This document shows positions 1 to 64,000 of a DNA stretch of 64,000 nucleotides, one piece after another. The stretch is from Flavobacterium sp. MC2016-06 (GTDB taxonomy: Bacteria; Bacteroidota; Bacteroidia; Flavobacteriales; Flavobacteriaceae), in assembly GCF_009711165.2 (NCBI RefSeq), contig NZ_WMID02000006.1, positions 1 to 64,000 on the forward strand. The letters run 5' to 3'. Every line of letters begins with the position of its first letter. Positions within the stretch are counted from its first letter, which is position 1. The position numbers were made by a program, and so were the translations under genes. Below the pieces are notes generated by a model, which saw nothing but the letters and a program-made list of their open reading frames with translations, did not search any database and had not been told where the DNA came from.

Positions 1-130
1 GAACCCTGAAAGCAGAACCCTGAATCCTGCAACCAGAAAGGTCAATCCTGAAGCCTGAAACCTGAAACCTGAAACCTGAAACCTGAAACCTGAAACCTGA
101 AACCTGAAACTTGAAACTTGAAACTTGAAA
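1..130. repeat. CCTGAAA heptamer tandem repeat
   Basis: Eight perfect CCTGAAA units run from 54 to 109 and are followed by three CTTGAAA units (110-130). Positions 1-53 hold degenerate relatives such as ACCCTGAA and TCCTGAAG. The region is noncoding. A related CCTGAAA/TTTCAGG motif recurs at about 21010-21070 before folB. Seven-base periodicity with a decaying edge suggests slippage growth of a simple repeat. No function is visible. Confidence 0.9.
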
Positions 131-250
131 CTAACCGCGAAGTGCAGCTCTGCGTGAGGGATAGAAGCAGTTACCGAAGTAACGCGTATAGCCCGACAGC
201 ATTTAAGAAAAGACCCAATGAACGCAAAGTTTATTGGGTCTTTTTTTAAA
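131..250 (+). ncRNA. Structured noncoding RNA candidate (possibly Flavo-1-like)
   Basis: The segment contains a GCAG/CTGC mini-hairpin (144-153), the string GCGTGAGGGATAGAAGC (152-168), a GTTAC-CGAA-GTAAC hairpin (170-183), AGCCCGAC (190-197) and then a strong intrinsic terminator. The combination of GTGAGGGAT.GAAGC and AGCCCGAC around a variable hairpin is, from memory, a recurring element in Bacteroidota intergenic DNA. I think it may correspond to the Flavo-1 RNA motif, but I could not check the covariance model. Orientation is plus, as shown by the T-tract. Its 5' end is not defined, and it converges on the helicase gene. Confidence 0.5.
208..247 (+). terminator. Rho-independent terminator
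   Basis: The stem AAGACCCAAT (210-219) pairs with ATTGGGTCTT (233-242) and runs into seven T residues (241-247). It closes the structured RNA candidate on its left. It faces the 3' end of the minus-strand helicase gene. Confidence 0.85.
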
Positions 251-314
251 TGGTGGCACGTCCTAAAATTTAAGCTTCTAGTGGAATTTGAAATTTAAAA
301 GATTGAAATTTAAA

Positions 315-2594
315 TTAATTTATACTGGCTTTAAACATTTTAAGTTCGTCCCAAGTAAATTGATCTCCGTATTTTTCTTTTAGCGGATTAAGCGATTCTT
401 CTTGGTAAAATTCAAATGCTTCTCGCAGCGCCAAAATTTTATCGTACGGAAGAACGTCTGAAATTTCGATTTTCTTGGCCTGAATTAATTTTATCAAATG
501 TGTCTCAACAGTTTGTACTGTTAGTGTTCGAATTCTGGCAATATCCTGAATCGATTTTTTTTCTAGCCATAAATCATACGTTTCTTCAACCGTAGTTTTC
601 TTGTCTGCTTTTGGCGTAGTTTTGTCTAGTTTTTTTGCTGTATATCGAACAACTGGTCCATCTGCTTTAAAAATGTCTGTATTGGTCATTTGAAACTCTT
701 CGCGAATTTTTTCCAGCTTATTTGACTTGAAATTTTTAATGGCAGATGATGTTAGTTTTTCTTTAGAAATAGGTTCTCCAGCAACCACAATTTCAATCAA
801 TAGTTTGGCTTTCATCAATCGCAAAACGGCTTTGGTTTGTAAATCGTCTAGAAAAGCCAGTTCTTCGTAAAACTCTTTTACTTTTTTAAATTTCTGAATT
901 TCAGCCATTTTCTGTAAAAGATCGGTAACTAATTTGTCCATTGGCTTAAAGAAATAATCGTACGCCGCTTCTACCCTTTCCTTAACAAAAATTAGATCTA
1001 CGGTTTCTTTATTGAAAATTTTATTGAGCTGATTGATGAATTTTTGTGACGGATCTATAAGCTGTTCTATGTTTTCTAAACGTTTGTGTGCCCAAACGGC
1101 ATGTTTTGTTTTTTCTGAACCTGCTGCATTTTCGTTGTAACTAAAACGATGATTGCGCCATTCTTGCGCTAAGTCTGTCCAATTGAAACTGTTAATGAGA
1201 TAGTTATGAATAAAATTTTTGGTTTCGAAATGCAAATGTTTTTCTAAAATATCTTCTGTTGCTTTGTTTAAAGCGTAGTCCATGACATCTTGATCGTTGG
1301 AAATACCATTCATCTGCATCGGAGAAAGCAAAATAAGCCCGTTTAAAGAACGTAAACGTGATAATGCTACGTATGCTTGTCCGGGTAAAAAAACTTGCGA
1401 TACGTCGAGCGCAGCTTTGTCAAAAGTTAAACCTTGGCTTTTATGAACGGTAATTGCCCATGCCAATTTAAGCGGATAATGTGCAAATGTGCCTAAAACT
1501 TCTTCTTCAATCTCTTTGGTGAGCTCGTTTACTTTGTAACGGATGTTTTTCCACTCGTATTTTTCTACTTCGATGGTTTTGTTTTCTTCTGGGAAATGAA
1601 CGAAGATTTCTTCGGGCGAAAGTGACTTTATAACGCCCATTTTTCCGTTGAAATAACGTTTTTCAAAAGATAAATCGTTTTTAACGAACATAACTTGTGC
1701 GCCTATTTTTAGCTTTAAATTTTCTTCAACGGGATAGATTTTTTCTGGAAAATCGCTCACTACAAAGGGTTGAAAACTAAACTCATTTCCTGCTAAGTCA
1801 TTTATTGCCTGCTCGTTGATGGAATCTGCTTTGGCATTATGTGTGGTTAGCGTTATATAGCCTGGATTGTTTTTTAAGTCGAAATCTGGCTTTACATATT
1901 GGTTCAAAAACTGAACGTCTTGTGTCGAAATTTGATTGTTTCGGAGATTGTTTAAAACGGAGATAAAATCGTCGTCTGTCTGGCGGTAAATCTTAGATAA
2001 TTCGATATATAAAGGCGGATGCTGCTGCATTACATGGGAATGAAAGAAGAATTTTCCTTTGTAATAATTGCGTAAAGTTCGCCATTCTTCATCCCTAATT
2101 ACGGGCGGTAACTGCAATAAATCACCAATAAAAAGTACTTGTACACCGCCAAAAGGGTACGAATTTCTGCGTACTGTCTGCATCATAAAATCAATGGCAT
2201 CAAGCAAATCGGCACGCAGCATGCTGACTTCGTCAATAATAAGCAACTCCATGTTTTTGATCACATTACGCTTAACATTATTCATCTTAAAATGCCTGCG
2301 CAAGGTTTCTTTGTTCTCAAATTTTACTGTTTCTGTAAACTGTGGATTGGCTTCGTAAGACGGTATAAATGCTGAAAAAGGCAGCTGAAACATCGAGTGT
2401 ATGGTTACTCCGCCTGCGTTTAAGGCAGCAATTCCTGTTGGTGCCACCACTACAGTGTTTTTGTGAGTTGTTGCTATTATTTCGCGCAAAAGCGTTGTCT
2501 TTCCCGTACCGGCTTTACCCGTTAGGAAGATCGATTTTTGCGTTTGATTGATAAATTGTAAGGTGTAAGCTGCTGCTTCTGAAACGTTTTGCAT
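315..2594 (-). CDS. PIF1/RecD-like DNA helicase with C-terminal HTH
   Basis: This 759-residue superfamily 1B helicase probably unwinds DNA 5'-3' in an ATP-dependent way, as PIF1/RecD2 relatives do. Walker A is GKAGTGKTT (residues 26-34) and Walker B is LLIIDEVSML (about 117-126). Later helicase motifs appear as ITVHKSQGLTF and AYVALSRLRSL (about 380-410), followed by a roughly 330-residue C-terminal region. Near residue 700 a segment (SIQDIARIRTLTVQTVETHL) looks like a helix-turn-helix of the HTH_40 kind, seen in Bacteroidota members of the family. Start: the ATG precedes MQNVSEAAA with no better alternative. It is a single-gene unit whose downstream end faces the RNA/terminator at 131-250. 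The helicase call is firm and the biological role is open. Confidence 0.9.
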   Translation of the reverse strand: MQNVSEAAAYTLQFINQTQKSIFLTGKAGTGKTTLLREIIATTHKNTVVVAPTGIAALNAGGVTIHSMFQLPFSAFIPSYEANPQFTETVKFENKETLRRHFKMNNVKRNVIKNMELLIIDEVSMLRADLLDAIDFMMQTVRRNSYPFGGVQVLFIGDLLQLPPVIRDEEWRTLRNYYKGKFFFHSHVMQQHPPLYIELSKIYRQTDDDFISVLNNLRNNQISTQDVQFLNQYVKPDFDLKNNPGYITLTTHNAKADSINEQAINDLAGNEFSFQPFVVSDFPEKIYPVEENLKLKIGAQVMFVKNDLSFEKRYFNGKMGVIKSLSPEEIFVHFPEENKTIEVEKYEWKNIRYKVNELTKEIEEEVLGTFAHYPLKLAWAITVHKSQGLTFDKAALDVSQVFLPGQAYVALSRLRSLNGLILLSPMQMNGISNDQDVMDYALNKATEDILEKHLHFETKNFIHNYLINSFNWTDLAQEWRNHRFSYNENAAGSEKTKHAVWAHKRLENIEQLIDPSQKFINQLNKIFNKETVDLIFVKERVEAAYDYFFKPMDKLVTDLLQKMAEIQKFKKVKEFYEELAFLDDLQTKAVLRLMKAKLLIEIVVAGEPISKEKLTSSAIKNFKSNKLEKIREEFQMTNTDIFKADGPVVRYTAKKLDKTTPKADKKTTVEETYDLWLEKKSIQDIARIRTLTVQTVETHLIKLIQAKKIEISDVLPYDKILALREAFEFYQEESLNPLKEKYGDQFTWDELKMFKASIN

Positions 2595-2637
2595 TGTGCG
2601 TAATTGATAGCTAAAAGTATCGCATTTTTATAAAAGA

Positions 2638-2669
2638 AAAAACCTAAATCTTTGCAGATTTAGGTTTTT
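2638..2669 (-). terminator. Intrinsic terminator downstream of the OmpH-like gene
   Basis: A 14-bp perfect stem (AAAAACCTAAATCT paired with AGATTTAGGTTTTT) has a 4-nt loop and A/T tails on both sides. It lies just after the stop of the minus-strand OmpH-like gene, so it should end that transcript. Confidence 0.85.
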
Positions 2670-2691
2670 AATTTAGTTAGTTAGTTTGGTA

Positions 2692-3273
2692 TTATTTTTT
2701 AGCTTCTTCACCTTCTTTAGCTGCCGGTTTTTCGTCAGTTTTAGGAGATGCTTTATACTTATCGTTCAAAGCTTTGATAATGTCTTTAGTTATGTCATAT
2801 TTCTCTTCTGCGTACAAAATAGAAGCTGCATCACCTGTTCCGTAGATATAAGAATATCCTTTTTCTTTACCGTATTCTTTGATGAATTTTTTAACTCCGC
2901 TTACAAGAGAATCCATTTCTACACCACTTTCTTGCTGTAATTGCTGTGACAAAGCTTGTTGAGCATAACCCAATTGTTGTTCTCTTTTTTGCAATTCAGC
3001 TCCTTTTTGTTGTGCCCAAGCTTGACCATTTGCTTGTGCTTGTGTTTGAAAACTAGCAGCATCTTGTTTAAAACGAGTAATTTCTGCTTGTAATTGTCTT
3101 CCTTTTTCTTCTGCTTGAGCTTTATATTTTGCTTCAAGATCTTTTGCTTCAGTGTACTCTTTCATTAAAACTGAAGTATCAACGTAAGCTGTTTTTACTT
3201 CCTTAACTTCTGCTGTTTTATTACATGAAACAACTAAAATTGAAAGCGCGATAATTACTAATGCTTTTTTCAT
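2692..3273 (-). CDS. OmpH/Skp-family periplasmic chaperone-like lipoprotein
   Basis: This 193-residue protein starts with a lipoprotein signal peptide (MKKALVIIALSILVVSC), with Cys17 as the probable acylation site. The middle (about 45-130) is a charged, Gln-rich coiled coil, as in the tentacles of Skp/OmpH chaperones that escort outer-membrane proteins. The motif YVDTSVLMKEYTEAKDLEAK near residue 30 fits the OmpH family start. The C-terminal tail is low complexity (DEKPAAKEGEEAKK). Skp itself is usually soluble rather than a lipoprotein, and Bacteroidota often carry lipid-anchored OmpH variants. It is monocistronic with its own terminator. The chaperone role is inferred from the family. Confidence 0.85.
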   Translation of the reverse strand: MKKALVIIALSILVVSCNKTAEVKEVKTAYVDTSVLMKEYTEAKDLEAKYKAQAEEKGRQLQAEITRFKQDAASFQTQAQANGQAWAQQKGAELQKREQQLGYAQQALSQQLQQESGVEMDSLVSGVKKFIKEYGKEKGYSYIYGTGDAASILYAEEKYDITKDIIKALNDKYKASPKTDEKPAAKEGEEAKK

Positions 3274-3460
3274 TTTTTAAATTTCTAATTTTTTATTGGT
3301 ATGAAAGACAAAAATATAAAAAAATAAATAGCATCAACATAAAGTTTAAAAAATGCGCTAATTTTATGATATTAGTTTTACTTATGGCAAAAAAAACAAC
3401 CATAATTAAACCTTATTAAAACCGGCTTTAATAGCTCGTTTTAGAGGCGTTTTCAAAAAA

Positions 3461-3500
3461 AAGCCAATATTTCTCCTCAATTAGGTAGAAATATTGGCTT
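3461..3500 (-). terminator. Intrinsic terminator after the methyltransferase gene
   Basis: The stem AAGCCAATATTTCT (3461-3474) pairs with AGAAATATTGGCTT (3487-3500). On the minus strand it is followed by a T-tract (the A-run at 3455-3460). It sits 20 nt past the methyltransferase stop codon. Confidence 0.85.
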
Positions 3501-3520
3501 AATCACGCTTAAATTGCGTT

Positions 3521-4369
3521 TTAGTTGTTTTTTAAGACGTAAATGTGCGATGAATACTCACATGTTCGCTTAGCTTTTAGATTTGACTTTAAACCAACGA
3601 AAAACGCGCTGATGTAATTCATTTTTCCTGTTTTGTATTTTTCTGATAACAGACTTACATAAAAAGAATCAAATTTCATTGGAAGCACTTTTTCGAGTTT
3701 CATATCTACTTTTTCAAAAAGTGATTGAATGGCTTTTTTTGAAAAATGCCAAAAGTGAATCGGCACATCATAAGCTGCCCAAAACTCATTATAATATTTT
3801 GCGTCGTAAGATTTGAAATTTGGAACCGCAATAATTAAAGTTCCAGTTGGTTTTAATAATCGCTTCAATTCTTGAATTTGCAACTCTAAATTTGGAACGT
3901 GTTCTAAAACGTGCCACATTGTAATTACATCAAAAGAATTATTTTCTAGAACGCTGATTTCTTCTACAAACGAAATTCCTTTTTTCTTTGCAATATCTTT
4001 TGCTCGATCGCTCGGTTCAACTCCAACAGTTTCCCAGCCGTCATTTTTTGCTGTCAATAAAAAATCTCCAGTTCCAGCTCCAATATCTAAAATTCTTCCT
4101 TTTTGAGATTGTTGCAAATTGATCAAATTCAATTTATTTTTTAAAGCGATATTTTTCACAAAGTGATATGCTTTTTCAAACAACGAACGTTTGTTATCTG
4201 TATGCGAAATATAATCTTCGCTTTCGTAATACTTTCCTAAATTTTCTAAATCTGGCTGCGGAGATGTAATTAGCATATCAAGATTTTCATCATGATACAA
4301 TTCAAAAATTTCTTTAGAAACTGAATGATCTTTTACAGTAAGAAAATGTTTTTTATTTAAAACGTCCAT
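3521..4369 (-). CDS. Class I SAM-dependent methyltransferase
   Basis: This 282-residue protein has a central Rossmann methyltransferase domain. Motif I is ILDIGAGTGDFL (about residues 92-103) and the acidic strand-2 end is VGVEPSD. The post-motif FDVITMWHVLEHVPN is the usual product-loop signature of the Methyltransf_11/23 type. LKPTGTLIIAVPN follows as strand 5. The N-terminal roughly 60 residues resemble small-molecule or glycan methyltransferases with an added cap. No substrate can be read from the sequence. The gene stands alone, with a terminator downstream and a hairpin upstream. Confidence 0.85.
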   Translation of the reverse strand: MDVLNKKHFLTVKDHSVSKEIFELYHDENLDMLITSPQPDLENLGKYYESEDYISHTDNKRSLFEKAYHFVKNIALKNKLNLINLQQSQKGRILDIGAGTGDFLLTAKNDGWETVGVEPSDRAKDIAKKKGISFVEEISVLENNSFDVITMWHVLEHVPNLELQIQELKRLLKPTGTLIIAVPNFKSYDAKYYNEFWAAYDVPIHFWHFSKKAIQSLFEKVDMKLEKVLPMKFDSFYVSLLSEKYKTGKMNYISAFFVGLKSNLKAKRTCEYSSHIYVLKNN

Positions 4370-4406
4370 TTTATAATTATTGGTATTTTGGGTTTAATAT
4401 CATAGC

Positions 4407-4441
4407 AAACCCTAAAAATGAAAATCTCACTTTTAGGGTTT
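4407..4441. terminator. Hairpin between two minus-strand genes
   Basis: AAACCCTAAAA (4407-4417) pairs with TTTTAGGGTTT (4431-4441). A T-rich tail follows only on the plus strand. On the minus strand it lies 26 nt past the acetyltransferase stop and could still stall or end that transcript. Which strand it serves is uncertain. Confidence 0.55.
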
Positions 4442-4466
4442 TATTTTTTTATTCTATTTTTTATTT

Positions 4467-4931
4467 TTAAAGTTTCCAATTGATTTTGACAGCTGAAATT
4501 TTTTGATTTTCAATTCTCGAATTTTCACAAATTGTAAATCCGTTTTTTATGTAAAACATCAAAGGAGATTTATAAAACTCTTTATTTCGTTTTACATCAT
4601 TTTCATGATCAACAGCCCATCCGTTCAAAATGGTTTTATTCTTTTTTAATTCTTTAATCAGTAATGAACCAAATCCGTTTCCTTGAATTTTTTCATCCAA
4701 AATTATAGCAAACCAATCTTCCTCATCTCTAAAAAAAGTAAATGCCCAACCTCTGATTTTATTTTCATCATCGATTAGCAAATAGTGTTTTGTATTTATC
4801 AAACCGTCGAGATATAAATTAAAATCTTCTATTGTTTGATAACTTAATTTTTCAGGATATTCATTATTCCAAAGCTCACACAAAACCTCTTTGTCTTGCA
4901 ATGATAAAACTTCTTTCTGAACTATATTCAT
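4467..4931 (-). CDS. GNAT-family N-acetyltransferase
   Basis: This 154-residue protein has the GNAT fold signature. The acetyl-CoA-binding segment reads DEKIQGNGFGSLLIKEL (about residues 77-93), equivalent to the Q/RxxGxG/A loop. The preceding strand (EEDWFAIILDEK) and the C-terminal FYKSPLMFYIKNGFTICENSR also fit the fold. Families of this size acetylate small molecules or protein N-termini, and the acceptor cannot be inferred here. Its upstream neighbour across 150 bp is mnmG, which is separated by a large inverted repeat, so it probably has its own promoter. Confidence 0.8.
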   Translation of the reverse strand: MNIVQKEVLSLQDKEVLCELWNNEYPEKLSYQTIEDFNLYLDGLINTKHYLLIDDENKIRGWAFTFFRDEEDWFAIILDEKIQGNGFGSLLIKELKKNKTILNGWAVDHENDVKRNKEFYKSPLMFYIKNGFTICENSRIENQKISAVKINWKL

Positions 4932-4979
4932 ATTTTAAATAAAATAAAATTCTCTAAATTAAATCAAGAATTGCAAAAA

Positions 4980-4995
4980 GGTTTCACGTGGAACA
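4980..4995. promoter_or_regulatory. parS-like 16-mer downstream of mnmG
   Basis: GGTTTCACGTGGAACA differs from the parS consensus (TGTTNCACGTGAAACA, here on the reverse strand) at one outer base. It lies just past the mnmG 3' end. Together with the cluster at 7017-8143 it brackets mnmG. Confidence 0.6.
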
Positions 4996-5000
4996 ATTGT

Positions 5001-5081
5001 AATTTTAGATTTCTGAGTTTAGATTTTAGATTGATAAAATGAATTCAACAATCTAAAATCTAAACTCAGAAATCTAAAATT
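5001..5081. terminator. 33-bp perfect inverted repeat after mnmG
   Basis: Arms 5001-5033 and 5049-5081 are perfectly complementary over 33 bp with a 15-nt loop. The arm is built from the motif TCTAAAATCTAAA, which recurs in single orientation at about 61499-61528. It starts 2 bp from the mnmG stop, so it can act as the end of the mnmG transcript. It lacks a classical GC-rich stem, so it may instead be a dispersed repeat. Confidence 0.7.
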
Positions 5082-5082
5082 A

Positions 5083-6954
5083 TTACCTCCCCATATAAAT
5101 CAAAAGCACCGAAATATCACTTGGTGAAACGCCGCTGATTCTTGATGCTTGAGAAATTGTCACGGGACGAATTTTACTCAATTTTTGTTTTGCTTCTATC
5201 GACATCGATTTGATTTTATTATAATCGAAATTCTCGGGGATTTTTACTTCCTCGAGTCTTGTCAATTTATCTGCGTTGTTTCTTTCTTTCTCTATGTAAC
5301 CAGAATATTTAACTTGAATTTCTGCTTGCTCTAAAATTTCTTGATCCAAATTGTTTTCAGATGTATACTCACTAACTTTTTCAAATTTCATCATATCTTC
5401 TAAATCAATCTGCGGACGAGAGAAAACTTTGAACATTTTATCACCTTGTGTAATTGGAGCAGTTTCTTTAGATTCTAAAATCGGATTTGCCTCTCCAACC
5501 GAAACACTTGTTTCTTTGAAAAAGGCAACCATCTTTTCAGACTCATTTAATTTATGCTCCATTCTGCGTAAACGTTTTTCAGAAGCCAAACCAATTTCGT
5601 GTGACATTGGTGTTAATCTGAAATCGGCATTATCTTGACGCAACAATGTTCTGTATTCTGCTCTTGATGTAAACATACGATAAGGCTCTTCTGTTCCTTT
5701 TGTAATTAAGTCATCAATTAAAACTCCGATATAAGCTTCGTCACGTTTTAAAATTAATGGCGCTTTTTCATGCACTTTTAAATGTGCATTAATTCCGGCC
5801 ATCAATCCTTGCGAAGCTGCTTCTTCATATCCTGTCGTTCCATTTATTTGTCCGGCAAAATATAAACCTTCAACTAACTTTGTTTCCAAAGTATGTTTCA
5901 ATTGTGTTGGCGGGAAATAATCATATTCGATGGCGTAACCTGGACGGAAGAATTTCACTTTCTCAAAACCGACAACAGAACGCAATGCTTTAAATTGAAT
6001 ATCTTCTGGAAGCGAAGTTGAAAATCCGTTTACGTAAACTTCGCATGTATTCCAACCTTCTGGTTCAACAAATAATTGGTGACGCTCTTTGTCTGCAAAA
6101 CGATTTATCTTATCTTCTATCGAAGGACAATATCTTGGGCCGATACTTTTTATTCGTCCGTTGAACATTGGCGAACGATCAAAGCCTGATCTCAAAATAT
6201 CGTGAACATCCAAACTCGTATATGTCATGTGACAAGATCTTTGATGAACCAAAGGCGATGTCACATCTGAGTATGAAAACTTATCTGGTTTTACATCTCC
6301 CTTTTCTTCGTTCATTTTAGAATAATCTAAAGAACGACCATCAACTCGTGGTGGCGTTCCTGTTTTCATTCTTCCTGCTTCAAATCCTGCTTGAACTAAA
6401 TCTTCGGTGATTCCGGTTGCGGCACTTTCACCTGCTCTTCCTCCACCAAATTGTTTGTCTCCAATATGAATTAATCCGTTCAAGAAAGTTCCGTTTGTCA
6501 AGACAACAGATTTCGAACGAATTTCAATTCCAAGTGAAGTTCTAATTCCTTTAATTTTTCCATTCTCGATAATCAACCCTTTTACCATCTCTTGGTAGAA
6601 ATCAAGATTTGGAGTTCCCTCCAACATCATTCTCCATTCTTCGGCAAAACGCATGCGATCACTTTGAACTCTTGGCGACCACATTGCAGGTCCTTTTGAT
6701 TTGTTCAACATCTTAAACTGAATCGCAGTTCGATCTGAAACAATTCCGGAGTAACCTCCAAGTGCATCAATCTCACGAACAATTTGTCCTTTTGCAATTC
6801 CTCCCATTGCAGGGTTGCAAGACATCTGTGCAATGTTCTGCAAACTCATTGTAACCAATAAAGTTTTTGATCCCAAATTTGCGGCAGCAGCCGCAGCTTC
6901 AGAACCAGCATGGCCAGCACCGACCACAATAACATCGTATTCTTCTAAAAACAT
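5083..6954 (-). CDS. mnmG: tRNA uridine-5-carboxymethylaminomethyl(34) synthesis protein MnmG
   Basis: MnmG (GidA) works with MnmE to modify the wobble uridine of several tRNAs, using FAD, NADH and a methylene-folate. The 623-residue length is typical. The N-terminal dinucleotide fold reads VIVVGAGHAGSEAAAAAANLG-like from residue 9. The conserved SCNPAMGGIAKG (about 46-57) and KTGTPPRVDGRSLDYSKM (about 197-214) stretches are present, as is the redox-site region with PRYCPSIEDK. The C-terminal domain ends in SGVSPSDISVLLIYMGR, the part that contacts MnmE. In many bacteria this gene lies near oriC and parAB. Here parS-like sites flank it on both sides (4980 and 7017), but parAB is absent from the window. 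Confidence 0.98.
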   Translation of the reverse strand: MFLEEYDVIVVGAGHAGSEAAAAAANLGSKTLLVTMSLQNIAQMSCNPAMGGIAKGQIVREIDALGGYSGIVSDRTAIQFKMLNKSKGPAMWSPRVQSDRMRFAEEWRMMLEGTPNLDFYQEMVKGLIIENGKIKGIRTSLGIEIRSKSVVLTNGTFLNGLIHIGDKQFGGGRAGESAATGITEDLVQAGFEAGRMKTGTPPRVDGRSLDYSKMNEEKGDVKPDKFSYSDVTSPLVHQRSCHMTYTSLDVHDILRSGFDRSPMFNGRIKSIGPRYCPSIEDKINRFADKERHQLFVEPEGWNTCEVYVNGFSTSLPEDIQFKALRSVVGFEKVKFFRPGYAIEYDYFPPTQLKHTLETKLVEGLYFAGQINGTTGYEEAASQGLMAGINAHLKVHEKAPLILKRDEAYIGVLIDDLITKGTEEPYRMFTSRAEYRTLLRQDNADFRLTPMSHEIGLASEKRLRRMEHKLNESEKMVAFFKETSVSVGEANPILESKETAPITQGDKMFKVFSRPQIDLEDMMKFEKVSEYTSENNLDQEILEQAEIQVKYSGYIEKERNNADKLTRLEEVKIPENFDYNKIKSMSIEAKQKLSKIRPVTISQASRISGVSPSDISVLLIYMGR

Positions 6955-7016
6955 TTTGTTTTATTATTCTCTGGAAACCGTTTAAGGTGGTTCTCAGAAT
7001 TAACTTTATATTCATT

Positions 7017-7720
7017 TGTTCCACGTGGAACGATTATTTTGAAATTCCAATTTTTGAAATTCCAAATTCCAAAACTTACTATTCAGATTAAAACTCAGAA
7101 GAGTTTCAACCTAAAGTCAAACTCATTTATATATGTTCCATGTAGAACAAATTATATAAATTCCAATTCTTTAAAATCCAAATTCCAAAACTTACCTTTC
7201 TGGGTAAATCATGGAAACAAAACATATTCAAAACTAAACTCATTTACGATTGTTCCATGTGGAACAACTTCAGTAAATTCCAATTCTTTAAATTCCAAAT
7301 TCCAAGACTTACCTTTCTGGGTAAATCATGGAATGCAAATCAGATTCAAAACTAAACTCATCTATAATTGTTCCATGTGGAACAACTTCTATAAATTCCA
7401 ATTCTTCAAATTCCAAATTCCAAGACTTGCCATTCTGGTTAAATCATGGAATGCAAATCTGATTCAAAACAAACTCTCTTATATATGTTCCATGTGGAAC
7501 AACTTATATAAATTCCAATTCTTTAAATTCTAAATTCCAAGATTTACATTCTAGGTAAATCATAGAAACAAATCTTAATCAAAGCTAAACACATTTACAA
7601 TTGTTCCATGTGGAACAACTTATATAAATTCCAAATTCCAAGACTTACCTTTCTCGGTAAATCATAGAACCCAATCCAGAACCAAATTCAGTTGCATTTG
7701 CATCAAATCTAGCTCTTCTT
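7017..7720. repeat. 117-bp tandem repeat array carrying parS-like boxes
   Basis: The six boxes at 7017, 7134, 7251, 7369, 7486 and 7602 are 116-118 bp apart. The spacers are copies of one unit: an AAATTCCAATTCTTTAAATT block, CCAAATTCCAAGACTTACC, a TTTCTGGGTAAATCATGGAA block, then a less conserved AACTAAACTCAT segment. Copies 3-5 are the most alike. The array is noncoding. A run-through frame at 7039-7533 exists only because the repeat length is a multiple of three. Confidence 0.85.
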
Positions 7721-7976
7721 TTAAAATCAAATCTTGAAATTTCAGAAAGAAAACCACTCTCCTATTCTAACTTTATATAGATACGTTCCACGTGGAAAGT
7801 AAATTTCAAAATCTAAATATTCAAATTCAAAGTTCGAATACATTACTTCAACGTCGTTCAATGGATCGATTTCAGATACAAAACTTAAACTCTTATAAAC
7901 ATGTTCCACGTGGAACATGCTAAAATTTCAATCAAAGAAACGTTTCACGTGGAACAAAAGAAACTCAAAACTTAAA

Positions 7977-8014
7977 AATTTGATATACGTTCCACGTGGA
8001 ACGTATATCAAATT
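7977..8014. repeat. 38-bp perfect palindrome centred on a parS-like box
   Basis: The two 19-nt arms, AATTTGATATACGTTCCAC and GTGGAACGTATATCAAATT, are exact complements with no loop. The central 16-mer is CGTTCCACGTGGAACG. Symmetry extends 11 bp beyond the box on each side, which is more than the other sites show. Confidence 0.9.
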
Positions 8015-8123
8015 ACAAATAAATTTATCTAGTGTTTCACGTGGAACATACTTTATGTAGATAAAATTTCTTTTTATGTTTCACGTGGAACATAAAATTT
8101 AATCAAATTAAAGAGATGTATAA

Positions 8124-8543
8124 TTACTGTTCCACGTGAAACATCGCAATCTTTTCATCTTCTTTTGAACGCATCAAATCTGCATCTGCATCTGTTTTAT
8201 CTTTGTATCCACAGTAATGTAATATGCCGTGGGCTAAAACTCGTTTCAATTCTTCTTCAAAAGAAACATTAAAATCCTTAGCATTGTCTTCTACTCTTTC
8301 TACAGAAACAAAAATATCTCCGTTTAATTCGTTTCCAACTGTATAATCAAAACTGATAATATCAGTTAAAGTATCGTGATCTAGATATTCAACATTGATC
8401 TTATGAAGATATTCATCATCACAAAATATGTAATTTATCTCTCCTTCGTTTTTGTTTTCAGAAACAATTACAGCACTCAACCAATTAGAAAAGGCTTCTT
8501 CGTTATCTAAATTAAATTCTGTTTCGTAATTAAAATTGATCAT
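8124..8543 (-). CDS. ybeY: rRNA maturation RNase YbeY
   Basis: YbeY is a zinc-dependent single-strand endoribonuclease acting in 16S rRNA 3' processing and ribosome quality control. The 139-residue length is usual. The metal motif HGILHYCGYKD (about residues 107-117) matches HGxLHLxGYDH except that the third ligand His is Asp and the preceding Asp is Lys. The upstream region LTDIISFDYT is also conserved. The last six codons (MFHVEQ) plus the base before the stop are an exact parS site, so the C-terminus is set by that DNA element. The start ATG overlaps the stop of the DUF4175 gene (ATGA), so the two are co-transcribed with DUF4175 first. Confidence 0.95.
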   Translation of the reverse strand: MINFNYETEFNLDNEEAFSNWLSAVIVSENKNEGEINYIFCDDEYLHKINVEYLDHDTLTDIISFDYTVGNELNGDIFVSVERVEDNAKDFNVSFEEELKRVLAHGILHYCGYKDKTDADADLMRSKEDEKIAMFHVEQ

Positions 8544-11500
8544 TTTGTATTAAAATATTCTTGAACCTTTTGATTAAAATTCGAGCGCAAAGGTAGCGAT
8601 TGTCTATTTAAAATCTCTACACTATTTAAATAATCCAATAATGAGCTTGGCAAAGCATTCGTTCTATTTGTAAATTCTGCTTTATTTGTTTCAGATTGAC
8701 GCTTCGTATCTTGACCTTGCTGCTGAACTGCATTGTTTAATTTTAATAATTCTTGCTGAATATTTAGTATTCTCTGCAAGTTCTCATTCTTGAAACCTTT
8801 ATTTAAAAGTTGCTTTTCAGATTGTTTCATTTGATCTATAACAGATTTTCCTTGAGAATCTAATCCTTGTTTTGCTAACTCTTTTTGTAAAGCTTCTCTA
8901 AGTTTAACCTGCTCTTTGTATATTTCCATTATTGCTTCTGCATCACCTTCGCCATCATCTCCTTCTTTTCCATCCTTCTCTCCTTTTCCACTTTTACCAT
9001 CTTTACCAGATTGTCCGCTTTTACCATCTCCAGATTTACCTTGCCCGTCTTTACCTTTACCTTGTCCTTCCTTTCCTTGACCACTTTGTCCTTGACCACT
9101 TTGTCCTTGACCCGATTTTCCGTCTTGACCTTGACCGGGTTTATCACCTGGTTTGTCCCCCGGTTTATCTCCTTGCTTCATTCCGTCTTTCATTTTATCG
9201 GCAAGACCTTTTTGTTTTTGAATAATATCTGGTAATTGCATTCCTTGTCCATCACCTGGTTTTGGTTTTCCTGATCCTGGTTTAGACATAGACATTTGCA
9301 TGTTGTTTAATAAATCACTTAAAAAATCGGCTAATTTATTTGCAGATGATACTGCATATTGTTGATGAGAAACTCCTTTTGGAACTTGTACATCTGTCAA
9401 AGATTCAATAGCTTTATCAACATTGTATTGTACATTTCCAATTTCTTTAGTTACATCTTCGGCTACTTTTGGGTTACGTAAAGACAAAGCAAACAAACTA
9501 TCGTCTACATGTTTGAACTGTTGTTTTAAGTTTTGCTGTACTTTTATATTCTTCGTATATACAGAAGAACCTAATTTCATAGACTTAAATTGTTTCATCA
9601 CATCTTCTTGAGATAATGAATATGCTAAAAGATTATCTAGAATCTGACGTAGCATGGCAACATCTTCTTCCATCTTTTCTTGTTCTCCACCATCCATGCT
9701 CGACTGCATTTGTTGTGCCATGCTTTTCATTTTCTTTGAAGCACTTTTCTGTTTTGGCTTAGCCGAAGAAGTGTTCTTTTTATCCAATTCATCAGATGCT
9801 TTTTGTAAATCATCTTTCAAATCTTTTTCTTTTGAAGCATCCGAAGGAATATCTAAAGGAGATTTTAATGATTTATTTTCTTCTTTTAAGTCTTTTAAAT
9901 CTTCTTGAATTTTATCAAAAGCTTTATTAATCTCGTCTTGTTTGTCTGATGTGTTTTCTTTTTCTTTATTAGAAAGCTGTTCTTGTTTTTCTGAAAGCTT
10001 GTCTAATTTATCAGCCACTTGCTCTGCTTTCTTTTCTACATAAAAACGCTTCGTTAATTCTACAAGCTGTTCTAAGTTTCTAGATTGGTTTTTACTAATC
10101 TGTTTGAACTTTTCCATTTTATCAAACAACTCTTCACTACTTAATTTATCGTTTAAGTTCTTCAATTCATCTAATAATTTCTGATTTTTCTCTAAATCTT
10201 TATCCGCATTATCTAAACGTTTTTGTAAATCTTCGGCAGTTTTATCTTTCTTATCGTCTTTATATTTATCTAAATTCTTATTCATTTTCTCAGCAAACTG
10301 CTTCATCATTTCGTCTTGTTGTTTCTGACGTTTGATAAAATCGTTTACTTTTTGCTGGTCTTTAAATTCTAAATTGTCTTTTTCTTTTCCTGTATTATGG
10401 ATCTTATCCATTTCAGAAATCTGCTTAGTTTGGTTCTTTAAAGATTTCTCTAAACTATTAATGTTTTGATTTTGCTGTTGCAATTCTAAATCATGAACTT
10501 CATCTGTTGTAGAAACTCGATCTGAAAAAACAGAAGACTTTGTACTCTTAAAATGATGTGGCGCATCGTTATCAAAAACTTCAAAATAGTATTCATAAGA
10601 TACTCCTTCTTCTACTGCTAAATTGCTTGGAAAGTTAAAAACGAACTGATCGAATACAGCTTGCTTTACCGGAATAGTTCCACGCTTAGCAGTTTGTGGT
10701 TTGTTGCGTTCGTAGTACACCACTTGTAATTTTGACAAACCATAGTCATCTCCCAATCTTCCTAAAACATAATTTTTATCTAACTTCAAACTATCTGGTG
10801 CTGACGCAACAGTGATAGTTGGGTTCTGATCTTTGATAACTGACAGTTGATAATCTAGTTTTTCGTGGTTTTTGACTTTATTATTAGAAGTAAGAATTTG
10901 ATATTCTGTATTTTGACCTATATTTTTACTCAGTTTAAACTCATTTTCGGCTTTATTAAACTTAAAAGTCGCGTTTTCATCCTTCCAAACAATCTCTTGA
11001 GTCGACTGTGTATTCATTTTCCAAGTCACCAAAGTTCCTTCTGGTACGATTGCATTTCCTGTTCCTTGAATCGTTTCAGATTTCTTTTTTAAATACGATG
11101 GGAAATTCAGCACCATTTCGAAGTTGGCAATTGATGGAACCGTGATCACTTTCAATTCATATTCTTCAGATGAAACTGCATTTCCTTCAAAAGAAAAAGA
11201 AACATTCTCAATTGGTTTTTCAATTTTAAATTCAAACTTTCCAGGTTGAGAAGATTCCATAAAATAACTTTCATCAGCAATATGAATCATTACATTTTCT
11301 GGAACTATGTTTCCTATTGATTCCATCTTTACAACAAAATCTTTATTCTGTTCGGTTTGCAGATTCTGATTCAGCACTACAAATTTGAAAGGTGCCGGCG
11401 GTAAAAATGTAGCGTTAAAATGTACTACTCTATTTAAACTTTGAGAAATGATATTGCTGTTTCCTGAAATATAAAACACTGCAAAAAGCAAAATTGGAAT

Positions 11501-12007
11501 CAATGCTAATGGCAGATACTTTCTATTTGAATTAAAATTGATTGCATTTCCAAATGGAATTGGCTGCAATGAATTTGCTTTTTGCTCTATCGAAGCCAGC
11601 ATTAATTCTGAACTTTCGGCTGAATTTTCAGAAGCAGACAACTGCAAAAAGTTAGTTAGTTTATCACTTACTTCTGTAAAATGATTTCCAATAATGGTTG
11701 AAGCTTGCTTATAATCGATTCCTTTTTGAAGTTTGAATAACTTAAAAATTGGAAACAGAATAAAACGAAACAATAGAAAAACTTCTACTCCTATAAATAA
11801 CCAAAATAAAAGTGTTCTTCCTAATGGTTTTAACCAAAGAAAATACTCAATAAAAAGCGTAAACAAAAAATACAAAAGTCCGAAACCGGTAAAAAGAAGT
11901 ATTCCTTTTATCAATTCGTTGGTATAATATTTCTTTATAAAAGCCTCTAGCTTTAGATATATGGCAGACGTTGTTTTCAAAATGAATCTGTTTGATTTAT
12001 AACCCAT
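8540..12007 (-). CDS. DUF4175-family large membrane protein
   Basis: I recognise this as a DUF4175-type protein of unknown function. With the start at MGYKSNRF it has 1155 residues. Two close N-terminal membrane segments (about 30-57 and 62-85) and a third at about 166-181 precede a beta-rich extracytoplasmic region. A long Lys/Glu/Gln coiled coil follows (about 510-790). A Gly/Lys/Asp/Gln low-complexity tract with GDKPGDKPG and GQSGQGQSGQGK repeats runs from about 965 to 1040, then a C-terminal helical end. An upstream in-frame ATG at 12055 exists, but those codons lie in the TCTAATTATCTAATTGAG-type repeat shared with the downstream spacer. I therefore prefer 12007. Its four-base overlap with ybeY indicates one operon. 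Confidence 0.85.
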   Translation of the reverse strand: MGYKSNRFILKTTSAIYLKLEAFIKKYYTNELIKGILLFTGFGLLYFLFTLFIEYFLWLKPLGRTLLFWLFIGVEVFLLFRFILFPIFKLFKLQKGIDYKQASTIIGNHFTEVSDKLTNFLQLSASENSAESSELMLASIEQKANSLQPIPFGNAINFNSNRKYLPLALIPILLFAVFYISGNSNIISQSLNRVVHFNATFLPPAPFKFVVLNQNLQTEQNKDFVVKMESIGNIVPENVMIHIADESYFMESSQPGKFEFKIEKPIENVSFSFEGNAVSSEEYELKVITVPSIANFEMVLNFPSYLKKKSETIQGTGNAIVPEGTLVTWKMNTQSTQEIVWKDENATFKFNKAENEFKLSKNIGQNTEYQILTSNNKVKNHEKLDYQLSVIKDQNPTITVASAPDSLKLDKNYVLGRLGDDYGLSKLQVVYYERNKPQTAKRGTIPVKQAVFDQFVFNFPSNLAVEEGVSYEYYFEVFDNDAPHHFKSTKSSVFSDRVSTTDEVHDLELQQQNQNINSLEKSLKNQTKQISEMDKIHNTGKEKDNLEFKDQQKVNDFIKRQKQQDEMMKQFAEKMNKNLDKYKDDKKDKTAEDLQKRLDNADKDLEKNQKLLDELKNLNDKLSSEELFDKMEKFKQISKNQSRNLEQLVELTKRFYVEKKAEQVADKLDKLSEKQEQLSNKEKENTSDKQDEINKAFDKIQEDLKDLKEENKSLKSPLDIPSDASKEKDLKDDLQKASDELDKKNTSSAKPKQKSASKKMKSMAQQMQSSMDGGEQEKMEEDVAMLRQILDNLLAYSLSQEDVMKQFKSMKLGSSVYTKNIKVQQNLKQQFKHVDDSLFALSLRNPKVAEDVTKEIGNVQYNVDKAIESLTDVQVPKGVSHQQYAVSSANKLADFLSDLLNNMQMSMSKPGSGKPKPGDGQGMQLPDIIQKQKGLADKMKDGMKQGDKPGDKPGDKPGQGQDGKSGQGQSGQGQSGQGKEGQGKGKDGQGKSGDGKSGQSGKDGKSGKGEKDGKEGDDGEGDAEAIMEIYKEQVKLREALQKELAKQGLDSQGKSVIDQMKQSEKQLLNKGFKNENLQRILNIQQELLKLNNAVQQQGQDTKRQSETNKAEFTNRTNALPSSLLDYLNSVEILNRQSLPLRSNFNQKVQEYFNTK

Positions 12008-12366
12008 AAAAGTAATAATTTTAATTAGATAATTCTCAATTAGATAATTAGTCAATTGAGCTACAAATACTATGTAAAACTATTATCTAATTAGAAACAA
12101 CCGTCAGAAATTAGACTACTAAATCTAAAGCAAACATTATCGTATTCCTTCATTCTCTAATTTTCTAATTAAAAATGATCAACAACATAATTAGTCAATT
12201 GAGCTACAAGCAAAACATTGTCTAATTAAACTCATTTTCTGATTCTCTAATTAAAAATGATCAATTAGATAATTAGTCAATTGAGCACAAAGCGACGCAT
12301 TATCTCATTAACACATTTTCTAATTTTCAAATTGAGAGTTGTATCTTTGCAAAAAATTATAAACAA
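12008..12366. repeat. Spacer with three copies of an AATTAGTCAATTGAGC repeat
   Basis: Copies of AATTAGATAATTAGTCAATT with GAGC following occur near 12036, 12187 (partial left end) and 12256. Between them lie TCTAATTTTCTAATTAAAAATG-like fragments. A related LAATTAGAGAATGTGTCAATT-type piece appears near 61420-61440. Apart from the gltX promoter at the right end nothing else is visible in these 360 bp. Confidence 0.7.
12322..12350 (+). promoter_or_regulatory. gltX promoter
   Basis: TATCTTTG at 12342-12349 matches the Bacteroidota -7 element TAnnTTTG. It stands 17 nt before the gltX ATG, giving a short leader. The upstream -33 element is weak (TTTTC/TTG around 12324-12334). Confidence 0.65.
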
Positions 12367-13872
12367 ATGTCAAAGCAAGTTCGTGTGCGTTTTGCACCAA
12401 GTCCAACAGGACCTTTACATATTGGCGGAGTACGTACTGCCCTATTTAATTATTTATTTGCCAAAAAAAACAATGGTGTTTTTTATCTAAGAATTGAAGA
12501 TACAGATCAGACTCGTTTTGTTCCTGGAGCCGAAGCTTATATTATGGAAGCATTAGAATGGTTGGGAATTGCTCCTGAAGAAACTGTTGGTAAAAATGAA
12601 AAATTTGGTCCATACAGACAAAGCGATCGCAAAGATTTATACCAAAAATATGCAGATGAATTAATTAATTCAGGTTGGGCATATTATGCTTTTGATACTC
12701 CGGAAGCTCTTGATGCTTTGAGAAAAGAACAAGAAGCAGAAGGAAAAACATTTATTTACAATCATACTATTCGTGAAAAGTTAGATACCTCTTTGGTAAT
12801 TTCTACAGAAGAAGCTGCTAAAAGAATTGCAAATGGAGAACATTATGTAATCCGTTTTAAAACTCCGGTTGACGAAACTTTACATTTAAAAGATATCATT
12901 CGCGGTGATGTTAAATTTGAAACAAGTCTACTTGATGATAAAGTTTTATTTAAAAGTGACGGAATGCCAACGTATCATTTGGCTAATATTGTTGATGATC
13001 ATTTGATGGAAACTTCACATGTAATTCGTGGTGAAGAATGGCTGCCATCTATGCCACTTCACGTTTTATTGTACAGAGCTTTTGGTTGGGATGCTCCAGA
13101 ATTTGCACATTTACCTTTGATTTTAAAACCAATTGGTAACGGAAAATTATCTAAAAGAGATGGTGATAAAATGGGATTCCCTGTATTTCCATTAGAATGG
13201 AAAACTTCAGAAGGTGTTTCATCTGGCTACAGAGAGAACGGTTTTTTCCCAGAAGCGGTTGTAAACTTCTTGGCTTTGTTAGGTTGGAATGACGGAACTG
13301 ATAAAGAATTATTTTCTTTAGAAGAATTAGTAGAGTCTTTTGATTTGAATAGAGTACACAAATCTGGAGCAAAATTTGATCCTGAGAAAAACAAATGGTT
13401 CAATCACCAGTATTTAATCAAGCAAAATGATGCTGATTTAGCAGAAGCCTTCACTCCTATTTTAGTTGAAAAAGGTTTTTCACCTTCATTTGAAATGACA
13501 AGAAGAATTGTTTCTTTGATAAAAGAACGCGCTCATTTTGTTTCTGAATTTTGGGATTTAACTGATTTCTTTTTCCAAGCGCCAACATCTTATGATGAAA
13601 AAGCAAGCAAAAACTGGAAAGAAGAAACACCAGCTTTAATGCAAGAATTGATTTCTGTTTTAGAAAATATTGAAGATTTTACTTCTATGAATATCGAAAC
13701 TATTGTAAAAGATTGGTTGACTAAAAATGAAATTGGAATGGGTAAAGTGATGCAGCCTTTCAGACTTAGTTTAGTTGGAGCGCTAAAAGGTCCTCACCTA
13801 TTTGACATTGTAGAAATCATTGGAAAAGAAGAAACTATTTCGAGAATTCAGAAAGCAATTGCTACTTTATAA
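12367..13872 (+). CDS. gltX: Glutamyl-tRNA synthetase
   Basis: This class I aminoacyl-tRNA synthetase charges tRNA-Glu. The HIGH-type motif is FAPSPTGPLHIGGVRTAL (about residues 8-25) and the KMSKS-type motif is KLSKRDGDKMGFPVFPL (about 265). The 501-residue length fits the bacterial GluRS family, and the C-terminal helical anticodon-binding domain is complete. The window also encodes GlnRS, so glutaminylation here probably does not depend on a mischarging GluRS plus GatCAB. It is a single transcript with its own promoter, and its terminator is shared with the convergent gene at 13906. Confidence 0.98.
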   Translation: MSKQVRVRFAPSPTGPLHIGGVRTALFNYLFAKKNNGVFYLRIEDTDQTRFVPGAEAYIMEALEWLGIAPEETVGKNEKFGPYRQSDRKDLYQKYADELINSGWAYYAFDTPEALDALRKEQEAEGKTFIYNHTIREKLDTSLVISTEEAAKRIANGEHYVIRFKTPVDETLHLKDIIRGDVKFETSLLDDKVLFKSDGMPTYHLANIVDDHLMETSHVIRGEEWLPSMPLHVLLYRAFGWDAPEFAHLPLILKPIGNGKLSKRDGDKMGFPVFPLEWKTSEGVSSGYRENGFFPEAVVNFLALLGWNDGTDKELFSLEELVESFDLNRVHKSGAKFDPEKNKWFNHQYLIKQNDADLAEAFTPILVEKGFSPSFEMTRRIVSLIKERAHFVSEFWDLTDFFFQAPTSYDEKASKNWKEETPALMQELISVLENIEDFTSMNIETIVKDWLTKNEIGMGKVMQPFRLSLVGALKGPHLFDIVEIIGKEETISRIQKAIATL

Positions 13873-13876
13873 AAAC

Positions 13877-13907
13877 AAAAAAGCTCCCAAATTGGGAGCT
13901 TTTTTTT
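13877..13907. terminator. Bidirectional terminator, gltX / 13906 gene
   Basis: AAAAAGCTCCCAA and TTGGGAGCTTTTT form a near-perfect stem with A and T tracts on both sides, sitting between convergent genes. It ends gltX and probably also the gene on the opposite strand. Confidence 0.9.
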
Positions 13908-14883
13908 AGATTATTTTTAAGTCTGCCATGACTTTAAATTCACCTTCTGTAATTTGGTTTGACATATTTGCTCCCCAATTCATAGCACCTGGCATATACA
14001 GCCAAAGTATTTCATTAGTTTCACAATCTACAATAATTTTAAAATATACAATTGTTGAGACCGAAACAAAGGGTGCATTCGATTTCACAATACCATAAGG
14101 TGCTGTATACACAACAGCTGTATTTTTAGCTTTGCTAACTAATGCATCACTTAATTCATTTTCAGAAACAAACTTCAAATCACCACCGTAATTTTTAATG
14201 GCTTGTTCTTTAGATCTTCCTTTCATCAACATATTATCTTCAACTAATAATGTTTTCCCTTTTAGTTTAGAAACATTTTCTTTAGCCATTTTTTCAGCAT
14301 ACTTATCAAAGTTTAAAACTTTATTGTTTGCAATAATCCAATCTACATTAGCTTGAAGAATTGACAATGCATATTTATAATCTGCTTCACTTAAAGATTT
14401 ATCGTTGTTTAAATTTCTAGATGGCAAATAAATCTTACTGTCTGCTTTAGCAACACTACTTTCAATTCTTGTAAAAGCTAATGCAGGAACATTTTGATTG
14501 GTTCTAACTCCCCAATATCCTTTGTCATTTAATTGAATCAATCTTAAAACCGCATACGATTTATTCTTTGCTTTTTGCAAATCTTTAATTTCAGTAGCAG
14601 TTTTAAATTCCATTTTATCAGTAAACGTCCAATACTTTTGAGCGTAAACTTTAAAATCAGCATTAAAATCAACAATGAATTTTTTGTAATCTTTTAATTC
14701 TTCAGCTTTTTTAGGCTTGCTTAATTTTTCTAAAACATCTTCATTTTCTTCTAAAATTTCAACAAGTAATAGACGTGTTTTTAATTCTTTCAACTCATCA
14801 GGCTCACCATAAAAAGTGACATTAATCTGAGCTTTTGAAACTAAAGAAGTTAATAATAATAAACCGAATAAGATTCTTTTCAT
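13906..14883 (-). CDS. Secreted protein of unknown function
   Basis: I do not recognise this 325-residue protein. It starts with a Sec signal peptide (MKRILFGLLLLTSLVSKAQ, cleavage probably after Ala18) and lacks a lipobox Cys. The mature part is mixed alpha/beta and rich in Lys and Asn. It has no C-terminal T9SS tail and no transmembrane segment. A segment near the C-terminus (FKIIVDCETNEILWLYMPG) looks like a beta-hairpin core. Expected location is the periplasm. The stop codon overlaps the terminator shared with gltX. Confidence 0.6.
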   Translation of the reverse strand: MKRILFGLLLLTSLVSKAQINVTFYGEPDELKELKTRLLLVEILEENEDVLEKLSKPKKAEELKDYKKFIVDFNADFKVYAQKYWTFTDKMEFKTATEIKDLQKAKNKSYAVLRLIQLNDKGYWGVRTNQNVPALAFTRIESSVAKADSKIYLPSRNLNNDKSLSEADYKYALSILQANVDWIIANNKVLNFDKYAEKMAKENVSKLKGKTLLVEDNMLMKGRSKEQAIKNYGGDLKFVSENELSDALVSKAKNTAVVYTAPYGIVKSNAPFVSVSTIVYFKIIVDCETNEILWLYMPGAMNWGANMSNQITEGEFKVMADLKII

Positions 14884-15025
14884 AAATTTTGTTTTTTAGG
14901 TTATGTTTTTAATCAAATGTATACTAAATATTAACAATAAAAATCATGTAAAAAAGAAATAGTTAAGATTTATCTTGATATTATTCGTATTTTTAAAAAA
15001 TCATAAAAACTAAATCAATATCGTT

Positions 15026-16006
15026 ATGTTCGCACCTTTTATTATCATTTTAGTAATTGCTTTCTTCATTCTAATGTCTTCTTTCTTTACAGTAAAACAA
15101 CAATCGTCTGTTGTAATAGAAAGATTTGGAAAATTTTTGAGCGTTAGAAATTCGGGATTACAATTAAAAATTCCAATCGTAGACAGATTAGCTGGACGTG
15201 TAAATCTAAAAATTCAGCAGTTAGATGTTATCATCGAGACCAAAACCAAAGACAACGTTTTCATCAAAATGAAAGTTTCGGTTCAGTTTAAAGTTATTCA
15301 AGAAAAAGTATATGATGCTTTTTACAAACTAGAATATCCGCACGATCAGATTACGGCTTATGTTTTTGATGTCGTTCGTGCAGAAGTTCCTAAACTAAAA
15401 TTGGATGATGTTTTTGAAAGAAAAGATGATATTGCTATTGCTGTAAAAAGAGAATTGAATGAGGCAATGACTACTTATGGTTATGATATTATCAATACTT
15501 TGGTTACTGATATTGATCCAGATATCCAGGTAAAAAATGCAATGAATAGAATTAATGCTGCTGATAGAGAGAAAACTGCAGCAGAATTTGAAGCAGAAAG
15601 TTCAAGAATTAGAATCGTTGCAAAAGCAAAAGCCGAAGCAGAAAGTAAACGTTTACAAGGTCAAGGTATTGCAGATCAACGTAGAGAAATTGCTAGAGGT
15701 TTGGTAGAAAGTGTTGAAGTACTCAACAATGTTGGAATAAATTCTCAAGAAGCTTCTGCTCTAATTGTAGTTACACAACATTATGATACGCTGCAGGCAA
15801 TTGGTGCCGATGCTAATTCTAATTTAATATTATTACCAAATTCACCACAAGCCGGAAGTGATATGCTAAATAACATGGTTGCATCGTTTACAGCATCTAA
15901 TCAGGTTGGCGAAATGATGAAGAAAAACAATAAGAAAATAGAAAAACCAAAAAAGATTGAACCTCAATCGGGTTACGAAGATGACGCAGCTCCAGAAATT
16001 AATTAA
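15026..16006 (+). CDS. SPFH/Band 7 (stomatin-like) membrane protein
   Basis: This 326-residue stomatin/prohibitin-like protein has one N-terminal membrane segment (about residues 4-23). It then has the SPFH domain, opening with the family pattern SSVVIERFGKFLSVRNSGL. An Ala/Glu-rich helix follows (about 185-235, KTAAEFEAESSRIRIVAKAKAEAE) and oligomerises in this family. The short charged C-terminus ends KKIEKPKKIEPQ. Such proteins form large membrane scaffolds and often partner NfeD proteins or FtsH. No NfeD gene is adjacent, so the partner is unknown. A terminator follows directly. Confidence 0.9.
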   Translation: MFAPFIIILVIAFFILMSSFFTVKQQSSVVIERFGKFLSVRNSGLQLKIPIVDRLAGRVNLKIQQLDVIIETKTKDNVFIKMKVSVQFKVIQEKVYDAFYKLEYPHDQITAYVFDVVRAEVPKLKLDDVFERKDDIAIAVKRELNEAMTTYGYDIINTLVTDIDPDIQVKNAMNRINAADREKTAAEFEAESSRIRIVAKAKAEAESKRLQGQGIADQRREIARGLVESVEVLNNVGINSQEASALIVVTQHYDTLQAIGADANSNLILLPNSPQAGSDMLNNMVASFTASNQVGEMMKKNNKKIEKPKKIEPQSGYEDDAAPEIN

Positions 16007-16018
16007 ATATCAAAAACG

Positions 16019-16047
16019 GAAAAAGAGGCTTAACGGCCTCTTTTTTT
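16019..16047. terminator. Terminator between the Band 7 gene and the minus-strand operon
   Basis: AAAAGAGGC (16021-16029) pairs with GCCTCTTTT (16036-16044) and is followed by a T-run to 16047. The A-rich left side lets it serve the convergent minus-strand operon too, overlapping the end of its last gene. Confidence 0.8.
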
Positions 16048-16284
16048 ATTTATAAACCAACCGATTACATAAGGTAAAACCGATTGTAAAATGCTGACAT
16101 AAGAATTAGAAAAATAACTTTTATAAGAAGATAAAACCCCGCCAACAATATTTTGCGGTGTAATACTTTCTTTAGTTTTCTGAAAACTCAAAACTAATTT
16201 ATGATAATTAATCTTTTTTTCTAGTTTTAAAACTTCAAGATCTCTTTCAATCTCGGCATACGAAGAGTATTTTTTTGGCTCCAT
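16030..16284 (-). CDS. Small protein, DUF6327-like
   Basis: This 84-residue protein begins MEPKKYSSYAEIERDLEVLKLEK, a start I associate with the DUF6327 family of Bacteroidota; that assignment is from memory. It has an N-terminal helix and a short hydrophobic C-terminal stretch (SILQSVLPYVIGWFI, about 64-78) that could touch the membrane. It is the last gene of a three-gene operon with the holin-like and YtxH proteins. That context suggests an envelope-stress membrane module, but no function is known. Confidence 0.7.
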   Translation of the reverse strand: MEPKKYSSYAEIERDLEVLKLEKKINYHKLVLSFQKTKESITPQNIVGGVLSSYKSYFSNSYVSILQSVLPYVIGWFINKKRGR

Positions 16285-16286
16285 AA

Positions 16287-16637
16287 TTAATCATTAAAAA
16301 AGATTTCTGAAAATTTCTCTAAAATTGGTCCTTCTACTATCTTATCTTTTATTAAGAAAAGTAAAATTGTTGTCAATAAATACATCCCTCCTACTGCTAA
16401 AAAACCTAAAGTGTAGCTTCCAAATAAAGTGCTCAAAGCAAAAGCAGCCGCAACAGATGCAAAAAGTAAGACCATACTAAAACACACTACAATTAAAATA
16501 AACTTCAAAATTAAAGTGGTAGATTTCATCGCGACCTTAAAACCCCAAAGTTTATAATAGGCTAAATGACTGTCTAAGTATTTTTTAGCATTCTCTTGAA
16601 TATCTTCAGTATTCTCTTTTAAATCTTCAAAACTCAT
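16287..16637 (-). CDS. Holin-like (phage holin superfamily) membrane protein
   Basis: From the start MSFEDLKENTEDIQE this protein is 116 residues. An earlier in-frame ATG (16670) adds eleven hydrophobic residues without family support. Residues 1-40 form an amphipathic helix. Two membrane spans follow (about 43-66 and 72-95), then a short charged tail. The arrangement fits the DUF1469/phage holin-like family common in non-phage loci of Bacteroidota. No lysis gene is near, so a phage origin is unlikely. It is 2 nt from the next gene in the YtxH operon. Confidence 0.75.
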   Translation of the reverse strand: MSFEDLKENTEDIQENAKKYLDSHLAYYKLWGFKVAMKSTTLILKFILIVVCFSMVLLFASVAAAFALSTLFGSYTLGFLAVGGMYLLTTILLFLIKDKIVEGPILEKFSEIFFND

Positions 16638-16756
16638 AATTCTATTGTTTATTAAAAAAAGGAAACACAAAACACTGCTAAATAACTGAATTTATTCTCT
16701 TTTCAATAAAGATAAAACAATTATAAAATCAAAGTGCGCTTTGTGCTTCGAGTATA

Positions 16757-17083
16757 TTATTTTTGAAGTTTAGCGTTTTGAGCCTTCAAATCGGCCAATT
16801 TAGTTTCTAAAAAAGAAATCACTTCTTCAGTTTTGTAACTCATATTAGATAATAATTCATCATAAGTTCCGTCAAGATTTTGTTTTGCATGAGAAAATTT
16901 CTCGCGTAAAACCTCAGAACCAGCTTCTAATGAATCTTTCAAATTATATTTGGCATCATCAAAACCTTCTTTAAGTTTTGCTCTAGTTTTAGATCCTTTG
17001 TCTGGAGCAAACAAAATTCCTATCCCTGCTCCTACAGCAGCTCCAGCTAAAATTGCTGCTATTGTATTTAAGTTCTTTGACAT
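16757..17083 (-). CDS. YtxH-domain stress protein
   Basis: This 108-residue protein has the YtxH signature, a glycine-rich membrane segment (AAILAGAAVGAGIGILFAPDKG, within residues 9-30). A Lys-rich amphipathic helix and a C-terminal coiled coil (about 50-108) follow. YtxH proteins are general-stress envelope proteins in Bacillus, and their biochemical role is unknown. It is the first gene of the operon running to 16030. Confidence 0.9.
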   Translation of the reverse strand: MSKNLNTIAAILAGAAVGAGIGILFAPDKGSKTRAKLKEGFDDAKYNLKDSLEAGSEVLREKFSHAKQNLDGTYDELLSNMSYKTEEVISFLETKLADLKAQNAKLQK

Positions 17084-17174
17084 AATATTAAAATTTAAAT
17101 GATTAATAAAGGTACTCTTTTTTGATCTTACAAATTATTGGCAAAAAGATATTTACAAAAATTTAACAAACCAA

Positions 17175-17654
17175 TTAATACACATAAGCTACAGCTTGGT
17201 ATTGACCATTTGCTTTTTTGATGATACTTACAAACGGGTAACCATTTAAAGCAGATTGAGTTTTAATTCTCATCGCAGTCTGGTTGTCGTTTGCAATAGG
17301 CGGTTCTCCTTTTGTCTTGGTCGAAACTCCAGAAAAATTAGCAGCTTCTTTTAAACCTATTGTCTTTTCTTTGGGTAAAACCTGAACTAGTTTATAATCT
17401 GATTTTGAATCGACTACTATTTTATCAGTAATTTTTTGAGTTTGATTTGTCTGTTTGTTTGTTATTTGTGAAACAGCATATTTGCTAATTTTAATTTCTT
17501 CAGAACTTCCGTTTAAAGCATAATAAATAAAGTCATTTTCACTTTTTATAAAATTAACATCTAGCTCTTCCCCATTGTGTTTTGTAATTTGATGAGTTTG
17601 AGAAATTGCAATGTTGGCAAATAATAACGATAGCGTAAAATAAAGTACTTTCAT
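17175..17654 (-). CDS. Secreted protein of unknown function
   Basis: I do not recognise this 159-residue protein. It carries a signal peptide (MKVLYFTLSLLFANIAISQ). A short beta-rich repeat-like part follows (THQITKHNGEELDVNFIKSE; EEIKISKYAVSQITNK). The C-terminal roughly 45 residues, from about Gly115, end in VSIIKKANGQYQAVAYVY. The first part resembles proteins where a short sequence describes how a stored value is shown (YxxxNG..EEIKIS), seen in many Flavobacterium secreted proteins. It has no lipobox and no T9SS tail. It stands alone upstream of the 17.7-18.8 kb repeat region. Confidence 0.55.
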   Translation of the reverse strand: MKVLYFTLSLLFANIAISQTHQITKHNGEELDVNFIKSENDFIYYALNGSSEEIKISKYAVSQITNKQTNQTQKITDKIVVDSKSDYKLVQVLPKEKTIGLKEAANFSGVSTKTKGEPPIANDNQTAMRIKTQSALNGYPFVSIIKKANGQYQAVAYVY

Positions 17655-17967
17655 AAATTTAGATTTTAAGATTTTAAATTAATTCCAGCTAGAAATCTAA
17701 AAGTTTAAATACAACACAAAATCAATATCATGGAATTTAGAAATTATGAAACCAATCTAAAAAACTATCTTTTACGCGAAATAGTATCAAAATTGAATCA
17801 CAATAGAAATTAGAACATAAAATTGTTTTTAAAGAAATCAATTTAGAATTTACTCTAAATCAAAAATTGTCATTTTTAAATTCTAGAGCTGTTCTTTTTA
17901 GAATCTTAACTGGAAATAGTAAACTTTATAAAATCATCACTGAGTTTTGGTATCTCTATAAAAATAC

Positions 17968-18151
17968 CAACTTTATAAACAATTGTATGTTAATAACCCG
18001 TTAAACTAAGAAAAACAAGGTCTAAAACTTAAATAAAGCCTTAAAATAAACAATAATTCAAAATATGATTAATGTGATGGAAGAAATTAAAAATAGCCTT
18101 AAAATCAATTTATGAAGGTCACTTTTTAAATAAAATAACTATTAAAAATTA
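17968..18151. repeat. 317-bp repeat, copy 1 conserved core
   Basis: The core begins CAACTTTATAAACAATTG and continues with TGTTAATAA at 17988. It then has AAATAAAGCCTTA, ATGATTAATGTGATGGAAG, and the best-conserved block AAAATCAATTTATGAAGG + TCAC (18101-18122), followed by ATAACTATTAAAAATT. Copies 2 and 3 start 317 and 635 bp later. Confidence 0.85.
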
Positions 18152-18284
18152 GATTATGATAGTTTTTATAAATAATAATTATAAACTTTAAATTACATGT
18201 TTATAATAAATAAAACTGATATTTAATAAAATCAAAATTTTTAAAATGATTTTCACATTCAAAATTAGAAATAGTATGGATTCT

Positions 18285-18468
18285 CAACTTTATAAACAAT
18301 TCAATGTTAATAACCGTAAAATAAGGGTAAAATGAACACAAAAACTAAAATAAAGCTTTATTTTTAATGATTTTCTAAAATATGATTAATGAGTTGGAAG
18401 AAATAAATAAATCGATTAAAATCAATTTATGAAGGTCACTTTTAATCTATATTAACTATTAAAATTTA
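18285..18468. repeat. 317-bp repeat, copy 2 conserved core
   Basis: It has the same block order as copy 1: CAACTTTATAAACAATTC, TGTTAATAA at 18305, AAATAAAGCTTTA, ATGATTAATGAGTTGGAAG, AAAATCAATTTATGAAGG + TCAC, AACTATTAAAATT. Its roughly 135-bp right spacer is A/T only and aligns loosely with that of copy 1 (for example GATATTTAATAAAA against GATATTAAACAAAA). Confidence 0.85.
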
Positions 18469-18602
18469 AATATTAATAGTTAATATAAATAATAGTTTAA
18501 AACATTATATAATTATTTTATAATAATTTAAATTGATATTAAACAAAAAATTAAAATATAACTTTGTTTTTCATCTCAAAATAGTAAAATCAATCAAATT
18601 CT

Positions 18603-18782
18603 CAACTTTATAAACAATTCGATGTTGATAAGCTGCAAAAGAGTGTAAAATGGAGTCTAAAATTAAAATAAAGCTTTTATTTTAACGATTTTACAAAAGA
18701 GGATTAATGAGGTGAAAGAATCTAAAAAATGCCTTAAAATTAGTTTATGAAGGTCACTTTTCTAATAAAATATCTATTAAAT
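18603..18782. repeat. 317-bp repeat, copy 3 conserved core
   Basis: It begins CAACTTTATAAACAATTC like copy 2, with TGTTGATAA at 18623 (the reverse complement is TTATCAACA). The small reading frame present in copies 1 and 2 has lost its ATG (AGG). The AAAATTAGTTTATGAAGG + TCAC block is conserved. It ends close to the glnS terminator. Confidence 0.85.
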
Positions 18783-18815
18783 TTTTAATTTCGATAGAAA
18801 AATTAAATAATAAAA

Positions 18816-18839
18816 AAAAGCGCTTATAAAAGCGCTTTT
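18816..18839 (-). terminator. glnS terminator
   Basis: AAAAGCGCTT (18816-18825) pairs with AAGCGCTTTT (18830-18839). It has A and T tracts at both flanks and starts 21 nt past the glnS stop on the minus strand. Confidence 0.85.
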
Positions 18840-18859
18840 AATAAATTATCTTGATACTA

Positions 18860-20974
18860 TTACTTTACCAATTCAGCAAGAATTTCTATTTCTCGTTCAG
18901 AAGCATTTTTTGGAGGATTTGAATTTAATTTCAAAATTTCCTCATTAAATTGATTTCTGAAATCTTGATTTTCTAAATCTCTTAAATTTAAAAGTGCTTT
19001 AGATCTTACATAAGTAGATTCACTTCGTAAAGACATTGTGTATAATTTTTTGATTTCTTCTTCTTCTAAATCCGAAGATTTTAAAGTTGAATATTTCAAA
19101 ATAAATTGAGCAAACAACAATGAACTTTTATTATTAGCAATATTCTTCTTCAATGAATTTTGTAATAAAGAAAAACTAGAAACATTTTTAATGCTCTCCC
19201 CTATTGCACTTTCTATTGCAAGACGTTCAGGTTTTGTTTCAACTTTAAAATATTTGTTGATATCTTTCAACGAATTATTAATACTGTTTTCTTCTTTTTT
19301 ACCTTTTTCTTCCCAAGCATCTTTCAACCCAACAGTTTTGTTAAATACTAATTTTGAAGTAGTTGAGTCTTTATCAACCGTAAAATAACCCAAACGTTGA
19401 AACTGAAATTTATCTTCATTTTGAGCTGTAGCCAAACTTGGTTCAACAAATCCTTTTACGATTTCTAATGAATTTGGATTCACAAAATCTAAGAAATTTT
19501 TGTCTTTATAACTGTCTGGAGCTTCATCTGTAAACAAACGATCGTATAGACGAACTTCTGCTTCAACAGCATGAGCAATAGAAACCCAATGCAATGTTCC
19601 AGACACTTTTCTTTGACTTGCTTCTGTCCCACTTCCGCTTAAAGAATCGGTATCATACGTTACATGAATCTCCGTAATATTACCTTCAGAATCTTTTATA
19701 ACACTTTCTCCTTTAATGATATAAGCATTTTTAAGACGTACTTCTTTTCCTAAAGTTAAACGAAAATATTTAGCTGGAGCATCTTCTAAAAAGTCTTCTC
19801 TTTCGATATATAATTCACGAGAAAAAGGCACTTTTCTGAAACCTGCATTTTCATCTTCCTGATTATTTTCAGCTTCCAACCACTCTTCTTTTCCTTCTGG
19901 ATAATTTGTAATTACCAATTTTACAGGATCTAAAACCGCCATTACACGAGGTGCAATTTTGTTCAAATCTTCACGAATACAAAATTCTAAAACCGATACA
20001 CTAATCAAATTATCACGTTTTGCAATACCAATTGTATTGGCAAAATTACGCAAAGAAGCAGCTGTATAACCTCTTCTTCTTAATCCAGAAATGGTAGACA
20101 TTCTTGGATCATCCCAACCGTTAACATGCTTTTCTTTAACTAGTTGCTGTAATTTTCTTTTACTAACAACAGTATGTGAAAGGTTACGTCTTGCAAATTC
20201 TCTTTGCTTTGGACGTAGTTTATTTTCATCTAAAATTTGATCTAAAAACCAATCGTATAATTCACGGTGAGGCAAAAATTCAAGCGTACAAAAGGAGTGC
20301 GAAATCTGCTCTAAATAATCACTTTGTCCATGTGCCCAATCGTACATTGGATAAATTTTCCAGGCATCTCCAGTTCTATGATGATGTTTATGTAAAATTC
20401 TGTACATGATAGGATCACGCATCAACATATTGGTTGATTTCATGTCTATTTTTGCACGAAGAATATGAGTTCCAGCCTCAAATTCACCGTTTTTCATTCT
20501 TTCGAATAAGTTTAAATTTTCTTCAACAGAACGATTTCTATACGGTCCATCAACTCCTTCTGTAGATGGAGTTCCTTTTTGAATGGCCATATCTTCAGAA
20601 GATTGACTATCAACATACGCTTTATCTTTTTTAATTAATAAAACGGCCCAATCGTACAATTGTTGAAAATAATCTGAAGCATAACGTTCTTCTGACCAAG
20701 TATAACCCAGCCATTCGACATCTTTTTTAATGGCGTCAACAAATTCCTGTTCTTCTTTTTCTGGATTAGTATCGTCAAAACGTAAATTTACAGGAGACTG
20801 ATAATCAATTCCTAAACCAAAATTTAACGCAATAGAACTTGCATGACCAATGTGTAAATACCCATTCGGTTCTGGTGGAAAACGAAAATGAAGTTTAGTA
20901 TTTGACAGACCTGATTTCAGATCCTCTTCTATGATTTGTTCAATAAAATTGAGTGATTTCTCTTCTGATGCCAT
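18860..20974 (-). CDS. glnS: Glutaminyl-tRNA synthetase with C-terminal extension
   Basis: GlnRS charges tRNA-Gln directly. The N-terminal catalytic domain has FRFPPEPNGYLHIGHASS (about 25-42) and a KMSKS-type VVSKRKLQQL (about 270). The two beta-barrel anticodon-binding domains end near residue 560 with FQFQRLGYFTVDKDS, the normal end of the family. About 140 further residues are helical and charged and close with ASEREIEILAELVK. Many Flavobacterium entries are named GlnRS/YqeY fusion, but by eye this extension does not show a clear YqeY pattern. The ATG start is well placed. Confidence 0.95.
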   Translation of the reverse strand: MASEEKSLNFIEQIIEEDLKSGLSNTKLHFRFPPEPNGYLHIGHASSIALNFGLGIDYQSPVNLRFDDTNPEKEEQEFVDAIKKDVEWLGYTWSEERYASDYFQQLYDWAVLLIKKDKAYVDSQSSEDMAIQKGTPSTEGVDGPYRNRSVEENLNLFERMKNGEFEAGTHILRAKIDMKSTNMLMRDPIMYRILHKHHHRTGDAWKIYPMYDWAHGQSDYLEQISHSFCTLEFLPHRELYDWFLDQILDENKLRPKQREFARRNLSHTVVSKRKLQQLVKEKHVNGWDDPRMSTISGLRRRGYTAASLRNFANTIGIAKRDNLISVSVLEFCIREDLNKIAPRVMAVLDPVKLVITNYPEGKEEWLEAENNQEDENAGFRKVPFSRELYIEREDFLEDAPAKYFRLTLGKEVRLKNAYIIKGESVIKDSEGNITEIHVTYDTDSLSGSGTEASQRKVSGTLHWVSIAHAVEAEVRLYDRLFTDEAPDSYKDKNFLDFVNPNSLEIVKGFVEPSLATAQNEDKFQFQRLGYFTVDKDSTTSKLVFNKTVGLKDAWEEKGKKEENSINNSLKDINKYFKVETKPERLAIESAIGESIKNVSSFSLLQNSLKKNIANNKSSLLFAQFILKYSTLKSSDLEEEEIKKLYTMSLRSESTYVRSKALLNLRDLENQDFRNQFNEEILKLNSNPPKNASEREIEILAELVK

Positions 20975-21082
20975 TATTTTATAGTAATTTTAGCAAAGAT
21001 AAAAAAAAGGTTTCAGGTTTCAGGTTTAAAGTTACTTAACTGGCGTTAAACCTGAAACTTTAAACTTTAAACTAAATTTGAA

Positions 21083-21442
21083 ATGGGAATTATAAAATTA
21101 AAAAACATCAGAACTTTTTCGTACCACGGATGTTTAATTGAAGAAGGAAAAATTGGTTCTGATTACACAGTTGATTTAAAAATTAAAACAAATCTAAAAA
21201 AATCAGCCGAAACAGATCATCTTGCAGACACGGTAGATTATGTACATTTAAACAAAATTGTTACCGAAGAAATGGCAATTCGTTCGCATTTATTAGAGCA
21301 TGTTGCCAAAAGAATCAATAATCGTGTTTTGGCAGAGATAAGTTCGATAGAAAAAACTACAGTTTGGGTTTCAAAGATAAATCCTCCTATTGGTGGTGAT
21401 GTTGAAGCTGTTACAATACAAATGACAGAGATAAGAAAGTAA
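21083..21442 (+). CDS. folB: Dihydroneopterin aldolase
   Basis: FolB converts 7,8-dihydroneopterin to 6-hydroxymethyl-dihydropterin plus glycolaldehyde in folate synthesis. The 119-residue length fits. The first strand with FSYHGCLIEEGKIGSDYTVDL (about 11-31) and the DTVDYVHLNKIVTEEM helix (about 51-66) are family signatures, as is the C-terminal KINPPIGGDVEAVTIQM. The other folate genes are not in the window. A CCTGAAA/TTTCAGG repeat lies just upstream. Confidence 0.95.
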   Translation: MGIIKLKNIRTFSYHGCLIEEGKIGSDYTVDLKIKTNLKKSAETDHLADTVDYVHLNKIVTEEMAIRSHLLEHVAKRINNRVLAEISSIEKTTVWVSKINPPIGGDVEAVTIQMTEIRK

Positions 21443-21489
21443 TACTTTTTGTTAATAAAGTAATTTTTTAAAATACTTTGCTTTAAACT

Positions 21490-21519
21490 TTTGAATTTTA
21501 AAGATTTTAGTTACTTTTG
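21490..21519 (+). promoter_or_regulatory. tRNA-Cys promoter
   Basis: TTTG at 21490-21493 and TACTTTTG at 21512-21519 are 18 bp apart. This fits the Bacteroidota consensus TTTG-N17-23-TAnnTTTG. It is the clearest full promoter seen in the window. The mature tRNA begins 16 nt after the -7 element. Confidence 0.8.
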
Positions 21520-21535
21520 CCGTCCGTTCAACTAC

Positions 21536-21606
21536 GGCGTCGTGGCCGAGCGGCTAGGCTGGGCTCTGCAAAAGCTCCTACTCCGGTTCGAATCCGGACG
21601 ATGCCT
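21536..21606 (+). tRNA. tRNA-Cys (GCA)
   Basis: The acceptor arm GGCGTCG pairs with CGATGCC (one G-U). The D-arm (TGGCCGAGCGGCTAGGC), an anticodon loop with CTCTGCAAAA giving anticodon GCA, and a T-arm CCGGTTCGAATCCGG are all present. The discriminator base is U, as in Cys tRNAs. CCA is not encoded (TCAAA follows). The length is 71 nt. Confidence 0.97.
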
Positions 21607-21608
21607 CA

Positions 21609-21640
21609 AAAAGAGATACAGAAATGTGTCTCTTTTTTTT
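21609..21640 (+). terminator. tRNA-Cys terminator
   Basis: AAAAGAGATACA pairs with TGTGTCTCTTTT with one G-U and is followed by a T-run. It begins 3 nt after the tRNA. Confidence 0.85.
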
Positions 21641-21660
21641 ATGCCTTGTTTTCAATAATA

Positions 21661-21762
21661 TTGTCATTCTGAGGAACGAAGAATCTTCACAAGTGACTCT
21701 ACAAAGATTGATAAACTTTATGGATAATTGTCGCGAAGATTCTTCGTTCCTCAGAATGACAA
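21661..21762. repeat. 28-bp inverted repeat of the GAGGAACGAAGAATC type
   Basis: Arms 21661-21688 and 21735-21762 are perfect complements over 28 bp, separated by 46 nt. The arm contains TCATTCTGAGGAACGAAGAA, a repeat I remember as widely scattered through Bacteroidota intergenic DNA. It lies between the tRNA and the LysE gene and is not needed as terminator for either, as both have their own. Confidence 0.85.
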
Positions 21763-21794
21763 GCTAAATGTTTTATTTGATGATTAAACATAAA

Positions 21795-21819
21795 AAAACC
21801 TCTCAAATTGAGAGGTTTT
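21795..21819 (-). terminator. Terminator of the LysE-DUF2807 unit
   Basis: AAAACCTCTCAA pairs with TTGAGAGGTTTT and is flanked by A and T runs, 23 nt after the LysE-family stop codon. Confidence 0.85.
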
Positions 21820-21841
21820 ATATTTCTATTGTATTGATAAA

Positions 21842-22522
21842 CTATTTATTCTCAATCTTTTCAAAAGCATTTTTTACCATTTCTTTTTCTTTAGGAAACC
21901 AGCCTTGAACAATTAAAGCAACTCCAAAAACCATTAAAACAATACTAATTACTTTTTTAATTTTTAGGATGTTGTTTGGTGTCATTTTAGACTTTAATTG
22001 TTTAGCTAATAGAATTTTAAGACAGTCAACTAACAAATAAGTAACAATTACTGAAGTAAAAAATGTCATCATTCTTGGCGTCTGCATTTGAAGTTTTGGG
22101 CCAACAGAGATAATTACAGCTAGCCAAAAACCAAGAACACCAATGTTAATAACGTTCAATAAAAAACCTTTTATAAACAAACTACCGTAGTTTCTTTTTA
22201 TGATATCACGATCTATTTCTTCGTCATTAATTTTTTCTTCTTTTTTAAGCTGTACAAAAGAAATAATACCATAAGCAAGCATTATAATTCCTCCAAAAAT
22301 AAAAAGTGCAGGTTTATCTTTTAAATTCTGAATCAATCTGTAACTTCCTAAATAAGCAATTGCTATAAAAAAAATATCACCTAATACTACTCCAAAATCA
22401 AAAGCAATTGCAGCTCTAAATCCTTTTGTAATACTGGTTTCCAGCAATATAAAAAATACTGGACCTACCATAAAACTTAAGAAAAGTCCCCATGGCAGTC
22501 CAGTTAGAATATCATTTATCAT
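21842..22522 (-). CDS. LysE/RhtB-family translocator
   Basis: This 226-residue exporter has six hydrophobic segments. The conserved N-terminal ones read GLPWGLFLSFMVGPVFFILLE-like (within residues 8-27) and GFRAAIAFDFGVVLGDIFFI. The family signature GP.FF/ xxGD is present. LysE relatives export amino acids or small metabolites, and the substrate is unknown. A charged cytoplasmic loop (KKEEKINDEEIDRDIIKR) sits between segments 3 and 4. The gene is 15 nt after the DUF2807 gene, likely in one transcript. Confidence 0.85.
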   Translation of the reverse strand: MINDILTGLPWGLFLSFMVGPVFFILLETSITKGFRAAIAFDFGVVLGDIFFIAIAYLGSYRLIQNLKDKPALFIFGGIIMLAYGIISFVQLKKEEKINDEEIDRDIIKRNYGSLFIKGFLLNVINIGVLGFWLAVIISVGPKLQMQTPRMMTFFTSVIVTYLLVDCLKILLAKQLKSKMTPNNILKIKKVISIVLMVFGVALIVQGWFPKEKEMVKNAFEKIENK

Positions 22523-22537
22523 TCAAATACAATTAGT

Positions 22538-23206
22538 TTACTTTACTTCTTCGATTTTTCCGCCAAAAACCGTTTTTTGATTTATTTGTTTTGGTTTTCC
22601 ATAAATGTAAATAGAGCCTCCTGCGCTTACTTTTGCATCGACTAAGGTCGAAGCATTCACATCTGCTTTTCCTCCCGCAGAAACGCTTACTTTTGTTTGA
22701 GACGTAGCTAATTTACTTGCTAGAAGATATCCTCCTGCTCCTAAACTAGCATCTTGGTTAGAAGCTTTACCAGTTAAAGTAATTTCTCCGCCAGAAACTG
22801 AACTTACATTAAGTTTATCAACATCTAAATCTACACTAATTTTTCCACCTTCTTGCGCACTTACTTTAAAAACTGTAGCTTTTATAGCTTCACTGCTTTT
22901 AACAAATGCACCTTCATTAACATCAATTAGTTCTATATGTTTGTAATACAAAGTAATATCTAAATCATCACCAGATAATAATTTAGGAAAAGGCATTCTT
23001 AATTTTAATAAACCTTTCTTGTTAACAACTTCAACTTCTGCTTCTCTAGCTCCTTTTATAACAATCTTATTCTCTGTAGATGCTACTAATTTTACTGTAA
23101 GTTTATCAAACACTTTTACAGAATCAAAATCTCCTAAATTTTTTGTAACCTGACCAAAAGACAATTGTGCAACCAATATTGCAGCGCCTATAATTAATTT
23201 TTTCAT
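22538..23206 (-). CDS. DUF2807 (head-GIN) secreted protein
   Basis: This 222-residue protein has a signal peptide (MKKLIIGAAILVAQLSFG). The mature part is a right-handed beta-helix-like array with evenly spaced short strands (KVFDKLTVKLVAS, KISVDLDVDKLNVSSVSGGE, KADVNASTLVDAKVSAGGS), the DUF2807 pattern. It ends with a conserved FGGKIEEVK. Function is unknown, and family members are periplasmic or surface proteins. It lies 26 nt downstream of rnr and upstream of the LysE gene. Confidence 0.85.
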   Translation of the reverse strand: MKKLIIGAAILVAQLSFGQVTKNLGDFDSVKVFDKLTVKLVASTENKIVIKGAREAEVEVVNKKGLLKLRMPFPKLLSGDDLDITLYYKHIELIDVNEGAFVKSSEAIKATVFKVSAQEGGKISVDLDVDKLNVSSVSGGEITLTGKASNQDASLGAGGYLLASKLATSQTKVSVSAGGKADVNASTLVDAKVSAGGSIYIYGKPKQINQKTVFGGKIEEVK

Positions 23207-23232
23207 GTTTCGTTTTTTTAATTAAACATTTA

Positions 23233-25410
23233 TTAAGCTCTTCGTAAAAAATGAAAATCCAATTGTTTTTTAACCAAATCAGCATTTTTTACTTTAACGT
23301 AAATTTCGTCACCTAATTGTAAAATACTATTTGATGTCGCACCAACTAAGGCATATTGTTTCTCATCAAATGTATAATAATCGTCTTTTATCTCGCGGAT
23401 TCTAACCATACCTTCGCATTTGTTAGAAACAATTTCAACATAAATTCCCCATTCGGTAACTCCAGAAATAACACCCAAAAACTCTTCGTCTTGGTGATCC
23501 TGCATGTATTTAACCTGCATGTATTTAATACTATCTCGCTCAGCATTAGTCGCTAAACTTTCCATATTAGAACAATGTAAACACTTCGTTTCGTACACTT
23601 CTTCGTCTACAGATGCACCTTTATCTAAATAATACTGCAGTAAACGATGTACCATAACGTCTGGATAACGACGAATTGGCGAAGTAAAATGACTGTAATA
23701 ATCAAAAGCTAAACCATAATGACCAATATTTTCTGTCGAATATTTGGCCTTACTCATACTTCTAATCGCAAGAGTATCAATTAAGTTTTGTTCTTTTTTA
23801 CCATTTACCTCTTCCATCAAAGCATTTAATGATTTCGAAATATCTCCTTTGTTTCTAAAATCAATTTTATAACCAAACTTTGCAATTACGGTTTGCATTG
23901 CAATTAATTTGTCTTCATTTGGTTCATCGTGAATTCTGTAAACAAATGTTTTCTTTTGTTTTCCAATGTATTCAGCCACTTTTCTATTGGCCAAAAGCAT
24001 AAATTCTTCAATCAAATGATTGGCATCTTTAGAAACTTTAAAGTAAACTCCTTCTGGTTCTCCTGCTTCATCTAAGTTGAATTTTACTTCTACTTTATCA
24101 AAAGAAATAGCTCCATTTGCCATTCTTTTTCTTCGTAAAATCTTAGCTAATTCATCTAATTTTAAAGTTGCTTGAACAATTTCATCCGAAACCAAATAAG
24201 AACTTCCGGTAATAGAAATATCAATAGGAATGGTATGATCTTTTGTTTCAATGATATACTGCGCTTCTTCGTAAGCAAAACGCTGATCTGAATAAATTAC
24301 AGTTCTACCAAACCATTGGTTGATAACTTGTGCAGTTTCTGAAACTTCAAAGATTGCAGAGAAAGTATATTTTTCTTCATTCGGACGTAACGAACAAGCA
24401 AAATTAGACAAAACTTCTGGTAACATTGGCACTACTCTATCTACTAAATAAACAGAAGTTGCACGCTGATACGCTTCATCATCTAGAATTGTTCCTTCCT
24501 CAAGATAATATGAAACATCGGCAATATGAATTCCGATTTCATAATTCCCGTTCTCCAACTTTTTGAAAGACAAAGCATCATCAAAATCTTTTGCATCTTT
24601 TGGATCGATCGTAAATGTAAGTGTATCACGCATATCACGACGTTTTGCAATCTCAGATTCTTGTATTGAAGTATCTATTTTTTGTGCATAAACCTCTACT
24701 TCTACCGGGAAATCTGCTGGTAAACCATATTCGGCTAAAATAGCATGAATCTCAGTATTATGTTCTCCTGGTTTTCCTAAAACTCGAATCACAGATCCAA
24801 ACGGACTATCGGCTCTTTTTGGCCAATCTTCAATAGTAACCAAAACAACATCTCCGTTTTCTGCCTCACCAATTTTATCTTTTGGAATAAAAATATCGGT
24901 ATACATTTTAGGATTTGCAGTAGAAACAAAAGCAAAATTAGCCTGAATGTCAATAACTCCTACAAACTCCGTTTTATTTCTTTCTATAACTTCAATTACT
25001 TCACCTTCAGGTCTTTTTCCTTTTCTACGGTTATAAACATAAACTTTTACTTTGTCTTTGTCTAACGCACGATTTAAATTATTGGTTGGTATAAAAACAT
25101 CTTCTGCAAAATCTGGACAAATAAAATAAGCTGTTTTACGGCTTGTCATATCAATTGTTCCTTCGTAATAATCTTGGCCTTCTGCTTTTACTAAATATTT
25201 GCCAGGTTCTGATTCAACTATTTTTTTTGAAGCTGCTAGAATTTTCAAATCTTTAATAATTTGATTTCTGCTCTTTGTATCGTCAAGTTCTAGCTTTGCT
25301 CCTATCTGTTTGTAATTAAATGCTTTATTTGGGCTTTGCGATAAAATCTTTACTATTTTGGCAGAGAAATCACTCTCTTTTTTTATCGGCTTTCTAATTT
25401 TCTTACTCAT
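23233..25410 (-). CDS. rnr: Ribonuclease R
   Basis: RNase R is a processive 3'-5' exoribonuclease that degrades structured RNA. The 725-residue protein has an N-terminal winged-helix and two cold-shock domains. The RNB catalytic core includes TIDPKDAKDFDDALSFKK (about 267-284, with the metal-binding Asp cluster) and GHYGLAFDYYSHFTSPIRRYPD (about 560-580). A C-terminal S1 domain is present (FLGVISGVTEWGIYVEIV, about 648-665). All catalytic parts are intact. It is the last gene before the orientation change at about 25.5 kb and leads the rnr-DUF2807-LysE unit. Confidence 0.97.
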   Translation of the reverse strand: MSKKIRKPIKKESDFSAKIVKILSQSPNKAFNYKQIGAKLELDDTKSRNQIIKDLKILAASKKIVESEPGKYLVKAEGQDYYEGTIDMTSRKTAYFICPDFAEDVFIPTNNLNRALDKDKVKVYVYNRRKGKRPEGEVIEVIERNKTEFVGVIDIQANFAFVSTANPKMYTDIFIPKDKIGEAENGDVVLVTIEDWPKRADSPFGSVIRVLGKPGEHNTEIHAILAEYGLPADFPVEVEVYAQKIDTSIQESEIAKRRDMRDTLTFTIDPKDAKDFDDALSFKKLENGNYEIGIHIADVSYYLEEGTILDDEAYQRATSVYLVDRVVPMLPEVLSNFACSLRPNEEKYTFSAIFEVSETAQVINQWFGRTVIYSDQRFAYEEAQYIIETKDHTIPIDISITGSSYLVSDEIVQATLKLDELAKILRRKRMANGAISFDKVEVKFNLDEAGEPEGVYFKVSKDANHLIEEFMLLANRKVAEYIGKQKKTFVYRIHDEPNEDKLIAMQTVIAKFGYKIDFRNKGDISKSLNALMEEVNGKKEQNLIDTLAIRSMSKAKYSTENIGHYGLAFDYYSHFTSPIRRYPDVMVHRLLQYYLDKGASVDEEVYETKCLHCSNMESLATNAERDSIKYMQVKYMQDHQDEEFLGVISGVTEWGIYVEIVSNKCEGMVRIREIKDDYYTFDEKQYALVGATSNSILQLGDEIYVKVKNADLVKKQLDFHFLRRA

Positions 25411-25496
25411 ATATCTTTTCTTATAAAGTTTAAAATTACAAATAAGATATCAGATAACAGATTTTACAAATAGAATTATTAAAATTATAACTTTCG

Positions 25497-25504
25497 TATC
25501 TTTA
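25497..25504 (+). promoter_or_regulatory. -7 element of the DUF2007 gene
   Basis: TATCTTTA, followed by C, differs from TAnnTTTG in the last base. It lies 14 nt before the ATG, so the leader would be very short. Confidence 0.45.
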
Positions 25505-25518
25505 CAAAAAGACCTTTT

Positions 25519-25752
25519 ATGGAAAGCTTTAAAACGATTGCCATATTCAATTACGATTACGAAATCGTAATTCTAAAACACTTATTAGAGCAAGAAGAGA
25601 TTCCTTATTTTTTTGAAAACGAAATAACCTTATCTGTCGTTCCTTTCTATTCTGCACCGCTCGGTGGCATTAAACTTAAAGTACATCCAAACGATTTTGA
25701 ACAAGTTCAAGAAATTCTCGACAATCTCAATAATCCGCTCAGAATCGTTTAA
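25519..25752 (+). CDS. DUF2007-domain small protein
   Basis: This 77-residue protein fits the DUF2007 (putative signal transducing protein) family. The start MESFKTIAIFNYDYEIVILK and the helix LKHLLEQEEIPYFFEN are family features. The second half (LGGIKLKVHPNDFEQVQEIL) has the ferredoxin-like beta-alpha ending. Members are GlnB-like folds of unknown partner. It stands alone and directly precedes the noncoding boundary region. Confidence 0.85.
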   Translation: MESFKTIAIFNYDYEIVILKHLLEQEEIPYFFENEITLSVVPFYSAPLGGIKLKVHPNDFEQVQEILDNLNNPLRIV

Positions 25753-26380
25753 ATCAAATCTAAAATTCAATTTCAATTTTTTTTTTTGCTTTTCAACTTT
25801 AATAGTTTTCAACATATATTAAATACAACAAAAAAAGAATTTTAAATTTAATTAAATTTTGTTGGTTATTATAGTGTGTTAATATGTCATATAAATTTAT
25901 TTTTAAAAGTATTGAAATGAAGTTTCTCTTAGTTATATAGAGTTATCAACATACTTATATTTAGTTAATCAATTAATTTATAAGACTTTTTGTATTTTAA
26001 TTAACAACGGTTAACAACCAAAAATAGATTCATTTTGTAGATAAGTTCATATGTTGATATTTGTTGAAAATGGCATTTTTGATATTGATAACTTTTCTAA
26101 AAATTCCTCAAACTTTGTTAGGTTATTTCATTCCAGTTTTGGATTAGGTTTTTTTTTGACACAACCAAAAAAAACTTCTAATTTTCTATCTTAACTTATT
26201 AACAAATAATGTTAACTTAAAGTTAACTGAATATCAACGATTTAGGTTTTGGTATTAACAATTTAAAATTTTAACAAAAACATTGTTTATTATTAATTGA
26301 TAATCAGCTTCTTATGAACATATCAAAATTGTTAATAACGTTAACATTTTGAAAGTAAGAAAGTTGTAAAATCAGGTTTT

Positions 26381-26487
26381 CTGCCACGAATTTCGCGAAT
26401 TTTCACGAATTATTATTTAATTATTTTAAAGCTGTGTTATAAAAGTTAACAGAGAAGAAATTTGTGAAAATTAGTGAAATTCGTGGC
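26381..26487. repeat. Imperfect inverted repeat CCACGAATTTCGCGAATTTTC
   Basis: The left arm (26381-26411: CTGCCACGAATTTCGCGAAT and on) and the right arm (26457-26487) are complementary at about 27 of 31 positions. They enclose about 45 bp. The right arm ends 19 bp before the rpiB -7 element. The CACGAATT motif repeats inside each arm. This family of repeats is common in Flavobacterium intergenic DNA. Confidence 0.75.
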
Positions 26488-26505
26488 AACCATTTATTAA
26501 TTAAG

Positions 26506-26513
26506 TAAATTTG
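26506..26513 (+). promoter_or_regulatory. rpiB -7 element
   Basis: TAAATTTG matches TAnnTTTG, 26 nt before the rpiB ATG. No clear -33 TTTG is seen, as the inverted repeat occupies that place. Confidence 0.6.
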
Positions 26514-26539
26514 CAGAACACAACTTAATAGTAATAAAA

Positions 26540-26971
26540 ATGAAAATTTCGATAGGAAACGATCACGCAGGACCAGATTATAAAAAAGCAATTGTTGCAA
26601 TGTTAGAGGCAAAAGGTTATGAAGTAACAAATTACGGAACAGATTCTGAAGCTTCTGTAGATTATCCAGATTTTGGGCATCCGGTTGCGAATGATGTATC
26701 TGAAGGAAAAGCTGATTTTGGAATTGTAATCTGCGGCAGTGGAAATGGAATTGCAATGACTGTTAATAAACATCCAAAAGTAAGAGCAGGTTTATGCTGG
26801 ACAAAAGAAATTGCTTATTTAGTTCGTTTGCACAATGATGCAAATATTATTAGCATTCCGGCGCGTTTCACCTCTATTCCTCAAGCAGTAGAAATGGTTG
26901 AAACGTTTTTAGAAACTGCTTTTGAAGGTGGAAGACACCAAAATAGAGTAAACAAAATTGCTTGCTCATAA
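26540..26971 (+). CDS. rpiB: Ribose-5-phosphate isomerase B
   Basis: RpiB interconverts ribose-5-phosphate and ribulose-5-phosphate in the pentose phosphate pathway. The 143-residue length is standard. MKISIGNDHAGPDYKKAI (start) and FGIVICGSGNGIAMTVNK (about 66-83, holding the catalytic Cys and phosphate-binding Gly residues) are clear. The C-terminal FEGGRHQNRVNKI is also a family mark. It is monocistronic, with its own promoter and terminator, and is the first plus-strand gene after the origin candidate. Confidence 0.97.
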   Translation: MKISIGNDHAGPDYKKAIVAMLEAKGYEVTNYGTDSEASVDYPDFGHPVANDVSEGKADFGIVICGSGNGIAMTVNKHPKVRAGLCWTKEIAYLVRLHNDANIISIPARFTSIPQAVEMVETFLETAFEGGRHQNRVNKIACS

Positions 26972-26990
26972 AAAAGTCAAAAAAAAATCG

Positions 26991-27053
26991 GGTGCTTCGC
27001 ACCAAAGTAATAACAAGCCGGGCGGATTTTTAAAATTCACCCGGATTTTTTAT
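26991..27053 (+). terminator. rpiB terminator region
   Basis: A small hairpin GGTGC-TTC-GCACC (26991-27003) is followed by a stem CCGGGCG/CACCCGG with one mismatch (27018-27043) and a T-run. Confidence 0.6.
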
Positions 27054-27114
27054 TTAAATATCTTAAATACAGTTGAATGAAATCTATTTTTATAGTTATC
27101 AACAATGTTAATAT

Positions 27115-27384
27115 CTATATTTTACCAGTTAAATAGAGGTAAACTAATACAAGCTGTAGTAAAAGAATTATCGAAAATTTTACAATAAAAGATATTTTAC
27201 TCGTTTTATGTCTAAATAAAAACATTGCAAACAATAGCCCGATTGTTCCTCCTATTGCTTCAAGTGTAAAAAGTGTATTTTCGGGGATTCTGCGTTTATT
27301 TTTAACCGCAAAATATTTATCAAATCCAGCTATAATAAAGGTGGCAGAATTTATAATTAAAAAATAGAGTAATAAAACATTCAT
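27115..27384 (-). CDS. DUF1294 membrane protein
   Basis: This 89-residue protein has three hydrophobic segments. The FDKYFAVKNKRRIPENTL motif (about 21-38) marks the DUF1294 family. Many relatives are fused to a cold-shock domain; this one is the stand-alone form. Function is unknown. Confidence 0.85.
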   Translation of the reverse strand: MNVLLLYFLIINSATFIIAGFDKYFAVKNKRRIPENTLFTLEAIGGTIGLLFAMFLFRHKTSKISFIVKFSIILLLQLVLVYLYLTGKI

Positions 27385-27581
27385 TGGCTTAAAATTAAAA
27401 ACAAAGATATTATTTTAGCCAATTGTAAGACTTCATCAATAAAAATAATATAAAACATAAGTCTTCCTGATGCAGAAGTGAAGTTTAAGTACACTCTTTA
27501 AAGGTTCTTTTATGGTTATTTATTTCAGTAAAAGTCTATTTTACCAAAATTAACACGTCAATTAGTATAGAATAAAATTAC

Positions 27582-29450
27582 ATGAAGAAAATTTTTTATC
27601 TGGCATTTTTCTCGTTTCATTTTTTAACTGCACAAGAAAAATCTAAAGTACTTTACAGAAATGAAACAGTGTATTTAACCAATAAAAATGCATTAGAAAT
27701 AGAATCTTTTATTGAAGAGCAAAGAGAAATTGCAAAAAGTAAAAATGTAGAGGATTATTCTATAAATATACCCTACGACAATTTTAGCGAAATTTCTAAT
27801 ATTAAAGGAACCGCAATAAATCCAGTTACAAACAAAAAAAACAAGTTATCACAGTACGAAATCAGTACCAATGAATTAAAACGGAATGATGTATTTTATA
27901 GTGATAACAAATACAAACACTTTGGTTTTAGCTCTGTAGTTGATAAATCTAAAGTTGAATATTCTTATAAGGTTAAACAAAACGAACCAAGATTATTGTC
28001 TTATTTTTCTTTTCAGCATGAATTACAAACTGTTACTTCAAAATTTGAAATAAAGGCCGATCCATCTATAGAAATAGGTTATAAACTTTTTGGAGAACAT
28101 CAAGACAAAATTATTTTTTCGAAAACAAAAGAAGGAAACGTTGATGTTTATACTTGGAAAATTGCAGATATGCCTGCTTTTGAAGAAGAAAACAGAGCGC
28201 CAAATTTCACTTATTTTTTACCGCATATTGTTTATTATATTAAAAGTTATACCAAAGAAAATCAAAAGGAAGAATTATTTCCAGATGTAAAAGGCCTTTA
28301 TAAATGGTATTATTCTTTGGTAAAAGACGTCAACAAATTAGATCAAACCCTAATAAAAAATAAAGTTTTAGAATTAATCAAAGACAAAACAAATACCAAA
28401 GACAAAGCAAAAGAAATTTACAATTGGGTTCAGCAAAACATCGATTATGTCGCTTTTGAATACGAAATGGGAGGATTTATTCCACGTGATGCGGTTTCTG
28501 TTTTTGATAAAAAATATGGCGATTGTAAAGATATTTCGAACTTATTAAATGAAATGTTTAAAGCTGCTGGAATAGAATCTAATTTAGTTTGGATTGGAAC
28601 TAGAGATAAACCTTATACTTTTGAAGAAGTTCCTACGCCATTATCAAGTAACCACATGATTACGGCTGTAAAAATTGATAAGCAAAGATATTTTGTAGAC
28701 GGAACAGATTCTTTTTGTTCGTTTGGATTTCCGTCAGCTATGACTCAAGGAAAGGAAGGTCTTATTGGAATATCAGAAAATGAATTTGTTATAGAAAAAG
28801 TTCCTGTTGTTGATAAAAATGATAATAAATTGAAAATGGAACTGAAATTAAAAATAGAAGATAATGCTGTTACTGGTACCTCAAAAATGTTTTTGTCAGG
28901 TTATCAGAAAAGTGATTTTTTGAATATTTTATCGGGTAATAAACAAAAGGAAGATGAAATTTTGAAAAGTGGAATGTCACGTTATAATGAAAAAATAGAA
29001 ATTGAAAAGGTTGAAGTAGAGAAGAATGAATACGAAAACAAAGACGCAGCGCTGTCGTACAAATTTAAACTAGACGGCTGGGTAAAGAAAATTGGAGAAA
29101 AAATTATTGTAAAACCAATTTTATTATCGCCTTTTAAAGAATATATAATCGATTTAAAAGAAAGAAAACTGCCAATAGAAAATGATTCTCAATTTACAGA
29201 TGAGTTTACTTATATGTACGAAATACCAGAAAATTATCAGCTGGAATTTGTTCCGGAAAACAGTAAAAAAGAAAATGAAAATTTAAGCTATGAAATTGTC
29301 TATAAAAAAGACAAGAAAAACTTAACCATATCTCAAAAAATCACTCTAAAAAAACTGCTTATCGAGACCAGCCAATTTGAAAACTGGAATGCAGTCACAA
29401 ACGAATTGACCCAACAATACAACCAATCTATAATCTTAACCAAAAAATAA
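27582..29450 (+). CDS. DUF3857/transglutaminase-like secreted protein
   Basis: This 622-residue protein starts with a signal peptide (MKKIFYLAFFSFHFLTAQ). The N-terminal DUF3857 beta-domain is followed by a transglutaminase-like domain. Its catalytic Cys is in KKYGDCKDISNLLNEMF (about 310-326), its His in SSNHMITAVKI and its Asp in RYFVDGTDSF, so the triad looks complete. A C-terminal beta region follows. Such pairs are common in Bacteroidota, and substrates are unknown. It overlaps the next gene by one base (TAATG), indicating translation coupling. Confidence 0.9.
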   Translation: MKKIFYLAFFSFHFLTAQEKSKVLYRNETVYLTNKNALEIESFIEEQREIAKSKNVEDYSINIPYDNFSEISNIKGTAINPVTNKKNKLSQYEISTNELKRNDVFYSDNKYKHFGFSSVVDKSKVEYSYKVKQNEPRLLSYFSFQHELQTVTSKFEIKADPSIEIGYKLFGEHQDKIIFSKTKEGNVDVYTWKIADMPAFEEENRAPNFTYFLPHIVYYIKSYTKENQKEELFPDVKGLYKWYYSLVKDVNKLDQTLIKNKVLELIKDKTNTKDKAKEIYNWVQQNIDYVAFEYEMGGFIPRDAVSVFDKKYGDCKDISNLLNEMFKAAGIESNLVWIGTRDKPYTFEEVPTPLSSNHMITAVKIDKQRYFVDGTDSFCSFGFPSAMTQGKEGLIGISENEFVIEKVPVVDKNDNKLKMELKLKIEDNAVTGTSKMFLSGYQKSDFLNILSGNKQKEDEILKSGMSRYNEKIEIEKVEVEKNEYENKDAALSYKFKLDGWVKKIGEKIIVKPILLSPFKEYIIDLKERKLPIENDSQFTDEFTYMYEIPENYQLEFVPENSKKENENLSYEIVYKKDKKNLTISQKITLKKLLIETSQFENWNAVTNELTQQYNQSIILTKK

Positions 29451-31369
29451 TGAAAAAATTAGTATTGATACTACTGTTTCCTTTTTTTGTAAATGTACAC
29501 GCGCAAGAAATAAAAAGCTACACTTGGGATGCTGTTCCAAATTTTCAGAAAATTCCAGAAGAATATAAAAAATTACCCGCAATTGTTTTGTTTGATAAAA
29601 GATGGGTTCATACAAGAATTAACACCAATATGTATGGTTTTGCAAAATTTAAGATGGAACATTTTGCGGTTAAAATAAACGAAACATCAGAAATTACGAA
29701 GTATAATAAAGTTACCGCAGACGATAACAACACAATTCGTGATACTAAAGATTTTCATGCAAGAGTTATTAAACCAAATGGCGATGTAAGAGTTTTATCT
29801 GAAACGCAAATTGTAAATTCGGATGTAAAAAACGTAAAATCAACAGTTTTTGAAGGCGTAGAAAAAGGAGATATTTTAGAATATTATTTTATTGTAAAAG
29901 AAAATCCAACATCAAATGGTTTAGAAATTTACCAAAAAGATGCTCCAGTTCTTCATGCTGAATTTACACTGACAGATTCTGGCAGTGCAGCATCTAAAGT
30001 TTTTGCTTCTCCAGAATTTCAGGATAATCACATCAAAAACAAAGAATTCTTTACCGCAGATAATATTCAGCCAATAGTAGAAGAAAGGAGTTCTAAGAAA
30101 TTTAAAAATCTGGTTAAAGTATTTTATTTAATTACAGGTACATCTCAAGGAATGGCCGCAAGACAGTGGAATCCGTTTTTTAAAGAATATATAAAATTTA
30201 GACCCTACAGTTTTTCTAACGGAGATATTAAAAAACTTATTGAAAAGTTAGATTTAAAAGATAAATCGACAGATGAAAAAATAATTATTCTTGACGAATA
30301 TATTAAAACTCATTATGAATTGTATTCGAAAGGAGAATCTCTTGCACGCGATTTTAAACTTCTGGACGGAAAAGGAAAAATGAGACCTGAGGATTTTATG
30401 TATTTATATAAATATGCTCTTGAAACACTAAAAATTCCTCATGAAATTATTGCAAATGAAGATCGATTTTTAGGCGAATTAGACGATGAATTGATGACTT
30501 TTTATGAGTTTACAGACTTTAATTATTACATTAGAGAAACTAATAAATATATTTTTCCAAATTCAGCATACAGCCCTTATGGCAATCCGTCGTATGAATT
30601 TCAAGATACAAAAGCAAAAGGATATAATTCGGCTAAAAAGGAAAGTACAACTATTTTTATTCCCGTAATTTCATCAGATTTTACAAAAAATGATACAGAA
30701 TCTATCGTAACTTTAAATGCCGATTTATCAAAAGTAACTATAGAAAAAAAGATATCAAATACAGGTTACCCAGCACAAATAATGAGATATTCTTATAATG
30801 ATTTAGCCAATAACGAAGAAAAGAAAGATCTTTTAGACTTGGTTAAAAGCATTTCAATGGATGGTATCGAGGTAAAATTGTTAGAGCATACAGTAGAAAA
30901 TTTAGAGTTTAAAAATAATTATACCAATGCACCGTTTATTATTAATTCAAAAGTAGAATCGGTAGAATCATTTATAGAAAAAGCTGGAAATCTATTAATG
31001 GTTAATCTTGGAAAAGTAATTGGAAGCCAAAATAATCTCTATCAAGAAAATACTAGAAAAACAGATATCGATTTGAAGTATGCAACAGAATATCATAACA
31101 AAATAATCTTTAATATTCCGAAAGGATATCAGGTAGATCATTACGAAGATTTAGTTATTGATAAAGTAATGAAGTACGATGAAAGCAAAAATTGTTCATT
31201 TAAATCTACCGTTAAAATAGTTGACAATCAGGTTATAATTACGATTGATGAAAAGTACAAATCAATAAATTATCCAAAAGAACTTTATCAAGAATACAGA
31301 AAAGTTTATAATGCATCGGCAGATTTTAATAAAGCAAGCATAGTGTTAAAGCCAATTAAGAAAAAATAA
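29450..31369 (+). CDS. DUF3857-family secreted protein, transglutaminase site lost
   Basis: This 639-residue protein is paralogous to the preceding gene: it has a signal peptide (MKKLVLILLFPFFVNVHAQ) and a DUF3857-type N-terminal domain. Where the neighbour has GDCKDISNLL the equivalent helix reads GKMRPEDFMYLYKYALETL, with no Cys, and neither the His nor the Asp partner is found. It is likely a structural partner or binding protein rather than an enzyme. It ends 1 nt before tex, so the three genes form a unit. Confidence 0.85.
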   Translation: MKKLVLILLFPFFVNVHAQEIKSYTWDAVPNFQKIPEEYKKLPAIVLFDKRWVHTRINTNMYGFAKFKMEHFAVKINETSEITKYNKVTADDNNTIRDTKDFHARVIKPNGDVRVLSETQIVNSDVKNVKSTVFEGVEKGDILEYYFIVKENPTSNGLEIYQKDAPVLHAEFTLTDSGSAASKVFASPEFQDNHIKNKEFFTADNIQPIVEERSSKKFKNLVKVFYLITGTSQGMAARQWNPFFKEYIKFRPYSFSNGDIKKLIEKLDLKDKSTDEKIIILDEYIKTHYELYSKGESLARDFKLLDGKGKMRPEDFMYLYKYALETLKIPHEIIANEDRFLGELDDELMTFYEFTDFNYYIRETNKYIFPNSAYSPYGNPSYEFQDTKAKGYNSAKKESTTIFIPVISSDFTKNDTESIVTLNADLSKVTIEKKISNTGYPAQIMRYSYNDLANNEEKKDLLDLVKSISMDGIEVKLLEHTVENLEFKNNYTNAPFIINSKVESVESFIEKAGNLLMVNLGKVIGSQNNLYQENTRKTDIDLKYATEYHNKIIFNIPKGYQVDHYEDLVIDKVMKYDESKNCSFKSTVKIVDNQVIITIDEKYKSINYPKELYQEYRKVYNASADFNKASIVLKPIKKK

Positions 31370-31370
31370 A

Positions 31371-33494
31371 ATGACTAATATTCAATTCATTGCCAAGTCT
31401 GTTCCAACAGCAGCGATTAACATTCAAAACACAGTAAAACTACTAGAGGAAGACTGTACAATTCCGTTTATCTCTCGTTACCGAAAAGATACAACCGGAA
31501 ATCTAGATGAAGTTCAGATCGAACAGATTGCAAAACTTCAAAAAGAATACGAAACGATTGTAAAACGTAAAGAAGCGGTTCTAAAATCTATTGAAGAACA
31601 AAAAGCACTTACGCCAGATTTGAAGCAAAAAATTGAACAAAGTTTTGATTTACAAGAAATTGAAGATTTTTACCTTCCATATAAAAAGAAGAAAAAAACC
31701 AAAGCCGATGTTGCCCGCGAATTTGGTTTAGAGCCTTTGGCAAAAATTATAATGTCTGAAAATGATGTTGATGTTGATTTTATTTCGACGCAATACATTA
31801 ATGAAAATGTAATTAATGAAGAAGCAGCAATGCAAGGCGCAAGAGATATTGTTGCCGAATGGATTAACGAAAATATATACGTTCGTAAGCAACTAAGAAG
31901 ATTGTACCAGCGAAAAGCGACAATTGGAACTAAAGTTGTAAAAAAGAAAGCAGAAGAAGAAGGAGCGCAAAAATTCAGTCAGTATTTTGATTGGGATGAA
32001 AATTTGACAAAAGCGCCTTCGCATCGATTATTAGCAATGCTTCGTGCAGAAAACGAAGGTTATGTAAAAATGAAAGTTGATGTTGATATTGACGATGCTT
32101 ACGATGTTATTGATGAAATAATTATCAAGAAACAAAATAGTACAACGGCACATTTACAATTGGCAATTGAGGATAGTTATAAACGTTTATTGAATCCAGC
32201 GATTGGAAATGAAACATTGCAGGAAGCAAAAGCAAAAGCAGATGCTAATTCTATTCAGGTTTTTGCTAATAATTTAGGACAGTTATTATTAGCGCCGCCG
32301 TTGGGAGAAAAACGAATTTTGGCAATCGATCCTGGTTTTAGAAGTGGTTGTAAAGTAGTTTGTCTGGACGAAAAAGGAGATTTATTATACAACGAAACGA
32401 TATATCCGCACGCGCCTCAAAACGAAGAAGCAATGGCGATAAAAAAAATCCGTTCGATGGTAAACGCGTATCAAATTGATGCTATTTCTATCGGAAACGG
32501 AACGGCTTCTAGAGAAACAGAATTTTTCATCAAAAAAATCGCGTTCGACAAACCGCTGCAAGTTTTTATAGTTTCAGAAGCTGGAGCTTCGGTATATTCG
32601 GCATCAAAAATTGCGCGTGAAGAATTTCCAAATTACGATGTAACGGTTCGTGGTTCGGTTTCTATCGGAAGACGACTTTCAGATCCTTTGGCCGAATTGG
32701 TAAAAATTGACCCGAAAGCAATTGGAGTTGGACAATATCAACATGATGTTGATCAAACGAAACTTAAAGAAGAATTAGATAATACCGTAATTCGCTGCGT
32801 GAACTCGGTTGGAATTAATATCAACACGGCGAGTAAACATTTACTAAGTTATGTGAGTGGAATCGGTGAGAAATTGGCCGAAAACATTGTACAATATCGT
32901 TCTGAAAATGGTCCGTTTGAAGATAGAAAACAACTTAAAAAAGTGCCAAGATTAGGCGATAAAGCCTATCAGCAAGGCGCGGCTTTTATTCGAATTTCGA
33001 ATGCTAAAAATCCGTTAGATAATTCTGCAGTGCATCCAGAAGCATATCCGGTTGTAGAGAAAATGGCAAAAGATTTGAATCTTTCGGTAAACGACTTAAT
33101 TGCAAATAAAGAGAAAACAGCCTTAATTAAGGCCGAAAAGTATATTACTCCTGAAATTGGTTTACTTACACTAAAAGACATCATTAAAGAGCTTGAAAAA
33201 CCCGGATTAGACCCGAGAAAGTCGGCGAAGGTTTTTGAATTTGATGCAAATGTAAAATCGATTAAAGATTTGAGAACCGGAATGATTCTTCCAGGAATTG
33301 TTAATAACATTACCAACTTTGGCTGTTTTGTTGATATAGGAATCAAAGAAAGCGGATTGGTTCACATTTCGCAGTTAAAAGCTGGTTTTGTAAGCGATGT
33401 AAACGAAGTGGTAAAATTACATCAGCATGTTGATGTAAAGGTTACTGAGGTTGATGAAGATAGGAAGAGAATTCAGCTTACGATGGTTTTATAA
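31371..33494 (+). CDS. tex: Tex-family RNA-binding transcription accessory protein
   Basis: This 707-residue Tex protein begins with the helical region (KLLEEDCTIPFISRYRKDTTGNLDE-like, residues 24-48). The YqgF-like nuclease-fold domain follows (RILAIDPGFRSGCKVVCLDE, about 317-336). Helix-hairpin-helix pairs are near 495-540 (LSYVSGIGEKLAENIVQYR). The C-terminal S1 domain (GMILPGIVNNITNFGCFVDIG, about 641-661) is complete. Tex binds nucleic acid and influences transcription or RNA turnover. The gene is at the end of the DUF3857 unit and is followed by a strong terminator. Confidence 0.95.
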   Translation: MTNIQFIAKSVPTAAINIQNTVKLLEEDCTIPFISRYRKDTTGNLDEVQIEQIAKLQKEYETIVKRKEAVLKSIEEQKALTPDLKQKIEQSFDLQEIEDFYLPYKKKKKTKADVAREFGLEPLAKIIMSENDVDVDFISTQYINENVINEEAAMQGARDIVAEWINENIYVRKQLRRLYQRKATIGTKVVKKKAEEEGAQKFSQYFDWDENLTKAPSHRLLAMLRAENEGYVKMKVDVDIDDAYDVIDEIIIKKQNSTTAHLQLAIEDSYKRLLNPAIGNETLQEAKAKADANSIQVFANNLGQLLLAPPLGEKRILAIDPGFRSGCKVVCLDEKGDLLYNETIYPHAPQNEEAMAIKKIRSMVNAYQIDAISIGNGTASRETEFFIKKIAFDKPLQVFIVSEAGASVYSASKIAREEFPNYDVTVRGSVSIGRRLSDPLAELVKIDPKAIGVGQYQHDVDQTKLKEELDNTVIRCVNSVGININTASKHLLSYVSGIGEKLAENIVQYRSENGPFEDRKQLKKVPRLGDKAYQQGAAFIRISNAKNPLDNSAVHPEAYPVVEKMAKDLNLSVNDLIANKEKTALIKAEKYITPEIGLLTLKDIIKELEKPGLDPRKSAKVFEFDANVKSIKDLRTGMILPGIVNNITNFGCFVDIGIKESGLVHISQLKAGFVSDVNEVVKLHQHVDVKVTEVDEDRKRIQLTMVL

Positions 33495-33514
33495 AATCTA
33501 ACTATTGATTAAAC

Positions 33515-33544
33515 AAAAAAGTCCCGAAATTTCGGGACTTTTTT
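33515..33544. terminator. Bidirectional terminator between tex and the delta-60 gene
   Basis: AAAAAAGTCCCGAAA and TTTCGGGACTTTTTT form a perfect 15-bp palindrome with no loop bases left over. It ends transcription of tex and, on the other strand, of the delta-60 protein gene. Confidence 0.9.
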
Positions 33545-33560
33545 GTTTACTATCTGATAA

Positions 33561-36500
33561 CTATTTTTTAATTACTTTTTTGATAGTTTTTCTTGTTTCA
33601 TTTGAAATTTCAAACATATACACACCAACTGATAAATGGGAAATATTAATTGTATTTGTGCCATCTTTTAACTCTTTTGAAAGTACAGAATGACCATTTA
33701 TATCAAAGATTTTCAGTTTTGCATTGTCTGCAGAGTTAATTTCAATTGTAACAAAATCTTTAGAAGGATTTGGATATAATTTTAGAGAATTTTCTAAATC
33801 GAAATCTTTTGTTCCAAGAGTTTTTACTTCATAGCAAGTACTTGTTACAGAACAGCCATTTTTAGTAACTTCTACAGCGTAACTTCCAATTTTAGTAGGA
33901 GTAAAAGAAATTTTATTTTCGTTTGGAATTTCTATTAATAAACCATTATCACATTTAAACCATTTATATGTCGCTTCAGTTTCAGCAGCCGTTAAAATTC
34001 CTGCATTATTGGTAACCTTTACATCAAGGCCTATAACAGTAACAATTTGTGTCGCTGTTGCAATATTATCACTAGCATCCTTAACTGTCCACTTTACTGT
34101 TGTATTTCCTATTGGAAAAGCTATTGGAGCATCATTTGTAACAGAAACAACCGTACAATTGTCTGCCGTTATTGGATTTCCTAACGCAACTCCTGTTGCT
34201 TCGCAACCTAAGTTTGCATTAACAGAAATATTTAAAGGAGCAGTTATTGAAGGATTTTGTGTATCTGCAATTGTAGTTATGTTGAAATTCTCTGTTATTG
34301 TTGCTAAATCAGCATCAGTAACAGTACAAGAATAATTACCAGCAGCTAATCCTGTAATTTCAGTAGTTTTTGCTCCATTCGACCAAAGATAGGTGTAAGG
34401 AGCTTTTCCTCCATATACTGCTACTGTAGCAGCACCATTAGAACCAGCACAAGTTACATGAGTTGGTGTAATTGTAGGTACAATTGGTGTTGCAATATAA
34501 GTACCTTGTAAACGAACTAAATAAGCGGATTTGTTATCTCCCTGATATGTTGTAAAGTTACCACCCACCATTATTTGACCATCATTTTGAAAAAGAACAG
34601 AAAAAACAGGATTATTAAACCCGGCTCCGATATTAAATGTAGTATCCCTGCTTCCATCAGAATTTAAACGACTTAGATGATTTTGAGTGACACCATTATA
34701 AGATGTAAAAAAACCTCCAACAATTAACTGGCCATTTGGTTGAATAGCGATACTTTGAATACCACTGCTAAATCCAGTTCCTGATACTCCGCTTCCAATA
34801 TTAAAAGTACTATCCTTACTTCCATTAGTATTTAAGCGGACTAAATGAAATTGACCATATCCCTGAAATATATAAAAATCACCGCCAACAAATATTTTAC
34901 CATCAGGTTGCAAAGCAATAACTTGAACACCACTATTAAATCCGCTTTTTATATCAAATGAAGTATCCTTATTTCCATCAGGATTTAAACGAACTAAACC
35001 TTTTTGACTACTTCCCCGATAAGTAGTAAAATTTCCACCAACTATTATTTTTCCATCTTCCTGAATTGATAAAGCTTCAACAGAACCATTGTTAAATGCA
35101 TTTCCAACATCAAAAGTAGTGTCTTTACTGCCATCACCATTCAATCGAATTAAACATTTTTGAGGAATTCCCTGATATGTACTAAAAAATCCACCAGCTA
35201 TTATTTTTCCATCAGATTGCAATGCTAGTGATTGTATAGGATTATCAAATCCATTTCCAATTTCAAAAGTATTATCTTTACTTCCATCAGAGTTTAAACG
35301 GATTAAACTTTTTTGAGAAATTCCATTATAAGTCTTAAAACTCCCACCTACAACTATTTTTCCATCAGGCTGTTGTAATATTGATTCAACAGTACCATCA
35401 AATCCATCTCCAATTTCGAATGTATTGTCTTTATTTCCATCAGGATTTAGACGCATTATATGATTTTGTAAACTTTCTTTATAAGTTATAAAATCACCTC
35501 CTATAAGTATTTTTTCGTCAGATTGTTTATGCATACATCGAACATAATAGTTTAACCCTGTTCCTATGCTAAATGAGCGATTTTTAGTTCCATCATTTTT
35601 TAGACCAACTAAATAATTTTGATTAATGCCTTGAAAGGTATCAAAACGCCCCCCTAAAATTAAATTCCCATCTATTTCTTTTGCCGTAAGGATCGCATCG
35701 TTAAATCCAGTTCCTATTGCAAGTGACTCATCTGCACTTCCATCAGAATTTAAGCGCATAAAATGATTTTGAATGGTTCCTTTAAAGGAAGTAAAATCGC
35801 CCCCTATGAGTATTTTTCCATCGGATTGTAGTGTGATAGAATTTACATTATTATTAAATCCGGTTCCAATATCAAAAGTTGTGTCCTTAGTTCCGTCTGT
35901 ATTTAAGCGAATTAAATGATTTTGATCAATTCCCTTGTAGGTATTAAAATAACCACCAACAAGTAATTTATTGTCAGGTTGAATAACTACAGACGTAACA
36001 CCATTATTATTAAAACCACGATTTTCTACTGAAAAAGTGATATCTCTGGTTCCATCCGTATTTAAACGTAGCAATCCAGGGTGAATACTTCCTTTATATT
36101 TATAAAATTCTCCACCAACCAATATTTTTCCATTAGTTTGAACGACTATAGATGTTACATAGGAATCAAACCCAGTTCCTATATCAAATGATTCATCTTT
36201 ACTGCCATCTGCATTTAAACGAATCAGTCTGTTTTGGGTAATCTCTTTGAATTTGTTAAAAAAACCACCCACAATTATTTTCCCATCTTCCTGTAAGGCA
36301 ATAGCCTGAACTCCTTCATTAAATCCTGTTCCTATATCAAAAGTCGTATCTTTACTTCCATCACTATTCAAACGTATTAATCTGTTTTGAGTTGTACCCT
36401 TGTAATTAGTAAAGTTTCCGGCAACTAATATTTTTCCATCTGGCTGAAGAACCACAGAATAAATATATCCAAAATTATTTCCTACATTAAATGAATGGTC

Positions 36501-36734
36501 TAAACTACCGTCATTATTTAAACGATATAAAGAAGACGAAGTTTCACCTCCTTGATAACCAACAAATTCACCACCAACAAGTATTTTTCCATTTGGTTGA
36601 ATTAAAACTGTTTTAACAGAACTAGGAAAAAATCCAGGACGAGAACCAAATTTGTATGTTACATCTGTTTGATTTTGAGCAGAGAATGTAAAAGTTGTTA
36701 AAAAGAAAATTAAAAAGAGTAGAGTTTTTTTCAT
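33561..36734 (-). CDS. Delta-60 repeat protein with SprB, HYR and T9SS sorting domains
   Basis: With the start at MKKTLLFLIFFLTTFTFSAQ (signal peptide) it has 1057 residues; six residues upstream of that are in frame but unneeded. Thirteen delta-60 repeats of about 42-55 residues follow (pattern RLNxDGSKDxTFDIGTGFN, then QxDGKIxVGGxFxxYxGxxQ) to about residue 740. A SprB-type repeat (PTHVTCAGSNGAATVAVYGG) and a HYR-like domain (PSITAPLNISVNA, TVKWTVKDASDN) come next. A T9SS type A sorting tail (LKLYPNPSKDFVTIEI to IKKVIKK) closes the protein. It is an exported surface or secreted protein. The nearest neighbour is the GH8 gene, also T9SS-exported. Confidence 0.93.
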   Translation of the reverse strand: MKKTLLFLIFFLTTFTFSAQNQTDVTYKFGSRPGFFPSSVKTVLIQPNGKILVGGEFVGYQGGETSSSLYRLNNDGSLDHSFNVGNNFGYIYSVVLQPDGKILVAGNFTNYKGTTQNRLIRLNSDGSKDTTFDIGTGFNEGVQAIALQEDGKIIVGGFFNKFKEITQNRLIRLNADGSKDESFDIGTGFDSYVTSIVVQTNGKILVGGEFYKYKGSIHPGLLRLNTDGTRDITFSVENRGFNNNGVTSVVIQPDNKLLVGGYFNTYKGIDQNHLIRLNTDGTKDTTFDIGTGFNNNVNSITLQSDGKILIGGDFTSFKGTIQNHFMRLNSDGSADESLAIGTGFNDAILTAKEIDGNLILGGRFDTFQGINQNYLVGLKNDGTKNRSFSIGTGLNYYVRCMHKQSDEKILIGGDFITYKESLQNHIMRLNPDGNKDNTFEIGDGFDGTVESILQQPDGKIVVGGSFKTYNGISQKSLIRLNSDGSKDNTFEIGNGFDNPIQSLALQSDGKIIAGGFFSTYQGIPQKCLIRLNGDGSKDTTFDVGNAFNNGSVEALSIQEDGKIIVGGNFTTYRGSSQKGLVRLNPDGNKDTSFDIKSGFNSGVQVIALQPDGKIFVGGDFYIFQGYGQFHLVRLNTNGSKDSTFNIGSGVSGTGFSSGIQSIAIQPNGQLIVGGFFTSYNGVTQNHLSRLNSDGSRDTTFNIGAGFNNPVFSVLFQNDGQIMVGGNFTTYQGDNKSAYLVRLQGTYIATPIVPTITPTHVTCAGSNGAATVAVYGGKAPYTYLWSNGAKTTEITGLAAGNYSCTVTDADLATITENFNITTIADTQNPSITAPLNISVNANLGCEATGVALGNPITADNCTVVSVTNDAPIAFPIGNTTVKWTVKDASDNIATATQIVTVIGLDVKVTNNAGILTAAETEATYKWFKCDNGLLIEIPNENKISFTPTKIGSYAVEVTKNGCSVTSTCYEVKTLGTKDFDLENSLKLYPNPSKDFVTIEINSADNAKLKIFDINGHSVLSKELKDGTNTINISHLSVGVYMFEISNETRKTIKKVIKK

Positions 36735-36795
36735 AAAAATAAATTTGCTCAAATATAAAGATTCTTTAGTAAAATATTATGAAGTAGATTTTTAT

Positions 36796-36831
36796 AAAAA
36801 ATCCCAAATTACAATCGTAATTTGGGATTTT
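36796..36831 (-). terminator. GH8 gene terminator
   Basis: AAAATCCCAAATTAC pairs with GTAATTTGGGATTTT across a 4-nt loop, with T-runs on the minus strand after the stem. It lies 17 nt past the GH8 stop codon. Confidence 0.85.
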
Positions 36832-36847
36832 CTTTTTTTTTTAAGCT

Positions 36848-38242
36848 TTATTGCAAAATAACCTTCTTGGTAATGCTTTTAGTATCGTTTGTAATCTTAA
36901 TCAAATACAAACCAGAAGAATAATTAGCTAGGTTTATTTCAGTATTTTCAGAAGTTGTTTTTTGTTCCGAAATGATTTTTCCTTGTGGAGAAATCACCGA
37001 AATCATTGATTTTTCGGGAGCAGAAACCGTAAATCGATCTGCACTAGGATTTGGATATAAAGTCACTGTTGATTTTTCTATTTGGAAATCACCTGTTCCT
37101 AAAGTTGCATTTTGAGGCAGGTAAAAATTACCCGTAAGCAAGAACATATATAATGTTTTTAAGGTTTGGTTAAAATAACTGTTCGGCTCGCTTAACTGAT
37201 TTAAATCTGTATAAGAAGCATCCAAATGCGCCTGATTTTCGCCAGCCATTGCAGCGCAGGCAAAAGCGCCAACAAAAGTAGCATTGTGCCATTGTCCGCT
37301 CAAAGTTCCATCTTGATTATAACCATCTTTTATGTTTGAAGAACCGCCAAGATTTACACGCACAAAATCTGATGCTTTTTTAGCATAAACTTTAGCATTG
37401 GCATTTCCGTACCAAACATAATCTACTGCAATACGCCAAGGCGTTCTGGCGGCATCGTAAGTATAGCCCTTTCCTCCATTATTATAAATGCCGGCAAGAG
37501 AAGAATAAGCACCAGATTCTTGGCACCAATCTGAAACTAAACCGCCAACAGCATTATTTTGAGTTAAATTATTATTGATAACTGTATAGGATTTTGCTGC
37601 AACAGAATTCCAAAAAGAAACATCATTAGTAAAACTTCCAAAAGCACGATAATAAGCGGGAGCGAAATAAGAAGGATTAGTGAGTTGGCTTCCACCGAAT
37701 TGATCTCCGGGTTTTAGCACAAAAGTACTAGCTTCAACTTCATACGTTTTAATTGCTGTAATTAAGGCTTTAGCATCATTTTTATAATTGATAGTTCCAG
37801 CGCTTGCCCATTGAAAATCGGCAACAATAAGAGCAAAAGCAGCATCCAATTCAGCATCTGTTGCACCATTTACGCCATTAATTCCAGAACAGCCATTAAT
37901 TTTCCAATTCATAACACCATTACTATTGACATTGTCTTTATAATACAGCCAAAGACCATCAAACAACGTTTTGTCTGCTGCATAAACAGAAAGCAGCATT
38001 CCGTAACCAATTCCTTCTGAAACAGTTTCAGACGAATTGTCAAATTTTATTCTGTAACGGCCATTAGAGCAGGCTTCAACAAAGTTGGTTTTCCAGATGT
38101 TGTAATTATCTAAGGCATTCTGGCTGTTTTTTGATGTTGCCATAATTCCGTTGGAAAAGACAACATTGGCGGGAAAAGATTGCTTTTGCGAATAACTTTT
38201 GAGACACAAAAATGCAATACTAACTAGAAGTAGGTTTTTCAT
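36848..38242 (-). CDS. Glycoside hydrolase family 8 with T9SS tail
   Basis: This 464-residue protein has a signal peptide (MKNLLLVSIAFLCLKSYSQ) and a GH8 (alpha/alpha-six barrel) domain. The proton donor is Glu76 in SEGIGYGM, and the family Asp is Asp129 in NGATDAELDAA. GH8 members cut cellulose, chitosan, lichenan or xylan; which one cannot be read from the sequence. The T9SS sorting tail starts at about 394 (VTLYPNPSADRF) and ends TKKVILQ. It is a single gene with its own terminator, and a plausible glycan-degrading secreted enzyme. Confidence 0.93.
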   Translation of the reverse strand: MKNLLLVSIAFLCLKSYSQKQSFPANVVFSNGIMATSKNSQNALDNYNIWKTNFVEACSNGRYRIKFDNSSETVSEGIGYGMLLSVYAADKTLFDGLWLYYKDNVNSNGVMNWKINGCSGINGVNGATDAELDAAFALIVADFQWASAGTINYKNDAKALITAIKTYEVEASTFVLKPGDQFGGSQLTNPSYFAPAYYRAFGSFTNDVSFWNSVAAKSYTVINNNLTQNNAVGGLVSDWCQESGAYSSLAGIYNNGGKGYTYDAARTPWRIAVDYVWYGNANAKVYAKKASDFVRVNLGGSSNIKDGYNQDGTLSGQWHNATFVGAFACAAMAGENQAHLDASYTDLNQLSEPNSYFNQTLKTLYMFLLTGNFYLPQNATLGTGDFQIEKSTVTLYPNPSADRFTVSAPEKSMISVISPQGKIISEQKTTSENTEINLANYSSGLYLIKITNDTKSITKKVILQ

Positions 38243-38298
38243 AATTATTTATTGATTTTAATTTAGGGACTCTAAAAGTAAGAATTTTTAGATACAAA

Positions 38299-38341
38299 AA
38301 AAATCCCAAACGATAATCATACGATTATCGTTTGGGATTTT
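38299..38341 (-). terminator. tatA terminator
   Basis: AATCCCAAACGATAATC pairs with GATTATCGTTTGGGATT, 19-20 bp in all with a 4-nt loop, with A and T tracts. It lies 19 nt after the tatA stop. Confidence 0.85.
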
Positions 38342-38359
38342 AAATAAGTTAAAAAACTA

Positions 38360-38542
38360 TTATTTCGTTTCTTCCTCTTCTTTTTTAGGAGCAGGAGCAG
38401 ATTGATCGTCTTTAGCAGCGTTTTTAAATTCTTTAATTCCGCTTCCTAAACCTTTCATTAATTCTGGAATTTTTTTACCTCCAAAAAGTAATATCACAAT
38501 ACCTACTATTACAAGGATTTCTGTAAGACCTAATCTTCCCAT
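38360..38542 (-). CDS. tatA: Sec-independent protein translocase TatA
   Basis: This 60-residue TatA/E protein has one membrane helix ([20 protein letters not shown], about 4-23) followed by the conserved [14 protein letters not shown] hinge and amphipathic helix. A short acidic/basic tail ends [11 protein letters not shown]. It forms the Tat export pore with TatC, which is not in the window. It is monocistronic. Confidence 0.95.
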
Positions 38543-38753
38543 GGTTATATATTTAAAGCCGAAGCTAATTATTTTTAATATTAATATGCAAATGTATATA
38601 GAAATATACGAACAAGAAGTGTTTTTGGTTTAAAATATTTATGTTTAATTACGTTAAATATTCCATAAAATCATAATTTAGGCACATTACCTTAATTTTG
38701 ACAGTTATCAACAAGATGATAAATTCTTATATTTGCTAGCATAAATAACCAAA

Positions 38754-39254
38754 ATGACTAAGAAGAAGTTCAATTTTAGAAAAAAATTATTTGTCAAAAA
38801 CCGATTGGTTATTTTGAATGAAGATACCTTTGAAGAAATATTTTCGTTCAAACTTACTTTGATGAATGTCTTTGTCGTCTTTACTTTAGGCGGAATATTC
38901 TTAATTTGTATTACCACATTCATCATTGCTTTTACATCATTACGTGAATTTATTCCGGGATATTCGTCTACAGAATTAAAGAAAAACGCAACCGAATTGG
39001 CAATAAAATCAGATTCGTTAGAAACCGCTTTAAAGAAAAATGAAGCCTATATAAAAGGAGTTCAGAAAGTCTTAAGAGGCGAATTGGATTATGCAAAATT
39101 CAATAAAGATTCTATTATTGCCAGTATAGAAGAATCGTCTGATGTAAATATGAAAGCGACAGAAGAAGAAATTCAATTAAGAGAAGAGGTTGCTAAGACA
39201 GAGAAGGAGTCAAACGAAAAAGCTCCAAGTAAAAACAAAAAAGGCAAGAAATAA
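38754..39254 (+). CDS. Single-pass membrane protein, M23-peptidase N-terminal type
   Basis: This 166-residue protein starts with a basic, cytoplasmic NFRKKLFVKNRLVILNEDTF segment and the following EEIFSFKLT. I associate these with the N-termini of Flavobacterium M23 (murein) peptidases. One membrane span (about 41-64) and an extracytoplasmic coiled coil (about 80-160) follow. The catalytic M23 domain (HxH motif) is absent, and the ORF ends in a Lys-rich tail (PSKNKKGKK). No frameshift is seen, so this may be a natural short form. It is in line with the GH3 gene 11 nt downstream. Confidence 0.75.
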   Translation: MTKKKFNFRKKLFVKNRLVILNEDTFEEIFSFKLTLMNVFVVFTLGGIFLICITTFIIAFTSLREFIPGYSSTELKKNATELAIKSDSLETALKKNEAYIKGVQKVLRGELDYAKFNKDSIIASIEESSDVNMKATEEEIQLREEVAKTEKESNEKAPSKNKKGKK

Positions 39255-39265
39255 TACCACCGAGA

Positions 39266-40750
39266 ATGTCAATTAAATCCGTAGCGGCAAAAATATTTGC
39301 TCGTAAAATATACAATCAAACCCTTGCTTGGTCTAATAAACCAGTCGAAACACAATTGAAAGTTTTTAGAAGTTTGATCGAAAATGCAAAGCAGACAGAA
39401 TTTGGAAAAGATCATCATTTTGATACAATAAAAACAGTTGAAGATTTTCAAAAAAACGTTCCCATTCGCGATTACGAAGATTTAAAGGCATACATCGAAA
39501 AGGTTAAAATAGGCGAAGAGAATATTCTCTGGAAAGGAAAACCGCTTTATTTTGCTAAAACATCGGGAACAACTTCGGGAGCAAAATACATTCCGCTTAC
39601 CAAAGAATCAATGCCAACGCACGTAAATGCAGCGCGTAATGCGATTCTACATTATATTCACGAAACAGGAAATGCTGATTTTGTAAATGGTAAGATGATA
39701 TTTTTGCAGGGAAGTCCAATTTTGACTGAAAAATACGGAATTAAATTTGGAAGACTTTCTGGAATTGTTGCGCATTTTGTTCCGAAATATTTACAGAAAA
39801 ATAGAATGCCTTCTCTAGAAACCAATTGTATTGATGATTGGGATACTAAGGTAAATGCAATTGTGGGTGAAACCATAAAAGAAGACATGTCTGTAATTTC
39901 TGGAATTCCGTCTTGGGTACAAATGTATTTTGAGCGGTTACAGGAAAAAAGCGGCGGAAAAAAGATAAGTGAAATATTTAAAAACTTTAATCTGTTTATT
40001 TACGGAGGTGTTAATTATGAACCCTATCGCGCCAAGTTTGAACAAATGATTGGTAAAAAGGTAGACAGCATTGAGTTGTTTCCGGCTTCTGAAGGCTTTT
40101 TTGCATATCAGGATTCTCAGAAAGAAAAAGGAATGCTTTTACTTTTGAATGTTGGAATTTTCTACGAATTCATTAAAACCGATGAATTCTTTACCGAAAA
40201 TCCAAAAAGACATACAATTGGCGAAGTAGAATTGGACGTAAATTATGCTTTGATTGTTTCTACAAATGCCGGACTCTGGGGTTATAATATTGGAGACACA
40301 ATTCAGTTCACGTCTTTATTTCCGCATCGAGTTATAGTTTCGGGGCGTATCAAACATTATATTTCTGCTTTTGGAGAACACGTTATTGCCAATGAAGTAG
40401 AAAAAGCGATGAAAGAAGCAATGGAGGGAACTAAGGTTGTAATTAACGAATTTACTGTTGCGCCGCAAATTACACCGTCAAGCGGATTACCATATCATGA
40501 ATGGCTGATAGAATTTGAAACGGAACCAGAAAACATGGAAGCCTTTTCTAATGCAATAGACGATGCCATGCGCAAGCAAAATATTTATTATGATGATTTG
40601 ATTACGGGTAATGTTTTGCAAAAAGTGGTGGTAACCAAAGTTGCCAAAAACGGATTTCAGGATTACATGAAATCGCAGGGAAAACTGGGCGGACAGAATA
40701 AAATTCCGAGATTATCGAATAATAGAGATATTGCGGATAATTTGAAATAG
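39266..40750 (+). CDS. GH3 auxin-responsive-promoter family protein
   Basis: This 494-residue member of the GH3 family of acyl-adenylate-forming enzymes has the ATP-binding P-loop LYFAKTSGTTSGAKYIPLT (about 94-112). Further family signatures include LFIYGGVNYEPYRAKFE and ELFPASEGFFAYQDS. In plants GH3 conjugates amino acids to hormones; the bacterial substrate is unknown. The gene follows the M23-like gene by 11 nt and probably shares its transcript. Confidence 0.9.
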   Translation: MSIKSVAAKIFARKIYNQTLAWSNKPVETQLKVFRSLIENAKQTEFGKDHHFDTIKTVEDFQKNVPIRDYEDLKAYIEKVKIGEENILWKGKPLYFAKTSGTTSGAKYIPLTKESMPTHVNAARNAILHYIHETGNADFVNGKMIFLQGSPILTEKYGIKFGRLSGIVAHFVPKYLQKNRMPSLETNCIDDWDTKVNAIVGETIKEDMSVISGIPSWVQMYFERLQEKSGGKKISEIFKNFNLFIYGGVNYEPYRAKFEQMIGKKVDSIELFPASEGFFAYQDSQKEKGMLLLLNVGIFYEFIKTDEFFTENPKRHTIGEVELDVNYALIVSTNAGLWGYNIGDTIQFTSLFPHRVIVSGRIKHYISAFGEHVIANEVEKAMKEAMEGTKVVINEFTVAPQITPSSGLPYHEWLIEFETEPENMEAFSNAIDDAMRKQNIYYDDLITGNVLQKVVVTKVAKNGFQDYMKSQGKLGGQNKIPRLSNNRDIADNLK

Positions 40751-40792
40751 ATAAAATAACTTACATTTATAAGTTCGAAAAATATAATTAGC

Positions 40793-42472
40793 ATGAAAGA
40801 AACCAAACATATATCAAGATCAAGAGCGCAGGAATCATCTGCAGCAATAGAAAAAATGTACATTACAATGCGCCATTTATTCAACCGTGGTTTTTACAAA
40901 CCAATGGGAGTTTCTGGTGATAGTTTACGTGAATCGTTATTGGCATTACGTCCAGAAATTTACGGAAACATTGGAGAAGAAAAAGTAGAATTAAACGGGC
41001 TTTTGTACGTTATAGAACGTCTTCCGATAGGAATTGAGCAATGTCGTTTTATCAATTTAACTTCGGATGAAGGATATTCTAAATCGCACTTTCAAGCGAT
41101 TGTTCCGCCAAAAAGAAGAAGAAATTGCTACAGAATTGATGAAGAACAAATGAACGTTGAGATTACTCGCGGCCGTTCTGATATTTATGATATTCTAACG
41201 CATTTGACTTTTATCTTTATTGAATCGCACAAAATAAAAAATAGAGTTTTATTAGACGACGGTGGAGAAGTTTCGCGCGATTGGATGAAATTAGAGCAAG
41301 CTGTAATGCAGACCAAAAAACTGCCTCAAATAGAAAAAGAAAAAGCGATTTCGCATGTTGCTAATATTTTAGGTAGAACTTTTGAGGAAGTTTTAGATAT
41401 TTATGACGCATTTGGATCTGAAAATGAGCCAGATCGTTTCTTGAATGTTATTTACTGGTTAGGAAAATTAGCGATCGAAGAAGTAATCGATAATAATAAA
41501 CGTACGATAACTTTTAGTCCGGTTTTAAGAGAACGTTTGGGACACCACATTCACGGAGAAATCTGGGCAACAAATATTAAGGAAGTTCTAAAAGCAAACA
41601 ATCTTTTAAAACGCCCGATACACGTAATAAGTGCAAACATGCACAGCGTTATGAATTCTATTTTTGCAACGCCGTTGTTGAAAAACAAATTTAAAGACAA
41701 ATCTGATTTCTTTATTTACGAAGAATTGAGCAAGTCTGGCGCCAAAGAAACAAGAAAGATAGTAGAAGAACTGGCGTTAAAAAGCGGTATGATTTCATTG
41801 CTGGACACATCAGGGACAAATATCGACGTTCAGATTTTTGATACGGCCAAAATTGACTGGGCAAAAACGGCTTTCCCAAAAGCAAAACTTGATGAAGAAA
41901 AGCCAGTTATTATTGTAATGGATTATGCTTTTGGAGAACAAGCTTATGAAACGATTGATGAACTTTTGAAACCGTACAAAAAAGATACTTTACTAGAAGT
42001 AAAATCGGTTTCTATAATGGGTAAAGCAGGAATTCTTGAAGGCGGAAAAGGAGACATTATGATCCCGACAGCGCATATAAACGAAGGAACTGCTGACAAT
42101 TATTTCTTCGAAAATGAATTAACAGGCGCTATGTTTGAAGGAAATGACATTGCTGTTTTTGAAGGTGCAATGGTTACGGTTCTTGGAACATCATTACAAA
42201 ATAGAGATTTATTAAAATTCTTTCACGAATCGACTTGGGGTGTTATTGGTCTTGAAATGGAAGGTTCATATTATCAAAAAGCGATACAATCGGCCTCAAA
42301 AATTAGAAAAAGTGTACCACATGATATCAAAGTAAGATATGCGTATTATGCTTCAGATAATCCTTTGGAAACGGGAAGTACTTTGGCTTCTGGTGGACTT
42401 GGAACGACTGGTGTAAAACCAACATATTTGATTACGATTAAGATTTTGGAACAGATTTTCAACATAAAATAA
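40793..42472 (+). CDS. DUF6909-like protein with nucleoside-phosphorylase-like C-terminal half
   Basis: I place this 559-residue protein in the DUF6909 family from memory of its start (MKETKHISRSRAQESSAAIE). The N-terminal roughly 280 residues are helical. From about residue 280 the sequence has features of the purine nucleoside phosphorylase/nucleosidase fold. These are MGKAGILEGGKGDIMIPTA (a substrate-binding loop region), GLEMEGSYYQKAI (about 485, like the xEMExxA ribose-binding motif) and YASDNPLE as the possible active-site Asp. AMP nucleosidase-like activity is a guess. The polysaccharide operon starts 9 nt downstream, so it may be its first gene. Confidence 0.7.
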   Translation: MKETKHISRSRAQESSAAIEKMYITMRHLFNRGFYKPMGVSGDSLRESLLALRPEIYGNIGEEKVELNGLLYVIERLPIGIEQCRFINLTSDEGYSKSHFQAIVPPKRRRNCYRIDEEQMNVEITRGRSDIYDILTHLTFIFIESHKIKNRVLLDDGGEVSRDWMKLEQAVMQTKKLPQIEKEKAISHVANILGRTFEEVLDIYDAFGSENEPDRFLNVIYWLGKLAIEEVIDNNKRTITFSPVLRERLGHHIHGEIWATNIKEVLKANNLLKRPIHVISANMHSVMNSIFATPLLKNKFKDKSDFFIYEELSKSGAKETRKIVEELALKSGMISLLDTSGTNIDVQIFDTAKIDWAKTAFPKAKLDEEKPVIIVMDYAFGEQAYETIDELLKPYKKDTLLEVKSVSIMGKAGILEGGKGDIMIPTAHINEGTADNYFFENELTGAMFEGNDIAVFEGAMVTVLGTSLQNRDLLKFFHESTWGVIGLEMEGSYYQKAIQSASKIRKSVPHDIKVRYAYYASDNPLETGSTLASGGLGTTGVKPTYLITIKILEQIFNIK

Positions 42473-42481
42473 AATTAATTT

Positions 42482-43474
42482 ATGAGTACAAAACTACCCG
42501 AAAAAGCGACCAATGAGGAAATTGATATTTTTCAGCTTTCCAAAAGTATCGGCGGTTTCTTTGATCGCATAAATGCTTTTATTTTTAGAACCATTCAGTT
42601 TTTTATTAGAAACTGGATTATTGTTCTAGTTTTAGTTGTACTCGGATTTGGGTTAGGATGGTATTTAGACTCTAATAAAAAAACATTTCAAAATCAGATA
42701 ATTGTAACACCAAATTTTGAAAGTGTTGATTATTTGTACACTAAGATAGATTTAATAGAAGCTAAAATACTTTCTGGAGATACTGTTTTCTTAAAAAACG
42801 TAGTTGGAATTGCACATCCCAAAACCATCAAAAAAATTGAAATTAAACCTATTGCAGACGTTTATAAATTTATTGAAGACAAAGAGCAAAACTTTGAACT
42901 TATAAAATTAATGGCTGAGGTTGGCGAAGTAAAAAAGGTTTTGGAAGATAATGTTACGAGTAAAAACTACACGTTTCATACTATTTCTTTTATTTCAAAT
43001 AAAGCAATCAATGAAAAAGAGATTGTAGAACCATTATTAAGATATTTAAACAGTTCAGAATATTTCACAGAAGTTCAAAAAATTGGCTACAAGAATTTAG
43101 AACAGCAGATTATTCAAAATGACACCATAATTGCTCAGATTGATAATGTTTTAAATGGATTTTCGAATACAGTAAAAAACAACACCAAAAGTGACAAACT
43201 AGTTTATTATAATGAAAATACACAGCTAAACGAGATTATTAAAACGAAGCAGCTGTTGGTTAAGGAACAAGGAAAAAATAGATTGAATTTAATTAGTTGT
43301 GATAAATTAATTAAAGAAATTAGCTTGACATCAAATATCGACGATCATAAAATTGTAGATGGAAAGTTTAAATTTTTTCTTCCTGTTTTGTTCTGTTTTC
43401 TTTTCATTTTAATTAGTTTGTTTCAGAAATTTTATAGAAAGCAGCTTTTGAAAAGTCAGCAGTTTCAACAATAA
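42482..43474 (+). CDS. Wzz-like polysaccharide chain-length protein
   Basis: This 330-residue protein has membrane spans near residues 42-62 and 300-320 flanking an extracytoplasmic coiled region, the Wzz/PCP layout. The second span carries FFLPVLFCFLFILISLFQKF. There is no tyrosine kinase domain. It probably controls the length of the polysaccharide assembled by the adjoining genes. It is four bases ahead of the flippase gene. Confidence 0.75.
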   Translation: MSTKLPEKATNEEIDIFQLSKSIGGFFDRINAFIFRTIQFFIRNWIIVLVLVVLGFGLGWYLDSNKKTFQNQIIVTPNFESVDYLYTKIDLIEAKILSGDTVFLKNVVGIAHPKTIKKIEIKPIADVYKFIEDKEQNFELIKLMAEVGEVKKVLEDNVTSKNYTFHTISFISNKAINEKEIVEPLLRYLNSSEYFTEVQKIGYKNLEQQIIQNDTIIAQIDNVLNGFSNTVKNNTKSDKLVYYNENTQLNEIIKTKQLLVKEQGKNRLNLISCDKLIKEISLTSNIDDHKIVDGKFKFFLPVLFCFLFILISLFQKFYRKQLLKSQQFQQ

Positions 43475-43478
43475 TTAT

Positions 43479-44807
43479 TTGCAATCAACGCATCAAAATC
43501 AATTGAAAACCAATACTCTTTTTGAGAAAATCTCTAAAAATCCTTTTTTAAAGCAAAGTTTTTTTACCTTATTTTTAAGGGTTTCTGGAGCACTTCTTTT
43601 ATTTGGATTTACTGTTTTTTTAACAAAATCCTTTAGCCCAAAAATTGTAGGCCAGTATGACTTTGCGCGTACTTTTTTATTAGTTGTTGGAAGTATTTGT
43701 TTACTGGGTTTTGACCAGTCGATTTTGTATTTTAAAGGAAAATTGGCGAGCCAAGGCACTTTAGAAGATTTAAAAAACATATATATTAAAATGGTCCTGA
43801 TGCTTTTTTTGACATCTGTGATTGCTTTGGTAATTGTTGCAATTATTGATAAAAAAACAATAAATAACTATTTTTCTGATTCTGAAGTTTATCCGATTAT
43901 TTTTAAAGCTTCTATAGCTTTGTTTTTTTCGGGAATGTCGTTATTAAATACTGAGATTTTCAGAGCTTTAGATAAGTTATATGTAGCAGAGTTATTTAGA
44001 AATATAATTAAATATATACCATTAATTGTAGGTGCAATAGTCTTGTTTTATTACCAAAAAGAAGTTTATCTGGTAGATGTTTTTTTAATCGGATTTGTTG
44101 TTCTGGCATTTATTAGTTCGATTTTAGTTTTCATTTATTTAAATAAAATTGAAACAGTAAAACCGACAGAGAGTTTTTCGCATAAAGAGATTTTTTTTAA
44201 ATCATATCCAATCGCAATTAGCGGAATGGCGTTGTTTTTATTGATGAGTTTTGATATTATGTTTTTGAAAAAATATAGAAATGATGAAACCGTAGCTTTT
44301 TATTCAGTTGGAGTTAAATTAATGACAATTGTTTCAATCATTATCATAACAATTAACATTACGATTTCGGCAAAAATTTCAGAATGTTTTTCGAGTCAGA
44401 ATAAAGCCGAATTGACAAGAATTTTAAAGAATAGTGCCCGTACAATTTTTGCAATAACATTTCCGGTAATTTTGCTTCTTTGTATCTTTTCAGAAGATGT
44501 TTTGTCTTTTTTTGGAGAAAGATACATTGTTGCAAAGCAAGCTTTTTTAATTTTGATAATTGGTCAGGGAGTTTGCTCTGCGTTTGGTTCATCTCCAGTG
44601 TATTTGAATATGACAGGAAGGCAGCATATATTTCAAATAATATTAATTATTGCAGTGGTTATTAATTTTCTTTTAAACCGTTTTTTAATTCCGATTTATG
44701 GAATGACTGGAGCTGCTATTGCGTTTGTTTGCAGTTCTTTTTTCTGGAATCTTGTTTCGGCAATAATTATTTACAGAAAAGATAAAATAATCATTTTTTT
44801 GCATTAA
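43479..44807 (+). CDS. Wzx-like oligosaccharide flippase
   Basis: This 442-residue protein has about twelve hydrophobic segments of the polysaccharide-biosynthesis MATE-like type. It starts near FLKQSFFTLFLRVSGALLLF, with later GMALFLLMSFDIMFLKKY and GMTGAAIAFVCSSFFWNLV. The start is a TTG, as no in-frame ATG precedes the first membrane span. It flips lipid-linked repeat units across the inner membrane. It belongs to the six-gene run 40793-48222 with gaps of 1-9 nt. Confidence 0.85.
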   Translation: MQSTHQNQLKTNTLFEKISKNPFLKQSFFTLFLRVSGALLLFGFTVFLTKSFSPKIVGQYDFARTFLLVVGSICLLGFDQSILYFKGKLASQGTLEDLKNIYIKMVLMLFLTSVIALVIVAIIDKKTINNYFSDSEVYPIIFKASIALFFSGMSLLNTEIFRALDKLYVAELFRNIIKYIPLIVGAIVLFYYQKEVYLVDVFLIGFVVLAFISSILVFIYLNKIETVKPTESFSHKEIFFKSYPIAISGMALFLLMSFDIMFLKKYRNDETVAFYSVGVKLMTIVSIIIITINITISAKISECFSSQNKAELTRILKNSARTIFAITFPVILLLCIFSEDVLSFFGERYIVAKQAFLILIIGQGVCSAFGSSPVYLNMTGRQHIFQIILIIAVVINFLLNRFLIPIYGMTGAAIAFVCSSFFWNLVSAIIIYRKDKIIIFLH

Positions 44808-44808
44808 A

Positions 44809-45891
44809 ATGAAAGTATTACAGGTAATTAATGATCTAGATACAGGTGGAGCAGAAAAATTGCTTTTAGAAACAATTCCAATTTATAATCAAAAAGGAAT
44901 TGAGGTTGATTTATTGTTGCTTAACGGAAAAAGTACTGCTTTTCTAGAAATTTTAAAAAACATTAATTGCTGTAAAATTTATTCTTTGGGAACAAGCGTG
45001 TACAATCCAATTCATGTTTTTAGAATAATGCCATTTTTATGGAAATACGACATTGCACAAGTTCATCTATTTCCCTCACAATATTGGATTGTTATAGCCA
45101 AAATATTTTCTTTCTCTAAAATTAAATTAATCGTTACAGAGCACAGTACAACGAATCCTCGCATAAATAATTTTTTTTTAAGGATAATAGATCGATTTAT
45201 TTATAGATTTTACGATAAGATTGTCTGCATTACAGATGATGTATTTAAAATAATATATAAACATTTAAAACTGCCAAAATCTAAATTTGTATTAATTCAA
45301 AATGGCGTTAAACTGCAAAATATATATGATGCAGAGCCTTATGCTAAAAATGCAATTTCAAGTTTGTTTATAGAAGAAGATATTTTATTAATACATATTG
45401 CAAGTTTTAATAAACATAAAGACCAGAAAACAGCTATAACAGCATTGAAATATTTGCCGGAGAAAATTAAAATTCTATTCGTAGGAGAAGGGATTTTAAA
45501 AAAAAATTGTGAAGATTTGGCGCAGGAGCTTAATGTAGCAGAGAGAACTGTTTTTTTAGGAAATAGAACAGATGTTCCACAACTATTAAAAACATCCAAC
45601 ATATCAATATTAAGCACTAATGGTGAAGGGTTTTGTTTGACTGCGATTGAAAGTATGGCTGCAGAAATACCTTTTATAGGTTCAGATGTTCCTGGAATGA
45701 TAAATGTAAAAGGAGCGGGTATTTTGTTTAAAAAAGGAAGCGCAGAAGAGCTTGCTTTTTTTATTAAAAAATTAATTGATGAAAAAGATTTTTACCAAAG
45801 CATTGTAAATTTAGGAAAAATAAGAGCCAGACAATTTGATATAAATATTATGGTCGAAAAGCATATAGACTTATATAAAACACTCGTTTAG
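44809..45891 (+). CDS. Glycosyltransferase family 4
   Basis: This 360-residue GT4 (GT-B fold) protein opens with LQVINDLDTGGAEKLLLETI, the usual GGAE start. FVGEGILKKNCEDLAQEL and GFCLTAIESMAAEIPFIGSD (about 280-300) are the donor-site pattern ExG...E. It adds one sugar to the lipid-linked repeat unit; donor and acceptor are unknown. The start is 2 bases after the wzx stop. Confidence 0.9.
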   Translation: MKVLQVINDLDTGGAEKLLLETIPIYNQKGIEVDLLLLNGKSTAFLEILKNINCCKIYSLGTSVYNPIHVFRIMPFLWKYDIAQVHLFPSQYWIVIAKIFSFSKIKLIVTEHSTTNPRINNFFLRIIDRFIYRFYDKIVCITDDVFKIIYKHLKLPKSKFVLIQNGVKLQNIYDAEPYAKNAISSLFIEEDILLIHIASFNKHKDQKTAITALKYLPEKIKILFVGEGILKKNCEDLAQELNVAERTVFLGNRTDVPQLLKTSNISILSTNGEGFCLTAIESMAAEIPFIGSDVPGMINVKGAGILFKKGSAEELAFFIKKLIDEKDFYQSIVNLGKIRARQFDINIMVEKHIDLYKTLV

Positions 45892-45893
45892 TT

Positions 45894-46958
45894 ATGCAGA
45901 TTTTAATAAAAAAAAGCACAGCAGCATTTTTGCTTATAGCAATGGCTAATTTAGTCGTAGCTTTTTTTGCTTATTTTATTTTGCCACCTAAGTTTTTTTA
46001 TGATGCCGCCGTTATTGCTTTTGATAAATTTAATGAAGTAGGCTATATAGGAAGTTATCCATTAACGATTTTGTTTTATAAAATTACAGGTTTACGTTAT
46101 TTACCATTTCCTGTAGTTGCACTTATTCAGTTTCCAATTTTAATGTATGTTTTATATAAAATTGGTGTTCCTGATAATTTTGAAAAAGTTAATATTAAGA
46201 ATATTTTAGTTTATTTAGGTTTCTTTATGATTGCCATTTATATAGCAATGCCGTCAAAAGAATTCATTACTTTTTTGTTCATCGCATTCCTTATTTTCAT
46301 TTGTATGAATGAACGATTTACGGTTAACAAAAAAAGGTTTTTAACGATTGTGCTTTTATTTATTTTTGGAGCTTTATATCGTCCTTATTTTGCTTTAATT
46401 CCTGTTTTAATGTTGGGAATGTATTTAGTAAGTTTCATCAAATTTAAAAAAAAAACAATTTCGACTATTTTTTATGGTTTATTAATTACCATTTTTTTAT
46501 CGCTGAGTTATGGCGTTTTAAAAGGAAAACATTTCTCAGAAATTAGTAGAGAGACTGTTAACATTTCCAGAATCGGTTCAGCAGATGCAAATTCAATAAT
46601 TCTTTCTCCGGTAAAACCAGATACTTGGTACGGAGAAGTTGTTGCTGTTTTTTATGGTTTCTTTACAGTTAATATTCCAGTAAACGGATTTAAACATATT
46701 TTATCTCCACAAATTATTGTTTTTGTAGTATGGCAGCTTTTGTTGTTTTATATTCTTTTAGTTCGATTTTCTAAATGTTTAAAAGACAGAAAGAAATATC
46801 CAAACGAATTATTTATTATACTCATTTTGTTTTCCTTTTTTATTATTCAAGGTGTTTTTGAACCCGATTTGGGTTCGGCTGTTAGACATAAAATAGGCAT
46901 TTTTCCATTAATTTATTTTGCATTATACTATGAACATTTCCGAAAAGAACTTCAATAA
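45894..46958 (+). CDS. EpsG/Wzy-like membrane polymerase candidate
   Basis: This 354-residue protein has about nine hydrophobic segments. AMPSKEFITFLFIAFLIF and the following ALYRPYFALIPVL (about 120-170) look like the EpsG-type polymerase region. No recognised catalytic motif can be confirmed by eye. In this locus it is a candidate Wzy that joins repeat units. It overlaps the next gene by 41 bases if both starts are right. Confidence 0.65.
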   Translation: MQILIKKSTAAFLLIAMANLVVAFFAYFILPPKFFYDAAVIAFDKFNEVGYIGSYPLTILFYKITGLRYLPFPVVALIQFPILMYVLYKIGVPDNFEKVNIKNILVYLGFFMIAIYIAMPSKEFITFLFIAFLIFICMNERFTVNKKRFLTIVLLFIFGALYRPYFALIPVLMLGMYLVSFIKFKKKTISTIFYGLLITIFLSLSYGVLKGKHFSEISRETVNISRIGSADANSIILSPVKPDTWYGEVVAVFYGFFTVNIPVNGFKHILSPQIIVFVVWQLLLFYILLVRFSKCLKDRKKYPNELFIILILFSFFIIQGVFEPDLGSAVRHKIGIFPLIYFALYYEHFRKELQ

Positions 46959-48222
46959 AATATTCCATGTTTTTTTGTGTTTAATTGCGACGGCCATGAT
47001 TTTTAGAAAACCATGTTCGCTGTTAATTATTCTGTTTGCAGTATTTTATTTGGTGTTTTTCAAAAAATTAAAGTATACCAAAACAGCCTTAATAATTATG
47101 GGATGTATTGCTTCGCCAATCTTGTTAGAAGTATTACTTTTTTGGAATAATGACTCGCTTGGAAAAGGTTTAAAAGCAATTGAAAAAAGCACTTCTTTAT
47201 TGATCTTTCCATTGTTTATAATTGGAAATTATCAGCGCGTAAATTTTTTAAAATTAATAGAGACTTATATAATTGCTACGACTTTAATATTACTGTTTTT
47301 CTTTATCAGATTTAATGTCGTGTTTCCTGAGTTAATGAATAAATATTTGAACGGAATTCATTTATGGGAAATGGGGTATGAGTTTTCTAAAACGGTCGGA
47401 ATTCATGCTCCAGCATTAAATATGCACTTGGCTTTTGTTTCTGTTTGTGCGTTATATTTTGTTTTTTACAGTTTTAGAAATGACGAAAAATTCAAGTTTA
47501 AAATCGTTAGAATAAGCATTTTTTTATTGTCCTTTTTCTTTGTGCTTTTTGTAAATACCAGAATGGCATTGATTAATGTTATCGCAGGATTTCTAATTGT
47601 TTTGTTTTTAGAGCTTAAAACCAAAGTAAACTTAAAAAAACTCATTTTGACCAGCACAGCTCTTTTTGTTTTGTTAGGCGGTATATTATTTTTCTTTGTT
47701 CTAAAAGATGCCTATATGAAAGAAAAATATTCGAAAGTAACATTTGCTTATATGGATAAAGTTGGAAAATTAGATGAAATTGATCATCCAGAAGTAAAAG
47801 TTTTCAATTCGCTGGTAACAAGAGTTTCCATTTGGAAATCAGCATGGGAATTGTCTCTAAAAAATCTTCCTTTTGGTGTTGGCGCTTCAGATGGAAAACC
47901 AGAATTATTTAAATACTATAAAGAAACCAATCAGAAGTTTTTAGCAAAATACGAATTCCCAACACACAACCAGTTTCTGGATTTTTTATTGAAGTTTGGG
48001 ATCTTAGGACCTTTAGTAGTTGTGCTTTATATTTTTACGATTGCATATCTAGGCTGGGATTTAAAAAATGCAATGATACTTTCGTTTTTTCTGATCTTTT
48101 TAACGTCAAATTTGATGGATGATTTTTTACTCCGTTTTGACGGAATTGCTTTTAGCGGATTTTGGTTTTCAATTTTCGGAAGCTTTTGGCTACAGCAGAA
48201 ATTATTGATTGTAAATCGCTAA
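46918..48222 (+). CDS. O-antigen ligase/Wzy-type (WaaL-like) membrane protein
   Basis: This 434-residue protein has ten to twelve spans. The large outer loop near the C-terminal third carries TRVSIWKSAWELSLKNLPFG and YEFPTHNQFLDFLLKFGILG (about 300-365), the Wzy_C/O-antigen ligase signature with the conserved His. The start ATG at 46918 overlaps the previous gene; an alternative start at 46930 (MNISEKN) would leave a 29-base overlap. The role may be polymerase or ligase. The 3' end overlaps the convergent GT4 gene by 21 bases. Confidence 0.8.
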   Translation: MHYTMNISEKNFNKIFHVFLCLIATAMIFRKPCSLLIILFAVFYLVFFKKLKYTKTALIIMGCIASPILLEVLLFWNNDSLGKGLKAIEKSTSLLIFPLFIIGNYQRVNFLKLIETYIIATTLILLFFFIRFNVVFPELMNKYLNGIHLWEMGYEFSKTVGIHAPALNMHLAFVSVCALYFVFYSFRNDEKFKFKIVRISIFLLSFFFVLFVNTRMALINVIAGFLIVLFLELKTKVNLKKLILTSTALFVLLGGILFFFVLKDAYMKEKYSKVTFAYMDKVGKLDEIDHPEVKVFNSLVTRVSIWKSAWELSLKNLPFGVGASDGKPELFKYYKETNQKFLAKYEFPTHNQFLDFLLKFGILGPLVVVLYIFTIAYLGWDLKNAMILSFFLIFLTSNLMDDFLLRFDGIAFSGFWFSIFGSFWLQQKLLIVNR

Positions 48223-49278
48223 CAATTCTCTAAAGTTTTTGTCTTTATCAAATAAATTATGACATCTCACAAAGGCATTTTCACCAAATACAGCCCTATT
48301 AATAGGATCTTTTAAAAACTCAAAGTGTTGGTCTAATTCATTAATTTCATTAAAAAGAAAACCAGTTTTGTTGTGTAAAACAGCATCTTTATTTCCGATA
48401 ATATTGGTTACAATTGCTGGTTTTTGTAATGCCATTGCTTCTAGAACTGCAATAGGCAGACCTTCCCAAAGTGAAATTTGCATATAAATATCAATATTAT
48501 TAAGTTCTTTCAAAACCGTTTTTCGATCTAAAATCCAACCTGTAACCCTTATATTTGGTGCCGTAATAAAAGATCTCAAATCTCCATCGCCAATCCATGT
48601 AAAATTAAAATCGGGATATTTTAAAGCGATTTGATTGATAAATTGCGGGTTTTTTTGGAAAGTAATTCTTCCCATAACTCCAATAGTTAATTTCTCATTT
48701 TTATGTGGTGCAAGATATTGATGTACGGATGGAATATCAATACCGTTTCGGACTAATTTTGATTTTCCAATTTTTTTAGAAATTTCATATTCTGTATCAC
48801 CACAAGCTATAATTGTATCACTAAAAAAGCGATTTAAATTCTTTTCAATTGCCCAATATATATTTCTAACGGTTTTAGAAATATCAGTTCTAAGAAAAGA
48901 ATAACCGTGAGGTGTGTAAAAGATTTTCTTTTTCTTGAATAAGAAAAAATAAGCAACTCTTCCTAAAACACCTGCTTTTGAAGAATGAAGATGAATTACG
49001 TCAGGATTTATTTTTCTAAGTGCTTTGGTAAGTTTAATAACGGATTTAAAATCCTCCCACGGAGAAAACTCCCGAACCATATTAATCTGGATCAAGTTAA
49101 CACCATCTGAAAATTCAGATTTTATTTTCTGTGCATCAATCTCTTTTCGATTGCCGCTATAAATGATAGTCGTTTCAGTATTTTTGGTTATTTCCTCATC
49201 TCCAAAGAAAGTAGATAAATCTCTAAAATAAGTATAGACTCCGCCGCCAAGCGCCTCAATAATGTGTACAACTTTCAA
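48202..49278 (-). CDS. Glycosyltransferase family 4
   Basis: This 358-residue GT4 protein has the N-terminal acceptor domain starting HIIEALGGGVYTYFRDLSTF. The donor site carries LWEGLPIAVLEAMALQKPAIV (about 279-299), with the E-x7-E pattern. It is the only minus-strand sugar gene between the plus-strand operon and the decarboxylase. It overlaps the O-antigen ligase-like gene at the 3' ends. Confidence 0.9.
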   Translation of the reverse strand: MKVVHIIEALGGGVYTYFRDLSTFFGDEEITKNTETTIIYSGNRKEIDAQKIKSEFSDGVNLIQINMVREFSPWEDFKSVIKLTKALRKINPDVIHLHSSKAGVLGRVAYFFLFKKKKIFYTPHGYSFLRTDISKTVRNIYWAIEKNLNRFFSDTIIACGDTEYEISKKIGKSKLVRNGIDIPSVHQYLAPHKNEKLTIGVMGRITFQKNPQFINQIALKYPDFNFTWIGDGDLRSFITAPNIRVTGWILDRKTVLKELNNIDIYMQISLWEGLPIAVLEAMALQKPAIVTNIIGNKDAVLHNKTGFLFNEINELDQHFEFLKDPINRAVFGENAFVRCHNLFDKDKNFRELLAIYNQ

Positions 49279-49396
49279 AATGGGGGAATTTAATTCGGGG
49301 TAAAAATAGAAAAATAAGGTTAATTATATCACGGCAGCAGTAAACTTCTTTCAAAAATCATATTTTTTAAGGTATTTAAAAGGACATATATTTTAT

Positions 49397-49404
49397 TACA
49401 TTTG
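49397..49404 (+). promoter_or_regulatory. -7 element of the UXS gene
   Basis: TACATTTG matches TAnnTTTG, 63 nt before the ATG. This gives a moderate leader that includes an A-rich stretch. Confidence 0.5.
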
Positions 49405-49467
49405 TAGCTGTTTCTTCGGATTTTTAACCACAAATAAGAATCCAAAAAATGTTCAATAAAACCAATT

Positions 49468-50451
49468 ATGAAAAGAATACTTATTACTGGAGCGGCGGGA
49501 TTTTTAGGATCACATTTATGTGATAGATTTATCAAAGAAGGCTATTTTGTTATAGGAATGGATAATCTGATTACAGGAGATCTTAAAAACATTGAACATT
49601 TATTTAAGCTTGAAAATTTCGAATTTTACCACCACGACATTACAAAGTTTGTACATGTTCCTGGTGATTTAGATTATATACTGCATTTTGCATCGCCAGC
49701 AAGTCCGATTGATTATTTAAAAATTCCGATTCAGACTTTAAAAGTTGGATCTCTAGGAACCCATAATTTATTAGGTTTAGCGCGCGTTAAAAATGCGAGA
49801 ATTTTAATAGCATCAACTTCTGAAGTTTACGGAGATCCGTTAGTTCATCCTCAAACCGAAGAATATTACGGAAACGTAAATACAATTGGTCCGCGCGGCG
49901 TTTATGATGAAGCAAAACGTTTTCAGGAATCAATTACAATGGCTTACCATACTTTTCACGGCGTAGAAACGAGAATTGTACGTATTTTTAATACTTACGG
50001 ACCAAGAATGCGATTAAACGACGGACGTGTAATTCCAGCATTTATCGGACAAGCTTTGCGTGGAGAAGATTTAACGATTTTTGGCGACGGAATGCAAACG
50101 CGTTCATTTTGTTATGTTGATGATCAAGTAGAAGGTATTTTTAGATTACTACATTCAGATTATGTTTATCCTGTAAATATTGGAAATCCGGACGAAATTA
50201 CGATTAAAGATTTTGCCGAAGAAATCATTAAATTGACCGGAACAAACCAAAAGGTAGTATATCATCCTTTACCAATAAATGATCCATTGCAACGTCAGCC
50301 AGATACGACAAAGGCAAAAGAATTGTTAGGTTGGGAAGCAAAGGTAAATCGTTCTGAAGGAATGAAAATTACTTATGATTATTTCAGATCACTTTCTAAA
50401 GAAGAACTTTCAAAAGAAGAACACAAAGATTTTTCTAGTTATATAAAATAA
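49468..50451 (+). CDS. UDP-glucuronate decarboxylase (UDP-xylose synthase) type SDR
   Basis: This 327-residue extended SDR converts UDP-glucuronate to UDP-xylose. The NAD fold is [17 protein letters not shown] (about 4-21). Catalytic Tyr/Lys lie in [12 protein letters not shown] (about 147-158), the YDEAKR form typical of this decarboxylase group, and STSEVYGDP is also conserved. It supplies a pentose precursor for the polysaccharide locus. It is monocistronic with its own promoter and terminator. Confidence 0.9.
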
Positions 50452-50465
50452 TAAACTTCATACAG

Positions 50466-50497
50466 CTCCAATTTTTTAATAGAATTGGAGTTTTTTT
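50466..50497 (+). terminator. UXS gene terminator
   Basis: CTCCAATT (50466-50473) pairs with AATTGGAG (50483-50490), followed by seven T residues. It lies 15 nt after the decarboxylase stop. Confidence 0.8.
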
Positions 50498-50547
50498 AGT
50501 TATACATTTTGTCTTTTTTTAAAACTAAGAATAGTTCTTAATTTTCT

Positions 50548-50614
50548 TTTTACCATTAAGTTATTAAGGAATATTAAGTACAACTTTATTAACTTTATGC
50601 ACTTAATGGTAAAA
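50548..50614. repeat. Inverted repeat TTTTACCATTAAGT
   Basis: Arms 50548-50561 and 50601-50614 are perfect 14-bp complements. The inner 39 bp hold a second imperfect AAGTTATTAAG/CTTTATTAACTT pair. It is noncoding, between UXS and GT2. I have seen this type as a dispersed Flavobacterium repeat, from memory only. Confidence 0.75.
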
Positions 50615-50672
50615 TTATAAAGAATAGAATTCCAGTAATTTAAAGCATAAATCCCAAAGCAATAATCATCAA

Positions 50673-51440
50673 ATGAGCGAATTAGTTTCTATTATAATTC
50701 CAACCTATAATACTGAAAAGTTTATTAGAGCAACTTTGCAATCAGTCATAAATCAAAGTTACCAAAACTGGGAAATGATTTTAGTTGATGATGCATCTAC
50801 AGATCAAACGGTTTTTATTATTGAAGAATTTGCTCAAAATGATAATAGAATCAAACTTTTTAAATTAGCTAAAAATTCCGGAAATGGTTTTGCCAGAAAT
50901 GTAGCTTTAGAAAAAGCAACAGGAAAATACATTGCGTATCTCGATGCCGATGATGTATGGTTTCCTGAAAAGCTGGAAAAGCAAATTCAGTTTTTAAAAA
51001 TAAATAATTTGCCTTTTACTTTTAGTTTTTACGATTGTATAGACGAAGAAGGAAACGATTTAAACAGAAGGGTAGAAGCACCTTTAAACTTAACCTACAA
51101 ACAATTATTTTACTGCAATTATGTTGGTAATTTAACCGCGATTTATGATGCTGATTATTTTGGAAAAATCGCATTACCTGCTTCACAAAAAAGACAAGAT
51201 TGGCGTTTGTGGCTTACAATTTTAAAACAAATTAAAACCACGAAACCTGTACCAGAACCTTTGGCTTTTTATAGAATTAGAAAAGATTCTATTTCGTCAT
51301 CAAAATTCAAATTGATTAAACACAATTTTGGAGTTTACCGAGAATTTCACGGTTATAATTTTGTGTTTTCTGTTTTGTTGATGATGAGGTTTTTATTTAC
51401 GCAATTGGTTGTGAAACCTCGATATATAAATAATAAATAA
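50673..51440 (+). CDS. Glycosyltransferase family 2
   Basis: This 255-residue GT2 (GT-A fold) protein begins VSIIIPTYNTEKFIRATLQS and then ILVDDASTDQT (about 36-46). AYLDADDVWFPEKLEKQI (about 90-107) carries the metal-binding DxD. Two hydrophobic residues groups at the C-terminus (FVFSVLLMMRFLF) may anchor it to the membrane. It belongs to the polysaccharide locus. A hairpin array follows directly after the stop codon. Confidence 0.92.
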   Translation: MSELVSIIIPTYNTEKFIRATLQSVINQSYQNWEMILVDDASTDQTVFIIEEFAQNDNRIKLFKLAKNSGNGFARNVALEKATGKYIAYLDADDVWFPEKLEKQIQFLKINNLPFTFSFYDCIDEEGNDLNRRVEAPLNLTYKQLFYCNYVGNLTAIYDADYFGKIALPASQKRQDWRLWLTILKQIKTTKPVPEPLAFYRIRKDSISSSKFKLIKHNFGVYREFHGYNFVFSVLLMMRFLFTQLVVKPRYINNK

Positions 51441-51445
51441 CATCT

Positions 51446-51660
51446 AAAATTGGAGATCACAAATTGTGATCTCCAATTTTCTAATTCAAACTTGAGGTCA
51501 CAAATTGTGACTTCAAGTTTGATAAATTCTTTAAGGTCGCAATTTGCGACCTTAAAGAAAATCAATTTCAATCTCATTTTTCATTTCAATCATGATGTCG
51601 CAATTTGAGACATCATGATTGAAAATTCTTTAAGGTCACAATTTGTGACCTTAAAGAATT
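51446..51660. repeat. Array of five hairpins with a GTCRCAAWTTGYGAC-type core
   Basis: Five near-perfect palindromes with a 1-nt centre lie at 51446-51480, 51486-51522, 51527-51559, 51585-51623 and 51624-51660. Arm lengths are 17, 18, 16, 19 and 18 bp, with one mismatch each in the second and fourth. Cores are GATCACAAATTGTGATC, GGTCACAAATTGTGACT, GGTCGCAATTTGCGACC, TGTCGCAATTTGAGACA and GGTCACAATTTGTGACC. Outer arm sequences differ but each is self-complementary. A sixth copy lies inside the next gene (51961-51993). Confidence 0.95.
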
Positions 51661-52190
51661 TATTTTTTGTAACCGATTTTTATTCTTTCACTTTCGTTTT
51701 CTTTTTTCTCCGTTAATTCATCTAAGTAACTAAAAACCAACTCTATATTTTTATCATGATTCTCTAATTTTTTCTGTATTTGAAGAATATCAACTTTCAT
51801 TTCTGTAGTATCCAAAAGCATTTCTCTCACTTTTGTGAAAATACGCATTATTTGAATATTGGTCTGAATTGCTTTGTCACTTTTTAGAACGCTTGATAAC
51901 ATAAGAACGCCGTGTTCTGTAAAGGCAAAGGGCAAATATTTTTGATATTTACCTCTTCCTTTCTCTAAGGTCACAAATTGTGACCTTAGAGAATCAGATT
52001 CCGTTTTAGTAAGTTCAAACATGAAATCTTCAGGAAATCTTGATAAATTTCTTTTAACTGCTTGTTTTAATACTTTAGTTTCAACTTCATAAAGCATCGC
52101 TAAATCACTATCGAGCATTACTTTTTGACCACGGATAAAATATATTTTATTAGAAATTGTTTCTTCTGAAAGTAAAGATTGATCGTCCAT
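51660..52190 (-). CDS. ORF6N-domain protein
   Basis: This 176-residue protein has an N-terminal ORF6N domain (about residues 12-110). It contains IRGQKVMLDSDLAMLYEVET (family start), KQAVKRNLSRFPEDFMFELT, then SLRSQFVTLEKG and YLPFAFTEHGVLMLSSVL. A coiled C-terminal part runs from about 120. ORF6N domains are KilA-N-related DNA-binding modules found in phage and mobile DNA. The 33-bp palindrome 51961-51993 encodes SLRSQFVTLE. The stop codon overlaps the last intergenic hairpin. No mobile-element genes are nearby. Confidence 0.9.
   Translation of the reverse strand: MDDQSLLSEETISNKIYFIRGQKVMLDSDLAMLYEVETKVLKQAVKRNLSRFPEDFMFELTKTESDSLRSQFVTLEKGRGKYQKYLPFAFTEHGVLMLSSVLKSDKAIQTNIQIMRIFTKVREMLLDTTEMKVDILQIQKKLENHDKNIELVFSYLDELTEKKENESERIKIGYKK
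51961..51993. repeat. Palindrome inside the ORF6N coding region
   Basis: TTCTCTAAGGTCACAA and TTGTGACCTTAGAGAA are perfect 16-bp arms with one A between them. The core GGTCACAAATTGTGACC is identical to the consensus of the intergenic hairpins. On the minus strand it encodes SLRSQFVTLE. Confidence 0.95.
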
Positions 52191-52231
52191 AAGTTTTTAA
52201 TTGGAAAACAAATGTAAGATTTTATTTATAT

Positions 52232-53542
52232 TTATAAATACGATTTAAATTGTTTTAGTTTACCACGATTGGTTCTTTCTAAAACTGTTTTTCTAATAAA
52301 AGTGAAGTTTAAATTTGGCTCTAAATACAAAGAAATGGCTTCTTCTATTTTCTGAATTTTATTCGCATCTAATTCTTTTTCAGAAACATATTCAATTTCA
52401 AAAGTGTCTAATTGCGTTTGTTTGATGATAAATTCTTTTACATTTCCATCGTCTTCAATAATGCTTTTGGTAACATAATAAAACGTTAGTCCGGGCGATT
52501 TTTTTCCGCTTGGTAAAAGCGCCACATCATTTGTTCTGCCAATTAGTTTTTTTAGAATTGGTTTTTGATGCGTACTTTTTTCATCAAGAATTCCGATGTC
52601 GCCAATGTCATATCTGATAAATGGAGTTGCTTTGTTGAATAAAGAAGTAATTACAATTCGGCCTTCTTTTCCGTAAGGCAAAACTTGATCGTTCTCATCT
52701 AAAATCTCTACAAAAAGTGTTTCTGAATTTACCTGCCATTCGCCTTTTGGATTTTCAAAAGCAATTAAATCCAATTCTGAAGCACCATATTCATTGATTA
52801 TTGGAATCCCGAATTGTTTTTCCAGGAATTTTTTATCCGATTCAAAAAGCATTTCCGAAGTAACAAAACAAGCTTTTAAGGTTGGACAAATTTCTTTTAA
52901 AATGATATTTTTTTGTTCTAAAAACTTCGCAAACAAAACAATAGAACTTGTATAACCGTTGAGGTAATCGAATTTTTTAGTTTTGAACTTTTTCAGAAAT
53001 TTTTCTAAAACTTCATCAGATAAATCGAAAACAGGAAATCGAAAACGACTTCCCAAAAAATCTTTAAAACGTTCTTTTTGATAGCCAATAAAATCCATCG
53101 GAATACCATAAAAACGAGCTTGATAGGAATGATTAAAATCGATCCCAAACCAGCCAAAACGCATAATATTCGAAGCCCAAGTCAACGCATGAGCATATTT
53201 ATCTTTGGCAAAAACAAAAGGTGTTCCGCTAGATCCAGAGGTTTTGTTGAGGTAGACATTTTTTAAAGTATATCCTTTTGAAAGTCTTTCTAATAATGGT
53301 TTTTGTAAATTTTGTTTGTTCAAAATCGGTAAATCTTCCCATTTCTGAACAATTTTACTTCCAACCAATTCGTTATAAAAAGGATTGTTCTGCAAATGAA
53401 AGCCAACAATTTCGTCTTTTTGTTTTTGAAGAAATTTTGCATATTCTTCTTCAGAAAGACGTGTAATTTGTTCCAAATCGGATTTTGCTTTCTTTATAGG
53501 AAAACCATTTAATTGAAGCGAAATGTCGAAAAGAGAAATCAT
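52232..53542 (-). CDS. CapK/PaaK-like adenylate-forming enzyme
   Basis: This 436-residue protein of the phenylacetate-CoA ligase/CapK family has the ATP-binding P-loop LNKTSGSSGTPFVFAKDK (about 101-118). Later come INEYGASELDLIAFEN and FIRYDIGDIGILDE (about 320-333), both family signatures. CapK-type genes occur in capsule loci, which fits this location, and its substrate is unknown. The start MISLFDIS is the only good ATG. Confidence 0.85.
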   Translation of the reverse strand: MISLFDISLQLNGFPIKKAKSDLEQITRLSEEEYAKFLQKQKDEIVGFHLQNNPFYNELVGSKIVQKWEDLPILNKQNLQKPLLERLSKGYTLKNVYLNKTSGSSGTPFVFAKDKYAHALTWASNIMRFGWFGIDFNHSYQARFYGIPMDFIGYQKERFKDFLGSRFRFPVFDLSDEVLEKFLKKFKTKKFDYLNGYTSSIVLFAKFLEQKNIILKEICPTLKACFVTSEMLFESDKKFLEKQFGIPIINEYGASELDLIAFENPKGEWQVNSETLFVEILDENDQVLPYGKEGRIVITSLFNKATPFIRYDIGDIGILDEKSTHQKPILKKLIGRTNDVALLPSGKKSPGLTFYYVTKSIIEDDGNVKEFIIKQTQLDTFEIEYVSEKELDANKIQKIEEAISLYLEPNLNFTFIRKTVLERTNRGKLKQFKSYL

Positions 53543-53643
53543 TTGGAGGTTAAATTTTCATCAAAAATAATATTATACAATTACTAACATAGAAGAATCA
53601 CGAACTTTTTAAGATTTAATTATTTTTTACGTTCAAAAGCAAT

Positions 53644-53651
53644 TATTTTTG
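53644..53651 (+). promoter_or_regulatory. purD -7 element
   Basis: TATTTTTG matches TAnnTTTG, 24 nt before the purD ATG. Confidence 0.6.
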
Positions 53652-53675
53652 CACCACAACTAAATACAACAACAC

Positions 53676-54950
53676 ATGACAATTTTATTATTGGGATCAG
53701 GCGGAAGAGAGCATGCATTTGCATGGAAAATGGTTCAGAGTCCGCTTTGCGAAAAACTTTTTGTTGCACCAGGAAATGCCGGAACTGCCGGAATTGCCAC
53801 AAACGTTGCAATGTCTCCAACCGATTTTGATGCCGTAAAAGCATTTGTATTAAAAGAAAATGTAAAAATGGTTGTCGTAGGGCCAGAAGATCCATTAGTA
53901 AAAGGGATTTACGATTACTTTAAAAATGATTCAGATTTACAAGATATTCCAGTAATTGGTCCATCAAAATTGGGAGCTCAATTAGAAGGAAGTAAAGAAT
54001 TTGCAAAAGAATTCTTGATGAAACATAACATTCCAACGGCAGCTTATGATAGTTTTACTGCCGAAACGGTAGAAAAAGGATGTGCATTTTTAGAAACATT
54101 ACAACCTCCATACGTTTTAAAAGCAGATGGTTTAGCAGCAGGAAAAGGTGTTTTGATTATTCAAGATCTTGAAGAAGCAAAAACGGAATTAAGAAATATG
54201 CTGGTGCACCAAAAATTTGGAGCAGCAAGTTCTAAAGTTGTTATTGAAGAATTCTTGGACGGAATCGAATTGAGCTGTTTTGTTTTAACAGACGGTAAAA
54301 GCTATAAGATTTTGCCAACTGCAAAAGATTACAAAAGAATTGGCGAAGGCGATACAGGATTAAATACAGGCGGAATGGGAGCAGTTTCTCCAGTTCCTTA
54401 TGTTGATGCTGTTTTGATGGAAAAAATTGAAACTCGTATTGTAAAACCAACAATTGAAGGTTTTCAAAAAGACGGAATCGAATATAAAGGTTTTGTATTT
54501 ATTGGTTTGATTAATGTAAAAAACGAACCAATTGTTATTGAATACAACGTAAGAATGGGTGATCCTGAAACAGAAGTTGTGGTTCCGAGATTAAAATCTG
54601 ATTTAGTTGAATTGTTTCAATCTGTGGCAGATCAAAAATTAGATACTTTTGAATTAGAAGTTGATCCAAGAAGCGCAACGACAATTATGGTGGTTTCTGG
54701 CGGATATCCTGAAGATTTCGAAAAAGGAAAAGTAATTACTGGTTTAGATACTATTACAGATTCTATAGTTTTTCACGCGGGAACAAAATTAGAAGACGGA
54801 AATGTTTTAAGTAACGGAGGTCGTGTATTAACGATTACTTCTTATGGAGACGATTTTCAACAGGCCATAAAAAAATCTTACCAAAATATAGATAAACTAA
54901 ATTTTGATAAGATGTATTTTAGAAAAGATATCGGCTTCGACTTACTTTAA
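53676..54950 (+). CDS. purD: Phosphoribosylamine--glycine ligase
   Basis: PurD makes GAR from phosphoribosylamine and glycine in purine synthesis. The 424-residue protein begins MTILLLGSGGREHAFAWKM, and its ATP-grasp domain holds VLKADGLAAGKGVLII (about 147-162). NVRMGDPETEVVVPRLKSDL (about 290-309) is the metal-binding family signature. All four family regions are complete. Its end overlaps the convergent small gene at 54942 by 9 bases. Other pur genes are not in the window. Confidence 0.98.
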   Translation: MTILLLGSGGREHAFAWKMVQSPLCEKLFVAPGNAGTAGIATNVAMSPTDFDAVKAFVLKENVKMVVVGPEDPLVKGIYDYFKNDSDLQDIPVIGPSKLGAQLEGSKEFAKEFLMKHNIPTAAYDSFTAETVEKGCAFLETLQPPYVLKADGLAAGKGVLIIQDLEEAKTELRNMLVHQKFGAASSKVVIEEFLDGIELSCFVLTDGKSYKILPTAKDYKRIGEGDTGLNTGGMGAVSPVPYVDAVLMEKIETRIVKPTIEGFQKDGIEYKGFVFIGLINVKNEPIVIEYNVRMGDPETEVVVPRLKSDLVELFQSVADQKLDTFELEVDPRSATTIMVVSGGYPEDFEKGKVITGLDTITDSIVFHAGTKLEDGNVLSNGGRVLTITSYGDDFQQAIKKSYQNIDKLNFDKMYFRKDIGFDLL

Positions 54951-55172
54951 AAAAGAGTGAGCAGTAGTATCTTGATTTTCTGTTCCTGCAGCATCAAAAA
55001 TGCGTAATTGTTTAATCCAATAAACGATTGCGCATGCACAAATAATCATAAAAATCCAGTTAATCGTGTTAGCACCAAACCAGCTGATACGTTCGAAATG
55101 ACGTAAAAAGTCAAGTGGAGCAAATAAAATGTTAACGAATAAGTATTGTATTCCTTCAAAAAAAGCTGTCAT
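54942..55172 (-). CDS. Small membrane protein, DUF6341-like
   Basis: This 76-residue protein has hydrophobic segments at about 4-24 (FFEGIQYLFVNILFAPLDFL) and 32-52 (FGANTINWIFMIICACAIVYW). The motif ISWFGANTINWIF brings DUF6341 to mind; that name is from memory. Function is unknown. Its 3' end overlaps purD by 9 bases in convergent orientation. Confidence 0.7.
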   Translation of the reverse strand: MTAFFEGIQYLFVNILFAPLDFLRHFERISWFGANTINWIFMIICACAIVYWIKQLRIFDAAGTENQDTTAHSFLK

Positions 55173-55313
55173 AATTTATAAAATTATATGTTATTTATTG
55201 TTTTGTAACGCATTGAAGTTAAAATTCAAGTAATAGAATCTTTTTTCAACATGTTGGGTTTTCCTTTTTAAACAAGTATTATATTTACAATCACAAAAGT
55301 ATAAAATATCCTT

Positions 55314-56243
55314 ATGATAACAAGTGTTTTTAAAAAATCTACACCATTAAATTATTCATTGGTTGTAATTTTAATACTGGTTTTCTTTTTTCTGTTTCAA
55401 ATCCGAGAATCTTCTTGGGTAGATTACTCATTTTTGCTGTTTCAAAAATTAAGCTTATTGTGCTTTATTTTAGCAGCATTTTTTATGGTTAATTTCATAG
55501 TCAAAAAAAACGGACTCAGTAAAGACAACGGTTACGCGATATTTTTCTATTTATTATTTATATTGTTTTTCCCAACGATATTCAATAATCCGAATGTAAT
55601 ATATGCCAACTTTTTTCTCTTGCTGGCACTTCGAAGATTGATTTCATTACAATCTTTAAAAGCTTCAAAAGAAAAAATATTCGATGCTTCTTTTTGGATT
55701 TTTGTAGCTTCTTTATTTCAATTTTGGTGTATTTTGTTCTTGATTTTGGTTTTTATATCCATTATTTTTCACGTTTCAAGAGATTATAGAAACTGGGTTT
55801 TACCTTTTATTGCATTTCTGGCTGTTGCAGTAGTGTTTTATATGGTGTCTTTAATCTTTCATATTGATGCAGTCGAATTTTTCGAAAAACGAGCTGTTCT
55901 TGATTTTAGAATAGATTATTTTAAAAACAATTATGAGAACGGAGCACTTTCTATTTATGCCGCGGTGGTTTTATTTTTTGTGTTTTCTATGTTAACCACA
56001 TTATCAAACAGACCACAAATTGTACATACTTCTTATAAAAAAATAGTAGCGTGTTTTTTTATTGCCGTTTTAGTTTACATTGTTTCACCAAACAAAAGCA
56101 ATGATATCTTACTGTTCAGCATTGCACCGCTAGCCATGATGGCAGCAAGTCATGTAGAATATATGCAGCAAAAACTGAACAACGAGATTGTTTTTTATGT
56201 GCTTATTTTGTGTAGTTTATTTACTTTTTTCTCGCAGTTATAA
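55314..56243 (+). CDS. DUF6427-like multispan membrane protein
   Basis: This 309-residue protein has about eight to nine hydrophobic segments and few charges. The start MITSVFKKSTPLNYSL and the pattern FPTIFNNPNVIYANFFLLLALRRL (within 95-120) recall DUF6427 of Bacteroidota, an assignment from memory. No catalytic motif is visible. It is the upstream neighbour of upp on the other strand, overlapping by 6 bases. Confidence 0.7.
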   Translation: MITSVFKKSTPLNYSLVVILILVFFFLFQIRESSWVDYSFLLFQKLSLLCFILAAFFMVNFIVKKNGLSKDNGYAIFFYLLFILFFPTIFNNPNVIYANFFLLLALRRLISLQSLKASKEKIFDASFWIFVASLFQFWCILFLILVFISIIFHVSRDYRNWVLPFIAFLAVAVVFYMVSLIFHIDAVEFFEKRAVLDFRIDYFKNNYENGALSIYAAVVLFFVFSMLTTLSNRPQIVHTSYKKIVACFFIAVLVYIVSPNKSNDILLFSIAPLAMMAASHVEYMQQKLNNEIVFYVLILCSLFTFFSQL

Positions 56244-56891
56244 TTTACTTCCATAAGCAAGATCACCTGCGTCGCCAAGTCCTGGAACAATGTAGTTTTT
56301 CTCGTTTAATTTCTCGTCTAAAGCAGCCACCCATAAATGGCAGTTATCGGGCAGATTTTTTTCAAGATAATCAACTCCTTCCGGCGCAGCAATAACAACT
56401 ACTATATGAATTTCTTTTGGAACTGCATTTTGAATTAATTTTTCATGTACAGCAACTATAGATTGACCCGTTGCCAGCATTGGATCTAGTAGTAAAACGG
56501 TTTTATTATTTAGGTTTGAAAGCGCTTGGTATTCGACTAAAATCTCAAAAGTATCATCATTATTTGGATGATATCTGCAAGCCGAAACAAAGCTGTTTTC
56601 TGCATGATCAAAATAATTTAAAAAGCCATTATGTAAGGGTAATCCAGCTCTTAAGATTGAACAAAGTACCAAATCATTTTCTATTTCTGTCGTTTTTTTA
56701 ATACCAAGAGGCGTTTGTATTTCGACGTTTTTGTATTTTAGATTTTTGCTCAACTCATACGCCATAATTTCTCCAATTCGCTCTATATTTCTTCTAAAGC
56801 GCATACTGTCGTTTTGAACATTGATATTTCGAATTTGACCCAAAAAATGGTTCAACACGCTGTTATTTTCTGATATATAATGAATTTGCAT
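56238..56891 (-). CDS. upp: Uracil phosphoribosyltransferase
   Basis: Upp converts uracil plus PRPP to UMP in pyrimidine salvage. The 217-residue protein has the PRPP-binding motif VLLLDPMLATGQSIVAVHEK (about 129-148). Its uracil-site end is VPGLGDAGDLAYG (about 202-214). The family residue order is complete. It is monocistronic, and its promoter lies between 56892 and 57004. Confidence 0.96.
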   Translation of the reverse strand: MQIHYISENNSVLNHFLGQIRNINVQNDSMRFRRNIERIGEIMAYELSKNLKYKNVEIQTPLGIKKTTEIENDLVLCSILRAGLPLHNGFLNYFDHAENSFVSACRYHPNNDDTFEILVEYQALSNLNNKTVLLLDPMLATGQSIVAVHEKLIQNAVPKEIHIVVVIAAPEGVDYLEKNLPDNCHLWVAALDEKLNEKNYIVPGLGDAGDLAYGSKL

Positions 56892-56975
56892 AATGAATTT
56901 TTAATATTATTGTTGATAAACCTTGATAATAACGAAAATTTAAAGGTTTTTTTCGCACTATAAAAGTATAAAAAG

Positions 56976-56983
56976 TATCTTTG
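56976..56983 (+). promoter_or_regulatory. -7 element of the DUF4254 gene
   Basis: TATCTTTG matches TAnnTTTG, 21 nt before the ATG. Confidence 0.6.
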
Positions 56984-57004
56984 TGTCTTTAAAAAAATAT
57001 AGAC

Positions 57005-57610
57005 ATGTTTTCAAAATTAGCATATTCAGTTTTCGAACAAAGTATAAAAGATTATCATCAATTTGATAATGTTGATCAGCCTATAAACAATCCTTATCCA
57101 AAAGATAAGTTTGAGCATTTATTATATTTAAAAAATTGGATTGACACTGTTCAATGGCATTTTGAAGATATAATACGTGATCCGCTGATTGATCCTGTAG
57201 CAGCTTTAACTTTAAAAAGAAGAATTGACGCTTCAAACCAAGAACGTACAGATATGGTTGAATACATTGACGGTTACTTTTTACAAAAATACAGTGATGT
57301 AAAAGTAAAAGACGGAGCAAAAATCAACTCAGAAAGCCCTGCATGGGCATTTGATAGATTGTCTATTTTAGCTTTAAAAATTTATCATATGAATGAAGAA
57401 GCTACTCGTGCAGAGGCTTCGCAAGAGCATAGAGATAAATGTCAAGAAAAATTAAACATTCTTTTAGAACAAAGAACAGATTTATCTACAGCAATTGAAG
57501 AATTGCTTACTGATATTGAAAATGGAGATAAATTCATGAAAGTGTACAAACAAATGAAAATGTACAATGATGATGAATTGAACCCAGTTTTATACCAAAA
57601 CAAAAAATAG
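57005..57610 (+). CDS. DUF4254 protein
   Basis: This 201-residue, all-helical protein has the DUF4254 features (DNVDQPINNPYPKDKFEHLL; WHFEDIIRDPLIDPVAALTL; RIDASNQERTDMVEYID). The function is unknown; in Bacteroidota the gene repeatedly sits next to a heptosyltransferase-like GT9. Here the GT9 gene starts directly after its stop, pointing to a shared role in lipopolysaccharide core assembly. Confidence 0.88.
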   Translation: MFSKLAYSVFEQSIKDYHQFDNVDQPINNPYPKDKFEHLLYLKNWIDTVQWHFEDIIRDPLIDPVAALTLKRRIDASNQERTDMVEYIDGYFLQKYSDVKVKDGAKINSESPAWAFDRLSILALKIYHMNEEATRAEASQEHRDKCQEKLNILLEQRTDLSTAIEELLTDIENGDKFMKVYKQMKMYNDDELNPVLYQNKK

Positions 57611-58672
57611 TTGGCAGCAGACTTGTCTAAAACTATTCAGCATATAGCCGTCATGAGACTTTCCGCAATGGGAGATGTCGCCATGACGGTTCCTGTTTTA
57701 CGTGCTTTTGTAAAACAATATCCAACAGTAAAAATCACCGTAATTTCGCGTCCGTTTTTCAAGCCTTTTTTTGAAGGAATTCCAAATCTTGATTTTTTTG
57801 CTTTTGATGAAAAAGAGCGCCACAAAGGTTTTTTCGGACTTTTGCGATTATTTTTAGATGTAAAAAAACTCAAAATAGATGCTTTTGCGGATCTTCATAA
57901 TGTTTTAAGATCTAAAATTGTGAGTTTGCTTTTCGCTTTAAGCGGAAAAAAAAGAGCTACTGTTGATAAAGGTCGAGAAGGAAAAAAAGAGTTAACAAGA
58001 GCCGAAAATAAAATTTTCGAACAATTACCAACAATGTTTTCAAGACACATAAAAGTGTTTGAAGAACTGGGTTTTCGGTTGAACTTATCAAAACCTGAGT
58101 TTCCTAAAAAAGCAGTTTTAAGTGCAGAAATTACAGATTTAGTTGGTGAAAAATATCAAAAATTAATCGGAATTGCACCTTTTGCCCAATACGATTCTAA
58201 GGTTTATCCTTTAGATTTAATGCAGGAAGTAATAATAAGACTGTCTGAAAATAAGGATTATACTATTTTGCTTTTTGGAGGAGGAAAGAAAGAAATCGAA
58301 ATTTTAGATGCACTTGCTAATCCTTTTAAAAATGTAATAAATGTGGCTGGAAAAATTAAATTTCAGCAAGAACTTAAGCTTATCAGTAATCTTGATGTAA
58401 TGCTTTCTATGGATTCTGGAAATGCGCATATTGCAGCAATGCTGGGCGTAAAAGTAGTTACACTTTGGGGCGCAACGCACCCGTATGCAGGATTTTTGCC
58501 GTTTAATCAAAGTTTAGAAAATGCATTTGTTTCAGATCGAAACGAATATCCAAAATTACCAACTTCTGTTTATGGAAACAAAATAATTGAAGGATATGAA
58601 GATGCAATGAGAACTATTTCACCAAAGAAAGTAGTTAAAAGAATTCAAGGGTTATTAATAAATCCCAATTAA
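57611..58672 (+). CDS. Glycosyltransferase family 9 (heptosyltransferase-like)
   Basis: This 353-residue GT9 protein has the first GT-B strand HIAVMRLSAMGDVAMTVPVL (about 12-31), a second part KLIGIAPFAQYDSKVYPL and the donor site LSMDSGNAHIAAMLGVKVVT (about 277-296). Relatives transfer heptose or Kdo-linked sugars in LPS core. It starts with TTG right after the DUF4254 stop; the first ATG (57653) would remove the start of strand 1. The two genes form an operon. Confidence 0.88.
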   Translation: MAADLSKTIQHIAVMRLSAMGDVAMTVPVLRAFVKQYPTVKITVISRPFFKPFFEGIPNLDFFAFDEKERHKGFFGLLRLFLDVKKLKIDAFADLHNVLRSKIVSLLFALSGKKRATVDKGREGKKELTRAENKIFEQLPTMFSRHIKVFEELGFRLNLSKPEFPKKAVLSAEITDLVGEKYQKLIGIAPFAQYDSKVYPLDLMQEVIIRLSENKDYTILLFGGGKKEIEILDALANPFKNVINVAGKIKFQQELKLISNLDVMLSMDSGNAHIAAMLGVKVVTLWGATHPYAGFLPFNQSLENAFVSDRNEYPKLPTSVYGNKIIEGYEDAMRTISPKKVVKRIQGLLINPN

Positions 58673-58711
58673 TAAAAATTCCAAGTCAAGAAAATTTTAT
58701 TTTACAAGAAT

Positions 58712-58759
58712 AAAAAAAATTCCAAACTCCAGTTTTAAATTGGAATTTGGAATTTTTTT
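58712..58759. terminator. Terminator between GT9 and the oxidoreductase gene
   Basis: AAATTCCAAACTCCAG and the opposing TTGGAATTTGGAATTT form a stem with minor mismatches, flanked by A and T tracts and placed between convergent genes. Confidence 0.7.
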
Positions 58760-58777
58760 ATTGGAATTTAGTATCAT

Positions 58778-59830
58778 TTAAACATCATCAAAATCTACAT
58801 AAATAGTTTCAGATGTTGGATGTGCTTGACAGGTTAAAACCAAACCAGAGGCAATTTCTCTATCGGTTAAGATTGAGTTTTTGGTCATTTCTGCAGTTCC
58901 GGTTGTAATACGAGCTAAACAGCTGCTGCAAATACCGCCTTGACAAGAATATGGCGCATCAATTCCTTTTTTTAATGCTGCATCAAGAATGGTTTGTTTT
59001 TGAGACATTTCAAAAGTTACCTCTTCATCATCAACTAAAACTGTGATTTTTGTATGTCCTTCTAGAGATGCTTTAATTTCGTGTTCCTCTGCAGAAGAAG
59101 TAAAAAGCTCAAACTTAATAGCTGATTCTTTTACATTTTTCTCTTTCAAAATACCAGAAACGGTGTTGATCATTTCTTCTGGACCACACAAGAAAAATTT
59201 ATCAAACTGTAATTCTTTGTGTTTGTTATTCAATACAAAATTTACTGCCGATTTTTCGATTCTGCCAAATAAAGCATTTTCAGCTTTGGCTTGACTAAAT
59301 ACATAATGCACGAAAAAACGCCCAACATATTGTAATTGTAAGTCGTGTAATTCTTGATGAAAAATAGTTTCTTCAGGAGTTTTATTACCGTAAACTAATA
59401 CAAATGAACTTTTTGGCTCATTCTTTAAAACTGATTTTATAATAGAAAGTACAGGAGTAATCCCGCTTCCAGCTACAAAAGCAGCATAATTTTTTTGCCT
59501 TTCGGCATCTGGTTCAAAAGTAAATTTTCCTTCGGGATGACCAACTTCAAGCACATCGCCAGCTTTTAATCTGGTATTAGCAAATTGCGAGAACAAACCA
59601 TTTTTAACCGCTTTTACAGCAATTCGTAATTCACCGCTTTCTGGTGAAGAACAAATAGAATAAGCACGTCTAATTTCTTGGTTATCAAGAGTTAATTTTA
59701 AATTAATGTATTGTCCAGCTATAAATTTATAGTCGAGTTTTAGTTCTTCAGGAACATTAAAAAGTACAGAAACAGCATCTTTTGTTTCGCGCTTTACCTC
59801 TTTAATTATAAGTTTTAAGAATGAAGGCAT
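58778..59830 (-). CDS. 2Fe-2S flavoprotein reductase (PaaE/HCR-like)
   Basis: This 350-residue protein of the ferredoxin-NADP reductase type has the FAD motif RRAYSICSSP (about 54-63). The NAD(P) motif VAGSGITPVLSIIKS lies at about 119-133. A C-terminal plant-type 2Fe-2S domain has Cys in PYSCQGGICSSCLARI plus a fourth Cys in VLTCQAHP. The order FAD-NAD-Fe2S matches PaaE (phenylacetyl-CoA oxygenase reductase) and HCP reductase. No paaABC or hcp gene is adjacent, so the partner oxygenase or acceptor is unknown. Confidence 0.92.
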   Translation of the reverse strand: MPSFLKLIIKEVKRETKDAVSVLFNVPEELKLDYKFIAGQYINLKLTLDNQEIRRAYSICSSPESGELRIAVKAVKNGLFSQFANTRLKAGDVLEVGHPEGKFTFEPDAERQKNYAAFVAGSGITPVLSIIKSVLKNEPKSSFVLVYGNKTPEETIFHQELHDLQLQYVGRFFVHYVFSQAKAENALFGRIEKSAVNFVLNNKHKELQFDKFFLCGPEEMINTVSGILKEKNVKESAIKFELFTSSAEEHEIKASLEGHTKITVLVDDEEVTFEMSQKQTILDAALKKGIDAPYSCQGGICSSCLARITTGTAEMTKNSILTDREIASGLVLTCQAHPTSETIYVDFDDV

Positions 59831-59916
59831 GGTTGTATATTTTATGCAAAAGTAGCAAACGAAGAGAAAAGAGAGGCACGAAAAAATTTTTTTTAACTTT
59901 TTTTGTAACGTTTTCC

Positions 59917-59924
59917 TACATTTG
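59917..59924 (+). promoter_or_regulatory. -7 element of the ABC exporter operon
   Basis: TACATTTG matches TAnnTTTG, 31 nt before the DUF5687 ATG. A T-rich stretch lies upstream at 59889-59905. Confidence 0.55.
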
Positions 59925-59955
59925 GTCTCTTACTACAAAACAAAACTGAATAACC

Positions 59956-61416
59956 ATGATTAAAAAGTTTATTTATCTCGAATGGAAAGCCTTTACAAGA
60001 TCTGCATCGTTTGGTACAAACCTGGCAATGAAAATTTTAATTGGTTTTCTAATGATCTATTTTTCGTTAATCTTTATAGGAGCTGGAGTAGGAGTATTTT
60101 ATATTCTTAAAAAAATGAACCTTGAGCCTTTGCAAATCATTAATCAATTTTTAATTTACTATTTTTTATTCGATTTAATGATCCGATTGTTAGTACAGTC
60201 TATCCCAGTATTGAGCATTAAACCATTGTTGATCATTCCGTTTAAGAAGCCAACAATTGTTCACTTTTCGTTAGGCAAAACAGCCTTGTCTTTTTTTAAC
60301 TGGATTCATGCACTTTTCTTCGTTCCATTTTCGATTGTGCTAGTCCTTGAAGGTTATAATATTTTAGGTGTAATTTTATGGCACTTAGCGATTATATCTT
60401 TAGTGTATATCAACAATTTCTTGAATATTATTTTAAGTAATATTGACAAATTATTTATTGTTTTTGTTGGGTTGATTCTGGCTTTGGCAGGAGCACAATA
60501 TTATAAGCTGTTTGATATTACAAATTTTACCGCACCATTTTTTCAAGGTTTATATGAAACAAAATTTGTGTTTTTAATTCCTATTTTAGTTTTAATTGGA
60601 TTGTACCAATTTACATATAAGTACTTAAAAAACAATCTATTTTTGGATGCTGGACTTTCTAAAAAAGAAGATATTGCTACAACAGAAAATCTTACTTGGC
60701 TGAATCAATTTGGTACTTTGGGAACTTTTCTAAAAAATGATATAAAGCTTATTAAAAGAAATAAAAGATCTAAAACAACTCTTGTAATGAGCGTGCTCTT
60801 TTTATTTTACGGACTTATCTTTTTCGGAAATAGTCATCAGCCTGCTGTAATGCACATTTTTGCAGGAATATTTGTTTCTGGCGGATTTTTGTTTGTTTTT
60901 GGGCAATTTGTACCAAGTTGGGATAGTTCTTATTACCAATTAATGATGACACAAAATATCCCGTATCGCGGGTACATAACTTCAAAATGGTGGCTGGTTG
61001 TTATTGCTACTTTTGTTTCTACAATTTTAGCATCATTTTATCTTTTTTATGGATGGGAAGTTTATTTAACAATTGTAGTTGGAGCCATTTATAATATTGG
61101 CGTTAACTCACATTTGGTACTTTTGGGCGGTGCATTTACTAAAACGCCAATTGATTTAAGTAATGCCAGTGGTGCTTTTGGAGATAAAAAAGCGTTTAAT
61201 GTTAGTGCAATGTTATTGACTTTACCAAAATTATTACTGCCATTAGGTTTGTATGGACTTGGACTTTATTTAGGTGACAAAACGCTAGGATTATTATTAG
61301 TTGCAGGCGCTGGAGTTCTAGGTTTTGTTTTAAGAAATAAAGTTTTTTCATTAATTGAAAAAAGGTACAAAATCGAGAAATACAGCACGATAAGCGCTTA
61401 CAAACAAAAGAGTTAA
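59956..61416 (+). CDS. DUF5687 ABC-transporter permease
   Basis: This 486-residue membrane protein has about ten to twelve hydrophobic segments. The opening MIKKFIYLEWKAFTRSASFG and the region WLNQFGTLGTFLKNDIKLIKRNKRSK (about 250-275) are typical of DUF5687 permeases. The partner ATP-binding subunit is encoded just downstream (61540), and together they form an exporter-type ABC transporter of unknown substrate. The 120-nt gap to the ATPase gene contains TCTAAAATCTAAA-type repeats. Confidence 0.88.
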   Translation: MIKKFIYLEWKAFTRSASFGTNLAMKILIGFLMIYFSLIFIGAGVGVFYILKKMNLEPLQIINQFLIYYFLFDLMIRLLVQSIPVLSIKPLLIIPFKKPTIVHFSLGKTALSFFNWIHALFFVPFSIVLVLEGYNILGVILWHLAIISLVYINNFLNIILSNIDKLFIVFVGLILALAGAQYYKLFDITNFTAPFFQGLYETKFVFLIPILVLIGLYQFTYKYLKNNLFLDAGLSKKEDIATTENLTWLNQFGTLGTFLKNDIKLIKRNKRSKTTLVMSVLFLFYGLIFFGNSHQPAVMHIFAGIFVSGGFLFVFGQFVPSWDSSYYQLMMTQNIPYRGYITSKWWLVVIATFVSTILASFYLFYGWEVYLTIVVGAIYNIGVNSHLVLLGGAFTKTPIDLSNASGAFGDKKAFNVSAMLLTLPKLLLPLGLYGLGLYLGDKTLGLLLVAGAGVLGFVLRNKVFSLIEKRYKIEKYSTISAYKQKS

Positions 61417-61539
61417 ATTAAAAATTAGAGAATGTGTCAATTTGATAATAAGATAATTTTATCAGATTGCAACCAAACAACAAACAGCAGATTTTTTAAT
61501 CTAAAATCAATAATCTAAAATCTAAAATTGAATACTACC

Positions 61540-62235
61540 ATGATACAAGTAAATCAGCTTTCAAAAAAATATAACGGAACAACGGTTTTAAATATTAATA
61601 ATCTTGAAATTCCAAAAGGGCAAAGTTTTGGATTAGTAGGGAATAACGGTGCTGGAAAAACTACCTTTTTCAGTTTATTATTAGATTTGATTCAGCCTAC
61701 AACGGGAAATATAAAAAGTAATGATATTCAGGTAAATACAAGTGAAAACTGGAAATCTTTTACAGGTTCTTTTCTTGATGAAAGCTTCTTGATAGGCTAT
61801 TTAACTCCCGAAGAATATTTTTATTTTATTGGTGATTTACGCCATCAAAACAAAGCAGATGTTGATGCTTTATTGGCGCAGCATGAAGAATTTTTTAACG
61901 GAGAAATTTTAAAAAACAAAAAATACCTACGTGATTTATCAAAAGGAAATCAAAAAAAAGTTGGTATAATTGCTACGCTTATTGGGAATCCAGAAGTTAT
62001 TATTTTAGACGAACCTTTTGCTAATTTAGACCCAACAACGGTAAGCCGATTAAAGAAAATAATAAAAGAATTGGCTGATAATCCAAATGTTACCATTTTA
62101 GTTTCAAGTCATGATTTGCAGCATACTGTAGAAGTTTGTGATCGAATTGTTGCACTTAATAAAGGAGAAGTAGTAAAAGACATTCAAACCTCAGAAGAAA
62201 CCTTACAAGAATTAGAGTTGTTTTTTGCAGTCTAA
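61540..62235 (+). CDS. ABC transporter ATP-binding protein
   Basis: From the ATG at 61540 this is a 231-residue ABC ATPase; a TTG at 61528 is a less likely start. Walker A is GLVGNNGAGKTTFFS (about 33-47), signature LRDLSKGNQKKVGI, Walker B VIILDEPFANLDP and the switch His in VSSHDLQHT. It powers the permease encoded upstream. The next gene is sprE. Confidence 0.95.
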   Translation: MIQVNQLSKKYNGTTVLNINNLEIPKGQSFGLVGNNGAGKTTFFSLLLDLIQPTTGNIKSNDIQVNTSENWKSFTGSFLDESFLIGYLTPEEYFYFIGDLRHQNKADVDALLAQHEEFFNGEILKNKKYLRDLSKGNQKKVGIIATLIGNPEVIILDEPFANLDPTTVSRLKKIIKELADNPNVTILVSSHDLQHTVEVCDRIVALNKGEVVKDIQTSEETLQELELFFAV

Positions 62236-62325
62236 GTTTCTATAATTTCAAAAAAGAAGTGTATTTTTACCAGTCATTATACTAAAACGACTTTTTGGAA
62301 GTTAATTGTTTTAAACTCTTTTCTA

Positions 62326-64000
62326 TTGAAAAAGATTACTCTTAAATATTGCTTTTTTTTGGTGTTTTTTTTCTTATTGATAGCTTGTTCTACTAAGAAA
62401 AACACTTTTTTGTCTAGAAATTCTCATGCATTGAGTACAAAGTATAATATTTTGTATAATGGCGGAATTGGTCTAGACAAGGGTTTAATGTCTATACAGG
62501 CCAATAATCAAGATAATTTTTGGAAAATGCTGCCTATTGAAAAAATGCAGATTGACGAAAATTTTTCTGATGATGCTAAAGCTAAAAATGCTGATTTTGA
62601 AAAGGCTGAAACCAAAGCAACAAAAGCCATTCAAAAGCACTCGATGAATATTGGCGGAAGAGAAAGAAACTCTCAAATTGATGAAGCTTATTTGATGCTG
62701 GGAAAAGCAAGATACTACGATCAGCGTTTTATTCCTGCACAAGAGGCATTCAATTATATTTTATACAAATATCCAAACAGCAGTAATATTTATACAGCAA
62801 AAATCTGGCGCGAAAAAACCAATATGCGTTTAGGTAACGATGCTGTTGTTATTACAAATATTAACAGGCTGTTAAAAAAGACAGATTTAAGCAAACAAAC
62901 TTTTTCTGATGCAAACGCACTATTAGCAGAAGCGTTTTTAAATTTAGAAGAAAAAGACAGTGCTGTAGCTAAACTTAGAATTGCAGAAAAATTTAGCAGA
63001 ATAAATGAAGAGAAAGCTCGATACCGTTTTATTTTAGGACAAATGTATCAGGAGGCTGGAAAAAAAGATAGTGCAAATTATTTTTACGACGGAGTAATCG
63101 ATATGAATCGTAAGGCCGACAGAAAATACATGATGCATGCTTATGCAAAAAAAGCTCAGATGTATGATTATAAAAATGGCAACGACACCATATTTATAAA
63201 AACGTATAATAAGCTGGTAGCAGATCGTGAGAACAGACCTTATTATGATGTTTTGTTTTACGAAATGGGTGTTTTCTTTGATAAAAGAAAAGATCAAGTA
63301 GATGCGCTAAAATTTTATAATAAATCGCTGGCAAGAAAATCTAAAGATCCTTATTTGGTTGCTTCTGCCTATAGAAACATTGGAAACATGTATTTTAAAA
63401 ATACAGATTATACAATGGCAGCTAAATATTATGACAGTACATTGGTAAAACTGGATCCAAAAACCAGAGAGTTTGCTTTTATCCAAAAGAACAGAAAAAA
63501 TCTTGATGACGTAATTAAGTACGAGGCAATTGCTAAACGAAATGACAGTATCATTAAAGTTTACGGTTTACCACCTGCAGACAGAAAAATTTATTTCGAA
63601 AATTACATTGCAGAACTTAAAAAGAAAGACGATGCCAAACGTATTGTATTAGAGAAGGAAAAAGAAAAATTAGCCAATATCGAGAGAAATTCACAAGCTT
63701 CAAATTCAGGAAATGGAGCAGTTAATCCCAATTCTTTAGGACAACCTGCTGTTCCAGATGGCGTTGGATTACCTCCGGGCGCAAATTCTGATGCGGTAAG
63801 TACATTTTATTTTTACAATCCAACAACAGTTGCTTATGGAAAACTGCAATTTAAAAAAATGTGGGGTAATAGAACAATTGGCGGAAATTGGAGATTATCG
63901 GGTATAAAAGCAGCCAACGCTGCAGCAATGAACGATACTATAAATGACCAAGTTGCTGCAAATACAACAAAAGATTCAATAGTTATTCAGCAGTATACAA
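62326..64000 (+). CDS. sprE: SprE-like gliding/T9SS lipoprotein (5' part)
   Basis: The reading frame is open to the window edge (558 codons). It starts with TTG at 62326, giving MKKITLKYCFFLVFFFLLIA and the lipobox Cys directly after. The body has TPR-type repeats (for example IDEAYLMLGKARYYDQRFIP, DPYLVASAYRNIGNMYFKN). The later part includes STFYFYNPTTVAYGKLQFK and FKKMWGNRTIGGNWRLSG, matching my memory of Flavobacterium johnsoniae SprE (PorW), which is needed for gliding motility and type IX secretion. No in-frame ATG precedes the signal peptide. The 3' end lies outside the window. Confidence 0.85.
   Translation, partial: MKKITLKYCFFLVFFFLLIACSTKKNTFLSRNSHALSTKYNILYNGGIGLDKGLMSIQANNQDNFWKMLPIEKMQIDENFSDDAKAKNADFEKAETKATKAIQKHSMNIGGRERNSQIDEAYLMLGKARYYDQRFIPAQEAFNYILYKYPNSSNIYTAKIWREKTNMRLGNDAVVITNINRLLKKTDLSKQTFSDANALLAEAFLNLEEKDSAVAKLRIAEKFSRINEEKARYRFILGQMYQEAGKKDSANYFYDGVIDMNRKADRKYMMHAYAKKAQMYDYKNGNDTIFIKTYNKLVADRENRPYYDVLFYEMGVFFDKRKDQVDALKFYNKSLARKSKDPYLVASAYRNIGNMYFKNTDYTMAAKYYDSTLVKLDPKTREFAFIQKNRKNLDDVIKYEAIAKRNDSIIKVYGLPPADRKIYFENYIAELKKKDDAKRIVLEKEKEKLANIERNSQASNSGNGAVNPNSLGQPAVPDGVGLPPGANSDAVSTFYFYNPTTVAYGKLQFKKMWGNRTIGGNWRLSGIKAANAAAMNDTINDQVAANTTKDSIVIQQYT

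Follow-up and report, generated by a model that had tools for sequence, protein, structure and literature searches.

ORF6N genes carry a long palindrome within the codons of their own putative DNA-binding domain, and the bases of this palindrome vary in step with residues of a candidate recognition helix in the protein. The comparisons described here make it probable that ORF6N is a sequence-specific DNA-binding domain whose cognate site, a palindrome of ~31 bp, lies in the codons of that same domain and may serve self-control. A preliminary description of this DNA had proposed that the ORF6N protein recognises the palindrome of its own codons, and sequence comparison lends this proposal strong support from base pairing, a helix-to-base code, prediction in further genes and a second reading frame.

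Palindromes in and beside ORF6N genes

The window, by which we mean the whole 64,000-nucleotide stretch that was analysed (G000, contig C6, positions 1-64000), comes from a genome searched over 6,168,808 bases in 121 contigs. Its ORF6N gene, P0001, scores 123.2 bits on the Pfam profile, well above the curated cut-off of 27.8. Six long palindromes lie in or beside this gene, as had been described, and their arm lengths, complementarity and excess of a 17-bp core over shuffles all bear this out (Table 1). The core, GGTCACAAATTGTGACC, gives 10 strand matches at five places when up to three mismatches are allowed, compared to 0.12 expected in shuffles; the palindrome at 51584-51624 is farther from this pattern than the other five. 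The five intergenic palindromes have 1-nt centres and arms that are 94-100% complementary, and they occupy the interval between the ORF6N stop codon and that of the convergent glycosyltransferase gene. As single strands, all six fold into hairpins (z -5.4 to -10.9), and their outer arms vary from hairpin to hairpin yet remain complementary, again in agreement with the first account. The in-gene copy is an own-type site, with inner code CA, G at position 7 and outer type TCTAA.

Table 1. Features of the ORF6N locus (positions in the window)
Feature	Positions	Strand	Details
Convergent glycosyltransferase	50673-51440	plus	Pfam PF00535
Inserted unit, ORF6N gene and hairpins	51441-52231		Missing as a block in relatives without the gene
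Intergenic palindrome 1, TTGGA type	51446-51480		GATCACAA; arms 17 nt; 5 nt off the glycosyltransferase stop codon
Intergenic palindrome 2, CTTGA type, CA core	51486-51522		Arms 18 nt
Intergenic palindrome 3, TTTAA type, CG core	51527-51559		Arms 16 nt
Intergenic palindrome 4, CATGA type, imperfect core	51584-51624		Arms 20 nt
Intergenic palindrome 5, TTTAA type, CA core	51623-51661		Arms 19 nt; overlaps the ORF6N stop codon by 2 nt
ORF6N gene P0001, 176 aa	51660-52190	minus	PF10543, E 5.4e-36; PADLOC PDC-S05, E 1.3e-71
Codons of residues 78-85	51936-51959	minus	Residues 78, 83 and 85 track outer positions 11 and 8 (mutual information)
In-gene palindrome, codons D66-K77	51961-51993	minus	DSLRSQFVTLEK; arms 16 nt, perfect, 33 bp, one-base centre
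Codons of K39 V40 L41 K42 Q43 A44, putative recognition helix	52059-52076	minus	Mutual information and residue/base tables
Upstream neighbour gene	52232-53542	minus	Same strand; served as independent locus phylogeny and empty-site marker

The in-phase minus-strand peptides reported earlier for the intergenic copies are also right (NWRSQFVISN, NLKSQFVTSS, SLRSQIATLK, IMMSQIATS and SLRSQIVTLK, beside SLRSQFVTLE in the gene). Once the core is shared, however, such a reading is automatic for a palindrome, and so it adds no evidence by itself. The span first assigned to the feature, 51446-51993, covered the hairpins and part of the gene but not the whole of it, which runs from 51660 to 52190.

Across 249 genomes of the genus, the expected association between the core and ORF6N was found: the core is present in 110 of the 148 genomes with an ORF6N match and in 19 of the 101 without one (Fisher p 1.7e-18), and a control pattern, the core read backwards, occurs in 14 of the 249. 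Several pattern loci (L036, L045, L052-L054, L056 and L063) fall in other ORFs or near a tRNA-like stretch. These loci, and the 19 core-bearing genomes without an ORF6N match, indicate that the short core alone is not specific. In L036 and L054 the 15-bp core directly follows a stretch that by eye resembles a tRNA 3' end, probably a chance match.

A wider collection of 239 distinct ORF6N domains drew on the genus, on the class Bacteroidia, on IMG/VR contigs and on named genomes. The titles of the last include Flavobacterium, Pedobacter, Mucilaginibacter, Omnitrophota, Patescibacteria, Chloroflexota, Nitrospirae, Planctomycetaceae, Desulfobacteraceae and Nitrosomonadales; many are MAGs, and hosts are given as deposited. 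Core codons are present in 226 of the 239 domains. A palindromic bias in their codons, which the preliminary description had put forward as a check, proved to be general: a mean of 12.9 of 14 positions is paired in the 226 core genes, compared to 6.5 after synonymous recoding with codons redrawn from each gene's own usage. All 226 genes exceed their own synonymous expectation, 210 of them at p < 0.01. Counting positions outward from the palindrome centre, the paired fraction lies between 0.89 and 1.0 for positions 1-5 and 9-13 and between 0.81 and 0.88 for positions 6-8, and has fallen to the chance level (0.27) by position 16. Elsewhere in the same domains, the best in-frame palindrome reaches 6 to 8 of 13 in 205 of the 226 and at least 10 in four.

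Compensating changes maintain the pairing and often alter amino acids: NWRSQ..TSN occurs with AATTGGAGG and NLRSQ..TSS with AACTTGAGG, and other compensated peptides are NLKSQ, NLMSQ, SLRSQ..TLK, SSRSQ..TLK, LRFQ.GTS, LRTQNAS and WKSQ.VIS. The centre variants QF/QI and QN/HF (102, 97, 11 and 7 of the 239) represent the same duplexes with the strands exchanged. Some loci hold more than one copy. A minus-strand gene in L315 contains two palindromic motifs in tandem and in frame (LRCQIVTSSLRSQIVASSW), a duplicated site within an ORF6N gene; a Parabacteroides distasonis plasmid (L319, 2992-4725) carries three tandem ORF6N genes with palindromes of 12, 12 and 10 of 13; and two ORF6N domains occur together in L167, L168, L170, L221, L233 and L256.

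Correspondence between helix residues and palindrome bases

The helix motif ET-[KR]-x-L-x-x includes residues 39, 40 and 43 of P0001. In raw counts that are uncorrected for shared ancestry, R at helix residue x accompanies G at palindrome position 4 in 82 of 83 genes, V accompanies A in 73 of 76 and Q accompanies C in 24 of 25, in both halves. Mutual information was shuffle-corrected and taken over protein columns outside the palindrome-coded stretch. At position 4, residues 43 and 40 carry 1.42 and 1.35 of 1.57 bits, with the next residue at 0.40; the same two residues rank highest at position 5. Position 7 is tracked by residue 39 (0.47 of 0.86 bits), position 8 by residue 85 (0.69 of 1.20) and position 11 by residues 78 and 83 (0.60 and 0.54 of 1.00). 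Gln-A, Arg-G and Glu-C pairs are chemically familiar. These patterns suggest that helix residues 39, 40 and 43 specify bases of the palindrome, and from them we infer the contacts themselves. Leucine at residue 43 with half-sites TG/TT or TT/TT (L360, L341 and L399) and R43 after L40 with CC (L217 and L425) appear to be further letters of the code.

Position 7 follows a rule of its own. Of 49 genes that combine R39 with a V-class helix, 47 have A there in one or both halves, compared to 2 of 147 with K39 (p 2.6e-40, uncorrected for ancestry). Where the right half has G, the synonymous third base in the left half is A in 19 of 21 genes of the first kind and in 2 of 144 of the second (p 1e-20). 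In this situation the palindrome itself would call for G on the left, and neither its upkeep nor protein packing explains the third-base preference.

With the rule fixed first, 80 further stretches were fetched. The run covered 104 domains after removal of four duplicates; 10 of these had no centre by the text pattern, and six had another residue or a gap at residue 43. In the full run, which included some genes seen before, 83 of 88 domains obeyed the inner rule in one or both halves (71 in both), compared to a mean of 32 and a maximum of 49 with shuffled labels, and the position-7 rule held in 84 of 85. Among the strictly unseen loci (L325-L404), 69 of 73 domains obeyed the inner rule, where shuffled labels gave 26 and never more than 38, and 72 of 73 obeyed the position-7 rule. 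When the same loci were recentred on the best palindrome, leaving out five domains without a 10/13 palindrome and five with another residue 43, the counts were 72 of 74 and 70 of 70. Five of 84 unseen domains had no palindrome of 10/13. L375 and L390 fail in both centre versions and L378 in the text-pattern version; for L355, L379, L329, L387 and one L319 gene, whose rows are misses or weak, the printed peptide indicates that the text pattern chose the wrong centre.

Thirteen domains lack the core codons. Seven of them keep the usual frame but with other peptides, for example GVSQNVIPP in phage contigs, and their palindromes pair at 10 to 12 of 13 positions. In the remaining six the palindrome is shifted by one base with 10 to 13 of 13 positions paired, and GTC ACA AAT TGT GAC is read as VTNCD, in place of the xRSQIVT of the main class. 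Another 48 distinct domains (46 from L405-L450, together with L062 and L253) comprised 36 with the palindrome in its usual frame, 10 with it shifted and two below 10/13. Of those 10, L062 and L253 had been seen before; L405, L406 and L408 are contigs of L187, L186 and L189; and five were new. The inner-code rule holds in nine of the 10. Because the same palindrome is kept in a second frame with an unrelated peptide, it is the DNA site, not the peptide, that is conserved. A 4.1-kb Segatella copri plasmid (L321), with a replication initiator and ORF6N as its two annotated genes, has a shifted-frame palindrome of 12/13 with an altered core.

At one locus the types reassort at random. The window's upstream neighbour gene is present at 61 loci in the genus; 50 of these belong to the distinct-domain set and were arranged on a tree built from neighbour DNA, the one tree-based analysis in this work. 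Helix residue x changes 15 times on this tree, compared to a shuffled mean of 14.8; palindrome position 4 likewise changes 15 times, and the outer type 28 times, compared to 28.1. Helix and palindrome are concordant in 49 of the 50 genes, the exception (L026) having one matching half. In most of 12 orthologous pairs, identity dips from 80-90% at about -130 to +50 nt around the palindrome, with a second dip at the hairpin region. Five of the six main outer types are found with at least two inner codes, and the core therefore changes independently of the outer arms that enclose it.

A rival reading would trace the code to covariation within the protein together with common descent, the helix packing on the A/V/G residue of the motif and template switching making the palindromes symmetric. 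The segment does travel as a block and most of the tables are uncorrected for ancestry, both of which would suit it. Synonymous codons nevertheless follow the helix, the same DNA persists under another peptide in another frame, most outer types combine with several inner codes, and helix and palindrome stay concordant through random reassortment; we regard this explanation as very improbable. Selection on an RNA or single-strand hairpin (mRNA structure, terminator or processing signal), in place of protein-DNA recognition, earns hardly more weight. Its appeal lies in the strong predicted hairpins and in the closeness of the intergenic copies to the gene, which may place them in the transcript. 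But mismatches show no wobble bias, either in genes (A-C 60, G-T 21) or between them (G-T 32, A-C 30), strand-swapped centres are used alike, a single matching half-site suffices for the position-7 rule, and folding leaves unexplained why base identity tracks helix residues.

Intergenic hairpins and the inserted unit

Intergenic palindromes were defined as those within 450 nt with at least 11 of 13 positions paired, and 20 sites that fell in tandem ORF6N ORFs were removed. By this definition there are 113, distributed over 60 of the 239 genes. Upstream of the gene there are 37, at a median of 53 nt from the ATG and in 35 cases within 120 nt; downstream there are 76, at a median of 68.5 nt from the stop codon and in 73 cases within 250 nt. 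Their outer and inner types are those also found in the genes. If they were own-type operators they would be expected to match the helix type of the resident protein; across the 113 sites, however, own-type match is at the permutation level for both outer type (0.18 compared to 0.16, p 0.31) and inner type (0.42 compared to 0.40, p 0.34), and that candidate role was rejected. Such a mismatch is not what simple autoregulation through extra operators predicts. An Rfam search returned 32 matches, all below the gathering score and mostly to miRNA families.

The gene and its hairpins form an inserted unit. Among 30 neighbour-gene loci, 15 contain an ORF6N gene by a text test and two (L280 and L299) a shortened one, and all 17 have at least one palindrome; the other 13 have neither gene nor palindromes. 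In 11 of these 13 empty loci the frame of the convergent gene reaches the stop codon of the neighbour, and in two (L294 and L306) a same-strand gene follows at once. In L280 the ORF6N gene is cut at its own palindrome, which abuts another hairpin. The shortened gene of L299 (G030) lies at the syntenic site as a 158-codon open stretch, with the FTE motif by eye changed to FIE.

ORF6N coding remnants lie beside intergenic hairpins in L203 and L266, and by eye in L077, indicating that part of the arrays derives from ORF6N genes. General tests for remnants gave a weak signal: a 15-residue profile found 1 of 113 sites; outward extension to the left scored above 6 at 4 of 113 sites in the sense frame, compared to 3 in the other five frames together (p 0.79), and to the right at none in the sense frame, compared to 2 in the others, although right-hand scores are overall higher in the sense frame (p 2e-4). 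BLAST of the loci recovered six short ORF6N fragments, one of them at a locus edge. Relic origin is thus shown for a few sites only. The intergenic copies are type-mixed sites inside the inserted unit, and at least some are relics of earlier ORF6N genes.

These results bear on the other explanation in the preliminary description, the spread of a coding segment as a REP-like element, of which only the coding origin stands, for the few hairpins with remnants. REP/RAYT and MITE elements are short intergenic hairpins in clusters, and the palindromes described here are likewise short, repeated, hairpin-forming and intergenic, in arrays of mixed types. Many dispersed copies were not found in the window's genome, however: matches to a degenerate 15-bp core, and to a 19-bp core allowing up to three mismatches, all fall at the ORF6N locus. 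Nor does invasion of the gene by such elements fit the presence of the palindrome at the same codons in nearly all ORF6N genes examined, or the finding that just one of the 19 core-bearing genomes without an ORF6N match holds more than one core. We give invasion the lowest probability of any reading considered.

The main rival to self-control supposes the same binding with a role in mobility, the palindrome being a landing or exchange site of mobile ORF6N units and the protein a targeting factor. The inserted block, the L280 gene cut at its palindrome directly before a second hairpin, the tandem genes of L319 and doubled motif of L315, the replacement of the segment around the palindrome at a fixed locus and the gene remnants that flank a few array hairpins would all be consistent with it. 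Against it, Pfam finds no recombinase domain in P0001, and no recombinase is a fixed neighbour (a phage-integrase domain occurs in 8 of 90 scanned flanking ORFs). On balance we think a mobility role unlikely, though it deserves consideration.

No common partner gene emerged from the 90 of 236 flanking ORFs scanned (among the best 25 of 146 families), and a fixed partner gene or restriction operon was rejected for that reason. In a Treponema saccharophilum plasmid (L323), ORF6N is lined up with genes for a DNA methyltransferase and a restriction specificity subunit, as though part of a restriction operon; this context was seen in one case only. In an Alistipes indistinctus plasmid (L322) it adjoins a KilA-N gene and a putative phage abortive infection gene. 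More generally, of the 228 genes with sufficient flanking sequence, 176 share their strand with the largest ORF found within 400 nt upstream (median gap 43 nt), so that many ORF6N genes may use a neighbour's promoter.

Proposed self-recognition and its relation to known systems

Taken together, the comparisons lead us to infer that ORF6N proteins bind their own gene. The protein would bind probably as a dimer, its C-terminal part being coiled-coil-like by eye. Helix residues 39-44 would read positions 4, 5 and 7 of each half-site, and residues 78-85, which follow the palindrome-coded part, would read the outer positions. Since site and reader reside in the same gene, each allele would have its own lock and key; and since the site is matched nowhere else in the window's genome, the predicted target is the gene itself and any copy of the same type. 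By occupying its own gene, the protein may limit transcription as a roadblock, and may act likewise on an arriving copy of the same type. Transcription from a neighbour's promoter would make such an internal control site useful.

The most likely consequence would be allele-specific self-control, with repression or an immunity role, a plausible but speculative proposal that falls somewhat short of likely. More tentative is a broader reading, which we consider possible though doubtful, of ORF6N genes as autocognate elements that combine helix, loop and their only strong genomic target in ~150 bp, across phyla and in two frames. Types would be swapped under rare-type advantage, newcomers of the same type silenced or excluded, and the arrays would be a worn-down record of earlier types.

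P0001 matches PDC-S05, a phage-defence candidate, over residues 1-175 of 176, and also matches PHROG profiles of phage anti-repressor families. PDC-S05 has been counted or placed in a tree (PMC12988326, PMC13356809), and an ORF6N-KilAC protein of a Fusobacterium phage has been labelled an antirepressor (PMC6591296); the available text of these papers describes no mechanism, site or gene palindrome (PMC12988326, PMC13356809, PMC6591296). A sequence search of the PDB found no credible relative of the ORF6N protein, and literature searches found no description of a palindrome in an ORF6N gene. If the proposed recognition is correct, it would give this phage-defence candidate a testable function and would constitute a compact and very unusual self-recognition device, in which a single gene couples changes in protein specificity to changes in the DNA target. 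Each gene would state its own site, providing hundreds of natural protein-site pairs and a recognition code for an almost unstudied domain. It would also be a case in which a DNA site constrains coding sequence so strongly that it influences the choice of amino acids and persists in two frames.

From our searches and to our knowledge, there is no precedent for a protein whose target is part of the sequence coding for its DNA-binding domain, occurs in two frames and follows a readable code. Unlike REP/RAYT and MITE elements, the ORF6N palindromes are not dispersed in the window's genome and are embedded at a conserved coding position.

RepC of repABC plasmids acts on a site within its own gene, and avoidance of incompatibility between relatives has been invoked there (PMC2783167). 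ORF6N would resemble RepC in having its site inside its own gene, as the sequence evidence suggests. It differs in that the palindrome lies in DNA-binding-domain codons, with a residue-to-base code and two frames, and in that no replication role is known for it.

Immunity repressors of Cluster A mycobacteriophages and their multiple stoperators diversify together into specificity groups (PMC6550527), and the diversification of ORF6N types at a fixed locus resembles this co-divergence. Many sites matching the resident repressor, as for stoperators, were not found among the intergenic ORF6N palindromes, whose types do not match that of the resident protein. Stoperators are also asymmetric and spread over the phage genome (PMC6550527), whereas ORF6N sites are palindromes that do not occur outside the inserted unit in the window's genome.
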